From Bullera alba (taxonomy: Eukaryota; Basidiomycota; Tremellomycetes; Tremellales; Bulleraceae): a DNA stretch of 64,000 nucleotides. Under the pieces are notes generated by a model, which did no database searches, had not been told where the DNA came from, and saw only the letters and a list, made by a program, of their open reading frames with translations. This document shows, piece after piece, positions 1 through 64,000 of the stretch (positions are counted from its first letter, which is position 1; the number at the start of each line of letters is the position of its first letter). A program made the translations under genes and the position numbers. The stretch is taken from assembly GCA_001600095.1 (NCBI GenBank), contig BCIX01000001.1:2877198-2941197 (forward strand), given 5' to 3'.

Positions 1-417
1 ATGCGTTAAAGGGGGTCCACAGGGTTGTTTACGTCGAGATCTATCCTTCCAAGTACTACAACACATGAAAGTCGAAAGCAAGGTTGGGATGCATGCTGTA
101 GATGCTAGCGAGCTTAGTGTGACTTGTGGTGATGAAGCAAGCTGTGACCCTACGGTCCCATCAAGTTGCCTCGATTGCCTCCGAGGTCCGCAGTTGTCTG
201 CATCACTGGGAAAACATCCGATGTGGAGGTCCCCTCGAAGTCCCCGAAGTCCGAAGGCGGTGACGACTACAGTACTCTACAAGCAAGGTGGTCAACATGG
301 CAGTCAGCTCTGCATACATACTCGTGAGCTCCATGAAGCAGTCTGATTCTCCACTCCCGAGGGACTCTGGACGCCTATTCATGACTCTACGTTACTTGAA
401 ATTTCTATCACGGAAAG
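1..417. other. gene-free stretch downstream of SMC6
   Basis: No reading frame here has codon use, motifs or splice signals that I can support as a gene. It is probably the 3' flank of SMC6 plus intergenic DNA. The short open frame at 65-346 on the plus strand is compositionally unremarkable and resembles nothing I know. Confidence 0.5.
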
Positions 418-3400
418 TTACAACCTTGAAACGGTACTTGTTTTGCTGACATTTATCGCCTTCTGGCGGAGGGTTTCAACCAGCACATCCTCTAAGCCAC
501 AGGGGCAAAGTTCAAGGTAGCTCTGATTATTGATGTGGTCAGCTCGATCGGATATCTCGGTTACGACCAGATCGACGCACTGATTCCTTTCGGGATCGCT
601 CAATCGAATGATCTTGCAATCACCTCCCGTAGGCACATTGCTCATCGTCTGAGGAGTGATCAGGACATATTGCCTTCCGTCACTCTCTCTCGCGCCATCA
701 ATCTGTCAAAAGGATGCGGTCAGCTGCGTCCAAGCCGCCCACGGATGACAAGAGACACTCACCAGCATGGATCCGGCTAGAGCTCGGTTCGATTGGTCTA
801 GGAAAACGTCCCACTCGTCGAGACATCGGATAGGACCCGCGGCAGTGTCCCACATTGCGAGCAGGAGCGCCACCGTCGAATACGACCTCTCTCCTCCGGA
901 TAAGTTCTTGGGCGCCTTGAATCGAGCTTGCGTAGATGACTCTTGAGTCTCGTCCGCTTTGCTCCCAGCGGTTTGAACCTGAATCCAAGTCAATTAGCCC
1001 TTAGCGACCCTTTCGAGCACGTCGAGTGCGCTCACCAGGACCTTGAGCCGCCCGGCCGAGTGGTCGAAGTCCAGTCTTCCTTCAAAGCTCCTCTTCTGCA
1101 GATGGACGATGAACATGGTTCTCGCTCTAACCGCTATGTGCGCCCTCTGTTCCATCCACCATACCTGTCGCTTCTTATTTTCCTTGTGTAGGACGGTACA
1201 CAGATCGCCCAGATCTTTCACATGCTTCTGAATCTCATCTCTTCGTTTCAACTCCACGCCAAGAGTGCGTTGCATCTCCTCTACATCTTTACCGCCACTG
1301 CAAAGGCGTCAGTGTTACATCATCTCGCAGAACGTGCGGAGGCAACTTTGATCTCACTCCTTTTCGAAATTCTTGATTGCCTTATCGAGCGTCGCCTTTT
1401 CGGCCGTCAGAGCCTTCGAAGAGGCGGTGACTTCGACTCGAGCGCACTTGACGGTCGCTTCCTCGGCATATGACTATGTGTAAATTCAGTGTCTGGACTT
1501 GGGTCCCCTTCGAGCACTCACGACTGCCTCCGCTTCCAATTTAGCTTGTTGGGCGAGCATCCCTTCCAATGTAGCCTGATTACGCGCCATCCCCTTGGTC
1601 CAGTGCTCAATGCCTGCCGATACTTTGTGCCTTGCTGTACCGAGCTCCTGGATGGCTTTCTGAATATGGTGACGGTCGTCAGCTGAAGGTGCTGATGCGG
1701 ATGGAAACACTCTGACCTCTTTCTTACGTCTCTCCGGTTCAAACTCGTCGACTCGGGTTTGATATCCCGCGACGTCGGCACGGACTTTGTCAAGACTCTC
1801 TTCCATTTCCTGCAGTTCTTTCTGGACGGTTGGCAATTGCTTGGTGTAGCTCAATAATTCCTGCTCGAGGGTCTGGGGTCGATGTCAGTCAACGAAAGCG
1901 GCGCCGAGATGATCCGCCGGGGCACCAACGGCTTTGTTCTCCTCGAGACCGGCAACCTCGTCTTCAGGTCTTTCTTCGACCTTGTCCTTGAGCTGAATCA
2001 TCCTGTCCTGGGCAGTCGGAAGACCTCTGCGAACTTTTTCGAAAGCTCGCTGAGAGAATCGGTCAGTACGGCTCGCGAGGCTCGACTCTAGATTTAGACT
2101 GACTCGTGCATCGGCGAGCGCAGCTTTGGCTTGGTTCTTCGCTTGCGTGGCCTGGAAGAGCTGGTCGCTGATCTGTTGCTTGTAACGTTTTTGTGTTTCG
2201 AGATCTTGCTCTCGCTCGCTACAACAGGTCAACGGCCTAATCCAGCGACCCGATCTGCGCCCACTTACTGGATCTCCTGCCCGACGTTTTCGGAGAACAT
2301 GGGCCTGCCGTCCCAATGATGGATCGGCGCAGAGTTCCTTGACCTGCGATGAGGTGAGTCTGAGGTCTGATGGGTACGAGTGGTCCTCGGCTTTGCTCAC
2401 GCTTGTCCACCGACAGTCCTACGCTTGTCAGCAGATGCGATATCGCCTCGCAATAGGCCCTGGGCATTGAGCCGATCCAACAAGGCGTTGGCTTGATCTT
2501 CTTGGCGGCACACAAAGACCTGTTCGATTTTGGCTTGCACAATCAGGATTCGCAAGACGTCTGGATGATCAACCTGTACGCTGCATGAGTGTCTATTTCA
2601 GAAGTTCCCGCGCGATCAACTCACCTCGACCTTGCTGAGCACAGTTTCAGGATAGTATCGCCTGTTGTCGCCCGAGGAGAAGTTGAATTGGTCACCAGAA
2701 TGTTGAATAATCTGAGGGGGCTGTCTGCGACCAGTCCCAGGCAGATACCGACTGTCTGTCAGCCAGCTCAGTAGTCAAAACACTCACTTTGACTTCACGG
2801 CGTTGTCAAGAATCTGGAACAGTGTTTGTCTATCCTCGCTGCATCGCACAGCAAAAGCGTTCATCAAATTTCCCAGTAAGGCGGATATGAGCTCCTTGTA
2901 GTCCCAATCGAGAAGTTGGACGTGCATACCCAGCGGCCCAATCGGTTTGCTGTGCCTCCACCGGGCTCGGTCAATGTCTTTCAGCACCTGGTCGATGCCC
3001 TGTCCGAAAGCTAAGAGTCGGTTGTTCATTTGACTCCTCAGACCATTCAGCGCCTCGGTGGTCCGCTTGATGCCCTCTTCGGCCTGGAACAAGTCCCCTC
3101 GAATCCGATTCTCACCCTCTTCCGCCTGCTGAGCGGCCGATAGCTTGTCGTTGACATCGGCTTCCCTGATTGGCAACTCTCGTTTCAGCGAGTTGACCAG
3201 CTCTTCGATCTTGCGGATGTCGGCCTTTGTTTTAGCCTGCTCTGGTGTCTCTTCGGCATCTTGCAGCCTTCGCTTCTCTTCAATCTTGCGGTTGAGCCGG
3301 GCGATATCCTCCTCACGTTCACGGATCACAGATTCTTTGGACCGCAATTCGCTCTAATGCAAGAGGTGAGCTCTGATACACCTGAGACACCGCAAAAGTC

Positions 3401-5105
3401 TGATTCACCTGTTGCTCGTTCAGCATCCTACGAGCGGTGGCCATGCGGTCTTTCGCCTTTTTCAAGTCCTTTTTGAGTGGAACGCTTTGATTATCGTAAT
3501 CCTTCATTTCTTCTTGCATGTCATGGAAAGCGGTTTCGATCGGTTCCATCTTGAGCTTGAACACATGAGCAACGAGAAGCGAACTTACGACTTACTTTAG
3601 CTTTTTCGAGTTCAACGCCAATATCTTTCACCTTCTCTTCCTGCTCTGCCACTATGTCTACATAGTCATCTCGTTCCTGTGAACCGCATTAACAAAACAT
3701 GCATTGACTGTGCGTTTCGCTCACCTTTTCTTTGGCTACCACACCAGCCCACGTCAGCTCCTTGTCGATTTGGTGACTCCTCAACTTCTTCTCCATGACC
3801 TTCTCCGACGCGGCCACTTGTTGTGTCAAGCGTTCGATGCGGACTATCATGTCAGGAAGCTGTTCCTTCTGCAAATCGATGATGTGCTGGGTCTGCCCGA
3901 TCATTTGCTTCTGCTTGTCGTACGAGTCGGAAAGGGACTGCAACTGAGACCCTTCCAGGAAGAACTATGGCGGAGGGCATCAGCGCATCACGCGTGAGTC
4001 ACCCGTAAGGTGCTGCTATTCGCCAGCTCACCTTGTACAGTTGCGCATCGTTCGCATTCTGCAAGAAATTTCTGGCCGCATCTTGGGTGAGCACAGTGAG
4101 AGGCGAGTCGATGACGATACCGAAACACTGAACCATGGCCTGAAGTTCCTCTCGCTTCGTGTTGAGGATCCGCCCGTCCCTGGTGGCACGGAATTTGTAC
4201 GCGCTGGTGCCATTCACGCCGATGTGTCGTTCGATGATGATGTTCGGTGAGTAAATGTCGGGCTTGTAGGCGTCCGGACCTTTGTTGAGCATTGTCAAAA
4301 TGATGACGGCTTTCCTGCAGCAGGGTTAGTCGCGGACATATGAGATGATTTTCGCCGCACTCACTCGGCGCCCTTCCTCACTAGTTCCTTCAGGCCTGAA
4401 CCTCGGCCGGTCGAGGCGGCTTTGGAGCCCAGAGCAATGGAGACGGCCGTGAGAATGGCAGATTTACCACCTGACATGATTTATCAGTCGGGACGGGCGG
4501 TAATTGGCTGCGATTCTCACTCACTTCCGTTGTGTCCGACCAGGAAATTGAGACGCGGACCGAAATCAACTGTAGTATGCTTGTGGTTCATAAAGTCGAT
4601 CAGAGTGACGCTCTTGATGACACCGCATTCTGCCGGTACCTGTAGATAGCATGAGCTTAATTAATTTACTGAGGCCGAACTCCTCTTGGCGGGACCACTC
4701 ACGCCAGTGTGACGCTCTCTCCTGGCCCTGGCCTTGTGGTAGGCTTTGACGTTTTCGACATCGTCTGGGAATTCGAGCAGTTTCAACCTGTCTGCCTCGG
4801 CCTCCGAGTCCAATTCATCGTTCGATTCGTCCGCGTCGGAATCTTCTAGATCTTGCGTGTTCCCTTCACGACCGATGGACATGTTCACATCGCGTCCGGA
4901 GTAACTCGCAGATCCAGATGCTCGTGCTTGCCCACGAGATCCAGATCCCTCATCCTCTGTCAGACGCCTCTTCTTGATCTATGGCAAAGACTCAGCTGCA
5001 CATTTTGTCTGCCGAAAGCGGGACAGGACCTACCACGCGCTGTCTCGGTCTTCCTCCCGTCTCATCCGCGTCCTCGCCGTTCGACTCGAAATCTGATCTC
5101 TTCAT
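418..5105 (-). CDS. SMC6: SMC6, structural maintenance of chromosomes protein 6
   Basis: ATPase subunit of the nuclear SMC5/6 complex, which acts in recombinational repair and in resolving joined chromosomes. The N-terminal part has an acidic and basic leader followed by the ATPase head: 'FLVGHNG' and, after an intron, 'GKSAILTAVSIALGSKA', together forming the Walker A site. It then has 'VIDSPLTVLTQDAARNFL', typical of Smc6. The centre is long coiled coil around a hinge segment near 2.8-3.0 kb. The C-terminal head has the signature 'NLSGGERSYSTVALLLAMW' and the Walker B 'CLDEWDVFLD', followed by 'IIRLSDPER', the Smc6-type end. The start is the ATG at 5103-5105, opening with 'MKRSDFESNGED'; the next intron joins to 'IKKRRLTEDEG'. 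The last intron is at 703-762. About ten or more short introns are present. The TAA stop is at 418-420. Family identity is very safe; some internal exon edges in the coiled coil are not. Confidence 0.95.
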
Positions 5106-7496
5106 AGTGGTAGGACCACCAAGCTTTGTAGCTTCCGGTCGGCATACCTCAGCACAAGGTTAGATCAGCGAGCTACTTGCCCCTTAAGCGTGCCCAGTCA
5201 GTAGTGGACAGCTTGGACTGAGAAGGTGGTGATTGAAGTGTCGACATGTGGAAATGAGGAAATGAGCTAGGGCAGCGCTCCCGCGGCGGGCGAAGGGACG
5301 CGTTTGTCGCGTGGCAGGATTTGGTCTGTTTCACTTACGTAAGAACATGGGAGAGCTTTTCCAGTCCCACACTTAAGCGGGTGTTCGAGCGATCACTAAC
5401 TCGATGAGGCCGATGGTACTACTGCAGGACAAGTGCGCAATCCAAGCACAATCTTGCATTCAGTCTACGAGGTACAGACGCATGAACGTTTCCGCGCTCT
5501 TCCGCGCCCTATGCATTTGTAGTCCAAGTCCTATAGGCGACCACTAAGGCAAGCAGGATCCGATGAGAGCATCGTCCGATCAAATCAATGAGGTCTTCAA
5601 CTTGCCTTCAACGAATCCCTCTGACAGGTGTATCAGGAAGACTGTTGACACCGCGATTCCTGTGCCCTTGTCGCCGCTGTTTCGTGTTTGGCGTAGGTGG
5701 GGGAAAGCATGCGCGAATCGGGTGACTCTCGGGGGTATTGGTCTCCTTGCCGGCCTCTTCCTCCGCCATTGTCCAGCAGCAGATCCTCGTCCCTTTCTCC
5801 GGTGACTGGAAACATGATATCCAGAACATGGTCGTCCTCGTAATAGCGGGTCTCATTGTGACAAAGAGGAAACGATCGAGAATGCGTTGAAGTCATCGGT
5901 ATCGGAGGGCTCCAAGACGCGTTGCACGGGTTGAGGAACGATTATGTCGATTTGTGCACTGTTATCGACTACAGCCTCTCGGCACGCTCGAGCTCAAGCT
6001 GGAAGCATTCGATAAGCAATAACGTGAGTTGCAGGCCATGTCCAATGACAGCAGATTTCTGTAGGGTTATAGGCGGAGCGCGGGTGAGGTAGGAAATATA
6101 GTGGGAGTCGAGGGATTGCGTTGAGGAGCAGATCGTGGCGCACGACCTAGCTCACTGTTGTACGTTGTGGGCCCAGAGTTGTACTCGAATGGCGAACCGA
6201 GAGATTGTCGAGCACACCAAAAGCTGTGATGAGATCTCATGAGGTGCATGTCACCTATGGCACGAGCACCCGAGGTTGAGGATAGCCGTACTTGCAGAGC
6301 GAAGATAACACCATTCAACAGGGACCGGGGCCGACTTGGCGTAACACCATACCGGATCGTTTAACGACTACGGCTCCAACTGCCCTGGGGCAAGACATAG
6401 CATAGCAAGGTCCGACCCTGTCCGACCCGTCCGTCGCCCCAATGGTGCCACCCAGCGAGGAAGTTGGCCTGATTTATCCAGATCTGCTGCAGATATTATT
6501 GAAGCGAATTCGAAGTGCTGAGCATTGTCGAACGACGGACCTCAGATAGTATATCCATACCGCTTGATTCCAGTCGAAGCAGATGTGACCAACAGGGCGA
6601 ACGAGGGGAATCACTCACGACATTTGGTTCTCATGACGTGACTCAGACTTCGGCATGAAACCCTGTCGAGCAGCTTCAAGCTTGGGTGACCTTTTTGAAC
6701 ACATTGTACTTAGGCTATGCGCAGCACTAGCAGTGAAATTAGTGAAGCTTGTCGGATATGCTATCGATCGCTGTCCGTTACCGCTCAGTGTGAAATATGC
6801 ACCCCGCATGGATGCAAGCTTGGATGCAACGTAGGACGTTTGGAACGACGATCGCTGGAGGAGAACGGCGCGTGATCAAAATTACCCCGGACCATCACGC
6901 AAATATCCCCGCATTCGTTCAGCTTCACCGTTTTGTCCCAAAACTGTCTCACAAGGGCTTATTTTACAATGCCTAGATTTGCCATGTTTTAGGCGTGGGG
7001 ATGATCTCGTCCCAGCAGTCTGCATAGGCGTCTGTAGAACGTCCGCTCGGTTCCGTTGAGTACTGCCCGGGTGCCGACTGCCGAGCACCACACGGCCACA
7101 AAGGCCGGCCTCATCTGCTGCTTATGCTCAGCCAAGTGAGGCTCGATCAGTCTGGCTCAGTACTATATAGTGCTGCATGCTATTCACATATAGCGTCCTC
7201 ATCACCTCAGAACAGTCCTGGACGGTCTATTTGTGGCCGTGAATGAGCGTGAATGCCCTTAACGAGGCGGGTGCATGAGGTCCACCGCTGCGTACGTTTG
7301 GTCCGCAAGTCGGACGGGATCCTCCTCATCCGACCTCACCTTATAAGCGCCGCTTGAGGCGAGACTCGACTCAACTCGATGTATCTCCATGACTCGGTCT
7401 GATGCTGAGGTCCACTGCTGTCATGTAGATATATTGCACGCGTTCCGGCTGTCTCGAGAATATTGACCCGCATTCATACTGTACTGTCTGCCCGCG
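5106..7496. other. 2.4 kb gap between divergent SMC6 and GNAT1
   Basis: This is the divergent upstream region of SMC6 (minus) and the first GNAT gene (plus). It holds several open frames of 60-87 codons on both strands. The best looking is minus 5633-5896, with an acidic stretch around 'DDHVLDIMFPVTGERDED'. None has a recognisable domain or a convincing spliced partner. No tRNA, transposon or satellite was recognised. The gap could hold an unannotated short gene or a non-coding RNA. Confidence 0.4.
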
Positions 7497-8535
7497 ATGG
7501 TGTCTTACAGAAACGATTATGTGCCCCCATCAAGCGACATACCACGAGACATCCATCTGAACACTCCGTTGGAGGAGTACGACATCAACTACCTCCTCGA
7601 CGTCAAGGAGCTGTCCTCTGATCGAGTCCAGCTGAGGCCTTTCATCGTGAGCCTCAAGATCTCCCTCAGGTGACTTCGGCTGATTTGCATCTAGCCCTCG
7701 CTTCATGCCCAATTGCTGCTCGAAGGGGTCCAAGCTAATCCGGGGGTGTTGCGATGGTTGGGGGTCAAGCCGTTCCAGGACGTCAATGACGTCTTGGTCT
7801 GGGCTGAAAGCGTAGCGAGGAGACCTCATGTATGTCGACCTCGATCATCCCCATTGGACTGTCCTGGGCACCGACTGAGATGGGCTTGGTTTTAGGACAA
7901 CCTGACTTACGCCATTTACACCGACAGACCTGGTGCCGACACACCCAAGACTGATCCCAGCGAATATGTCTTCGCAGGAGTCATCACGCTACTTTATACG
8001 AATCTGACTCACCTTATGATCGAGCCAGGGTGGATCGTGATCCTGCAGCCATTCCAGGTCGGTCCTCGTTCCACCGCTCTGACAACATCGACCCACTGTA
8101 CATCCGCTGGGCGAGAGGCTGTAACTGACATTCTTTAGAGGACACACGTACTCACACATGCCGCTGGACTGGTGATGCATCGCATCCTCGACATGCCTGC
8201 CGACGGAGGCTACGGCATGCGTCGGTGCCAATGGACCACGACGTCTCTCAACCTCGCGAGTCAGAACGCCGCTAAACGCCTGGGATACCAATACGAAGGG
8301 GTTCTCCGAGCTCAGTGGATCTGCCCTCCAGGTAAAGAGGGTGTCAGGCGTGAGTCCCCTTCGACTCAGTCACGGTACGAGTAAGCTGCGTATACTGAAT
8401 CATGACATAGCGGGGCGCAAGGGCGACAGGTATGATAACCAAATGCAGCGAGACAACTGGTACGCCGCGGTCACTTTTGAGGATTGGGAAAACGGAGTTC
8501 GTGATCACGTAGACAAGTTGATAGCCAGGCGGTAG
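7497..8535 (+). CDS. GNAT-family N-acetyltransferase, copy 1 (RimJ/RimL-like)
   Basis: Predicted acetyl-CoA-dependent N-acetyltransferase of roughly 245-260 residues; the substrate is unknown. Reading from the ATG at 7497-7499, exons give 'DVKELSSDRVQLRPFI', then a segment ending 'WAESVARRPH', then 'DNLTYAIYTDRPG', then 'RTHVLTHAAGLVMHRIL'. After that comes the typical GNAT C-terminal block 'RCQWTTTSLNLASQNAAKRLGYQYEG' (read in two pieces), where a side chain adopts the 'N..S...A..LGF.YEG' pattern of RimL-type enzymes. It ends 'VRDHVDKLIARR' with TAG at 8533-8535. At least four introns are supported, with GT and AG borders at residue-conserved places. It is a clear paralogue of the gene at 18975-20073, including intron positions. 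Both run in the same direction. Lon lies 227 bases downstream in convergent orientation. Confidence 0.85.
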
Positions 8536-8762
8536 CTGTATCCGCGAAGTAGTTTAGAGTGAAGCTTTGCTGCAATGCATGACAGATCTGATAATGGTAA
8601 GATGCGAATGCTACGCTTTGGATATCTATTGGCCCGCCGCAATGAAGTGGGTTTGGGAATTATGGCCTGTCGTCGCTCTCGTAGAAGAGGGAGTTTATGA
8701 CCTTGGCGTTCTTACTGTAAAATTACATGGTTCTTTCCCTTCTTCGTATCCTGCCTCCAGTC

Positions 8763-11700
8763 CTACTTCTCGCTCGAAGCCTCGGTTGGCAATACCCTCT
8801 CTGGCTCCTTGTCTATAGGAAGAGTCTCCTTCCACCTCTCGGCTATTGGCTCGCCTCTGAATACCTCGTGCAGGACTTGTCTGATACCATCGACGTAGAC
8901 GAACTCTATGCCCTCTTTGACTGAATCGGGAACGTTTTCCTCAATCTCCGCTCGGCAACCAAGAGGGATGACAAGTTCTACAGCGTCATCAGCTTGTGCT
9001 CAGATCGGCAAGTCAACGTCTCACTCACTCTTGATACCCGTCCTGTGCGCGGCCAAAGTCTTCTCCTTCAATCCTCCGACTCTCAGTACCTGACCAAGGA
9101 GAGTGATCTCTCCAGTCAGAGCGATATCCCAATCGACCTTGGTCTTTGTCAACAGCGACACCAGAGCAACGACCAGGGCTGTTCCGGCACTAGGTCCATC
9201 TTTGCCGATGGCTCCCTCTGGCATGTGCAGGTGAATGTCCTTGTCGGTGAGGATGGTGTCGGCGTCTGATTTGGTAATGCCCAGAGCAAAGGCGTTACTC
9301 TTGACCCAGCTGACCGCCAACTGGGCAGACTCGCGAATGACCTCGCCAAGTTTACCGGTAAGTTGAAGGTTGCCTTTACCTGGCATGGACGAGACTTCGA
9401 TGGGGAGGACAGTTCCTTGGCCCTCTCCTGACGCTGCGAGTCCGTGACTGACACCAGCCGGTGGTGGACTCGTCCAGATTCTATCCGTCTGGAAGTATGG
9501 TCTGGATTCATCGTCAGCTCGCAGCTACGTTAGCACCACGCTAACTGTACTCACGCTCCGACGTAGTCCTTCAAGTTCTCAGGGGTGATGTGAATACTAA
9601 TGCTGGCCGGCAACTTCAAAGGCTGTCGAGCAGCTGTGGTGACTGGTGTGACGTCGGGCTTGACTCCCTCATCCTTAGCACCTTCGTCTCCGGGCAGACG
9701 TTCCGACACAGGTTTGACATCTGGCTCCTGAGTCTCGACAGTGCCCGCAACTGCCTCATTCTCGGTCGAGGATGTGGCAGTGGTCGAAGCCGTTGAGGCT
9801 GCAGCGGGTACCGGTGTGGGCTCGGGAAGGGCCTCTTCGCCTAGATCAGACACAATCTTGAACGCGGCTTTTCGATAGACCTGTTGCGACGTCAGCGAGC
9901 GTAACCGGGCCTCAGCAACAAGGGTGCCTACTCGCCTTCTCGATGAGCTTTTTCAGGTTTCTCACACCGCTTTCCCTGGCGTACCACCGGATGATAGTGT
10001 CCACAGCCTCGGGAGCGATCGTCACATCCACGTCCTTCAATCCCGATTGCTCTTTGGCCTGGGGGCCCAAAAATCTCTCGGCAATCGCCTTCTTCTCCGC
10101 GGCGACGTATCCCGATAGCTCGATCACCTCCAGTCGATCAAGCAGAGGTCGAGGAATGGTATGAAGCACGTTGGCTAGGGATATCATCAGTATGGTGCCG
10201 GGGATGAAGGGAGGCCTGACTCACCAGTGCAAACGAACAACACTCTCGATAGGTCGATAGGCACATCAAGGCTGCAGAAGATTTAGCTGCCTGCACGAGA
10301 GAAGCAAAAGTTTCAGCTGACTTACTAATGATCCATGAAAGACGAATTCTGCTCTGGGTCCAGCATCTCGAGGATTGCACCTTGTGGGTCACCACCGTTC
10401 ATCCTTCCAGCACCTATCTTGTCAATCTCGTCGATCAAGATCAGCGGGTTCTCCACTTGAACCTTCTTCAAGGCTTGAACCGCTTTTCCAGGCATGGCAC
10501 CGATATAAGTCCTTCGGTGACCCTTGATCTCGGCGACATCACTCAGACCACCAACAGAGAATCGGTAGAACTGTCGACCTAGAGCTCGCGCGATCGACTT
10601 TCCAATACTGGTCTTTCCCACACCCGGAGGTCCGGATAGGCAGATGATCTTTCCTTGAACGCTACCTCGTAGCTTGCCAACCGCCAAGAACTCGAGGATC
10701 CGGTCTTTGACGTCTTTCAAGCCGTAGTGATCGTCGTCGAGGACGGTTCGGGCGTGAGGTATGTTGAAGTTTTCAGGGGAGTGCACGCCCCATGGGACTG
10801 CAGTGATCCAGTCGAGGTAGTTTCTAGTCACGGCGAACTCGCTCGAGACCTGTTCCAAACCAACGAGCTTGCTCAACTCCTCGTCAAAGACCTTTCGTAC
10901 GCCTTCCGGCATGGCGAGCTTGGCGGCCTTCTCCTTGAACTTCTCTACTAGCTTGTCCTTGCCGTCGCTCTCCATACCCAGCTCCCTCTTGATCCCCTTG
11001 AGCTGTTCCATCAGGTAGAACTCTCGCTGTCGTTTCTGGATCTTGCTCTCTACGTCCCGGCTGATCTTTTGTTGTAATTGGGCATTGATCAACTCCTTCT
11101 TCAGGATCAAAAGCGCCTTTTGCAATCGGTCCTCCATCGACGTCGATTCCAAGAGCGATTGCAAGTCACTAGCCTCGCCCGTGGAGACGGCGGCGGCAAA
11201 GTCGGCCAATCGCTGTGGCTCATCGAAGACGTTGGTGGTGCTGTGCGACATGGTGAATGATGCAACTGAAAATGTGTCAGCTAAGATAACATAGGCAAGG
11301 CATGATACTCACTCTGTTCTCTGAAGATGACTTGAATCTGGGCGAGATCTTTGAAAGCCGAGATGAGCTCGCTCATCAAAGCTCTGATCATCTGCGAGTC
11401 TTTGTTGTATGGCTCGACAGTACAGTTTGAGACGTTTGAGAGGGAGATTTCCGGGATGAGGGGATGCAAGAAGCCAACTTGCGAGTGTTTCGGCGAAGCC
11501 TTTGTGTCGGGTTCTGTTTCTGCTTCTGTTAGCTGGATTCGAGGGAAGGATGATGTGCCTTACTCACCTGGTTTATCGGATGAGGTACCCAGTTCCTCTC
11601 TGATCGAGTCAACAGTCGGTACCCCCGGTTCGAAACTCGAAACCTCGGCCTCGCCTTCATCTTTCTGTACCTCGTTCACTGCGGCTGTTGAGGGAGCTTC

Positions 11701-12630
11701 GCCTTGGGGCGAGGTCACTAGCTCGTCGATCCTGATCCTGCGGTGAGGGTACAGAACAACTGTCAAGGCTTTCTGCTCATCCTTGTTCTCCGCCTTATCA
11801 CTCTGTCCAGGCGACGTCGAGCCTGCCGATTTGCGGTCGGATGACTCGAAGGTGCTTGTGATCTGGGCAAAGACACCGACCGGGTGAACTTGATCCACAG
11901 ACGTGATAACGTCCGCATCGGCTTTCGGGTCCTTGAACAGGAAAGCACCTAGGTATGGCTGTCCGTGGGCGAGCAACTCCTTGATCGCTTTGATCACGGG
12001 TGGGTGGGTGATGGTGACCGCTTTGTAGAAGGTGGGGAACAGGGGTCTATGGGTGATGGGCAGGGCGAGGACTTGAGGGAATACTGCTGGAACATTAAGC
12101 TTTGCGATTTCCTTTCCTGTCTCTTTGGGTCCATCGCCATTCGAGCCGTCGTTGCCTCCGCCACCTCCGCTGCCATTACTGACACCCGATGAGCTCGTCT
12201 TTGCATCGGCCGAAGACGAGGCGGAGACTTTGGATCTCGATGTCGATTCAGAATCGGCTTTGTCGATCTGAGCCTTGGCAGCGCGTTCTTGTGCCGCTTT
12301 GCTCGATTCGGCCTGTTGGTCCTGACCCTTTTCGATATCTTCTTTCAGCTCCGATTTCTTCTCTTCCTCTGTTGCTTCCTCGGATTTTCCCTCTTTGCCG
12401 TCTTGTCCAGCGGCATTAACCCATCGCTTGCTGTCTTTCAGCGATCTCGATGACGAGTGGATCGCTCGGCTCTGGCGCGATAGCGATGCCAAGCTCTCAT
12501 CGAATATCGAAGGAGTGACATACGATCCTATTCTACGAGATGATAGTGATGATGCCGATGTCGTTGGGAGTGACAGTAGTGGTGTCACCCGACCGCTACC
12601 TCGACGTATCGATGACCGAATTGGAATCAT
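8763..12630 (-). CDS. PIM1: Lon protease homologue, mitochondrial (Pim1)
   Basis: ATP-dependent serine protease of the mitochondrial matrix that removes misfolded and oxidised proteins. The ATG at 12628-12630 starts a leader rich in Arg and Ser ('[15 protein letters not shown]') that suits mitochondrial import. A low-complexity acidic and Gly/Ser linker follows, then the N-terminal Lon domain ('[18 protein letters not shown]'). The AAA+ module has Walker A 'GPPGVGKT', Walker B '[11 protein letters not shown]' and the '[18 protein letters not shown]' region. The protease domain carries the Ser-Lys dyad: 'DGPSAGTAL' holds the nucleophile and '[10 protein letters not shown]' the lysine. The end reads '[10 protein letters not shown]' with the stop at 8763-8765. 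An extra Glu/Pro/Ala-rich insert lies between the AAA+ and protease parts (around 9.6-9.85 kb). Several short introns are present. Length of about 1,100 residues is normal for fungal mitochondrial Lon. Confidence 0.95.
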
Positions 12631-13046
12631 CGCCGCGACGAGATTTACAGCGAGGAAAGTCGGGGGGCCGTGGAAAGTTGAGAGATGCTCTACGAGCTGC
12701 CTGGATGCGCTGTCGCGATCCTCGATGCGGGAAGAGCACGAAGCAAATGATGTGGATTGCGATGATAGAGGACGAGATCAAGTATGGTTCGCGATTAATC
12801 ATCGACGCCTTGCCCGGATAGATCAGCCAAGCAGCCAGCGTAATCGCTGCGGTGGCAAAGAAAGTGGAGGTCGTTCGACGGCCAGATCAATCGCAGCCCC
12901 GCCTGCTTCCGATCCGTAGCGAGTCGCCGGCCGATGTATCACGATTGCATCGAGAGACACAGTATTAAGCTGCATACATCATTGATGAGCCACGATAGTA
13001 AGTTGGCTCATTGGCTAGCTTTCATCGAGCACGAGGATTCGAGATC
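12631..13046. other. intergenic, Lon promoter and DUF7598 3' flank
   Basis: Both neighbours are on the minus strand, so this 416-base stretch should contain the terminator of the DUF7598 gene and the promoter of Lon. A plus-strand open frame (12395-12919) crosses it but overlaps the Lon leader antisense and has no recognisable feature. Confidence 0.4.
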
Positions 13047-14192
13047 TCACGTGGCGTATCCTGCTGGCATCAGCGGTGCCCTCGACGGTGATCGGATCAG
13101 CTCACTGGGCAAACTCTCCATTGGCTTGGAGATCTTCCATCCTCGCTCTGCTGCCGCCTTCTCGCCCTGACGACCGAATCCGAAGCCGCCGAACTTGGCG
13201 CCTGGGAGAACGTTCTTGTGTTCGGGGATCAGAGGCGCGTCTGAGCGATTGCTGGTGTGTCGGTTGAGCGAATGACCTTGGGATTTGGTACGAGAGTGGC
13301 CGGATTCGGAGCCCGCTTGTTCCTTCTTCTCGGTGACCATGTCCCACGCTGTCGCGGCCATACGAGTCTGCAATGTGCTGAGCAGAAGTCAGTACACGGT
13401 ACAACTCTGAGGGCACTCACAGGGAAGAGACGTTTTCCCAGGAGAAGATCAATCGTTTTGGCTTGGCCGAGCTACGCAAGAACAGGCCCTAGGAGGTGTC
13501 AATAGTGGCTCAATACCAACTATGTATGATGTCACTCACGGCCAATATGTTGAGACACCCGATGATGAACAGCAACCAGCTGGTCGCCTGTGGGAACAGG
13601 TGGCAGTAGTGAGACAGGACTTGTGCACCAATCCTTTCAAGCGATGAGTCAGCTTGATGTGAGCCATGAACTTGCAACTCACAACGCCTGGAAGACACCC
13701 AAACAGCCCAGACCGTGGGCTGGACCGAGAATTGGCAGAAGTTCCTCAAAGAGCCTTTTAGGAAAACCCACTTCCGATAGGGTGAGAAGGATACATTCGA
13801 AGACTGGAAAGTCAGCCTCGGTTTTCTGGTGATCAACCATGTGACTTGGGGACTCCGTCTGCCTACTGATGAAAAGCCGATTCAGGATCGACCAAAACGG
13901 TCCACCAGTCTGATCTGGGACGGTAGAGTATTCGATGTATTCACAATCGATATCCTCTAACGCAGGGTCATTACCCGCTCGGATCGCTTTGATGTCGCTA
14001 CAAGGCTCGATCAGCTGCGAAGTTGGTGTCGAGCAACCCAGCATTGACCCACTCTACCATCGTGACTATGTTTGCCGACATCACCAGGAGGAGGGCGACA
14101 ATGCTGAGCGCTCTCAGAGCGTTCAGACCGATGAAGACAAGACCCGAGGGTCGCGAGGGTAGAAAAGGCTTGAGGGGGTCGGCGGCCACCAT
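13047..14192 (-). CDS. fungal multi-pass membrane protein, DUF7598-like
   Basis: Small fungal membrane protein of unknown function. The N-terminus after the ATG at 14190-14192 reads 'PSGLVFIGLNALRALSIVAL' and then 'LLVMSANIVTMV', a first membrane helix. Spliced downstream segments give 'FPVFECILLTLSEVGFPKRL', then 'LPILGPAHGLGCLGVFQAL', then 'IGAQVLSHYCHLFPQATSW' with 'LLFIIGCLNILA', which make three further hydrophobic segments. A basic exon 'LRSSAKPKRLIFSWENVSS' follows, then a cytosolic Ser/Arg-rich tail ('SGHSRTKSQGHSLNRHTSN') that ends 'LMPAGYAT' at 13047. The order of helices, the 'GLGCLGVFQ' motif and the 'SAKPKR' motif match what I recall as DUF7598 proteins of basidiomycetes. The exact borders of the first intron (around 14.00-14.05 kb) are uncertain because two GT-AG pairs keep frame. 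Confidence 0.75.
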
Positions 14193-15458
14193 TGTAAGGT
14201 GAAGTCGGGTGCGAGGTGTAAAAATTGATGAGCGGATTGAAGGATGAGGAAGGGAAGAGAGAGTGGCGAGACCCCCTCTATGATATACTGCATGCTCAGT
14301 CAGTGCATGTCAGTCGTCGTTACAGTCACAATGAGCGTGCGCCCCACTCTTCTCCTTTAATCAGCTCAGGGCAGGGGGTTGTTAGCGTCATGTCGGACGT
14401 CCTATGCATGATCTTATTGATTTCCAAACGCTTGAGCGTCAAGTGAGCATCAGTCAGCGGGTAGGATGGGGCACAAGAAGCGCTGAGCTGCGTAGCAAGG
14501 GGAAGTAGTACTAGTGTGTGTGTGGATGGGTAAAAAGGGGGGGACGATTTTGTCAGAACGACAAAAAGGTTACTGAGCGGCGGAATCAAATTGCGCTACG
14601 CTCAGACCACGCGTGTTTCAGCCTGTTAAGTGGAGGTGATGGACATTTGGTGGCGAGGCCGGCAAGGGGTGGGTGACATGCTGGTGGTGACAGAGCTCGC
14701 TGAGAGTCTGAGCATGAGTGCTGTAGCATTCCCTCGTCTCGCCTTGATCTCAACAGATCCGATGGCAACGTACACAGATGCTGAGATGGAAAGACGGCCT
14801 GCAGTGACTGGTGACCGGTGAGATCTGAGCAGCACGCGTCTGAGCCGCTCACGCAGGCGATCGGGCGATTCTCGCCATCCCGGTGTCCCTTGGTGTCCTA
14901 CATAGGGTGTCCTCCGCTCAGCGCTCATCACACTAAGCCTCTTGTGACGCAAGATGTCTACAACGTGGCGCAAGGCGCTGCATCTGATGGGATCAGGCCT
15001 GACGTGGTCGGATGCAGCTCGCAAGAGCTCACAAGGCTCACTCGATGGTGATGGCCTCAGATGGCTGCACATCTGACAAATCCGGCGGCGAATGATGCTG
15101 GACGATGGCGCTCACAGCTGCTATGGCATGGTGCAATCATGGACCATGTGGTGGATGCCAGAAGGAGTCGGCCGGACAGAGTTACGATCTAGAGTAGTTA
15201 TCTACGCCACTGACTTCAACGCCTCTGGCGAGCAGGCGAGCACCTGCGAGCACGACTTGTCATTGACGCATTTCGACGTTGCACCGAGTTGTCAATGTTC
15301 GTCCACGCCACCGGATGCCAAGGACACGATTATAGTCCAGTTGTATTGCAGTATTCCCCGTCGCGTCTGAAAGTGTAACAACTAACAAGGAGGCGTTTCA
15401 ATACGATCAAACACGGCGTGCCTGTTGTTTGCCGTAAAGGGGAATTAGCGGGAATAGC

Positions 15459-15515
15459 GTGTCTCTGCGTGTCCTTGCCTGTCCTTGCGTCCTTGCCTGT
15501 CCTTGCGTGTCTCTT
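15459..15515. repeat. short tandem repeat, unit based on 'gtccttgc'
   Basis: A run of imperfect copies of 'tgtccttgcctgtccttgcg' and its half-unit, flanked on both sides by 'gtgtctct'. It lies in an intergenic gap. A smaller direct repeat of 'gcaggagtaa' follows at about 15550. Confidence 0.7.
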
Positions 15516-16380
15516 TAGCAACGAGCGCTGAGGATTACGCACATGCATAAGCAGGAGTAAGCAGGAGTAAGCTCAGGTTAGCGTGGTATTATAGGGAACC
15601 ATCAATGACATGCGGCAATGCATCGCTCATCTTCAAAGGGTCCACCAGGCACGCACAGGGTAATAAGTGCGCACCAAGCGTGAACGAGTGTGACCCTATG
15701 TGACCCCGCATTCGTGTCTTGTCAGGTTGTTTGACCGCAGAGGTGATACAAAGTCTGGGAATCGCTTCAGAGCGGACCGGGGTGAGACAGAGTGGGAGAG
15801 AGATCTGCTGGCAGTGTCACCCGACCACCTCGATAGCGTCCTCTTCTTTGCATCTCATTCTCTCCAGTGTCTCCGTTCATATCGTGTTTGCTTTGGAACC
15901 CCCGACATTCTTTCACCACTCGTTTCGTTCGTTTCGTCGGTTTCTTCGTTCGTTCGTACATCTCCTTCTTCTCTTGACCGTTTGTTCGACCAAAGGTAGC
16001 GAGCGTGACTGGTTTCACACTCGCGCCTTCTCTTCCAGCAATCGACCATCTGAAGACTCGCATCCAACCGTAGTCTCCGGCCCAGCCTACAACCACGCTC
16101 TTTTTCAAGCCCGAAGCAAAGTAAAGCCATCTGACGAACATTCACGACAAAGAGTGAGTGGACAGCGACACTTTTGCACTTTTGTGATCGGAGTGATGGT
16201 GCCTCCTATATACCCTTCTGTGTGTGTCTCTGTGTGTCTGGCGTCGTGACGGAGAGAAGGCGGGCTAGGGAAGGATAGCGAGGACCATTGCGCGTTTCAT
16301 GTCGCGCTATTGCTAGGTACGCCCGGGTTGCTCGGTCACCCCTTTCAACGCCGAGACGATCAGTCGACTAGTCGTGATTT

Positions 16381-16390
16381 GAATATAAAT
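16381..16390 (+). promoter_or_regulatory. TATA-like element upstream of the Pro/Ser-rich gene
   Basis: 'gaatataaat' precedes a CT-rich stretch that fits a fungal transcription start region about 580 bases upstream of the start codon at 16966. Assignment is by composition and position only. Confidence 0.35.
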
Positions 16391-16965
16391 CATGCTTGAC
16401 ACGACTCCCTCCCCCCATTCGCGTCCTCGCAACCCCCCTCATCACCACCTACACCTCATCCTGATCCATACTCGCCAGACTCGACCTTCCCTCCAACTTC
16501 TTTGACCTAGCTTGACGCCTTGATCTCGACTGACATTACACCCCTTTCTTTACAGTCCAGGAGACACAACATCCTTTAATATCGTCCCAATCAAACTACC
16601 AACAACCACTCGACAACCCGTCACACCATTCTTACCGCACTCCTTTGTTCTTTCACCCCTCGCCCCGATCTCTCGACCTCGTTACAACACGCACCGGTCA
16701 TCAGCCAAACGCAACAGGTTGAAACCAATCAAAGGATCTGATCTCGCTCAACCCACTCGCGACTCGAGGAAACGCTAATCCAGCGCCTCCCTTGACAGCA
16801 CATCGACACGCTCACTGGAGAAAAAGTGGATCTCGAGAGTTGAACTCTTCATCCTGTCTCCATCTCTTTAACGACACCAGGTTCTGCGAACCTTCTAGAG
16901 CTGGACTCGCCCAAATACGTCTCGTACGGTCTACCCATCAACACCACCTCAAAGGCTACTCCGAG

Positions 16966-18566
16966 ATGACCACCCTGATCCTTCCCGCTCAACAGGCTCA
17001 CGCCCAAATTCCCTCATCGCCCGACCCGACTCCGCTCAGACTCCTAGCGTTCTCTGTTGCTGAGGCAGCGCTGCAGTCTGACCCAAACTCGCCCTCGCTT
17101 GATCTGCAGCCCTGCCAGCCATTCGTGCAGGGTGACTGGGTCGGTCCGTGGTGCAGGGATCTCTCGGGCGGCAAAACCGCCAATGGATCCGACACCATGA
17201 ACAGACCTAGACTGTGGGATGTGGTGGAGAGAGCAAAGGAGCGAAGAGTGCAGCTCAATTGTGAGTCTGACCGCCAGTGCTGAATGAGGCGATGACTGAT
17301 GATCCTGTAGTGACTTCGTCTACGAACGAGCCCCTGCCCTTGCCGTCCCCACCGATTTCTCCCGAGTCGTACAACTTTGTTCTACCACACAGCTCGAACC
17401 TCGTCGCGTCAATCCAGCACACGAATGGCCGCTCGCCCGTCAAGAGCACTGCTACCCCTCTTCCTACTCCACCCAAGCGTCACCCCTCGCCAATCAGCAG
17501 CCGGGCTTTCCCTTCGTACACTCGATCTGCAGAGCCCAGCCCGACCAAATCGACCTTTTCAGCCTTGGACCAGTCCCTCCCGCCTCCAAACTTTGTGCCG
17601 CGAATGACTGGCAAGGACTTTGCCAAACCCTCCCTCGGCCCAACCAAGCTGAACCAGGTCTCGCCAAACGTCACCCCAACTCCAACTGCAACGTCTAGGC
17701 ATCTCGCTCGACTCCCGTCTTTGGCTCAGATTCAGGCAAAGATGAAGAAGCTGGGACACCGCCGAGGATCGTCTGCCGATGGAGTTCCTGTCCTCCGAAG
17801 TCTGCCTCGGATCAAGGCCGTGCAAAGGACTACCAGCGAGGATTCTGTCGAAGTCCTTCAAACTCCCACCGATGAGTGCCCGCCTTCGATCCGACCCAGG
17901 ATCGTGCTTGCTGGTGATCTCGACCACCAAAACAGGCGCCCACCAACACCGCCCTCGCCTACCGTCTTCACGGCCAAAGATCAAGCTGGTCTTACGGACT
18001 TCATCAGGCAACGAACTTCTGGTCGACTGGCTGGGACTGGGACCTCGGCTGCCACCCGAGCTCGACCTCTGTCCATGCCCCCACTCAGAGGCGGTGTCTC
18101 CATCCCCGGCTTGACGGATCGTCCTGCCCGACCTGTGCTGAAAGTCACACCTCCGACGCTTGAGCAGCAAAGGGCCTGCCCAATACCTAGGTGCTCTACC
18201 CCACCTGCTTGGATCGTATTGAACACCCCTCCCAGTCAATACTCGTCCCGAGCTCTGCGCAATGTTTCTCGAACGACGCCACCTTCGCCCACTGGATCCG
18301 TCGGCTCGTCCTTCTCTTCGATGGCCTCACCAACTCTGTCTGTGCCCATCATCACTTGCACTCCGGCCCCATCAAGAGTCAAGTCCAACGATGGAGTCGA
18401 GTACGACTCTGATGAGGGTGAAGACGATGTTATCCTCTTCGAGGGGGAGACCGTCGACAGCGACAAGGAGAGCGTGACCTCGATCACCGACTCTCAGAGC
18501 GATGAGAGGGAAAGACGGGGAAAGGAGATGCTGAGCAGGTTGAATCTTCGACGACAATCGTCATAG
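16966..18566 (+). CDS. proline/serine-rich disordered protein, unknown function
   Basis: I do not recognise this gene. The ATG at 16966-16968 opens 'MTTLILPAQQAHAQIP'. One intron (donor 'gtgagtctg' near 17261, acceptor 'cctgtag' near 17310) joins 'RVQLN' to 'LTSSTNEPLPLPSPPISP', and the rest is a single long exon to TAG at 18564-18566. The product of about 520 residues is rich in Pro, Ser and Thr, with many SP and TP sites ('PLPTPPKRHPSPIS', 'PPTPPSPTVF') and one short basic helix ('LAQIQAKMKKLGHRR'). The C-terminus is acidic ('EYDSDEGEDDVILFEGE') and then charged ('ERERRGKEMLSRLNLRR'). No signal peptide or membrane segment. The pattern fits a phosphorylated regulatory or scaffold protein, but that is inference. 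The long pyrimidine-rich leader suggests a regulated transcript. Confidence 0.7.
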
Positions 18567-18974
18567 GTCGCATCAACTCTGTTGAACCGGAGATTGTAGG
18601 GAACTTGGAATGGTATACCTAGAGGAAGAATCAGATGGGAATCAAATCGGACATTGAGGGAGGACCTGTTAGACCTCGTGTATATAACACTCCACGCGGC
18701 TACTCGTGTGAAGATGCAGTACCTACCATGTATATAGTCAACGACTATGCAGTAGCCCAGCTACAGCCTCGTGAGGGTCCCTTCTTCGATCAGGCCGAGG
18801 TGTGATCATCGGCTTTGACCGGCACGGCTGTCCGATCGTGCGATTAGATTACGGGCCATCGAGTCGATATCAACTGGGTGCTGGGTGGTTGTCAGGTGCG
18901 ACTATACCTCAGTTTGCGAGGCGGCTCAGGTTGACAATCTATTCATCCCTACTGATAGCTTGTCCACTAACGTA
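18567..18974. other. intergenic, 408 bases
   Basis: 3' flank of the Pro/Ser-rich gene and promoter of the second GNAT gene. An in-frame ATG at 18885 could extend the GNAT protein by 30 residues, but homology with copy 1 begins well downstream, so the later ATG is preferred. Confidence 0.4.
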
Positions 18975-20073
18975 ATGTCCTCCCTCATAAACAATTACAC
19001 CAAACCCACTGCGATGGAGCTTCGCCAGGATGAATTGCACGCCGACACCTCGGTCGAGGAGTACGACCACAATTACATCTACGACGTGGTCACCCTCTCT
19101 AGTGACAGAGTCGAGTTGAGGCCCTTGGTTGTGAGTACTTCTATTCTGTCTGATGTCTCTCCTCTTCTGCTCGCTTCGGCCGGTCTACATCGCTGATCCT
19201 GAGTCAGCCGTCGAGAGATGCCAAAGGTCTCTTCGAGGCATTTCAAGCTGCTCCCCAACTTACAGACTACTTGTTCGACAGCTACAACACCCTCGAAGAT
19301 GTCTTGCGCCCTATAGAGCGATATCGCAGAGATCCGGTAAGTGCAGGCTTCCATCTTCAGACATGAAATCATCTTCCTCCGCTCACTTCGAGGATCCTCG
19401 TGCTAATCACCATTGTCAGTCGTTCCTCTACTATGCTATATACTCCGCCCGGCCTGGTCCAAATGCCCATGAAGAGCCAAAAGAGTCCTATACCCTAGCT
19501 GGCGGACTTGCCATCTTCCGCACAAGCGAAGAAGACCAGTCCGCGGAAATTGGCCATGTGACAATCTTTCCAGAATTTCAGGTGCGTCCGATAGGTCATT
19601 AGCATCTGCTCGACCAGGACCTAGACCTGGCCAATGGAAGCTGAATTCTCGCCAGCGGACGCACGTCTTGACTCACGCAGCGGGACTCTTGATGCACCGC
19701 ATACTGGACGACGAGTCTCTAGGCGGGATGAACCTCCGCCGATGTCAGTGGTTCACCAACTCTCTCAACAAACCCTCGCAAGCCGCCGCCCTCCGTCTCG
19801 GCTACACGTTTGAGGGTATACTCCGCAGTCATAGGATGCTGCCTGTAGGCAAGCGAGGTGCGCATGGTGAGTGTGTCCCGCCGATAATCCCAGTATTCCG
19901 GAACATGCCTGCTCGTACGTTGTCGAGCTGACAATCGTCACCCTATAGCCGGCCGCAAGGGCGAGTTTGAAGCTCAAAACTCTAGAGACTCTTGGTTGTC
20001 ATCGGTCACCTGGGAGGAGTGGGAGGGAGGCGTGCGTGACCACGTCGACAAGCTCATGAGCAGGAGAGAGTAG
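18975..20073 (+). CDS. GNAT-family N-acetyltransferase, copy 2 (RimJ/RimL-like)
   Basis: Paralogue of the gene at 7497-8535. Spliced exons give 'VVTLSSDRVELRPLV', then 'PSRDAKGLFEAFQAAP' to 'YRRDP', then 'SFLYYAIYSARPG' with 'LAGGLAIFRTSEEDQSAEIG' and 'HVTIFPEFQ' (the acetyl-CoA-side strand). Then come 'RTHVLTHAAGLLMHRILDD', 'RCQWFTNSLNKPSQAAALRL', 'GYTFEGILR' and a final exon ending 'VRDHVDKLMSRRE', stop TAG at 20071-20073. The 'EIGHV.I.PEFQ' and 'LGYTFEG' blocks are diagnostic for RimJ/RimL-type GNATs. Intron positions in the last four exons match copy 1. Compared with copy 1 this version keeps a more standard acetyl-CoA strand. Start chosen at 18975 ('MSSLINNYTKP'); ATG 19014 is also possible. 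Substrate unknown. Confidence 0.85.
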
Positions 20074-20192
20074 CGGAAATGGCCTCTGACAATGTGTGAC
20101 AGTGTGCACGCATCTCAAGCCAAAAAGGTGTGTCTGTATGTGAGGGCAGATGCATCGAGCAAGATGAAGATATTAGAACCGTACGATCAATG

Positions 20193-23100
20193 CTACGAGA
20201 GCAGCTTCGCGTTCAGCCGTCTCAGTTCTTGAGGGGTGAAGCGAAGAATGACGGAAAGCACCCTGACCAAGTTGGGCCTCATCTCGCGGTGTTCCAAAAA
20301 CTGCAAGATGACGTTCCGGAGGTACTAGTCGCTCAGTCAGCACTTGGCCATCTACTGGCCCTATGGGCGCATTACTCACTTCCAGATTGACCTCTTCTTC
20401 CTCTTTATTGTCCTTGTCCGTGGGCGTGGACATGCCCGTGCTTGCGCCATTGGCACTCTGCGTCGCGGCACTGAACGCCGTCCGGCTGCTCTCCATGCTG
20501 GGTCTGCCCTCCCTCAAAGGGGTAGAGGGTTCCGGACTGGTAATACTGGATCTCGAAACGCCAGCTCCAGAGGGATTTGAGGATGACCAGTATCCGACAC
20601 CTGGGTTCCGCTGTTTCTCCATGAGTTGGACCGAAGACTGGATTTTGCGCATTTCCTCCCTGAGCGTCTTGTTGTTGTTCTTCAGCTTGTCGCCGTACGA
20701 TTTGGACTCGTCCAATTGTGCTTGCAGCGCAGCCAAGTCTGCTTGTACACTAGCAAGATCTGCCCGAGCGGCTCGCTACAAGGTAGGTCAGCCGTCTCTT
20801 TCAGCTCAAGCAGCGAGACGACCTACCTCTGCTTCGATGGCGACTTCGACATCGCCCTTGGCCGCCTCAACCTCCCCCTTGAGTCGCTTCACCTCCCGTT
20901 CGACCTCTTCTCTAGCCGCACGACCCTCTTCGATCAACCTCTCTTTATCCTCCCTGCTCCTAATACTGTCGTTATACTCTGTCTCCTTCTCCTGAATCAC
21001 CCTCCGCAGCTTCTCCAGCTCTCTCACTCGCTCAGATAGCTTCCTCGCCCAGTCCTCCTCATTGTCGTTCCTCTCATTCTCCAATAACCTGATCTTGTTC
21101 CGTAGATCAGACAATCTCACTTCCGCCCTCGCCTCAGCTTCGGCAAGCATCCTCTGGATCTCCACCGACGATGTTGCAGAGGAGCCTTGTGTCTCCTCAT
21201 CCCGAGCAGAATCCTCCAACAACACTAGCCTTTCGTTCGACTCGCGTAATTGGAACTCCAGCTCTTTCGTCCTATTCCGCAAACCCTCCATCTCGGCACG
21301 ACTGGACTCGACTTCGGCTTGCCGCGATTCCAGCTCCTCAAACTGTTTCTGCTTGACGCTGCTTAGTTCTTTCACTATCGACTCGAGCCCGTTGACTTTG
21401 GTACTCTTCCCAGAGAGCTCCTTGGCATGGGAGGCCTGATAGCGCATTAGTTAAAGCCCACTTGTGGAACGCTCAGCACCCACCTTCGTTGTGATCATCT
21501 CTAATTCCCAAGCCGCCTTTTTCGCCTGCAGTTCCTTCTCAAATTTCTCTCTCGCACTGCTCAACTCCTTCTCAAAGCCTTTGCGAAGATTTGACACTTC
21601 CCGCTCTCTATCTGCTTTCAGCTTCTCCAGCTCCTCTTTTGCATGGCTCCTCTCTGCTCGTTCTTCCGCTCGATCCCGCTCGACCTCCTCCTTCTCCTTC
21701 TCGACTTTGACCAATTTCAATCTGACCGTTTTGAGAAGGCTGATTGCCTTAGTTCGTTTCTCCTCCTCGTCTTTGGCTGCCGTTTGGGCTTTGGCCAGAT
21801 CGCTCCGAAGGGTAGAGGTTGCTATCAGATCGTTTCCCTTGGACTCGAGATTCTTCTCCGCCGCGGCCAATTGAGCGCGGAGCTTTGTGATTAATTCAGT
21901 CTGCGATGAGCCTTCCAGTCGATGCGTATCGCGCAGCTCTTCAATACGAGACTCTTGCACTACATCTTGATGAGCTGGATCGAACCTCGAGGGCTTGTAC
22001 ATGACTCACATGAGATCTTCCCTTGGAGCCGCTTCATCTCTTCGGTGATCATGTCGACTTTCCCCTTCATCATCCGCACCCAACCTTCAAGCGCTTCGTG
22101 GTCCTGAATTCCACCTTCTAGCGGTGTAAACTCGCGTAGGACCTTGTCCGCATTGTGCTTCTGGGTCAAGAGTGTCGTAAAGCGATTCGATAGGTCTTGG
22201 CACGGTCAGCAACAGACATCACCCCCATGATGGCCCGGGACTCACTCTCATACCGCCTCTCTGCTGCGGCGAGCTGCCTCTCCAAGTCAGCATCGGGTCC
22301 CCCGGCGGCGGGTGTAGTAGGGGCAGACATCTCCACAGAGGGGCGCGGAACGTTCTCGGGCGCCGTCTCCACCGCAGTGACCGATCCTGCTTCGAGATCT
22401 GCTGTGGAGTGCTTGTCGACCAGGTCCAATGCCTCAGTCGCTGCTGCGATCTCCTTGTCCGCGTCCAGAGTCGTTTTCTCATCTGTAGGCGTCGGGCCTG
22501 TAGGTGTGGGCTCTTCAATATCTAGTGCCGGTATTACTGCTTCGTCCTTCTCCTCGACGCTCGATTTGCCCACATCTAGCTTTTCCTCTGGTACCTCTTG
22601 CTCCGTAGGTGGAAGCAGGGGCGATGCTCCTAACGGGTCCGAATACTGTGTCGTCGTCGCCGAGGCCAAGGGTGTAGGAACATGAAGAGATGTTGGGGAT
22701 ACGACCGGCGAAGGTGGTAATGGATACGTGGCCGGCTCTTCTGGATTGGGCGTTGGTCTCCGTGACGATGAGGGCGATGCCGAACGAGCGAATGCCAAGG
22801 GCGAGTGTGAGCGCAGTGGCAGGGGCGATGGATGGGCCAAGTTTGGTGAACGAGGGATGACAGGTGTCGCCATGAGAGACGATGGGTCTGAACCCAATTG
22901 AAAGTGTCCCCCTATCAGGCCTTTGGCTGGGGATCCAGGCCTCGAGTCGCTCTTGTCCCCATTGGCGGGTTTCGGTGAAGATGGGATGTCCTTCAATTCC
23001 TGGGGCTGGGACGAAGCGGCATTGTTGATCGAGGAACTACTACCCGAACGAGCATGTTGACCTGAGCTCTGATTCTGGGACTGGCTCTGGCCTTGAGCCT

Positions 23101-23485
23101 GTGATTGGGCCTGAGAATCGTGTAAAGGTGATGATTGTCTATTGGCGAAATTGAACGATTTCCTCAGTCCACTCAGGGCATTCTCCGCTAATGCACTGGT
23201 ACTCGTCGCATAGTTCCCACTGAGCGTTCTCGTCGGTGAAGCACCTAGTTGAGAGCCACTCGTGGGGGAGGTGATGGGAGAGGTGATGGAGTTTGACTTG
23301 GTGGTTACGTTCGGACTGGCCGGTCTAGGTGATGACGAGGTCTCAAGAGCCGTGCTGGAGCTCGACCCAGAGGCGGAAGGATTTGGAGGTTGTTGGTTCT
23401 GACCTATGGCCTTGGCTTGAAGTTGAGAGCCAGTGGCTTCAATCTGAGTGGCTAGACCTTTGAGTCTGTCACTCAGACTGAACAT
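20193..23485 (-). CDS. golgin-type coiled-coil protein with GRIP/GRAB-like C-terminus
   Basis: Likely a Golgi tether. The ATG at 23483-23485 starts 'MFSLSDRLKGLATQIEATGS', an amphipathic N-terminus. About 350 residues of Ser/Pro/Gln-rich disordered sequence follow. A Golgin-like coiled coil then runs from 'ADLERQLAAAERRYESESRA' through more than 600 residues of heptads interrupted by small introns. The last exon (20193-20324) reads 'YLRNVILQFLEHREMRPNLV' and then 'RVLSVILRFTPQELRRLNAK', ending 'LLS'. This has the shape of a GRIP or GRAB domain, which binds Arl1 or Arf1 at Golgi membranes (as in yeast Imh1 and Rud3). The preceding exon ends 'EEEEVNLE'. I favour a Rud3/GMAP-210-like golgin but cannot separate it from an Imh1-like one by eye. 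It is divergently paired with VPS20, another membrane-trafficking gene, over a 323-base promoter. Confidence 0.8.
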
Positions 23486-23808
23486 GGTTGCGATCTCAGG
23501 CCGAGGCGCGGGCGGTGTCGGCGCCGTGTTGTGCTATACAGTGATGTTGGGGTATATCTACCGATAGCTGTGGTATCCACTCGCTCAGACTCGCGATGAG
23601 CCCTATATGGTATGGTATAGACAGCTGTGTCAATCGTCGGATGGACGCTTGGCGAGGAGGAGGACGCTCTCGGTGGAATTGACCGGAACAGTCAACGAAG
23701 TGGAGGCGTTCGATACACCGAACCAGGTCAATGGGCGGCAGGGTGCTTGTGTCACTTTGTGTTGCTTCTCACCCGGCCTCAGCTTCCCAGACCACATCCG
23801 AGCACGAC
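23486..23808. promoter_or_regulatory. shared divergent promoter, golgin and VPS20
   Basis: This 323-base gap between two divergent start codons must hold both promoters. I recognise no specific factor site. An upstream open frame on the plus strand runs into the VPS20 start region in other frames and is not supported. Confidence 0.5.
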
Positions 23809-24864
23809 ATGGGCCTATGGCAGAACACGCTCGTCAAGCTGGGCGCGGCTCAGCCCGGCCCCAAGATCACACCGCACGACCGGGCAGTCCTAGAGTGAGT
23901 GGACATTGGGCTCTGATCGATATCTGCCACCAGACTGACACGACGCTTAGTCTCAAGTTACAGAGGGATAAGATGAAGCAGTACCAGAAGCGGGTGAGCA
24001 CCCCTACAGGTAGCGGGTGATGAACAGACGGTGACTGTTGTCAGATACAAGTCGTTCTGGATAGGGAACAGGAGATAGCAAGAGAAGCTCTGAAGGAGGG
24101 GAACAAGGTGGGCAAACCGACTGAGCTAGGGTTCAATACTCGCAGCTCTGCTCAATACTCGCTGCTAGACTATTACTGATACTGCTGGGGTGTAGAGGCG
24201 CGCATTGACGGCCTTGAGACAACGGAAATACCAAGAACAGCTCCTGTCCAAGACCGATGCTCAGCTACAAACGCTCCAAGAGCTGGTCAGCTCTATCGAA
24301 TTCACTCAGATTCAAGCTACGGTCATGAAGGGTCTGGAAATGGGTAACGAAGTTCTGAAGCAATTACACAGAGAGGTTTCTCTGGAGAAGGTGGAGAAGT
24401 TGATGGATCAGACGAGAGAAGGTGTCGAGTATCAGCGGGTAAGTGAACAATGGGTTCTCAAATCCCTTGCTCTCAATCGTCCTGATCCCTTGGGACACAC
24501 GGCTGATGATGTGCGTGATTAGGAGGTCGACGAGGCGCTTATGTCGCAAATGTCACCGGAGGAGGAGGAGGCCGTCCAGGCGGAGCTCGAGGCACTGCAG
24601 CGGGAGGCACTGGTGAGTACTGTGTCTCAATAGAGTCTGTTTAATAGGCGTAATAACTGATCGGGCCATCAGCCTGCTATACCCTCCGTGCTGGAACAGC
24701 AGCCCGTCACATTACCGTCCGTTCCGGTCGAAGAGCCACAGGAAGGCGAGGCGCCAGGTGAGCACCTAGAAACAGGGATGTGAAGAATTTGTGCTGACCT
24801 CCTCTTGTCAGTCGAGGCTCAGAAGACTCCTCAGAAGGAGGAGCGTGTTGCGCTTGCGGCATAG
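23809..24864 (+). CDS. VPS20: ESCRT-III subunit Vps20 (CHMP6)
   Basis: Snf7-family subunit that nucleates ESCRT-III filaments on endosomes downstream of ESCRT-II. The ATG at 23809-23811 gives 'MGLWQNTLVKLGAAQPGPKI' followed by 'TPHDRAVL'. Gly2 fits the N-myristoylation site kept in Vps20/CHMP6, which supports this start. Exons continue 'LKLQRDKMKQYQKR', 'IQVVLDREQEIAREALKEGN', 'KRRALTALRQRKYQEQLLSK', then 'SIEFTQIQATVMKGLEMGNE' and 'LMDQTREGVEYQR', all close to human CHMP6. The C-terminus is acidic ('MSPEEEEAVQAELEAL') and ends 'KEERVALAA', stop TAG at 24862-24864. About five short introns. Total close to 215-220 residues, as expected. Confidence 0.95.
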
Positions 24865-25258
24865 CACTAGGCAAGGACTGTAGTGGGAATAAGAGCGGCT
24901 GGATGGATGCTCAGCGCTCAGCGCTCACAGGTCGTCATCAGGTCAGGGGTATCATTGTCAATTGTTGTCAGAGTATGCATTTGTATGGTCGTCAGGATCA
25001 GCGAAAGATCGATTATCCGTCCTCTCTGCATGTGAACGACTCCGAGCACGGTCGCGGACTTGGAGGCCTCGGGAAGCCTCGATTGAAAGAAGTGAACAGC
25101 AGTCACCGGAAGTTGTGCTAATTCCGAAACGTCTTGCACTTCGCGCTTCGATGTTCAACGTTCAACGTTCAACGCCGCGGTCGTAAATCGTTCTCGACAA
25201 CAGACTTCATCTCTCTGAATCTACAGTCTTTCTCACAGAGCCCTATACTACCTCCGCC
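24865..25258. other. intergenic, 394 bases
   Basis: Between VPS20 and the next plus-strand gene. Contains two tiny direct repeats, 'gctcagc' near 24911 and three copies of 'gttcaac' at about 25153-25174, and a CT-rich stretch just before the start codon. No gene. Confidence 0.4.
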
Positions 25259-26586
25259 ATGTCTTCAAACGAGCTTTTGGCCCTCTTCCCCTCGGCTTTG
25301 CACCCCGCCCTGCCGTTCGCCTCGCAGATCCTATCTACTTTGCGAACGATGACGGCGCCTGGAAAGGGAAACAACCTCAAAGCCGAAGAACGCGCCGCTC
25401 TCGTCGGCGTCGCCGCCCTATTGGGCTGTGAGAAGTGGGTTCAAAGGGCGGGGTAGTGATAGGACAAGGCTGACTGTTTTTAGAGTGCAGAGTAAAGACC
25501 TGATAGAGTCTTCGGCCCAGAGAGCATCTTCAGTCTCACCCGCACACTTTCGTTCGGCATTACAGCATTCTCGTCGGATACTGGCTTCAGTCTCAATCGG
25601 CCCTCTCGAAGCGGGCTCATCTCGTCGCGTGTCCACAAGGCGGAGTGCCTCTTCCTCGTCGCCGGCAAAGTCCACTTCAAGGCAGGATGCCGAAGAAGGC
25701 GACGCCGGGGCGGGAGAAGATGTATCGGGAACAGGGAGCAACGTGCCGAGTCCATACTCCACCCCGAGGAAGAAGTTCAAGTACAGCTCTGGTGTGGATA
25801 TCTCCGGATTGGTCAAGACGACACCTGGACGAAGACAAGGCTTAGGCACACCCTCCAAGAGTTTTCACGAACCGAGCATCGCCAGTCCACTGAGGCATAG
25901 TGTCACGCCGGCCACCCGCAATAGGACGAAAGAGGGAGAGGCCACTAGTGCAGTGGCAGAGCAAGGAGATGGCGACGCTGAAGCTGGGAGCGAAGTTGGC
26001 ACACCGTCAAAAAAAGTCAAATACGCCGTTCAACCTGGAGTCGACCTAGAAGCAGTATCCAACGACGTAAGACCGCCCGCTGGTCTTTCGTCAACGCCCA
26101 GACGGGGTAACGAGGATACTAGTTCATTCTTCGCCTTCAGACCTGGCTCTGGCGCACAACCTAGTTCTTCACGACCGAGAAGAGTCAGGGGAGTGGATGT
26201 AGATGAGAGGGGGTCGAGGGTGCCTATACCCCTAGAAGATGGGTTGCCAAATGTCCGCCAGACGAGGCATAGCCTCTTGAAGTCGGCAAAACAGGGAGCT
26301 GTCGTAAAGAAGAAAAGGACGAGACGGGATTGGAGGTATCCCGAGGTGGTGTGGGCGGGAAAGGCTGTACAGGAAGAGAACGCAAGGGTTATCAAGCAGG
26401 TGAGCTGCGTCGTCTCGGACCTTAAAACGACTACCAAGCTGACAGAAAATCGGCAAGGCAATGACAGAGATGGCAGATTGGTTCCAGGAGAAGGGACTTG
26501 TATCCGAACCCGTGGATAGCATGTCGTTGGAGGACATCTTGCTGGAGCATGATAGGTATGATGCCATGGATCTGGGCAGTTCATAG
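25259..26586 (+). CDS. possible origin recognition complex subunit 6, or unknown nuclear protein
   Basis: The ATG at 25259-25261 opens 'MSSNELLALFPSALHPALPF'. The first exon ends 'AALVGVAALLGCEK' and joins 'VQSKDLIESSAQRASSVSPA' and 'HFRSALQHSRRIL'. This helical block resembles half of the TFIIB/cyclin-like fold of Orc6: an Ala-rich helix ending in a 'CEK' or 'AERL' type motif, then a 'P..F...L.....L' helix. The remaining ~280 residues are Ser/Thr/Pro-rich and basic, with CDK-type sites ('STPRKKFKY', 'GTPSKKVKY') repeated twice, which suits a chromatin or replication protein. A last intron (donor after 'RVIKQ') leads to 'KIGKAMTEMADWFQEKGLVS' and the stop TAG at 26584-26586. About 400 residues. 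The Orc6 call is inference from fold pattern only; a different nuclear protein is equally possible. Confidence 0.5.
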
Positions 26587-26654
26587 ATTGGTCCCACTAT
26601 GACACCCCTGTGCCACCCTGTACAGCAGGTGTAGCTTCGTCCGCTAGTCTCTGG

Positions 26655-27733
26655 TTACGGCAATGCCTTGCTAAGTATGACATAGTCGACCACCTCGTCT
26701 GACTCTCCATCTGAGCCTACATTCCCTCCAGCATCGTCTTCTCCCCCACTGTCACTATCACTCTCTTCCTCTGCCATCCGCGTTGGATCTATCTCGTCGG
26801 CCTTATACCTGGATCCGCGAGGTCAGCTGTGCCGAGACGTGAAGGTTTGTTCAGCTGGACGACCTACCCTTCCCTGTCGTAGAACTCCAGAGCAGATGTG
26901 TTGGCTGTGAAACCTACGTCAGCTACGCTCGCTCAGGCGGATCGAGACCGACCCACCCTTCAAGCAAGTCAACATGGCTTTTTGCATCTTCCTCTCTGCC
27001 CCAATCTGCTCCAGTCGCCTCATCAGTATCCTTGCCAGACCCTTTCGTCTGGCTTCCGAGCTGATTTGCAGCTCATAACTGGATCCCATGTCAATTTTGT
27101 CCTTTCCAAGGCAAGCTGTGCCGACCTCACCAGTAGATGACTTCCGCGTCTTTGAGACCCAGCGTCTCTTCTGTGTCAAACCGAAAGGAGCAGTATCCAA
27201 GTACATCCCCGGGATCGAGGTCGAGCCATCCCGACCTATCACTCTTCGCAGTCTGGCTATTCCCCTTCTTCTTCCCGCCCGAGGCGGATTTCGGACGTGA
27301 AGGGGGCTGGGATTTTAGGGCTAGGATGTATCGCGTCAATGGGTCGAACAGCTCTATCCGCTTCATGAACTCCATGTACTGCATCGATGTTTCAGCAGAT
27401 CTGCAAATCATTAACCTCGATGGGAAAGATTGCCCGGTTGCTCACACGCTTGACATGTTGTCATCGAAAAGGCGGTATATCGTGTCTTGCGCTCGATCCG
27501 AGAGATCATCCGCTGTAGCTAAACATAGCCAGCACCTGCGTAACCTTAGGTGAGAATCACTTGAGCCGGTCTACGGGATGAGTGTAGCTCACGGCGTGTC
27601 ATTGAGGTCGAGCGCCTGCGGCAAATCCGAGGCCAGCTCCAATGTCGTAGCCTGGAGGACTCGGTCAGACATCGTTCCCGAAGTCAAGTAATGTGCTCAC
27701 TGATGTGGCCGCTCGAACGTTTCGGGTCGCCAT
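26655..27733 (-). CDS. NAA40: Naa40/NatD-type histone N-alpha-acetyltransferase
   Basis: NatD acetylates the N-terminal serine of histones H4 and H2A. The minus-strand ATG at 27731-27733 starts 'MATRNVRAATS'. Exons then give 'ATTLELASDLPQALDLNDT', 'AQDTIYRLFDDNMSS', 'SAETSMQYMEFMKRIELFDP', a Lys/Ser-rich insert ('SASGGKKKGNSQTAKSD'), 'LGYCSFRFDTEETLGLKDAE', 'YELQISSEARRKGLARILMR', 'KMQKAMLTCLKG' and 'NTSALEFYDREGYKADEIDP'. The 'FRFD' strand, the acetyl-CoA loop 'RRKGLA' and the 'MLTC.K.N..A..FY' block match NAA40 family members. The C-terminus has an acidic tail ('EEESDSDSGGEDDAGG') and ends 'DYVILSKALP', stop TAA at 26655-26657. It lies tail-to-tail with the possible ORC6 gene, 68 bases apart. 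Confidence 0.9.
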
Positions 27734-28786
27734 AGCTAATAGATCTCTCTTCGCCCGTTCCGAGTGCACGTGTATAGCCTATGTAGAGTATCAATCTTAC
27801 GAGTAGATCCTCGGACCTCCAAAGCTCTGACGGCCAATGGACCTCCACCGAGCAACTTGATGTCACAGACCCGTCGTCGCGTCGTCCTGACGTGGCATCA
27901 CGCGCCGTGGGTTATGTTGCGCTTTACATCAAGCCTGGGAGGCATTGGGAGCTTACATAGGCTTGTCGCTCTATTCAGGCTCCAGAGTCTGGAATGCATC
28001 TTGCAAATGGCACTTGCCACTTGGCAGCGGCCAGCGACTGGCGAGCTGCGACCTTGATCACGAGGGAACACGCGTAACCGGCCAAATCGAAGCGTGATGA
28101 GCTAGTTCTCTTGGTACTCGAAGTCCGCCAGCGAGTCAGCAGGTCTTGATGTGCCCATCTCTCCCAGCCCCTACGGTATACATGGCACTAAGTTACACTC
28201 AGCGTTCACGCCAGCTGTGACCTGGCATAAGTTCACTATTCAAGTACGCTATACAACAGTGGTCTCCCCGCGTATTGGGAGCTCCACGCGTCTGGACTTG
28301 AAACAGGTGCGTGTGGATCGCGTCCTCAGGGGCGATTTAGCGTGTTTCAGGATTGTGCCCGAGGCGTCAGAGCAGAGGCAAGTGTGTGACCCTGAGAGGT
28401 ACGCGTGAGCCGGAACTGGGCTCCCTTTTTGCTCCGAAGCATCCTTTGATTCAAAAGCACGGGGATGGTCATGTCAGTGAACAACAATAGATCATCGACA
28501 TCCCTGGCATCTTCAACATCCATTCATCCTCACTCACCCGACAGTAGACATCGACAGCTGGACGAGACACTGCGTCCTCAGTCTTAGCTTTGCTCACCTC
28601 ACCTTAACGAATCCGCATAATCGACCGCCAGACTGGTTCGGCGACGACACTCACATTCCTTCAACATCAAAACATCAGCTTGGGCCATCGAAGGGCAGAT
28701 CTGCATAACTCATCACCCATATCTGCACCTCGCCATACACTACACTGAAAGCATCGACACTTCAACACACGCATACATCGCCCAAC
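27734..28786. other. 1.05 kb divergent gap, NAA40 and serine-rich surface protein
   Basis: Promoter region for two divergent genes. A CACGTG E-box lies at 27767-27772, 34 bases upstream of the NAA40 start. The last 250 bases before 28787 are CT- and CA-rich, like a fungal 5' leader. Short open frames at 27.8-28.4 kb show no domain. Confidence 0.4.
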
Positions 28787-30356
28787 ATGCGCGTTTCTCC
28801 CGCCATGCTTCCCCTGCTCGTCATCTCCGCGTCCGCGTTAAACGCCCCGGCACCGCACAGGCGACTCGCCCGGGCATCCCTGGGACAGCGTATTGCTGCC
28901 CGAGAAATCGACTCGAGAGCTGGGGGTGTCATCCCAGAGGATGTCGAGCAGCAGATGCAAGCTGAAGCAGCGTCCAGTGCTGCCGCTGCGGCAGCCGCGG
29001 CTCAACCGTCAACGGAATCAGTGACGCCAACCTCAATTTCCTCAGAGGTAGCACAGTCTTCCTCCGCAGTCGAGCAGTCGTCTGCCGTCTCGACTGTACT
29101 GTCCGTAGCCCCGACCTCGTCTGCAGTGCCAGTCTCCAGTGTCGCACCTGTTGTGAGTGTTGCTTGAAGAAGGATCGAAGAGCTTCAGGCCTGATACATC
29201 AAATAGACTTCTGCTAGTCCCAGTCCGGTTCAACAGGAATCTGCAGTGGTGGCTGTTTGTGAGTTGGGTATCATAACATCAAGTGGCCGATGCTGAACCA
29301 TGCAGCGAGCGCGTCGCCGTCCCCAATTCAACAGGCGCAATCTTCCGCCGCTCCATCATCTGCAAACAACGCTCCCTCAACTCTACCGACCGTCGCTGCT
29401 CAGCTGACCTCGACCGTGACTCGCTCAGCCGTTCCGACAAGATACACCACTGCCACTCAGACCGAGTCGACCAACCCTTCTTCCACCTTGGGTTCCGCCA
29501 ACACTGATACGGAGAAGAAAGGAGGCCTTTCTCAAAGCGCGTTGATTGCCATCATCGTGGTGGCGTCAGTCGTAGGATGTGCCGCCATCGGATGGACGTT
29601 GTTCAGGAGGTATAAACTACGACCCAGTCGCAGGTTCGACGAGAAGATGAAGCCGATCGACTTTTCGCCTCACAATGACGGTTTGAGCGATGACTAGTGA
29701 GTCAATTCTTACGAAGATCATCCTGTGCTGACGCGTTTCTTCAGCCTTGAAAAGACCCTTCACCGAACTCCATCTCACTCGGCTGCTGCAAGGCAACGAC
29801 AGGAGTTCATCTCTGAGCTCGATGCAAGCAACAACGACAGTCTGACCGCCGGTATCCCCGCACACGATTTCACCGCCCCCGGTCCAATGCACAACGGTGC
29901 ATACGGTGCCCCCGCCTATGACGCTGATACCTACAACCACGACCCATTCGCCCACGCCCAGGCTTATGACTACGAACAGGGCTACTATGGCCAGCAGCAG
30001 CACGTGCAGCAGTACGATCCCTCGTACGGTGGGAATCAGGATTACCCAACTCAGGACCGCACTTCGCCCGTGCAGGATGAGGGCTATGCGGATCTACAAC
30101 GAGGAAACTCCGTGGGAAGCGGAAGCGGACACAGTCACCACGAGCACAGGTCGCAGGACCATCAGGTGTACCATGAGCATGTGTCGCAAGATCATCAGGT
30201 CTACCCGTCAGAGTTCCCGAACCCAAACTCGTACCTCGGCAGGCCAACAGGCGGCATGGATGGACCGTGAGTTAGCTAAGAGGACTGCTTACGATACAGC
30301 CATGAGCTGACTGTATGTGCTGTAGATACGCTCAAGCCGCTACCTACCGGATGTAA
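28787..30356 (+). CDS. serine/alanine-rich single-pass plasma-membrane protein (sensor-like)
   Basis: The ATG at 28787-28789 begins a signal peptide ('MLPLLVISASALNAPAP'). An ectodomain of about 200 residues rich in Ser, Ala, Val and Thr follows ('AASSAAAAAAAAQPS', 'SVAPTSSAVPVSSVAP'), typical of heavily O-mannosylated stalks. One membrane helix follows ('ALIAIIVVASVVGCAAIGW') with a basic stop ('RRYKLRPSRRFDEK'). The cytosolic tail is Gln/Tyr/His-rich ('YDYEQGYYGQQQHVQQYDP'), with a direct repeat around 'HRSQDHQVYHEHVSQDHQVY'. Introns at about 29.15, 29.26, 29.70 and 30.27 kb; the last exon gives 'YAQAATYRM' and TAA at 30354-30356. The layout resembles Mid2/Wsc-type wall-stress sensors or basidiomycete mid2-like proteins, but there is no WSC domain, so the role is inferred. 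Confidence 0.8.
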
Positions 30357-30759
30357 GGGGATGAAGCTCGAAATGTCGTGTTGAGCACGGTCTTGGCTTC
30401 ATATGGCTTTTATAGCCTGGACAGTATCTTTGCTTGCTGGTCAAGCTCACATTCTTTCACCCGCAGGACGATTCCAAGTTGATAGCCGCCGTGTTGATCA
30501 CGCGATCCCATGCTGGACCTCCAATGCACTTGTACAATCTTACCAGGAATACTTCACCTGCTGGCCACAGCAGACCACTCCACTGACGATCGGTCATTTT
30601 CCGGCGGAATCGCGGAGGTTGTCCCGAAATTTGAATGCGCTCGATTGTCCACTTCTGTTGATCAGTCGTCAAGCAGTCATTCTTGTGGCATACTGCTATC
30701 GTGCTGCCACTTTAGCCACGACGCTTCGCCTCCTCTCCTATACAAGGTAGCTGAGCACG
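30357..30759. other. intergenic, 403 bases
   Basis: Between two plus-strand genes; holds the 3' flank of the surface protein and the LAS1 promoter. Open frames here are antisense or out-of-frame readings without domain features. Confidence 0.4.
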
Positions 30760-32513
30760 ATGAGGGCACCGCGAAGAGTACCGTGGGCTTCCCGAGCGGA
30801 ATTGGAGGATCTATACGATATGGTCTTCGGACCGACGGCCACGGTGGAAACGCAACACAAGGGCTTATCGAGGGTGAGTTGGTCTCAACGTGGCGTATTA
30901 GAACTATGATCTCACGTCTCCTACTACGAGTGAGGTATTTGGGCTGATGAAAGGATCTAGATGAGCGTATACCTCGCCTCTCCGTCTTGTCCTGCGTTCC
31001 TGCCCCTCCTACACTCCCTGCTCACGGCGTCGCTGCTCCCACACCCGCCGCAATCACACGAAGACGCTCAAGTTACGCGTCTGAGCTTGGCTATGAGTGT
31101 GGTCCGTTTCGTCAACGGGATGGTGGACCCACTACAAACGGGTAAGCAATATCATCGACTGTTGGATGGACGAGCGCTGATAAGATGCTGACTTTGATTA
31201 GGCCCGTACGCTCGACCGATATCCCTCTTGGCGGCAAGTATTGGAATCCCACCGATTCTCATCTCCATCCGACATCGAGCTACACATGAAGATCTCCCTC
31301 CTATGGGGTTATTGAGGAACTCGGTCGAAATGGCTCTGGATTACTTGCACCACTATGCCTTTGTCCCGCTACTCGCCTCTGCCTCGACCTCGACATCCGC
31401 AGCGCAAGAATTGGGGAACGGATACTATTCTAGAGGAGGAAGGAGTACTGCAGCAGAAGGAGCAGTGAAGAGATGGAAGAAGGTGATGAAATTGAGGAAT
31501 AGGGATAAGGAGGTCGGAGAGGAGAATGCCTCGGGGAGAGAGCTGAAAAAGCTCAGGAGGGATTTCGAAGATGTCGACATGGAAGATGTAGTGGAGGCGC
31601 TGTGTACGACTCAGGGCATAGTGCCCCTGGCCAGGAAGTGAGTCGAATTTGAGAGCCCTCTAGCTTCAGTAGTGGAGTGCATGGGCTGACGAAAACCGTA
31701 AGAAAAAGACCATCTTACAACGTCAACACACCATCGAAACCTCTCATTCAAATATGGTCGCCGCTATTCGACTTCTTGTCCACTCTGGGACCGGACTTCC
31801 CTTCCGAGCTCGCTCGCCACATCGTCAACCTCTTGACGACGGATATCTCCGAGCCTACATCGGCGGCGAGCGCGACTGCAGACGACAGGATCGAGGAGAA
31901 GAAGGAAAGACAGTCCTTCAAGTGGACGCTGTGTACTTGGCTATCATGGTTATGGGCACAAGACGGCACTGCGGCCATATCTTCAGACATCAAGGTGGAA
32001 TTGCGAAAGGCCATCGCATTGGCTCTCCTTGACGGCGATACTGCGTGAGTGTGTGCTTGGCGCAACCGAGAGGAAACTGCATGCTGATGATGTACAGTCT
32101 GAAACGGATGTTCAGCTTGCTACCGATCGACGAGGTCTCTGGACCTGGATTGCCCACTCTCCTTCCTTCGTCTCCGGACACCCAGGAGCATGACGAGGGC
32201 GACCAGCTAGCGGGTCTGGAAATGGATATCGAGCCCAGCAGAGCTCAGGAGCAGCAAGGGAATGATGGACTGGACCAATCATTGGAAGCAATGGAGAAAC
32301 GGCTACAACAGCTGGAATCACGGGTTCGTCCATCAAACCTCTGCACATCGAATGGTCATGTCGCTGACTCGATGGCCGTAGCGCGCAATCCAGTCTCTTC
32401 CGGCAGCTGTTCCAAGTGAATCTGAAGCAGAGACGGATGACTTGCCTACAGGTTGGACGAGGGTGACTAGTCAATGGCGTGAATGCCCTATTGGCATCTG
32501 GAGTGTAGCATAA
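30760..32513 (+). CDS. LAS1: Las1, pre-rRNA ITS2 endonuclease
   Basis: HEPN-type endoribonuclease that, with the Grc3 kinase, cuts ITS2 in pre-rRNA. The ATG at 30760-30762 gives 'MRAPRRVPWASRAELEDLYD' and, after an intron, 'MSVYLASPSCPAFLPLLHSL'. 'LSLAMSVVRFVNGMVDPLQT' and 'ISLLAASIGIPPILISI' follow, then the catalytic HEPN motif 'RHRATHEDLPP' (R....H), which is the Las1 hallmark. A Lys-rich linker and 'WSPLFDFLSTLGPDFPSELA' come next. The final exon, joined after 'LQQLESR', reads 'GWTRVTSQWRECPIGIW', the conserved short C-terminal motif, with TAA at 32511-32513. Reading the last exon in this frame rather than the shorter alternative is supported by that motif. Five introns. The whole is about 480 residues, normal for fungal Las1. 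Confidence 0.93.
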
Positions 32514-32832
32514 GTTATGTCATGGCTGTAGCCCGTATCGCGTGGTCCAAGGAGCAGATCGCAGACTGTGATGTGGCCAAAACCAGGGAGAGGTTCGCCA
32601 CAAAGTCTTGCAGTATGAGTCCGTACTTAGTCAGAGTATCAGACCTGCTGAGCATTGTGCGAAGACTTGCACCGTACCCTCATCGCAATGATGTACGGAA
32701 CCTTGTGTCGCGCCCGCAGCCTCGGGTGGCTTCGAGTTGTCTCCTATATAACAGGATTTCTGCCACTCAGGCCAAATGCACTCCGGATCTTTGTTAGACA
32801 CCCTTACTCCCCGTTACCGAGTGCCACGACGT

Positions 32833-32867
32833 GCAAAACAGAACGCCCAAAACAAAATCTGTTTTGC
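32833..32867. repeat. 10-bp perfect inverted repeat with A/C-rich spacer
   Basis: 'gcaaaacaga' at 32833-32842 is the reverse complement of 'tctgttttgc' at 32858-32867, with 15 bases between. The spacer repeats 'gcccaaaaca', which also occurs just after the right arm. It could form a hairpin in DNA or RNA. Confidence 0.75.
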
Positions 32868-32955
32868 CCAAAACAACTTTGAATTCACCTTCCAACTGAG
32901 TCACATCATACGACGCATTTCTGACATGCCTATTTTTGGCTCCCATCATCAGACG

Positions 32956-33025
32956 AAGCCTATCTACCCGAATCGACTTAGGCCTCTCAAAAACAGGGTC
33001 TATGGCTGCACGCGAGGCTCACTCG
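32956..33025. repeat. duplicated block, copy A
   Basis: Begins 'aagcctatct' and contains 'ttaggcctctcaaaaacagg' and 'gtctatggctgcacgcgagg'. It aligns, with substitutions and small gaps, to copy B at 33142-33215. Identity is roughly three quarters over the best 45 bases, by eye. Confidence 0.65.
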
Positions 33026-33088
33026 AGGCTCACACAAGGCTCACACGGAGTTAGTTCGTTCACTCGAGGTTCACTCGAGGTTCACTCA
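33011..33088. repeat. short direct repeats of 'cgaggctcac' and 'cgaggttcac'
   Basis: Three to four imperfect copies of 'cgaggctcac' at 33011-33047 are followed by 'actcgaggttc' copies at 33057-33088. The unit varies between ggctcac and ggttcac. The same 'cgaggttcgc' pattern ends block copy B. Confidence 0.65.
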
Positions 33089-33141
33089 AACACATACGGA
33101 GCTTTACTGAGATGCCTAAACCCCACCAGTCACGATTGATG

Positions 33142-33215
33142 GGAGCCTATCCGTACACGGGCTGATTAGGCCTATGAAAAACAGCGTGTATGGCCCGGCT
33201 CGAGGTTCGCTGAGG
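33142..33215. repeat. duplicated block, copy B
   Basis: Begins 'ggagcctatcc' and contains 'ttaggcctatgaaaaacagc' and 'gtgtatggcccggctcgagg', matching copy A. The two copies lie in direct orientation about 190 bases apart. Confidence 0.65.
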
Positions 33216-33495
33216 GTTGTTAACTTGTTCGACGACCGAGAACCACCTATACTCGTTGAAGCCTACTGTACTCGTGCGCTCGCTCACTCACTACTCACTG
33301 CTGTCTGACTCGATTTCACCATTGCTCGAGGTAAAAAGCCGTGCACTAAAATGAAGGGACAGACGCTGACGGCGTACAATGACTACACATACACAATTAC
33401 TGACTTGCTGCCGTCTTAGTTCATAGTTGCATGACAGCGACACTTTCCTTGTGCGCTCTGCACGGGAGTCGTCGGGACCTCGTCCTCTCACCGTC

Positions 33496-33948
33496 TCACG
33501 GGACGTAAACGTACGGCGTTAGCGTCAGACTGAACTTCGCTACGTCTGTCTTCGTGCCGTTCCGCTGTGTCACTGTACATTGTACAGGGTCATGAGTCAA
33601 TGCCACTGTTCCAGCCGAATGCCATCCAGTTCCCTTGCCAGTACCGTTGAACGACGCCGTGACCTACTGTACAGCGGTCCGTAGATCGTCCACATCATTC
33701 TGAAGACCTTGCAAGGAGCCGCCGTTAATGGTGGCGGTGCCGAACATTGCCCAGTTTTCGACTTTCTTCGGCCTTTTGTTGGAGGTGAAGGAGGGTAGCA
33801 CGTCAAAGCCCCCGTGAGAGCTGAGAGAGGGCTTGGCCAGGACCCAATTACGTCCCTTCGGATCGAAGAAGACATCGAAGGGTACCGAGGTATCAATCGT
33901 CCCTGTAGACAAGAACTCGGCCCAGTTGATGTCACTGCTGGAGGTCAT
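33496..33948 (-). pseudogene. orphan small protein, copy 1, with in-frame stop (likely pseudogene)
   Basis: I do not recognise the family. From the ATG at 33946-33948 the frame reads 'MTSSSDINWAEFLSTGTI', then 'SHGGFDVLPSFTSNKRPKKV' and 'NWAMFGTATINGGSLQGLQ', and meets TAG at 33664-33666. After that stop the same frame stays open to a second stop at 33496, reading 'VTASFNGTGKGTGWHSAG' and ending 'FSLTLTPYVYVP'. The post-stop part is as similar to the intact paralogue at 34933-35388 as the pre-stop part, and the stop replaces one residue without any length change. No frameshift is seen. A 30-base GT-AG removal would keep frame, but it is shorter than other introns here and would delete residues conserved in the paralogue. 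Without the downstream part the product would be 94 residues. Confidence 0.7.
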
Positions 33949-34932
33949 ATCGTCGAAGTGCGATGGTGGTCTGGAGATGACCGGTCAATTTTACCTTACG
34001 TAGGCGTATTGGGCGTTGGGCGTTGGCGGGAGGGGTCGAGCGTCAAGATGCGATTTGCCTATATGAACTCCTCTTTGACCACTGAAGTATGTCAACGCAG
34101 CAGTACGGCCAGTATAGTGATAAGTGACAGAGACTTTGACTTCGTGTCCAAAATTAGAACAGCTCTGAGAATGCGGTCTCTCGAATACCTGGTTGGCTAT
34201 GTATATATACCTCGGAGACTCGTGGGCATTGGGGCCAGGAGTCGGTACTCGTGGGTCCCGGGGATAGAGGTCTTTGCCGGAGGTGCAACTTCAGAGTCCA
34301 CTTCTGCGACCGACCCGAACTCCGATCAGCATTGCGTCAGTGGGACATCAGATCACACGGCTAGTTGTACATACCGGCTGTCAGCTCGCTAGAGTCAACG
34401 GCCGCCGTAGGAGAGGTGGGGTAAAGGATGCCCGGATGACGAAACGTGTGTCGCGGTCGGAGTCTAGTCGACGACAAATGACGATGCCTGCGGTCAGCGT
34501 CATATGTCACGTACCAGTCTTCGTCGTACGAGGAGGGGTGAGGGTCTCAAGTGTGGCCATCACCTCTTCTTTCCCCGTGTTTCACTGTTTGTAGTCAGTT
34601 TACTCGTAGCTGGAGGTTACTGTATGTTACACTGTTGACTGTAGGGACCCGGCCTTCTAGTTGTAGTCACGGCTGTGATACCTGGCCTGTGGGCCGTGAG
34701 CAGCGCTGTACTTGCGAAGTTGCGATACGTCAAACAAGACAGGGAACGTCATTCCCACAGATTCTCAGTTGATCGTCTGTAGACTCTGTACGCTGTACGG
34801 AATGAATGCATCCTAAATAGAAGCAAATAAAGGAACTTGTGTGGTGTGTCTATTGCCTGATGTATCCCGATTCATGATTACTCACGATCCGATACACATA
34901 TGACTCACCCGCCTGTCCCAAGCACCGGGATT
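33949..34932. other. 984-base spacer between the tandem orphan copies
   Basis: Upstream region of copy 1 and downstream region of copy 2. A TATA-rich run 'tatgtatatatacc' lies at about 34198-34211, some 250 bases upstream of the copy 1 ATG. Open frames on the plus strand here (up to 192 codons from a non-ATG start) show no family features. Confidence 0.4.
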
Positions 34933-35388
34933 TCACGCCGACGGGACGTAGTACAATGGCGTGAGCGTCAGAGCAAACTCTGTATCGTCGGTTCTCTTGC
35001 CGCCGTCGTAAACCACCTTGCACTTGACGGGAACATGGTGCACAGTGACAGATGAAGCTGGATGCCATTTTCCAGTTTCCTTCCCAGTGCAGTCGAAGGA
35101 CGTCAGGGCTCCCAATACGGGATCCCGGTACCAGTCCACCTTAGACTGGAGGCTTTCCACTGACTCGTTCTCGATGGTAGCGGTACCCCACATTGCCCAG
35201 TCCGTGACTCTCTTTGGCCTTCGGTCGGATGTGAGGGAGGGTTGTACGTGAAAAGCCCCATGCGTACTGAGAGGAAGGTCTTTCGCCACCCACGTATCGT
35301 TCTCCATGAAGACACGGAAGGGCGCCGACGAGGTAATTGTCCCGTCCGATAACCACTTGGCCCAGTTGGTAGGATTGCTTGATGCCAT
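34933..35388 (-). CDS. orphan small protein, copy 2 (intact)
   Basis: Single-exon gene of 151 residues; I do not recognise the family. ATG at 35386-35388, TGA at 34933-34935. The protein reads 'MASSNPTNWAKWLSDGTI', 'SAPFRVFMENDTWVAKDL', 'STHGAFHVQPSLTSDRRPKR' and 'DWAMWGTATIENESVESLQ', and ends 'FALTLTPLYYVPSA'. No signal peptide or membrane helix. Alternating polar and hydrophobic stretches with many Thr, Val and Trp residues suggest a small all-beta fold, which is inference. It is roughly half identical by eye to copy 1. The motifs kept in both are 'NWA..LS.GTI', 'HG.F.V.PS.TS..RPK.V', 'WAM.GTATI' and 'LTLTP..YVP'. A TATA-like 'ccatataagtatc' (minus strand, about 35528-35540) lies ~140 bases upstream, which suits an inducible gene. 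Confidence 0.7.
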   Translation of the reverse strand: MASSNPTNWAKWLSDGTITSSAPFRVFMENDTWVAKDLPLSTHGAFHVQPSLTSDRRPKRVTDWAMWGTATIENESVESLQSKVDWYRDPVLGALTSFDCTGKETGKWHPASSVTVHHVPVKCKVVYDGGKRTDDTEFALTLTPLYYVPSA

Positions 35389-36136
35389 GATTGCTGAAGA
35401 GCGCAGTACTGTTACGACTATTGTCGGTGTGAATTGTGTAAAGAGTGAGAGGGTCTAGGTAGCTGGTAGATTTCGGTGTGGCGTCAGCGGGATACGAGCT
35501 TGATGGGAAGAGGCGAAGGCCAAACTCCGGGATACTTATATGGTATTTCCTGTCACAATCAGTTGACTCGCTCCCCTGTCAATCCCTGTCGACGGGCCAT
35601 CACGGCAGTACTCATTCGACATCCGGCCGGGTATCAAGTGTTCGTCCTTTGAATACGTCCTTTGGTCCACTTTTCCGCTACATTTTGGACGTCCATTTCT
35701 GCCGCCGACCGGGACTCCGATTGGATCATGCGTCACTTGGTCTTGTGATGACGCCACTCTCCCCGAGTCTGTGAACGCCATGAGAGTCGTGGGACGTGTG
35801 GGCGAGCGCCGAGAGGCATCCTTGCGCTGTGAAACTACAACATGTATCATAATCGCGGTCCGATGTCGAGACGGCAACCGAACCCTGGCGATCCGAGCGA
35901 TGTCCGCGTGATAACCAATACCACCGATGATCAAGGTGGGGTCTTTTGTATGACCGTCATCGTGCTCACGCTGGGCCGTAATTGGCAATCATCATTTCTT
36001 CATCGTATGGACCGCTCATTTCCTGTATGTAGCACCGTAGTGATACGGCCTTCTAGAATGTAGATGAGTGGCAAGTGGTCAACGGGTGGCAACCCGTCGA
36101 CCCGACGGCGCCGACGCCGTTATCACTTATCGCTGG
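35389..36136. other. 748-base gap between orphan copy 2 and TVP38
   Basis: Upstream region of orphan copy 2 and 3' flank of TVP38. A minus-strand open frame at 35536-35988 begins with TTG and would overlap the orphan promoter; it shows no domain and is not called. Confidence 0.4.
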
Positions 36137-37620
36137 TCACTGCTCCTGCTCCGCCCGGGACGAGTCTACTGCGGTCGCCTCAGGGACACCCTTATGCCGC
36201 AGGTCATCTCTCATCGAGAGTAAGACCTTCTTCCGGACCGAAATCATTCGCCTGTAGACGAATCGCAGGACCATGATCGTAATGAGGATAGTGACGACGA
36301 GTCTGAATTGGTCATTAGGTAACCATGATGAGAGAACCCGCTTGGCGACTTACACGATGTTGTTGACCACCCTGGAGCTAGTGTTGGCTTTATTCTGAGC
36401 TAGGACGACTTAGAATGTTGTCAGCGCTGGCTCGGAAGGGTCTGACATGGCAAGGCGCACCTCCCAAATAAACAGCGATGAGCTATCAAGAGACAGTATT
36501 TCAGCTGGTTGTGCACACAGACAGGTACGGGAACAGGTGACACACCTGTTTAGGAAGCCCGAGCACGAGAGCCGCGAAGAAGTGAACGAACTAAATCCGT
36601 CATCAGTGATGAGATGTTTCGCGGCTGGGTATGCGGCAGCCTCACGTCTAAACCACAAACTGCGAAAACGGCCTGTGATTGGGTCAGCAGACGGAATCCA
36701 CTGCGGGCAGCTTGAGTGACTAACTGTGGTGAAATGCCTAGGAAGACGAGTCAGCTGGTGTACTCACACAGACCTTTCTGGCCAGCTCACGTTGGGATAA
36801 TGCTCAATCTCACTACCCAGGCCATGAGAAAGCCTCCTTCCACAATGGCCTGACTGAGACATGCATAGTTGAGATCTTTCTTCGTCATCCGCTCCGCCCG
36901 TCCTCTCAGACAATGTCTGAACATACTGCGGAAGGGTGAGCTCGAGTACGCGAGACAGCGTTTCACTTACAAGAACACTGCACTTTCGCCCAGCACGACA
37001 CCTGCTGCGGTCTGGTGACGGTAAGACACTCTGCCAGTCCTCCTAGACAAGTAAACTCACGATGGCTAGACCGACCCATAATCCCCATACTAGTCCTACA
37101 ATGACAATGATTATTTCTGTAACGAAAAAGTGAGCTTCTCTGCATGAAGACGGACGCGGCAGGCTTACCATTTCCGAAGAGAGGCGGGAAGCACAAGAGG
37201 AAGATTATAGCGACGGGGATGAAGAATCCGTATTTGATGTGCCGGACCTTCTCCACAATGGGCATCAACCAATGTATGATCTGCAGACGCATCAGCTGTC
37301 CTCTCAATTAACGACGATCCCGCGGGTCGGTTAGTCACCTTGTGATGGAGCACCGACATGACGATCACTATCGCTGCCAACACGGCCAGAGCGACATATC
37401 CCCATATCCACTCTTTCCTGAACCAGAAACGCCATCGCTTCGCATTGTTCCAGCTTATCACGCCTTTCTCATACTCCACCAGCTCCTCTTCGGTGAGCTC
37501 TTCATCCTCTACCGAGGTCGAGCCGTATGTAGGAAATCGGCTGATGCTGGCGCGTCGTAGTAGCGGATCGCGAGGAGAGGACGAGCTGGAGCTAGGCTCG
37601 GAACTGGATGCAATGGTCAT
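36137..37620 (-). CDS. TVP38: Tvp38-like Golgi membrane protein (VTT / SNARE-associated domain)
   Basis: VTT-domain protein (DedA superfamily) of Golgi or ER membranes. Related VTT proteins scramble phospholipids; the role of Tvp38 is less clear. ATG at 37618-37620; a cytosolic Ser-rich and acidic N-terminus ('TSVEDEELTEEELVEYE') precedes a first helix ('WGYVALAVLAAIVIVMSVL'). Exons then give 'GFFIPVAIIFLLCFPPLFGN', 'EIIIVIVGLVWGLWVGLAI', 'AGVVLGESAVFL', 'QAIVEGGFLMAWVVRLSIIP', 'THFTT', 'AVFAVCGLD', 'FVHFFAALVLGLPKQ' and 'LIAVYLG'. These are the VTT core motifs in order. A last helix ('VVTILITIMVLRFVYRRM') and a basic tail end in TGA at 36137-36139. The core is cut into very small exons (13, 27, 45 and 22 bases). 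The common 'PGH' motif is 'PTH' here. Confidence 0.9.
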
Positions 37621-38109
37621 GGTATAATGTGATGTTTAGAGGCGAGTCCAAGTGTTATGGAAAGTCGAGCTGGAAGACCGTTTTCCGATGCGGAGAACAA
37701 GGGAGCTGGCGAAAGAGCGGACGGAAAGATTATTGTAGACTCGTGGCGATTGTAGACACTCCCCGGTCACTAGATATACCCCAGCGCTCTCTCACTGCTG
37801 TGTCCTTCCCAGATGAAGTGTTGTCGACGACATTGCCAAGGTCGAGCCGAGCATCGCCATGGACACGTATCGCGTCGAGGTTGTGGTGACGGCGATCGGC
37901 TAATTCCGTTAGCGGTGACATCATGTAAGTGTTTGCCACTCACACGCCTAGAGAGAGGATCTACATCTCCTGCCAGCCTATAGCACAACATTTTGGCATC
38001 TTCCACCTGGCCTCGAGATTTGTGACAACGCGTCTTGAACCGTCTATCCATGCTTCGCTTTCTGTTTGTACTGACTCGCCCCACACCTCCTTCAGTACTA
38101 CCCCGCATC
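37621..38109. promoter_or_regulatory. divergent promoter region, TVP38 and MSP1
   Basis: This 489-base gap separates two divergent start codons, so it holds both promoters. I identify no defined factor sites. Confidence 0.4.
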
Positions 38110-39617
38110 ATGCCAGCGGCAGGAGACTTTGGAGCGTTCGCGCGGCAAGGTAGGTCATAAGTCGATGGTCAATCCGGCCCGCTGATGTGCGATCGTCTAT
38201 GACAGTGGCCGTTTTCGCCGTTTCCCAAATCACACTATTCTACGCCGTGAAATATGTCGTCAACACCATGACGGATGCCCAGAATGGTGGCTCTAGGAAA
38301 GCAAGGAAGAAGGGAAAACAAGCATTGGCGCAAGCAGGCTTGTCGGATGAGCAAATGGCGGAACTCGATTTGAACGAGTATGAGCAGACGATGGCGGCGG
38401 AGATCATCCCTCCGGCATCAATAGGAGTGAGCTTTGAGTCGATAGGAGGACTGGACGAGATTATCTCGAGTCTGAGGGAGACTGTCATCTACCCCCTGAC
38501 GTTTCCGGAGCTATTTGGAAGTGGGAATGGGTTGCTCTCGGCGCCCAAGGGTGTCCTATTGTATGGTCACCCAGGTTGCGGAAAGACGATGTTGGCAAAG
38601 GCCCTGGCGAAGGAGAGTGGTGCGACGTTTATCAACATGCCTTTGTCGAGTCTGTGAGTCGAGATCAGTTTCAACTCGTAGGACCGCTGATCCTTACGTG
38701 TGTGTCAGGACGAATAAGTGGTTCGGAGAGTCGAACAAGCTGGTAGCAGGTCTGTTCTCGTTGGCGAGAAAGGTTCAGCCCTGTATCGTGAGTTCTCGCA
38801 GTCCAGGATAACAAATGCCGTCCCCAAGACCGATCTGACATTCCGCAGATCTTCATCGACGAGATAGATTCAATGTTCAGGGAGAGATCATCCGGCGACC
38901 ACGAAGTGACTTCCATGATGAAGGCGGAATTCATGACGTGAGTCACAGTCTCCAACATGCAACGTGATCGGCTGACGCTAAGCGTACTATGGCAGATTAT
39001 GGGACGGATTGACGTCAGGAGAGGACTCGCGGGTTTTGGTTTTGGGAGCTACGAACAGGCCAAATGAGTGAGTCACGCTTTAGTGCCTCCATATTAGGCA
39101 TCTTCTTAACCCTTGTACAGCATCGACGCTGCGATCCTTCGACGGATGCCAAAACGGTTCCCGATCAGATTGCCAAATTACGAGCAGCGGGTCAAGATCC
39201 TGACGTTGGTGAGTGCTGCTTGTCTCACCTGCTTTACATTCTGCATGTGACTTACTAGTCCCAGATGTTGGCAAAGACGAATCTAGCACCTGGCTTCTCG
39301 ATAGAAACGCTCGCAAGGCGGACAGACGGGCTATCAGGCTCGGATCTGAAAGAGACATGTCGAAATGCGGCAATGGTGCCGGTTAGAGAGGTCATGCAGG
39401 ATAAAGGCAAAGCAGGAATACAAGGACTGCAAGAGGCCAGGATAGAGGTGAGTCCAAGCTACTGTTAGTTTCCCTAGCTTAGCTGACCGACAACAAATAG
39501 GGCTTCAAGATACGACCTTTGGAGCTGAAGGACTTTGTCTCGCATGACTCGCATGCGCACGCGCACGTAGATCCGAGCAGAAAAGCTCCTCGCCTGAGCT
39601 CGGAGCCTTTAGACTAG
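38110..39617 (+). CDS. MSP1: Msp1/ATAD1, AAA ATPase of the mitochondrial outer membrane
   Basis: AAA+ extractase that pulls mislocalised tail-anchored proteins from the mitochondrial outer membrane. ATG at 38110-38112, first exon '[13 protein letters not shown]', joined to the membrane helix '[19 protein letters not shown]'. The AAA domain follows: '[20 protein letters not shown]' (N-linker), Walker A '[19 protein letters not shown]', pore loop region '[20 protein letters not shown]', Walker B '[19 protein letters not shown]', '[11 protein letters not shown]' and '[19 protein letters not shown]' (arginine finger), then sensor 2 '[19 protein letters not shown]'. It ends '[10 protein letters not shown]' at TAG 39615-39617. 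The P-loop has His where most Msp1 proteins have Pro (GHPGCGKT); that position is not an invariant Walker residue. About six introns; total about 390-400 residues. Confidence 0.95.
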
Positions 39618-40014
39618 ATTCACTTCACATGCTAGACTCGTTCACGTGTATGTACAATGCTCTACTCTGCTCTACTCTGCTCTACTCTGCTCGAGGATGC
39701 GAGCATGACCAGCATCACTCGCTCCGTGGTAGTAGTGCGTGGTCCAGTCCACTGGGTACGCGTCGACAGGCGTCGACAGGGTATTAACCTTTGCCGTGCC
39801 TGAGCGTCGAATGAGATGCCATAAGCCAATTCCAGCCAAAAGACAACAGTCGAATGTCCTGAACATCGTCGGTCTTGGACTCTTGGCCATAATCACCAAT
39901 ACAGGTACTCCACAACAGCTCTTCATCAGGCTGCAGCGCTAGAGCAGGACAATTGGCTGGTTGAGACTGTAGGCGAGCTCGACAGGAGCTTGGCCAGCAT
40001 CGCCAGGAGACAGG
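39618..40014. other. intergenic, 397 bases
   Basis: 3' flank of MSP1 and promoter of the GT90 gene. Contains a 10-base tandem repeat (separate entry) and a CACGTG at about 39642. No gene. Confidence 0.4.
39658..39692. repeat. 10-base tandem repeat 'tctactctgc'
   Basis: About three and a half perfect copies lie 40 bases beyond the MSP1 stop codon, likely in its 3' UTR or just past it. Confidence 0.85.
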
Positions 40015-43000
40015 ATGAAGTCACCACCGTCCACGCCGAGCCGTCATGGGACCGCTTCATCTCGAGTACCGTACAAAGCCCAGTCGACACCGCCCTTGCA
40101 GCCTCAATACAGAATGGGATCACCGACACCCCTCAGAGCATCCCTCGCTTCGCCCACAGGTGATCAATACCCCGAATCACCTACCAGGAGCCAGAGGAGT
40201 CCGCCTCCACTCTCTCGACGGCGGTCCAAGTCGTCTGGTATCGCTGCCCCTCTGGGCGGGTATGGCAACAGCAGGTCCAAGTCATCTTTCAGACTGCCGA
40301 GGCTGAAAGTGATGATAAAGAGGGGTGTAGTCGCAGTGTTATTCTGTTCCTTGGTGTTACTGCTCGTCACTGGCAAACTAGGATTCAGCGGGAAAGAAGG
40401 AGAAGATGCGAGATGGAGCAACCTTCGAGCCAGGTGGCGTGGAGAAGAGGAAGACAAGACTTGTCGCTTCGTGTCACCGGTGGAAGCATACAAGCGGGAT
40501 CTAGTCAGACTGCACAAACTCTTCGCTGGGAGGGAAACGGCCTCAGATGAGGAAGACGAGGAATTCGACATCGAGGCGGAAATGGAATCGTTATCGAATC
40601 GGACCCATCAAGCTCATCACACTTTCTCTCCTACTGGTCACTTGCACGTCTCCTCTGATCCCTCTGCTCCACATCCAATACCCGTTTTATTGGCCCTAGG
40701 GGAGAACAGGTGGGAAGAGCTACTATCCCGACAATCAACAACACTGGAGGAAGCTGTAGAAGAGTACAAGAGGAGATATGGCAGGAATCCGCCAAGAGGA
40801 TTCGATACATGGTGGGACTTTGCGACAAGTCACAACCTCGTCCTGCCAGACGAGTACGATAGAATCAATCTCGATTTAGCGCCGTTCTTTGCTCTGCCCA
40901 AGTCTGAGATGAAGAGGCGTATGGAAATGGTGGAAAATATGCCAGAAACATTCACCATCGTGGTCAAGGACGGTCTCGTCGAGGCGCAGGTCAGCGCACC
41001 AACACTCTTGGCTGTTGCAAAGTGCTGATTAATACTGTAGATCCTGGACCCGGGAGGTCTCAAATGGGATGGCACAGCGCCGAGAGCCAGAGATGCCGCA
41101 TCGTGAGTGGTCAACCGCTGCTCCTCAGCTGAACCACCTCAGTCTACTTGAAGTCTTCGCTCGTTTTCTACCTGACCTCAAAGCGACGTTCTCGATCTTT
41201 GATCAGCCGCAAATATATCTTTCCTGGGCACGACGAGCTTCCCTCATGAATTTGGGGCTTACCGGCGAGCGTGAGTCATGAGACCATGTGATACTCGAAT
41301 TACAGAGCTCCAGGCTGATCTCGCATCTCTAGATACCAAGCATCTTCAGGAGACGGATGACTCTCGCGTTCGTCTTTCCAGAAGCTGTCCCCCAGACTCG
41401 AATCTGCGCAGTAATGGGACCCGCTATAGCGGTAGGCACTCTGCGGTCCCGCTCTCTGACATGGACTGAGATCTTATCAGGCAAGTCGTTCATCTATGAC
41501 AGTCTGGAAGCAGGAGACTTGTGTCAGAGTGAGCATGATTGAGCGAGGTAGCGAGGTCAACTACTAATTGATGCCTGTCTCAGACCCCTACCAGGTTCCC
41601 CTTCATGGGTTGACACTCGAGCCACACGGACCCGATTCACATCCGAAGCCACATACTCAGCTACTTCCTCTCTTCAGTCTGGCCAAGACCTCGATCAAGT
41701 AAGAGAACCGGACTTCGAAAGCTGTATTCGTGTGTATTGACCTGATCGGGTTTCAGCTCGGACATCCTCATTACCCCTCTTGATCAGTTTCACGACAAAC
41801 CTGGACCAGATCCGAAATGGGAGGACAAGTCGAGCTCAAAATTGGCATGGGTGAGCTATGATTTTCACCGGTGTGAATCCCTTAGCTGACTATGTTCCAG
41901 CGAGGCAGCCCTACGGGAATATCGATGATGACGCAGGACCTAAATTGGAGGTCGTCTCACCGAGTACGACTGCACCACTTTGCCAATAACGCGTCGTCTG
42001 AACAGGTATCCTATTTGGTACCCCAACTGCCCGGCAAGCTCGCCTCTGAGACCTCTGCAAATATCGTCAACAAGGTCCTCAAAAAGACGATCCGGCGCAA
42101 GCAGCATTCATCGCCCGACGACCTTGGATACCAGCGCGAGAGGGGAAACACGGCAGACGTCATGGATTTCTACTATGACATGGCTCTCGCGGGTGCGCCA
42201 TTACAGTGCTCAAATGATGACGGAACATGTGATGATATGTGGTGGGTATTTTCGCCCGATGAGGCGGCCCAACGCTGACTGTTCTATCTAGGCGCGAGAT
42301 CAACTTTGCCCCGTTCCAGAGTTCGCAGGAATTGAACCGACACAAGTTCCTTTTTGACATCGACGGCAACGGCTGGAGGTGGGTCTAAGCTTGACCGAAT
42401 GAGACAGTAGCTGACGACGTACTCATTTTCCAGTGGCCGGTTCCGAAGGTGACTAACTGAAGGACCTCGATGTCCTCGCTAAAAGCTGACATCGATTCCT
42501 AGGTTGATGAGCACCAACTCTGTCGTCATCAAGGCCAGTCTCTTCACCGAGTGGTATCAGCCACACCTGATCCCGTTAGTAGTCTTCTCCCGCCGAACAC
42601 TGACTCGACGTTCTGACCCGTGCAGGTGGTTCATGTACATACCCACCAAGCTGGACTTTTCTGATCTCACCGACATCCTGGCTTTGTGAGTGAAAGTCCA
42701 GATAGTTCTGCGTGCTCGGCTGATTCCTATGCACAGCTTCCGTGGCACACCCAAGAACCCGGACCTCGCATTTGACGAGACAGCCAAGGCTCTCGCCCGA
42801 AATGGAGTGAGTGAAGACCCTGCTCCTGCAAGCGTCTAGGCTCATCTGCTTGTAGCAATGCTTTGCACAGCGAATGTTCAGGTTGGAAGATCTCCAGGCA
42901 TACATGATGAGGCTGTTCCTCGAATATGCTGTAAGCGCGACCTCTCATTCTTGAGCAGCGAGAATCTGGGCTGACGATTTCATATCAGAGGATAGCCGCG

Positions 43001-43442
43001 GACGAAGGAGTCGATATGGTCAGTGGTCGTATTTAATTGTCCGACAAGCTGGTACTCATCGATTTCCCAGGACTTCCACCTTGAGGAGGAACTGCAGGAT
43101 ACGCAGGAAGATGCGCAAGAAGATGCCCAGGAGCACACGCAACAGGCCTCGTGGCTGGATCCACAGGAAGCACAGTCGGATCCGCAAGAGGATACAACAA
43201 CGAGACCCGAGATGGTTCAACTGGACGGCGAGAAGCATTGGATAGACACGCCCAGAGACGGTCAGGACGACGTACGCTGGGACGAGCAGAACAGACAATG
43301 GGTAGTCAAGGAGTCCCTCGGACAGGTGATCCTGACCGGAGAGAAAAGCGACGCGGCAGATGCGTCGGCAGAAGAGATTGGCGATTGGTACAGCCCTCCC
43401 GGAGCGGAGAAAGATCAAGCAGTCGAGGAATACACATGGTGA
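40015..43442 (+). CDS. GT90 (CAP10-family) glycosyltransferase
   Basis: Type II Golgi membrane glycosyltransferase of family GT90, which includes the cryptococcal CAP10 capsule protein and xylosyltransferases. ATG at 40015-40017. A Ser/Pro/Arg-rich cytosolic head of about 95 residues precedes one signal anchor ('GVVAVLFCSLVLLLVTGKL'). The lumenal part has 'YGRNPPRGFDTWWDFATSHN' and 'LDLAPFFALPKSEMKRRMEM', the GT90 N-terminal signature. Later exons give 'WRSSHRVRLHHFAN', 'REINFAPFQSSQELNRHKFL', 'DIDGNGWSGRF', 'STNSVVIKASLFTEWYQPHL', 'WFMYIPTKLDFSDL', 'FRGTPKNPDLAFDETAKALA' and 'MFRLEDLQAYMMRLFLEYAR', which is the nucleotide-sugar-binding core. An acidic C-terminal extension rich in 'QEDAQED' repeats ends 'AVEEYTW' at TGA 43440-43442. 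About a dozen introns. Whether it acts on capsule, glycolipid or wall glycan cannot be told. Confidence 0.9.
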
Positions 43443-43727
43443 GAAGTCTAGATAGCATAGTGGGCACAGGTAGTTCTCAGGGTCAGTTCATCATATCATT
43501 CAAGCACGCTTTCCCGTCATTCATGGCCTACATTGCCATTCATGTATGTACATAAATTGCACGATGATCCTTCACCCTAGAGTCTTTGATCCAGAGAAGC
43601 GTCAAATATCGAGTCATGACCGTGCTCAATGAGGCTGTTTACCCAAGAAGAAGATGCAATGACAATGTCCACGATGCCGGTATGAATTATAACTACACAA
43701 GCTTCTCCCTGCTTCTCCCTCATGCCC
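43443..43727. other. convergent 3' gap, GT90 and Aurora kinase
   Basis: 285 bases between two convergent stop codons. Contains two tandem copies of 'gcttctccct' at 43701-43720. Both transcripts probably end here, and their 3' UTRs may overlap. Confidence 0.45.
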
Positions 43728-45641
43728 TCACGAATCTCTCGACGATGCTGCAACTCCAGAGTGCTTCTTCTTCTGATACTTCTGGATCCATGGATGCTTC
43801 ATCACCTCGATCAAGGGTAGCCTGTCTTCAGGATTGTATCGCAGAAGCTGTCATATTGTCAGCTAATTACTCGTCCTTCGTCCTCGCCGAGTTCACTGAC
43901 CTTCTTGATCAGGTCGGCGGCATCGGCGGACACGCTATCTGGTATATGAAGGTCGACGGTCCTGATCCTTCGATATGTGGCTGTCGAGACAGAGGTCAGT
44001 CACGGCTCATGTCACTTGTGATTGCAGATCACGAACCTTGATTACCAGCCATATCCTTGAGAAACGGAAAGTCAACGTCATGCTCCATTCTCCCCACAAT
44101 GGCCGGCACTCACCTCGAAGGGCGGCGATCCAACCAGGAACTCGTACATCAACACGCCCAAGGCCCAGAGGTCCACTTGCGCAGTATGTTCTTTCGACTC
44201 TACCATCTCAGGCGGGAGGTAGTCGAGTGTGCCGCAAAGCGTTGTCCGTCTGTTTCCAGGTGCGTGCTATAAAAGCAGATCAGCTTGTCCTGCCCGGTCA
44301 CACAGCACTATCACTCACCACACTCCATCCAAAGTCTGCCAATTTGAGCTCGCCATGAACACCGATGAGAATGTTCTCCGGCTTGATGTCCCGATGCATG
44401 ACGTGCTTCTTGTGTAAGTAAGACAAAGCGTCCGCCATTTGATAGATGTACTACAGGACAAGTCAGCCGTGCAAGATTAGGCGGTCGATAGACTTCTGAC
44501 TCACCCTGGCGCTCTTTTTCTCGTCAAACTTGCCGTACTTCGACAACTGCCGGTACAGCTCTCCCTTGGCCGCAAACTCTAGAACTAGGAAGATCCGTTT
44601 CTGATCGTGAAAATACCCATAGAGTCGCAAGATGTTAGGATGGCTGAAGGAGTGGGGATATCAGCTCAGCTGTAATGTCCTTGCAACATCGGAGGGCCAG
44701 CTCGAAAACCTACCGCAAGTTTTGCTGAATCTCAATCTCCCTTCGGACTTGCTTCTCCACCTTTCCTTGAATGATTTCCTGTTTGTGCAAACACTTCAAC
44801 GCTACAATGAAATGAGGAGCTGCTTTCGTTCTTGCCAGGTAGACTCTTCCGAATTTGCCCTTTCCCAAAGGTCGGCCGATAGTAAAAGCCGGCAATGATA
44901 GTGAGATGGCGCTGACGAGCAAGCATCAGCCATTTTGTCCTCAATACAATCCATCACGACTCACTTTGTAGCAGAGCTGCTGTCCATATCGAGAACTTTT
45001 GCCGCATCTGAATTCTCCACTTCCTTGCCCACTGCATCTGCTTCCAGGCCTCCATCGTACTTGCCAATCTCGCTCTTCTCCACTTTCTTCGAGATCTGTG
45101 ATGTGTTGCCTGGCTGAGCTGTCGGGTGGGTGGGTTGTATGGGGTTGATAGAACTTGATAAAGCTCTATTCTTGGTGGAATGAGCCGGTCCGTGGAGACC
45201 GTGAGCAGTGTGTTGAGTGATTGACAATTTTGACTTTCTGGCACTGCCCGGCGACTGAGAGGTTGGTTTGTAACCATTTCTCTGAGGAGACGGCACATTG
45301 ACACCAGCGAGCTTGAGTAATGGGCCTCGTTGGGATTCTGCATAACTGCTCGAAGACGCAGGACCGGAGGTACCAGGCCCAGAAGCGGATTGTTGTTGTT
45401 GACGAGCTTGAAGACCTGTATTGGCAGGTCTCACCAATGCGGGGTTCATATACCGCTTCATCACTGCCGGTAATCGATTTCCCCCAGCAGTATTCGTGCT
45501 GCTTCCAGCACCTTGTCCGTTGCCCAATTGCATAGGTGCCATGTTGATGTTTGAAGGTGGACGGGACCGTGATGGTGGTGTTGGCGTATGTACGTCTATC
45601 GACATACCCGCCATCATCGAGTTGAGCCTTTGGTCCCCCAT
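43728..45641 (-). CDS. IPL1: Aurora-type mitotic kinase (Ipl1)
   Basis: Serine/threonine kinase of the chromosomal passenger complex. The only convincing start is the ATG at 45639-45641 ('[17 protein letters not shown]'); the open frame continues upstream, but only to a TTG. The N-terminal ~220 residues are Ser/Pro/Gln-rich and disordered. The kinase domain follows: '[19 protein letters not shown]' (Gly loop), '[12 protein letters not shown]' (catalytic Lys), '[15 protein letters not shown]', '[20 protein letters not shown]', '[19 protein letters not shown]' (HRD), '[12 protein letters not shown]' (DFG), then the Aurora activation loop '[17 protein letters not shown]', where the second Thr is the autophosphorylation site. 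It ends '[20 protein letters not shown]', '[16 protein letters not shown]' and TGA at 43728-43730. About five introns. Confidence 0.95.
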
Positions 45642-46750
45642 GTCGGATCGACTAGGTATCTTAAGCAAGCTGTTGAGATTGAGATCAGGACTGAGTGATC
45701 TGCACAGGGTTGAAGTTCACTAGTATCAATCTCAGCTTTGGTGCTCATGCAAAAGCAGTCGCGACAAACAACTTGTTTTGGCGGTAGATCTGGGAACTTA
45801 TTCAGCCCACCCAGTTTAGATCCCGTTTGTTTGGTTCCGAATTCAGCAGGCTGCCAGGCTGCCTAAGCTCGACTTGGCTCGACTTGGCTCGACACCTGAT
45901 GATGATCGAGCATCCGATACTGTCGAACTACTTGCACTCTATCCGACCTCTCAATTGGCGGTTCCGAGCGCCGGACCGTCCAATCTCCGTGCGAGGTGCT
46001 CGAAGTCCGGTATCATACAATCAATTCCCATAGCCAAGGTCCTGGTCCTTTCGTCGCCACTGATCGAAGGACTGAACACGTCAACGCATCCGGCCAACAC
46101 GGCGATTTTGGCTTCCTTGCATCGCTTCCTTCGGTAAAACCCGTCGAGCAGCGGATGAGGAAGATGAGTCACTCTAGGAAGATAGGCTGGCTGGTCTCTG
46201 CCCCGCCGATCCTATCGGGAGGGAATGCTCCTCGTCCAATATCATCGGAAACCAGATTTAGCATCTACCATCTACCTTGACGACCTTGTCAACGCCGACA
46301 CAGCCGCAAAGTAATCACATCCCATCAGTCCATCGGATGCCCGACTCATGAAATTGCCGCAATAACACTCAAATTGGGCGGCTCTGGCAAGAGGAGTTGA
46401 TGTCATTGGTCCATTATACGCTCGTCGTCCTTCGCGCATTGCCATCTGCCCGTCCTTTGATGGTGAGAAGCGAGATTGAGTCGAAAGGGAGGGTGGCAAA
46501 GATCTCACGCACTGCCCAGCCGCTAGAGGCTCTGATGGATGACGTGTAGGAGGGGAGTAATCTCAAGTGGTCTTAAGCTCTTTCATGATGTCTCATCTCA
46601 TCTTCATCTCCCACTCATTCTCTCATCCACTCACTCAGGCTGCGAGCTATCACACCTCATTTCTCATCATCCCAGCTCATCTCACTCTCAGAATTGACCC
46701 ACTCAAGCGATCTCTCGTCTTTCTGAATTCCGCTGCCGACGGCAATCAGT
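45642..46750. other. 1.1 kb divergent gap, Aurora kinase and small membrane protein
   Basis: Promoters of both divergent genes. Three tandem copies of 'gctcgacttg' (last one changed) lie at 45867-45896. Two minus-strand open frames of 73 and 78 codons (46272-46508 and 45951-46172) could be exons of a small unrecognised gene but have no domain, so they are not called. The last 150 bases before 46750 are CT-rich. Confidence 0.4.
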
Positions 46751-47376
46751 ATGACTGTGAGTGGCCACGACTTGTCAGCGTGCCTCCCACACATCAAGTC
46801 GCCTTCAAGGCGTGTTCATCATCTACGTTGTCCACCTGCTGACTGTGTCTTGCAGATCATTCCCGTTTCCGCTGAAGACATGGAACGCGCCAACGCCCTA
46901 CCCTCCATCGACCTCGGCCACATCTTCACTCGAGCTACGGGCGATTCTAGCGGGGGTGGCCTGAGCGGCGGAGCTATCTTTGGTGAGTCACTATAGACCA
47001 ACACTCGTCCCCGGCTACAGCCTCCAAGATACTCATGTTCGCCAAACTCGCCAGCTGACTGTCCACTTTAGGCATAGTCGCAGGCGTCATCGCTCTTATA
47101 GGGATCATCGCCACTTTGGTATACTGCTCACGCCGACAAACGCCCTTCGCCGCTCCCGCATTTCCTTTCGGCAACCGCAGCGCAAAGCCATTCCCTGCCC
47201 ATGTCGAGCAAGGCTATCTACCGCGATACACCGGTCCAACTCAGGCCTATATCCCGCCTCAGGTAGCTCAGATGCCTCCGGTGGTGTACCCCTCTAGAGC
47301 AGACAGCACCTATTACGTTCAGAACCAAGTCCCCCATGGAGTCAGGTTCGGAGAGGTCGGCGTGCGGCGGTTCTGA
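46751..47376 (+). CDS. small single-pass membrane protein, unknown function
   Basis: I do not recognise this gene. The best model starts at ATG 46751 ('MT'), splices from 'gtgagtggcc' to the acceptor 'gtcttgcag' and reads 'IIPVSAEDMERANALPSIDL', 'GHIFTRATGDSSGGGLSGGA', then, after a second intron, the membrane helix 'GIVAGVIALIGIIATLVYC'. A cytosolic tail rich in Pro and Tyr follows ('YLPRYTGPTQAYIPPQVAQM'), ending 'FGEVGVRRF', TGA at 47374-47376. About 145-150 residues. Translation could instead begin at ATG 46879. There is no signal peptide, so the single helix probably acts as the anchor. Tails of this Pro/Tyr kind are seen in fungal surface sensors and adaptor-binding proteins, but function is unknown. 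Confidence 0.6.
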
Positions 47377-47827
47377 GGGACGAGAGAGTGAGGTTCGAGT
47401 CGTTATAAGTGAGTGCCTCGTCATCCGTTTGGGTCTTTCATTGACACCTTGACACCCTTTTAGTCTTGAGGCGGGACCAACCTGTGCATGATGATGGATT
47501 GGACGTCTTGTAGGGATGTGATATCTGTCCGTTGTGACGAATCGTTATATACGTAGTTGTATCTAGATGCCATCATGTCATATTGTGTCGTTCCAGCTCC
47601 TTCCTCCGTGTCCTACTCGGAGTATGCAGTCGTGTCTAACCTCATGACAGTTCATAAACAAGGTATACACATGCGGGCCTGGTCATTATATACGCGATGT
47701 ATGGTATTGAGCGATCGTCAAGATATTAGGTATGTCGACAGTATTAGGTATATGATGATGATCGTGGCCACATATTGATATGCGACAAGGTCGTGACAAA
47801 ACAGCAGACTCCTCTACTTCGATCTCC
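47377..47827. other. convergent 3' gap, 451 bases
   Basis: Between the stop codons of the small membrane protein (plus) and the Msb1-IPK1 gene (minus). AT-richer than the flanks, with runs such as 'tattaggtatatgatgatg'. No gene supported. The 'ggttcgagtc' at 47391 looks like a tRNA B box, but no A box or cloverleaf accompanies it. Confidence 0.45.
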
Positions 47828-50800
47828 CTATCCTTCATCTCCATCTACTTCCCCCAACTTGTTCCCCAGGCCTGACCTGAAGTCAGAGGTGGTTGGTGGA
47901 TTGACCACATCGTCCTTCGTTCCGGTTGCAGACACCTCTAGGTCTTTGCTGGCGCTGTCGGGTAGATGATCATGTGCGAGTTGGTGAACCCTCTCAGACT
48001 CCATGCTTTCCATCGGCTCCCCAGCGAGGAGCTCGACCACCGCTGGATCAGACACCGCTGATGCTTTCTCCGCAGGTTGATCGGCTTGACCACCTTCCCC
48101 GAAAGTCCTCGAGGAGATCGAGTTGGGAATACCGCTCTCGCTGACAACACCCGGCTCGACGATTTCGTTGACATCCGTCTGAGGAACTGTTGGTATGTCG
48201 CCGTGGTGCCCTGCCTCTTCTTCGTCCACATGATCGTCAATTGATCTATGCGAGACCGACTCCATTTTCGAATGTACCCCAGCAGACGCTTTAGGCATTT
48301 CGTCTAGGTCGACTATCACTGATGGAGTGCTTTGAACGATGCCGATTTGGGCAACCTCGGCTTGCAGCTCCAGCTTGGTACTGTCGGTCGTGTCAAGCTC
48401 CTCCACACCAGCTGCGCTCTCGTCGTCTAGTTTGACCGATACCTCGGCCTCACCGTCGGCTGGCTTTTCTGCGGCGACTGAGCGAGTTTCATCGGCTGCA
48501 CCAGCGGCCGGGCTTGCAGCACCGACAGACTCTCCTATTGCCTCCGCCCAAGCATGAGCGGCCGACGTGACAGTGTCAACGACCGTAGCAACGCTGAGGC
48601 TGGGCAGTATCGGGATCGAGCTTGTTGTCTCGTCGGCCGCGGTGGGTACCTCGCTTTCCACCTCGTCTGATGTGAGATCCCGGGGACCAAAGGTGTCGTC
48701 TGCCGTGGAGTCGAGCGTCTCGTCGTTCGACGCGTATTCGGTGGTTCCAGTTGGCATGACTGGACTGGGCGCATGAGTCGATACCACTCCGACATCAGAC
48801 GCAGTGGAATGGACTGGACGAGACTCGACCGTGTCGTCTCCTCTAGGAACGGATGGTGCAGTCACTTCGAGGTTTTCAGTCGATTCGACCTCGTCGTCTG
48901 AAGCAACGACCATAATCTCGCCGGCTGGGACCTGACTCGTAGTCTCTTCTTCCGAGACTTGGACCGGCATGTCGATAGGCGATGTCCCAATAGAAGGACC
49001 TGAGGCGTGTTTGAGCTCTGCCTCTTCGTCGGAGACCTGCTCCTCCCCTGGGGTCTGTTCTACCAGACGAGGAGATGCCTCTGGCTCCATGATCGCGATA
49101 GGCTCTGGCGTAGGCTGGCCGATATCTTCTGCTGATGTAGCTGGAGCAGACTCCATTTGCGGCGCCGCCTCCGATTCCGGCTCATGCTCGACTTTCGGTG
49201 AAGAGGCGAGTGACTCCTCCGCAACAAGCTCTTCCACTTCGTCTTCCCTATCACCAGACTCCACTTCGGCCATAGAGAGCTCAAGAGGGTTGACCACCAC
49301 CGGACCAGCTATTTCCGCCATGGGCGTTGAGTAATCCTCGAATGGGGTGCTGCTCCCAGATACGGCTTGAGCGGGATCCGACTCGGCCTGGGCGATTTCC
49401 GCTTCATCACCAGTCGCTGAACGCTCAGCTATCTCGGATTGGACTGGCGGGGAGACAGCAGGTGTCGCTTGAGCTGGTACTGGCGAAGAAGATCCGGGTT
49501 GAGCAGGCTCCAGGTGTGGTGTTTCCGCCTGAGAGGGCTCGAGTGGGGCAGACGCCACTTGACTGACCTCAGCTTCGCGCTGATCAACCTCAGGTGAAGC
49601 AGGACCCGGTCGAGCAGACTGGATTGTAGGAACCGGCTCGGAAGACTCGACTCGACCGACCTCAGTCTGACTCGGCTTAGCCTCGGCGTTGTCATGACGA
49701 ACCACCTCGGGTAGAGCTGCAACGGTCGGCTGGGCATGATATTCCGCCACCTCTGGTGAATGCTGGGGCTCACGACGCTCTTCCTCCACCTGCTGTTCGA
49801 CCACTGCGTCGTGAACTGCCGATCTAGGCCCTTGATCTGGGACAGTGACCTTCGCTGCTGGAGCATCCACTTCGAGAGGCAGAACCGCGGGAGTATGCTT
49901 CTGGGAGCGGTTGAGGAGTTCCTGCAGCTCGGGCGGCAAGTCCGGCATAGTCTCACCCAGAAGTGGTGAAGGCGAGGGCGCTGACGACCGCTTGATCCTC
50001 CTTGTCGAGCGTGGCGAGGCCGACGAGACGCCGTCATGCTCCATCCCGTCTTCCTCCTCGACGTCGGATAGCACGTGATCCTCGTACTGGGATAACTCCT
50101 CCAGAACTGGAATCTCATGAGTTGATGGACCATTTGTGTGTTGTGCGCTATCGTGCTCGATGATGTTGACGGCAGTCTCACCGGAGATGTCTCGATCGTT
50201 GGAGTTGGGAGGGAAGATGGGCTTGACGGGAGTGAGGGCCAATGCGTCTGCCAGGCTCACATGTCCATCTCCGAGGTGATCATCAGAGACGACATCGTTT
50301 GAGTCTCTGCGCCCAAAAGTCGATTTGCTCGGTGATGAACCCAGAGCATCTTCCAGAGATAGGTGTACTGGAAGAGATGGCTCTTCAGGTAGAGTACTGA
50401 TCACAGCGGTCTCCCCGACGCTTTGATCCGCTGGGGTAGGCGTGATACTCCTATCGGCGACCTCAGGTAAAGTGGTAGCGATAGGCTCGTTGGTCGGAAC
50501 GACTGCCTCGCTGCTCGGTGGAGTAGATTCGTCGTGCTTCACGGTGGTCGGGTGAGTGGCGTGCCAATGTCGCCAGATCTCCTCGTCCAATTCATACCAC
50601 TTTTTGAGGCTCTTGACCGATTTCAAATCCAGATCGATCACCTTGACCTGCTCGCCAGATCCCTTTCTCATCCAAAGACCACTTTTGCTCTGTACCACCG
50701 GAATACGGACAAAGATCGAGCAGTCTTTGAAGGTCGCAGAGAGGGTGTATGCGATCATACACTCTCTCAGGGTCAACTTGCTGAAGTCGGCGCCCTCGGA

Positions 50801-53800
50801 ACAGTGCTGTACCACTTGGCGCAATTCCTCGAGAGTCGACTCGGGTGTCTGCTCCGGATCGAATACCTCCACATCGGGATTCTCTGAGTTGTAACGCGTG
50901 GCAAGGGTCGAGATATCCAGCGGGTCGAGAGTTGACTGCAACCTCTTCAGCTCTGGTAGAATAGAAGAGCTGAGCAGGATCGGGGCAATGAGTGGCCCTG
51001 TTCTTTCGCCCAGACTGCCGTCCTTCTTTGTTGTTGGGACCTTGCCAACCTGACGTTTGTCAGTTGACCATTGAAATAATAAGAAGAGAGCACTCACTTG
51101 GTCAGGCAAAACCACCTTTCCATCGACGTATACCCTCCAATTATTCTTCTTTCCCTTTGTCTCCATCCAAATACTCCATAGGTCGTCTATAGCCTTTCCA
51201 ACCCGGATCTCGTCCCCAGAAAAGAGGTCCACCGGATCGTATCCATCCGTCTCGGTCACGCTACCTGTGGCCTTGAGACGATGATGTAGCCTGTATCGAG
51301 AGATTGTAGACTTGATGGCTGCAGCTTCTGCGGGTTGTACATTTGAGTGATCAGGCAGGAAACCCCACTTTGGCTAGATCGATCCTCGGTCAGCATGCAA
51401 TGCATCTCAAGTTGAAAGGCATCCTTCGCACTCACCTTGATCTCCAAGCACAAGACCCCTTCACCTTTGATGGTGGTCGCTGCAATGGTGTCGTCCATCA
51501 CAGTGGCTACGACAAACGAGCCGATCGAATCGACTAAGGAACCACTCTTCGATATCCTCTCTTTCGGTCTGAGCTTTTCGACTTTGCCGAAGAGCGTTTT
51601 TGTCCAATCTGCCTCAAGCGTTACTGGTACCGTCGAGAGGAGGTACTCCGCGGGCAGAAGCTTAGGAAGTAGCTCCTCCTTCCAGCTTTTCGTGAGCGAT
51701 GTAGAAGACTCGTCTCGGGCCGCTTCCGTCCCCTTTCGGATCCTCAGTACTCGTCGGGTGTAGGTCGGTGACGATCCGGTATAGGCCAATATCAGGTGTG
51801 CCCCGCCTTCGGCTCGATATGCCCACTCGGAGGGTTTGGTGTCCCTCGAAGGATCCAGGCGTTCTTGGTACCCATCTGCAGCTGAGATTGGCACTTTGAC
51901 CATCTCCCCAAGCTCGGATACCGTATACTCAGTCGGAACGGTGGATAAGGCCGTCTTGGGTGTTTTAGGCTCGGCTGTCGTGCTGTCATTGTTCGAAGCG
52001 GCATTGGCCTCACCGGCGACCGTTGGCGGGTTGAGATGAATATTGGGTTTAGTCGAAGAGCTTTCCTCGAGAATGGGCAATTGATCTCCGAAATCGGCAT
52101 TCTTGGATAGTGTCCGACTGGACCCCCCAAAGAAGGAACGACGCGAGGTTTGGGTCGAGCTCGGTGACTTGAAGGATGGTGAGCGGCGGAATAGCTGGAA
52201 ATTTTGACCGGACCTGGATGTGGTAGATGCAGCAGGAGAGCTTGACCTGGGTACGTCTGATGCCGACTCTCTCGGAGAGGGAATGGCTGTGGGCTCCACT
52301 TCTGGAACATGCGATAGGGTCACCATGATATATTCTACCGGTTCGCAATCAGGCCGGGAGATAGGAGAGCGCAAGCGTGCACAGGCGAGTTTGGGCCAAT
52401 GTCTGGATGTATGCGCGTCCAGCTGGCCATCCTGGATGAAGTTAAAGAAGAGGTGGTCGACGCTGACGATATCCTCACCAGTCATCGCGTACTTCGACGA
52501 CTCCCTCCTCGAGCTATTCCTAGAAGCAGTCGATACAGGAAGTCTGAAATCAACACCGCTGGTGGGCACTCTGGGCGCCAGTCTCAATTGGGCCTCAGGA
52601 CTCCCGCCAAATCCTGTCTTCTCGAACGACGTCCATATGTCCGGCTGACCAGAGTTTGTACTGAGAACATCGTGGGACGGTCGTCTATTGACAGTTTTGG
52701 ACGAAATATCGATCACAGGACCCAACTGTGGAAGTATACTGTCCGTTCCCATGACCGGCTTCTCATGTAGCAAATTGCCGTGCGAGCGGGATCGAGGACG
52801 CTGGATCGGATCTTGCAGGGTATGCGAGAGATCGGTGGTGGACAGAATGGAGAAAGGTCGATATAGAGGACCACCTGCCGCACTATCGGAGCTCACAGAA
52901 GATGGTGATGCTGAAGATGGAGGCTCCAAAAGCGCCTCGAATCTCGAGTCAAATCGCTCTTGATAGACCCGATCGTCGTCCACGAGCATCTCTTCAATGG
53001 ACGCTGACCCCTTTGACTTCAGCCACTCGGTCCAGACACCCGTGTTGTTCGCAGGCTTCGATGATGCCGCCAGGTGCAATAGCTCTCGGGGTGTCACTGT
53101 CGGGAGCTGTCGTCCGGTGTAAACCAGCGAGATCTGGAGGACTTGACACAGGAATGAAGATGGCGGTGGACTGGAGAGCAGCGTTGGTTCCTCGCTTATG
53201 TCTCCGAAAGGATAGTCCTCAACGAGGCGCAGTAAGCGAGCGGGGAGTTGCTGCCTCGTAGCTTGATGCCTGTTGCGCACAGTCAGATAATCCCCAACAA
53301 CCAAGCTTAGCGGACTTACCTGATCCAAGCGTAGAACAGGTGCTCAGTCCTTCTGCCGTTCACCGCCCATTGATCATACAGCTCTGTCCAATCCTGCTGA
53401 TGTCTCTCTGGAATGACTTTCTCGAAGATCCACCACCCCAACAGGCGCGATATCTTGCCCCCGCTCATACCGTTCGAGTCGGATTTAGACGCCACTGCGC
53501 TCCACAGGTCGAAAACTTCTTCGAGGATCCGACCGGTCTGCACAGGTAGTCGAGAAGACAAAAGGAAGTGGTAGGCATCTACGGGGAAATTGTTGTCTCG
53601 TTCCGCTCGGAGAAAGGTGATATAGGTCGCAGAGTCGAGTATAGAGGCTGAAGTGGAATGAGTACTGTTCTCCAGCATGGAGTTGGACGACGACTGGTTG
53701 AGATGTCGCAGGAGGTACTTCAAAGCTTCACACAAAACACAGGCGTCTGTCTGATCCTGACAGAGGCTGTCGAGGTGCTGAGTCCACATTGTTGACGAAT

Positions 53801-54485
53801 TCTCGGTAGATGATGTCGGGCCTGGTGTCGTGCCATAGTGATCCACCAGCGTCTTGAACTTGGCTGACAGGTCCGGTCGAGCCGATAAGAGGATGAGAGC
53901 GATTAGAAGGTCTTGAGACTCGGCGTCTGAGGGCGAGGGTCGGACCACCATCAGGCCAGCTTGTCCCAAATCTGCCGAAAAAAGGATTAGCGGATAATCC
54001 CGGCGCTTCGATGATAGCTCACCGTTCTTGCGCAAGGCCTCGCCGAGAACCTTCCAGCCTAGTAGAAGCTGCTCCAAGCTGAATTGCTGCTTGCGCAAAA
54101 ACTCGAGCTCCTCCGCGTTGAGCTTCGGAGGCTTCCCTACATCTCTCAGTCCGAGTGTGTCCCCGTCCGCCGCGAGTCCATCTACGCTCTGAAGTTCCCA
54201 TCCCAGAGCAAGCTTTGGTACCTGCTCTTCCTCCCTAGACGGCTTTGCTGAGACCCGTCTCGTGTTACTCCTTCTTCTGGTCAACTCGGTGCTCGCCCTT
54301 CGAGCTGCGAGGTCGTACGGCTTGCTTGATGAGCGAGAGCGGAGTGAGAGGAATCTCGTGTGTTTGTCCTTTGGTGTTGGCGAAGGGCCTCTCTGTACGC
54401 CAGCGGCCTCTTTGCTCCCTTCGCGAGAAGGCGAGGTGGCGCGCTTGGCCTTCTTCCTCCCGAAGAGGGAGAGTAAGGACACCAT
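47828..54485 (-). CDS. IPK1: fusion protein: Msb1/Mug8 domain + inositol-pentakisphosphate 2-kinase (IPK1) + long acidic tail
   Basis: One gene of about 2,150 residues. ATG at 54483-54485 ('MVSLLSLFGRKKAKRAT'), stop at 47828-47830. Residues ~1-700 look like an Msb1/Mug8 domain, linked to Rho-type polarity and wall signalling: 'WIFEKVIPERHQQDWTELYD', 'NGRRTEHLFYAWIR', 'HQATRQQLPARLLRLVEDYP', then 'VDHLFFNFIQDGQLDAHTSR'. Residues ~850-1250 are a full IPK1, which makes phytate (IP6) from IP5: 'EWAYRAEGGAHLILAYTG' (Gly loop), 'RRVLRIRKG', 'CLEIKPKWGFLPDHS' across an intron at about 51374-51436, 'PVDLFSGDE' and 'VKVIDLDLKSVKSLKKWYEL' with the metal-binding DLDLK. Residues ~1250-2150 are Glu/Pro/Ala/Ser-rich. 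The Msb1 end and the IPK1 start share one uninterrupted exon (about 53280 to 51437), so this is not two genes read together. Introns at 53972-54022 and 51050-51097 are multiples of three and stop-free. Confidence 0.85.
51050..51097 (-). other. 48-base stop-free intron in the IPK1 part
   Basis: Donor 'gtgagtg' after 'VVLPDQ', acceptor 'cgtcag' before 'VGKVPTTKKDG'. A multiple of three with an open frame; retention would insert 16 residues in the kinase domain. Confidence 0.7.
53972..54022 (-). other. 51-base stop-free intron in the Msb1 part
   Basis: Donor 'gtgagc' and acceptor 'cggcag' on the minus strand. The length is a multiple of three and the frame stays open, so retention would add 17 residues without a shift. 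Confidence 0.7.
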
Positions 54486-55144
54486 GCAGAGCGAGTCTTG
54501 CGCGGACTGACAGTTGAAGGTGCAGTTTCAAGTGGGCATACCAAGTCGGACACAATCTCAGCTTTTCAGCTCTCAGAATCTTGAGCACCGCTACTAGAGG
54601 TGGTATGAGCGGGTTGAACGACGTGTACCAATTGCGGGATCACCAACGCCTCGCCTCGCCTTGGTGGCTCCCGTCCTGAGCCTCGCTCTGACCATGCTGA
54701 AACTCGGACCGAGCGCTAGCTTCAAGCTTACCCCTTGAAACACCGCCCAAGGACACCACGTGACAACGGTGGCGCGTTGACTCAGTCGGATATCAGTCAA
54801 TGTCCGCTCGATGGCACGTGGCCCGCGAACGTGAGCAGCAGAAGATGCAGCAGAGTGCTGGCCTTTACTGGTCTCTATATGATCATGCATGGCGAGCATG
54901 CTGTTGAGGGGCCATGAATGCTCGATCAGACGCCGAGCATTGCGCTTTGAGAGCTGTGTCATGACTTGTATTCTGCGTGTTGTGCGATATCATGTATCTA
55001 CCTTCTGCATGATCACACCGTCACAACAAATAGATTTCGCTGGTTGCTTTCCACAATCATGAGGCTGAATTAGGCATTCCCGAATGTTGCGCAACACGCG
55101 CATGAAATAGGATCGAGTCCGCCCAGTCCCCATCGCACACCGCC
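54486..55144. promoter_or_regulatory. divergent promoter, Msb1-IPK1 and NTE1, with two CACGTG boxes
   Basis: The 659 bases between two divergent start codons. 'ccacgtgac' (core 54757-54762) and 'gcacgtggc' (core 54815-54820) are two E-boxes 58 bases apart. CACGTG is bound by bHLH factors such as Cbf1 and Pho4; the second matches the stronger Pho4-type GCACGTGG form. The palindromic 'atgatcatgcat' near 54879 is a further possible site. CACGTG also occurs elsewhere in the window, so the pairing is suggestive only. Confidence 0.45.
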
Positions 55145-58100
55145 ATGGAGCCTATACCGACCAACGGCAACCCACTGGTCGCACTGGCGGTCGCGGTGAT
55201 CAAGGCCATTCTCTATGTTTTGGACAGTATCCGGTCATTGGCGACATGGTTGACCATCACGCTTCCAGGGTATGTTCACGAGTGCTCGTTCCGCATGAGG
55301 GGGGCACATGTCTACCTGGAGGCGTCCCGGCTGAAATTGTGCTTAGCTACCTAGTCCGCATGCTGCAATACTCGTTCACCATCTCGCTCGGATTCCCAGT
55401 ACTGCTGAGCATATTCGTCGGTGCCCTCGTCGCGGCCACCTTTGTCATTCGGTACAACTATCTCGCACGCTACACCCAGCTGAAAGAGCCAGCTCTACCG
55501 CCGCCCTCACCCCGTACACTTACCAACGAGCTACTACCTCTAGCCGCCGTCGGCCTGAACGATGGGAGAACCAGGGCATCTCCCTTCCACAATTACTTGG
55601 ACGACTTCTTGGCTGCGATCAGGATCTTTGGATACCTCGAGAAGCCAGTCTTCCACGAGCTTAGTCGGCATCTGCAGACAAGGAGGCTTGCCGCTGGGGA
55701 GACGCTGGAAATCGGAAATGGCGACTTCTGGTGTGTAGTCGAGGGAAAGGTCCAAGTGGTACGTTTCATCTTCCGGTGGGTTTCGCATGGACCAACATGC
55801 TAATCATATGGTAGTTCGCTCCATCCGATGATGGCGAACCCTCTAAGAAAGCTGGCGACTCCGCTCCGAACAACTCTTTCAATGGATACCACCTACTCAA
55901 CGAAGTGTCTACCGGTGGAACCCTTTCATCCCTCTTCTCCATCCTGTCCCTCTTCACAGAAGATATCAAGCTGTCCTGGACACCTCCTCCCGAGGCAGAA
56001 AGTGATCAAGAGGAGGAGGACAGTACGTCAGACGCAGGAGAGACTACCTTCGGTGGAGAGAGCAGAGATACGAGTTCGAAGAGGAGATCGAGGGCGAATT
56101 CAGACGTCAGCTTCATGGGCGAAGAAACCATGAGCAAAAAAGCTTTCGACGCATCGTCCCCGCCAACGGTCAAGAAGCGATCCTCTTCGGCCACTGTCGC
56201 CGGTGTCGACCATCCACCTCAGCTGGATCCGCAGCTCGCCACGCCGTCAAGCAACGCCACTTCGCTACCAGGAAGTAGATCATCATCACCTGACAACAGC
56301 CCTTCAGTGGAGAAGGACTTTTCGCCGCCCGCCTCGAGCCGTCCTCGGTTGTCGCGGAATGACACTGAGAACACTCAAGCGCCTTCATCGCCTGGCGACA
56401 GGAAAGCGAGGCCAGACAAGGCGAAGAGTAAGAAGACTAGTGCGGCAGGTCTACAAGGCACCATCGCTAGGGCGACGGTGGACACTACTCTAGCTGTCAT
56501 CCCAGCCGAAGCCTTCCGCAAACTGACCAGGAAATACCCCAAGGCTAGTGGCACAGTCGTTCAGGTGGTACTTGAACGATTCAGTCGAGTCACCTTTATG
56601 ACAGGTACGATTTGTTCGGCTCTTCTTGGTTAAGGTAATAGGTGCTGATACTTGCATAGCACACAAGTATCTCGGCTTAACGAAAGAGATTCTCAAGTCC
56701 GAATCTTCCTTGAACGACCTTGTCTCGCATCCTCTGCCGCGGGAGTTCTACACATCGGGCGGTATGCAAGCTCTAAGGGCCAGGTTTCAGCCTGATCTCG
56801 ACCCCACTGGTCGACGGCACTCAAAATCGGGACCTTCATCACCGCTACCTAGAGTCATGAGCAGAGACTACTTCAATTACATCCCCGCCAGTCCGACTGT
56901 AAGAGCACCGTCCCTGCCCTCTTTCACTCCCAAAAAGCCTGGTACACCAGCCGCTGGACTGCCGCGCCCCCTCGAGCCACTTAGCGAAGCATCACCAGAA
57001 GTTCCCGAAGAAGCCGAGGCCGCCATACTACCTGGCATTGGTCCGATGACGTCCAAGCAGCTCTCACCTGAGATAGCAGCTCGCCATCAGCCCCAGTACA
57101 TACGACGAGCATCTGCCATGCGCAAACAAGTCGGCGCGGGTGATCTAGCTATGAGCAATGTCACCATTCCGGACGGCGATGGTGCTTATTATCGACCTTC
57201 TGCTCGGACACCGGGACTGCCTCGCATGGACACGTGGAGAGGAGGAGCAAGGTTTCCTGGATCGACTTACGACCTCAACGAGCATGACGGTGTTGCATTC
57301 GTCCCGTCGCCTACCGAGATGGAGAGCGAGTCAATCGAGTTGAGGGACGCCGTCTTGATCTGTATTGCCAAATCCATTGGATTGGCTCAACCCGCCGAAG
57401 GAACGATATTCGACTCGCATGGTCGTTCATCAGCTGCCCCTTCCGCCTCCGGACTGTCCACACCCAATTCTCCCATGTTCCCGCCAATGTCCAATAAGCG
57501 CTCCTCGTCCATAACTCCATTCGGAAATGTCCTGGACATGATGAACGCCTCGGCGGATAGCGACAATCTGGTCGGCGGAATGCTGAGAGAAGCAGTCACT
57601 TCGCAAGGTGATGACGTGGAGATGAGCAGTGTCTCAGCAAGTGTTCAAGATAGCTTTATGGGCGGCAGCGCCGGTGAAGTCAACAAGACTGTCCTCAAGG
57701 ATTTGGAGGGTAATGTTGAGATCGTCTTCTTCAAGCAGGGCAGTACGTTGGTCAAAGAGGGTGAAAAGAGCCCAGGGATATACTACGTGATAGATGGTTT
57801 CCTCGAGGTGAGTAGCGCGCACCATGTAAACAGCCGTAAGAGCGCAATTGGCGAGTGGCATGGAGCTGACTTGGCCTGCTCAGGTCACATTGCCGGTCAA
57901 AGGCTCCTCGGCCAACATACCGGCATCCTCATTTGTGAACCTACCTCCGGGTCCGATGGGAGGTGCAGCCAATAGACCCTTCAGCGCGGGTCTTGGGATG
58001 GGTGCAACGGCCGATCCGGCCAAACACTCGTTGCCATCTTGTCTCGCCCACGATGAGCATCTCTACAACGTCAAGGTGAGTCAGGTGAAGGCACCGGCGT

Positions 58101-61100
58101 GGCAACGGCCATGCTGACACTGTGCGCTCCACCAGCCCGGCGGAATAGCCGGATACCTAGCTTCGCTATGTGGCACCGAGTCCTACGTCAACATCACGTG
58201 CGTACAGCTGCGCGAAGCCTGAACCACCGGGGCAGACGACTGACTGCCTTTCAGAGCCAAGACAGACTGTTTCGTCGGTTTCCTGCCCCATAAGGCTCTG
58301 GAGAAGATCCTTGAGAGAAGGCCTATAGTCTTGTTAACTCTGTCGAAAAGGCTGATATCCCTGTTGTCCCCGCTGGGTGAGCGATTCTGAGCGCATCGAT
58401 GTTTCACACTGACATCGGCATAAGTGCTGCACATCGATGCTGCATTGGACTGGATGCAACTCTCAGGTGGTCAGGTGAGTTGACGCATCGATGGGAATGA
58501 TTAAGTACCAGCTCTGACACTTATCAGGTCTTGGTAGGTCAAATTGACTGACCGATACAGTGTAAAGCTTGATCACTAAGCAATGCTATAGTACGAGAAA
58601 GGCGACAGATCATCCGACTTCTATATCGTGATCAGTGAGTGCCTTCAAAGCTGACACCATGGCCTGCTAATATCTTGCAGATGGTCGTTTGCGCTCGTTG
58701 TCTGAGAAAGGGGAGTCGGTTGAAGTGCTCCGAGAATACGGCCAGAACGACTCTATCGGCGAACTGGACGTGATCACCTCTGTTGCTCGCTCGGATACTG
58801 TCCACGCCATCCGAGACTCGGAGCTGGTCAGGATACCCGCAGCGCTATTCGATGCTGTCAGCGCAAAGCACCCCAATACCACAGTCCAGTTCATGCGACT
58901 TATCGCTGGTCGTGTGAGGCGTGTCTTGGGGGAGAGAAGTCTGGGTACCGGAGGCCAGAGTGGAAACTCGGCTCCAGATGTCAACCTCAGTGAGTCCTCG
59001 CTCCTCAGTCGGGACCGCTTGTGGTTCTAATATAAATTGCAGAGACGGTTTGTATACTGGGTACCAATAGGAATGTCCCGGTGGCGCACTTTGCTGGCAA
59101 GCTCAAAACCTCACTCGAGGAATTGGGCGCCACGACTTCCTACCTCGACCAAGGCACCGTCATCAGGCATCTGGGCAGACATGCATTCGCCAGAATCGGG
59201 TAAGGATATCGTTCGACATGGAGTCTGTACTGACCCTTTCGGCTTCAGCAAATTGAAGGTTGCGGGATGGTTGGCTGATCAGGAGGTGGGTTGCCCGCTA
59301 AAGACCACTATCTGTGGCTCGCTGACCTCTTGGCCCAGCAACACTACCGCACTGTGCTGTATGTTGCGGACACGCCAGCTTCCAGTCAATGGACATTGAC
59401 GTGTATCCGTCAGGTAGGTCCGATCGACAAACAGTCTGACAAATACTTACGCTTGACGGCCTAGGCTGATCTGGTATTGGTACTCGGTAAGCTAGCCGAG
59501 CTTTCGATGATATTGGGTCACTGACATCTCGATGTAGGTATGGGAGACGACCCTGCCATTGGCGAATATGGTGAGTGCTATGATGGTCGGACTCTTCCAT
59601 TGAGAAGCGCTGACTACCCTCGCTTTACAGAGAAACTTCTTTTGGCAACAAAGACCACGGCGAGGAAAGAGCTCATTCTGTTGCACGACGAGAGAACGGT
59701 TGCTCCTGGGTCTACTCGTCCGTGGCTCAAGGTCAGTCCGATTCCTGACATACAATGACGACACGCGGATTGACATATCGCAGAACCGCCCATGGCTACA
59801 CGCGCATCATCACGTCGAGCTGCCCGGTGTTGTAACCCCCCACAAGACCACTCCCACCGTACACGACCCAGCGGCCATCGCAGCGTTCAAGCACCTTAGG
59901 GAGCAAGTCGGTACCCGGATCAAGAAGTACCGAGGTCTGCGACCAATTCGTGCACGCCGACCAGCACACATGAACGACTTTGCCCGTATCGCCAGAAGGT
60001 TGTGCGACAAGCAAATCGGACTGGTACTTGGTGGTGGCGGTGGTAGAGGTATCGCCCATATTGGTTTCCTACAAGCCCTTGAGGAGATGGGTATCCCCGT
60101 CGATGCCATCAGCGGTTGCTCCATCGGAGCATTCGTTGGAGGTCTTTATTGCAAAGAGGCGGATCTTCTAGAGTGCACGGGGCGCACAAAGCAATTTGCC
60201 GGGAGAATGAGTAGTATGATAAGGATACTGAGTGACGTGACATATCCCTTTGTTGCGTACACCACGGGGCATGAGTTCAGTGAGTGACCAGTGGAGCGAT
60301 AGTGGTGAATAGTAGACTGACTTGACAAATAGATAGAGGAATATGTGAGTTTCCATGGCCAGGCAGTCTCTGTCGTTGATCTGACACCGCATCACAGACA
60401 AAGCATTTTACAATACACATATAGAAGGTACTTTGACCCCCTATCTTCATCATTGACACTGCTTACTCGTGTGCTCAGACTGCTGGATCCCGTTCTTCTG
60501 CAATTCCACCAATATCACCCATTCACGCATGGAGGTCCATCGATCAGGTTACGCATGGTAGGCAGATCGCTCTCCTGGGATGCTTGTCTTGCTGATGGTC
60601 TCTGCAGGCGGTATGTGCGCGCCTCAATGACGCTAGCAGGTCTCCTTCCGCCCTTGTCCGACAACGGAAATCGTGAGTTGATTTTGAAATGGGTTCAATA
60701 GGTCAGACTGGCGGGGACGTTGACACACCTCTCTGTGCAGTCTTGGTCGATGGAGGATATATCGACAATACGCCGATTGAACCTCTGCGGACCAGCGGTA
60801 TTCGCGATATCATGGTCATTGATGTCGGCTCTCTTGACGATACCTCTCCCCGCAACTACGGCGACTCTGTTTCTGGATGGTGGATCCTTCTTAACAAGTG
60901 GGTTTACTCGGGATGACCGAAGTTCAGGTGTGACACGTGCTGATATATCTGAATCCAGGTTCAACCCCTTCTACGAGCGTAACGTGCTGTCTATGACGGA
61001 GATCTCGGGTCGACTGGCATAGTGAGTTCCTCTCGTACACCATCGCACCATATCCACTGACCGTTTGGGTAGTGTTTCGAGCGTGAAGACCTTGGAAGAC

Positions 61101-61425
61101 GTCAAAAGCGATCCTCATTGCTTATACCTAGCCATGCCTATTCAGGTGAGTCCCTCCATGGAGTCTCGTGGCTGGTATTGACTTGGTCTTCAGCAATTCG
61201 ACACTATTGGCGGGTTCAAGCAGTTCAAGGAGGTGATGCGGATCGGCCTCGAGGCTGGTCGCGAAGCATTGAAGGAGTGGAAGGATAAGGGTAAATTGCC
61301 CAGCGGTCTAGTCGACGACAAGAGGGGACAGGCTACTGTCCAGAGGGGTAACAGATTGAGGTGAGTTCACGGGGACTTTAGGTTGTTCTGTCTACTGATC
61401 AGGGCGCAGACGAATGTCGATCTGA
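55145..61425 (+). CDS. NTE1: NTE1, lysophospholipase (neuropathy target esterase family)
   Basis: ER membrane phospholipase B that deacylates phosphatidylcholine to glycerophosphocholine. ATG at 55145-55147 with an N-terminal hydrophobic region ('[20 protein letters not shown]', then '[20 protein letters not shown]' and '[20 protein letters not shown]'). Cyclic-nucleotide-binding-like domains follow: '[20 protein letters not shown]', then, after a long Ser-rich insert, '[20 protein letters not shown]' and '[20 protein letters not shown]'. The patatin domain has the oxyanion loop '[20 protein letters not shown]', nucleophile '[10 protein letters not shown]' and catalytic Asp in 'VDGGYIDN'. The last exon, using the acceptor 'cagggcgcag', gives 'RLRRMSI' and TGA at 61423-61425, the short basic C-terminus kept in fungal NTE1. 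The first intron joins 'ITLPG' to 'YLVRML'. Roughly 20 short introns. The insert sizes are typical of the cryptococcal protein. Confidence 0.95.
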
Positions 61426-61576
61426 GAAGCCTCGTGGACGGCGACGAGGTCAAGAGCATACAATACAACGTATGCATTAACAACAAGGCGGACTCAAAAC
61501 TCGAGGCGTTCTATGGATACAACGCTTTGCAAATAGTAGCTCTTCTCTCCTCCATTCCCTATTGGCTGGGCCGTGC
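61426..61576. other. convergent 3' gap, NTE1 and RRN3
   Basis: 151 bases between two convergent stops. Transcript ends probably overlap. Confidence 0.5.
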
Positions 61577-64000
61577 TCATCGACCAATCATCCTAGGGAT
61601 GCCGGGCGATATACTCATGCCCTCCAAGCTGCTTGACAAGCCATTGTCGCGCTCGAAAAGCCTCTTTCTCCTGTCGGTATAACTTGACGAGGTTGATTTG
61701 ATCTTGCTGATATTCATTCCTCCTGGATGCTTGGCACCGTTCTTCATCCTGCCAGGGAGATCCATCGATCCACTGTCGATACTATCGTCTTCGTCATTCT
61801 CTTCGTCTTCATCCTGCATGTCCGCAATCTCAGAATCTGAGGCGTCCGAGTCGTCGTCATCGGCTTCGATTGCCACGTCATCGTACGTGATGAAGAGTGG
61901 GTCGATGAATCGTTTAGAGCGGGGGAGGTAGTACGGGTCGAAAGGGAAATAATCGTCATAGCCAGCATCGACATTTGACTGTCTGGCTGATTTCGGAAGC
62001 GTCATCGACGTAGACGTGGCGAGATGAGAGTGTGAGCTTGTGCGGGAAAAGGTGGATGTGGAGGTGCTGGTTCGGGAAACAGCAGGTCGGGATGTGTTCT
62101 GGCTTTGTTGATTGGCCTCGATCAGAGAAAAGCAGTATGCGAAATTGGTCTGATGGGCAACTTTGGCGAATGTGGCCACGACTGTCGGATTGCAACCCTT
62201 AAGATGGGAGGTTAGCGTCATGATAGATGGAAATTAGTCGTCCAAAACTCACCAGTAAAGGGTTCAGGTCCGAGAAGATGACCCTCTGAAGCACATCGAG
62301 ATCTTTCATCCATTTCCCATCGCTCTCGCCTTCTTGGCTCTCTCCGTCCATCTCCATCTCGCCCAGGACATTGTCTCGATCCTTGTCCTCGGTGAAAGCC
62401 CTCCATCGGAAGCAAAAGATGAGCAGCACGCTCTGGCAGACTGCGTAGAACAGCTGCGACTCGTCCAATTTGATTCGTCCATTCGATCCCGATTGTTGAG
62501 CCTGACTTGACTTTCCATCAATATACGCCAAGAGGTACGTTAAGACCTGTCTTGCCTGCTCGTCGGTGACGAATCGAGCACGGCAAACGATAGAGCCAAT
62601 GTACACTGCCGAAGCGACCCGTTGGGACATGGACAATGGCTGCGACGCTGCCGTGGGCATGGTGGTTGATGTCGCGTACAGCGCTTGTGAAACGAGCAAG
62701 CCGAGGAATAGGTCGGAGTGCGATGGCGACAATGAGGAAGTGATGAAGAGAACGAAAGGGACATGCTGAGTCGCAGATGTTGGCAGAATCTGACGCGAAA
62801 AGAGCGTGAGAAGCGTCTGGAAGTGTGATAGTGACTGTGCGGGCGTTGGTGTCGGTCGATTGGTCGTAATAGTGGGCGTTGGAATGGAAGATGATAGTGG
62901 ATTGGGTTGCTCTGCAGTCGGTGTCGACGCACCAGAGCTGTTTGCCGTCGAGGCTAGGTGTCCAGCGGCCATCTCTGCGGCAGGCATTGGCGTCGGCCTG
63001 CCACCCATGCACTCTTGCAGATGCTGGAAAAAGTAGACCAGCATTCCATCCAGCTTTCCCTTCATCACCTTGACGGCTTCCTTCCGCTTCACCTTCGCAG
63101 CCAAGATCGCGGCTTCATCCACCAGATCTTTCTCGTCCTCGTCGCCTTCTCCCTCGCCGTCTACGGACGATAAATCGTCCGGATCTACGTCGTCGTCGCT
63201 GTCGCTGTTGTCGATAGCGGAGTCTTCGGGTACAGGCATGTCTTCGGATATGGACAGATCGAAGGGATCAATCGAAGGCAATGAGGCCGTCTGCTCTTGA
63301 TCATCCTCGTCTTCTGTTTCTTCGTCATCTTCCTCCGCTTCGACCGCTTTGGTGATCTCGACCTGTCAGACGGTCAGCTAATTCTCAAGACGTTTCTTTC
63401 TGAGCACTTACATCTATTCGGAGCATTCGATCGACGATCTGGCTCCAGACACGCTGACCCAGTTCGGGACAGTAACCGGTCATTTCACAACAGTTTCTTA
63501 CCCAGGTGGTCTGGGCGACTTCCTGCTCTCTCTTATTGGGAAAGTTCTTGGCAAGAACCGGCTGGATGACAGAGGGAAGCATTGGCATGAGTGAAAGGAG
63601 GTGCGAGAGGAGTAAGTGGTGGCGAGCGTGGTATAGTCGTCGGGTAATAGGAGTGGAGCTAGTCGACGGTATGATGTGCTCTGCTCTCCAACTTCAGCCA
63701 GTGATCCACGGCAGCACGGGGGAGAACTCACGCCATGTGAGCCCCTTGACGGCCATGTTGACGACCTCTTTCGCGAAGCCTGGCTGGGCACTGACGAGCA
63801 CACCGCAGAATCCAATGAAGATCTTCACGAACCGATCCTCTCCAGCGGCCCATTTGAGCGCGAGGACTGCAGACACGAGTGGCGCGTGAATGTCGGGTGA
63901 GAGCATGGTGACATTTGCCGTCAATGCCTTGAGGAGCGGCTGCAAGGGTTGAAGAGCGGGTATTGGCGAGGTAACAGTTGGCAGGAAGTGTGCCAGTAGA
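61577..64000 (-). CDS. RRN3: Rrn3 (TIF-IA), RNA polymerase I initiation factor, 5' end outside window
   Basis: Rrn3 bridges RNA polymerase I to core factor at rDNA promoters. The C-terminal part is complete: stop TGA at 61577-61579, preceded by 'MSISPGIPRMIGR'. Reading upstream on the minus strand: 'YDDYFPFDPYYLPRSKRFID', 'CNPTVVATFAKVAHQTNFAY', 'VIFSDLNPLL', 'YAVCQSVLLIFCFRW', 'AYIDGKS', the acidic insert 'DSDSDDDVDPDDLSSVDGEG' (rich in Ser, a likely CK2 target), 'LPSVIQPVLAKNFPNKREQE' and 'KEVVNMAVKGLTWREF'. These are the HEAT-repeat blocks and C-terminal signature of Rrn3. Acidic tracts near 61.8 kb and 63.2 kb are longer than in yeast. The first exon or exons lie beyond 64000. The junction near 62.2 kb joins 'LNPLL' to 'GCNPTVV'. 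Confidence 0.93.

Follow-up and report, generated by a model that had tools for sequence, protein, structure and literature searches.

Does a single gene of Bullera alba (Basidiomycota; Tremellales) join a domain of the Msb1/Mug8 polarity type to the inositol-pentakisphosphate (IP5) 2-kinase IPK1, and what would such a link mean for where the cell makes IP6 (phytate)? The locus lies in a window of 64,000 nucleotides (assembly GCA_001600095.1, contig BCIX01000001.1, positions 2,877,198 to 2,941,197), and all coordinates below refer to this window. The original prediction placed one gene on the minus strand at 54485-47828, with the end of one domain and the start of the other sharing a single exon (about 53280-51437) uninterrupted by a stop. 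Both proposals are confirmed. The spliced model consists of five exons, separated by four GT..AG introns of 48-62 bases, and the joining exon spans 53269-51436. The components of the gene are as follows.

47828..54485, minus strand: whole fused coding region, ATG at 54485, stop ending at 47828; 2148 aa when spliced
54023..54485, minus strand: exon 1 of the spliced model
54022-53972, minus strand: intron 1, 51 bases, GT..AG
53320..53971, minus strand: exon 2 of the spliced model
53319-53270, minus strand: intron 2, 50 bases, GT..AG; interrupts the Msb1/Mug8 domain
51436..53269, minus strand: exon 3, 1834 bases; end of the Msb1/Mug8 match, second block, linker and kinase start
51435-51374, minus strand: intron 3, GT..AG; splits EIK/PKWGF
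51098..51373, minus strand: exon 4 of the spliced model
51097-51050, minus strand: intron 4, GT..AG
47828..51049, minus strand: exon 5; remainder of the kinase, acidic tail and stop

At the EIK/PKWGF position, extra and apparently unspliced sequence is present in the metagenomic protein P0004 and in Phenoliferia P0016.

The coding frame, as read from the DNA, is open through both domains. Within exon 3 a single frame carries the previously quoted stretch VDHLFFNFIQDGQLDAHTSR from 52461, the start of the kinase from 51828 and the EIK of EIKPKWGF from 51444. This frame contains 0 stops, against 12-23 in each of the other five. From the observed frequency of stop triplets, 611 open codons would arise by chance with a probability of about 5e-6, a rough figure that ignores codon structure. 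The predicted N-terminus (MVSLLSLF..KKAK) agrees with the starts of eight of the ten aligned fused relatives; the other two start later. A single real fused protein is almost certainly encoded. Its parts are arranged in the following order.

53206..53903, minus strand: Msb1/Mug8 (RhoGAP-like) domain, aa 178-393; PF08101, 74.6 bits
52300..52467, minus strand: second conserved block, aa 640-695 (VDHLFFNFIQDGQLD ... EYIMVTL); alpha/beta in the predicted model of relative P0014
51880..51933, minus strand: linker motif TEYTVSELGEMVKVPISA, aa 818-835, directly before the kinase in the alignment of fused proteins
50579..51819, minus strand: inositol-pentakisphosphate 2-kinase domain, aa 856-1232, spanning introns 3 and 4; PF06090
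47831..50542, minus strand: acidic low-complexity tail, aa 1245-2148, 20% D+E, motif RSSAPSPSP

The kinase is complete, as had been proposed. A Pfam search of the spliced protein, one of the checks suggested with the original prediction, places both families above their cut-offs, and PF06090 (Ins_P5_2-kin) reaches 255.7 bits (cut-off 22.7) over positions 1-375 of its 375-position profile. The closest solved structure is C. neoformans IPK1 (5xu6, 315 bits), with an alignment over nearly the whole of chain 5xu6_A; the predicted model of the Tremella P0031 kinase matches the same structure (E 1.8e-31). The active-site motifs EIKPKWGF, KNN, FKDCS and IDLDLK are conserved, and the three motifs quoted earlier (EIKPKWGF, PVDLFSGDE, DLDLK) are all present. 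With four mostly-gap columns set aside, the B. alba kinase agrees with the majority wherever at least 93% of 31 kinases share a residue. To judge from these retained residues the enzyme is very probably active, in line with its earlier description as active-looking. One IPK1 gene was found in the 19.4-Mb genome (two exon matches, one gene). PF03770 genes lie at two places and one PPIP5K gene is present, so the kinases of the earlier and later parts of the route appear to be in place. There are strong grounds to think that this enzyme makes IP6 from IP5 and supplies the cell's IP6 to the other inositol phosphate kinases.

The N-terminal half does match Msb1/Mug8, over part of the family profile. 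PF08101 scores 74.6 bits against a cut-off of 23.6, over profile positions 25-224 of 423. Pfam finds nothing past position 224 in the B. alba protein, and no match beyond position 232 in the four scanned fused relatives carrying the domain. The C-terminal half of the profile is thus unmatched, and the region is therefore named Msb1-type, not Msb1; the original assignment stands for the N-terminal half of the profile only. The 'VDHLFFNF...' stretch, quoted as part of that region, is in the same frame and exon as the kinase start but falls outside the PF08101 match and belongs to the second conserved block. The predicted model of P0014 appears to contain a RhoGAP-like fold. With the 900-aa model, RhoGAP was absent among the best 50 of 273 Foldseek matches; a second structural look (VIA) found a RhoGAP match. 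On these models the N-terminal part looks RhoGAP-like. Catalytic RhoGAP domains place an arginine finger in a G-I-F-R-x-S-G loop. By eye, the loop in the fused proteins reads GIML-PRR or GLMVVRP; Pfam RhoGAP matches begin at profile position 47, leaving the loop unaligned. The module is probably non-catalytic. Another Msb1-type gene exists in the genome (locus L005, C6), where an HMM of the RhoGAP-like core (121-400) matches one ORF at 3e-5. HMMs of the fused alignment at aa 400-480, 372-700, 630-700 and 800-850 gave best E-values of 0.075, 0.04, 0.93 and 0.63 against the ORFs of that locus, so the second block either belongs to the fused family alone or has diverged too far to be recognised. 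Pfam found no family in the hand-joined N-terminal piece of the locus.

The same architecture recurs in other Tremellales, to judge from their predicted proteins. Three protein searches were made, each over roughly 8000 candidates sharing most words and within 0.55-1.75 times the query length. (i) Region 1-1235 of the B. alba protein retrieved two proteins that each carry both domains and are 32-34% identical to it over 86-100% of that region. (ii) The kinase alone (proteins of ~820-2610 aa) retrieved 18, of which 12 carry PF08101 and PF06090: nine from named strains and three metagenomic. The named strains are Cryptococcus sp. DSM 104549 (C. jaspeensis), C. depauperatus, Tremellales sp. Uapishka_1 and six Kwoniella (K. 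shandongensis, K. heveanensis, K. shivajii, K. dendrophila, Kwoniella sp. DSM 27419 and Kwoniella sp. B9012), with kinase identities of 40-44%. The remaining six comprise five metagenomic pieces with PF06090 only and the zinc-finger model of Phenoliferia. (iii) A profile of kinase and Msb1-like pieces retrieved 367 proteins; among the best 120 of these 367, six have both domains, all metagenomic and two of them already retrieved in (ii), and 114 have PF06090 without PF08101. At least seven metagenomic fused sequences are therefore counted in total; P0002 and P0014 are 94% identical, so these do not represent seven species. Six shorter metagenomic sequences (860-985 aa), selected as fused by having both domains and judged from the proteins alone, run from the Msb1-like core through KNNLR and then take a non-kinase ending, which we take to be apparent read-through into an intron of an otherwise unspliced frame. 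The start of the metagenomic piece P0004 lies within the Msb1-like half.

Database proteins such as P0005 (K. shandongensis CI109_103047) and P0001 (C. jaspeensis IAT38_005167) share with B. alba the domains, their order, the second block, the linker motif and the tail. They differ by sequence divergence, and such fused proteins are automatically named inositol-pentakisphosphate 2-kinase or hypothetical. Because distant relatives share the entire arrangement, chance is excluded, and a local assembly or gene-model accident is rejected on the same architecture in nine named strains. Phenoliferia sp. Uapishka_3 (P0016) likewise has IPK1 in a longer predicted protein; there the kinase is N-terminal and the partner a zinc finger, and the model is labelled partial and may be two genes run together. 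Four further models labelled partial concern other genera. Tremella P0031 begins 13 residues ahead of TEYT and Kockovaella P0030 begins MVKV, matching the end of the linker motif; both, we infer, are truncated models of fused genes. Papiliotrema P0023 (388 aa) and Naematelia P0028 (413 aa) are without the motif. The fusion is therefore demonstrated in some genera of Tremellales and not in every one. Elsewhere the expectation that IPK1 stands alone is borne out: the listed Agaricomycetes and Microbotryomycetes have IPK1 annotated without PF08101. Among these, P0119 combines IPK1 with acyl-CoA-dehydrogenase domains. The survey of IPK1 orthologues proposed earlier thus gives a divided answer, with the same domain order in several Tremellales and a stand-alone kinase in the other listed basidiomycetes and in some Cryptococcus.

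The region between the domains is itself conserved in blocks. Alignment of the B. alba protein with ten fused relatives identifies WDDFxKxGFGDSP, the FVEDGQLD region, RRSFFG and TEYTxxEMGEMVKIP. For the linker motif, a strict pattern occurs in 17 of 136 retrieved proteins and a looser one in 19 of 136, both composed after the alignment had been inspected. Carriers of the strict pattern are the fused proteins, their metagenomic pieces P0004 and P0065, and T. mesenterica P0031; P0006 and P0008 have a weaker form of the motif. Among the 136 proteins it is confined to the fused-gene lineage. No confident position was obtained when the motif was placed on the kinase. Beyond the kinase, an (A/G)PSPS motif, again composed after inspection of the sequences, occurs in 9 of 11 fused tails. 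Nothing seen in the sequence points to one gene ending and another beginning between the domains, and in the relatives conserved blocks and the linker motif span the gap. That two adjacent genes have been misread as one is suggested by the ~460 aa between the domains, much of it low-complexity, but this reading is very improbable and is rejected on the unbroken frame within a single exon, the joining of both domains in the annotations of nine named strains, the conserved blocks across the gap and the seven metagenomic predictions that also pass from one domain into the other.

The history of the fusion can be approached through the relatives in which the kinase stands alone. Stand-alone proteins of 408-419 aa are found in C. 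neoformans (P0021, P0022), C. gattii, C. amylolentus and Cryptococcus sp. DSM 104548. A published study identifies the last as C. maquisensis (clade C) and reports that the node uniting clades A, B and C has low concordance. In these four species the short kinases begin just before the kinase domain and end 2 to ~24 residues after it, so that the tail is also gone. A kinase tree was built from 31 rows: 11 fused (B. alba included), four stand-alone Cryptococcus, five partial or piece, and 11 outgroups picked from the many listed; the rows used exclude P0022, the second C. neoformans cluster, and metagenomic sequences without a kinase C-terminus. The Tremellales kinases group together (100/100), the stand-alone Cryptococcus rows fall within this group, and the nearest rows to B. 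alba are metagenomic P0004 and Papiliotrema laurentii. The Tremella branch is very long (1.56). Fused C. depauperatus adjoins C. neoformans and C. gattii (96/91), implying that the fusion was split twice, or once with a branch of the tree misplaced. Forcing the fused and partial rows into a group of their own without the stand-alone kinases, as expected had the latter diverged before the fusion, is rejected only moderately (p-AU 0.029), and this constraint was defined after the first tree was inspected. Forcing the four stand-alone rows together, as one splitting would require, is not rejected (p-AU 0.168). Forcing only the 11 confirmed fused rows together gives p-AU 3e-6, a test that counts probably truncated partial rows as unfused and is therefore not relied on. 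The stand-alone kinases nest among fused ones, and the simplest history, moderately supported by the kinase sequences, is therefore an ancestral fusion that probably formed early in Tremellales and came apart once or twice in parts of Cryptococcus. No PF08101-only protein that could be a detached Msb1 half of C. neoformans occurs among the best 120 of 367 matches.

A different history would make the fusion universal in Tremellales and the kinases of the C. neoformans type truncated gene models. The Tremella and Kockovaella models have probably been cut short in this way, and PMC4817067 reports a gene of 3245 nucleotides for CnIPK1 with a protein of 415 aa, which leaves some of the length unexplained. 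This history is nevertheless improbable: the short proteins of all four Cryptococcus species also lack the tail, none of the stand-alone Cryptococcus kinases has the linker motif, and the solved C. neoformans chain 5xu6 is itself of stand-alone size (417 aa).

Two known systems frame the possible function of the fused protein. C. neoformans Ipk1 (CNAG_01294, 5xu6) belongs to the same kinase family. It is annotated as 415 aa of kinase only, without the Msb1-like half, linker motif or acidic tail of the B. alba protein. By genetics it is the major IP5 kinase, and its deletion leaves no IP6 or PP-IP5, as described in PMC4817067. Saccharomyces cerevisiae Msb1 resembles the other half, by description, in the PF08101 name and a RhoGAP-like N-terminal region. 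According to PMC3681933 it binds Cdc42 and Rho1 and sits at sites of polarized growth; unlike the fused protein, it is described there as a polarity protein without a kinase. Docking of GTP-loaded Cdc42 or Rho1 is offered in that paper as the authors' own speculation for the yeast protein.

Beyond an active kinase fused to a RhoGAP-like domain, we infer each step of the mechanism that follows. From its N-terminus the protein is predicted to comprise the Msb1/Mug8-type, RhoGAP-like module, then the second block, a flexible linker carrying the short motif, the complete IP5 2-kinase and the long acidic tail. (i) The RhoGAP-like module would act as a non-catalytic dock for GTP-loaded Cdc42 and/or Rho1. 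(ii) The IP6-making enzyme would thereby be held at, or recruited to, growing sites of the cell surface. (iii) The flexible linker and acidic tail would let the kinase act at these sites. The only IPK1 found in the genome is the fused one, and its product must therefore serve the whole cell; local production of IP6 with diffusion, or a shuttling enzyme, would be expected over strictly local IP6. Overall, the explanation we favour, with some confidence, is a fused enzyme whose Cdc42/Rho1-binding module would tether the synthesis of IP6. The original interpretation is supported in part, for the single gene, its two domains, the complete and probably active kinase and the stand-alone IPK1 of the other listed basidiomycetes; placement of the protein at polarity sites and a coupling of phytate to wall signalling are further possibilities. 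The Rho-GTPase tether itself, drawn by analogy with yeast Msb1, may hold, with the chances for and against it about even.

The joined protein may also exist and be co-translated while the link carries no meaning for localisation or regulation: IPK1 would be an ordinary soluble enzyme, the Msb1-like part would do other work, and the connection would be harmless or serve co-expression. The presence of another Msb1-type gene in the genome fits this account, and a stand-alone IPK1 in C. neoformans, C. gattii, C. amylolentus and C. maquisensis suggests that lineages may lose the link. That distant Tremellales have kept it (32-34% identity in the joined region, 40-44% in the kinase), with conserved blocks in linker and tail, suggests instead selection on the joined protein, and we regard a meaningless link as rather unlikely, the strongest of the alternatives. 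Less likely again is that one gene yields several products, a free kinase being released by an internal promoter, an internal start (the Met in GEMVKVP) or proteolysis of the linker. Most of the linker has pLDDT <50 in the P0014 model, and the Kockovaella P0030 and Tremella P0031 models start inside the apparent linker; these two are labelled partial and are more simply explained as truncated gene models.

Sequences of this kind are already in databases, some automatically named IPK1. No paper on an Msb1- or RhoGAP-linked IPK1, and none naming the neighbouring locus tags, was found in the open-licence PMC literature. Msb1, IPK1, inositol and gene fusion do not occur in PMC11185503; Msb1 is absent from the available passages of PMC12421882, on white-rot IPK1; and the terms fusion, fused and additional domain are absent from the main text, as far as available, of PMC8024741, which surveys inositol phosphate kinases in eukaryotes at large. 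Within the literature searched, the conserved architecture and its apparent loss in the C. neoformans and C. amylolentus clades appear to be undescribed.

The joined gene is present in several related yeasts but missing from the gene annotations of the most familiar pathogenic species. PMC6660261 and PMC7587432 connect the inositol polyphosphate kinases of C. neoformans with its phosphate response, wall integrity and virulence. A bolder reading, which we consider doubtful, is that in the Tremellales that keep the fusion GTP-Cdc42/Rho1 would place, and perhaps gate, the sole IP5 2-kinase, giving polarity-dependent IP6 and IP7, and that Cryptococcus lineages including human pathogens would have become uncoupled. 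The attachment of the sole IPK1 found in the genome to a polarity-type module makes the site of IP6 synthesis directly testable. The apparent splitting in the C. neoformans and C. amylolentus clades offers a natural comparison of fused and unfused enzymes between relatives, and work on C. neoformans Ipk1 may not represent the ancestral state of the Tremellales.

The proteins in which an Msb1/Mug8-type domain is joined to an IPK1 kinase end in an acidic tail of very variable length, which ranges from 256 to 1220 amino acids across the 11 fused proteins measured (the tail of the window gene is encoded at 50542-47831). Despite this variation, an (A/G)PSPS motif is kept in nine of them. The four stand-alone Cryptococcus kinases that were read lack the acidic tail as well as the Msb1-like half. 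One IPK1 of this genus, C. neoformans CNAG_01294, is reported to span 3245 nucleotides and to encode a protein of 415 amino acids (PMC4817067), leaving a large remainder in which traces of the fusion might lie.

Another Msb1/Mug8-type gene, strongly diverged, lies elsewhere in the Bullera alba genome (contig C6, 1211252-1211812; loci L004 and L005; 34.9 bits against a cut-off of 23.6). The search of the same genome for IPK1 returned no match on this contig. In all likelihood, the C6 gene is simply the yeast's ordinary Msb1.

Intron 3 of the fused gene (window 51435-51374) divides the kinase motif EIK/PKWGF. Extra, apparently unspliced sequence occupies the same place in P0016, a protein of Phenoliferia sp. 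Uapishka_3, and in the metagenomic piece P0004, so that, judged from sequence, the intron may be older than the fusion. The database model of P0016, labelled partial, places IPK1 first and a C2H2 zinc-finger protein after it; this joining may be a gene-model merger.

The fused gene has a divergent neighbour upstream:

Window 55106-60287, plus strand: divergently oriented gene with the look of an NTE1-type lysophospholipase.

Its reading frames include GGGGGRG..GCSIG, a patatin-type motif, at 59604-60287. In other species, this neighbour might be used to anchor synteny comparisons around IPK1.
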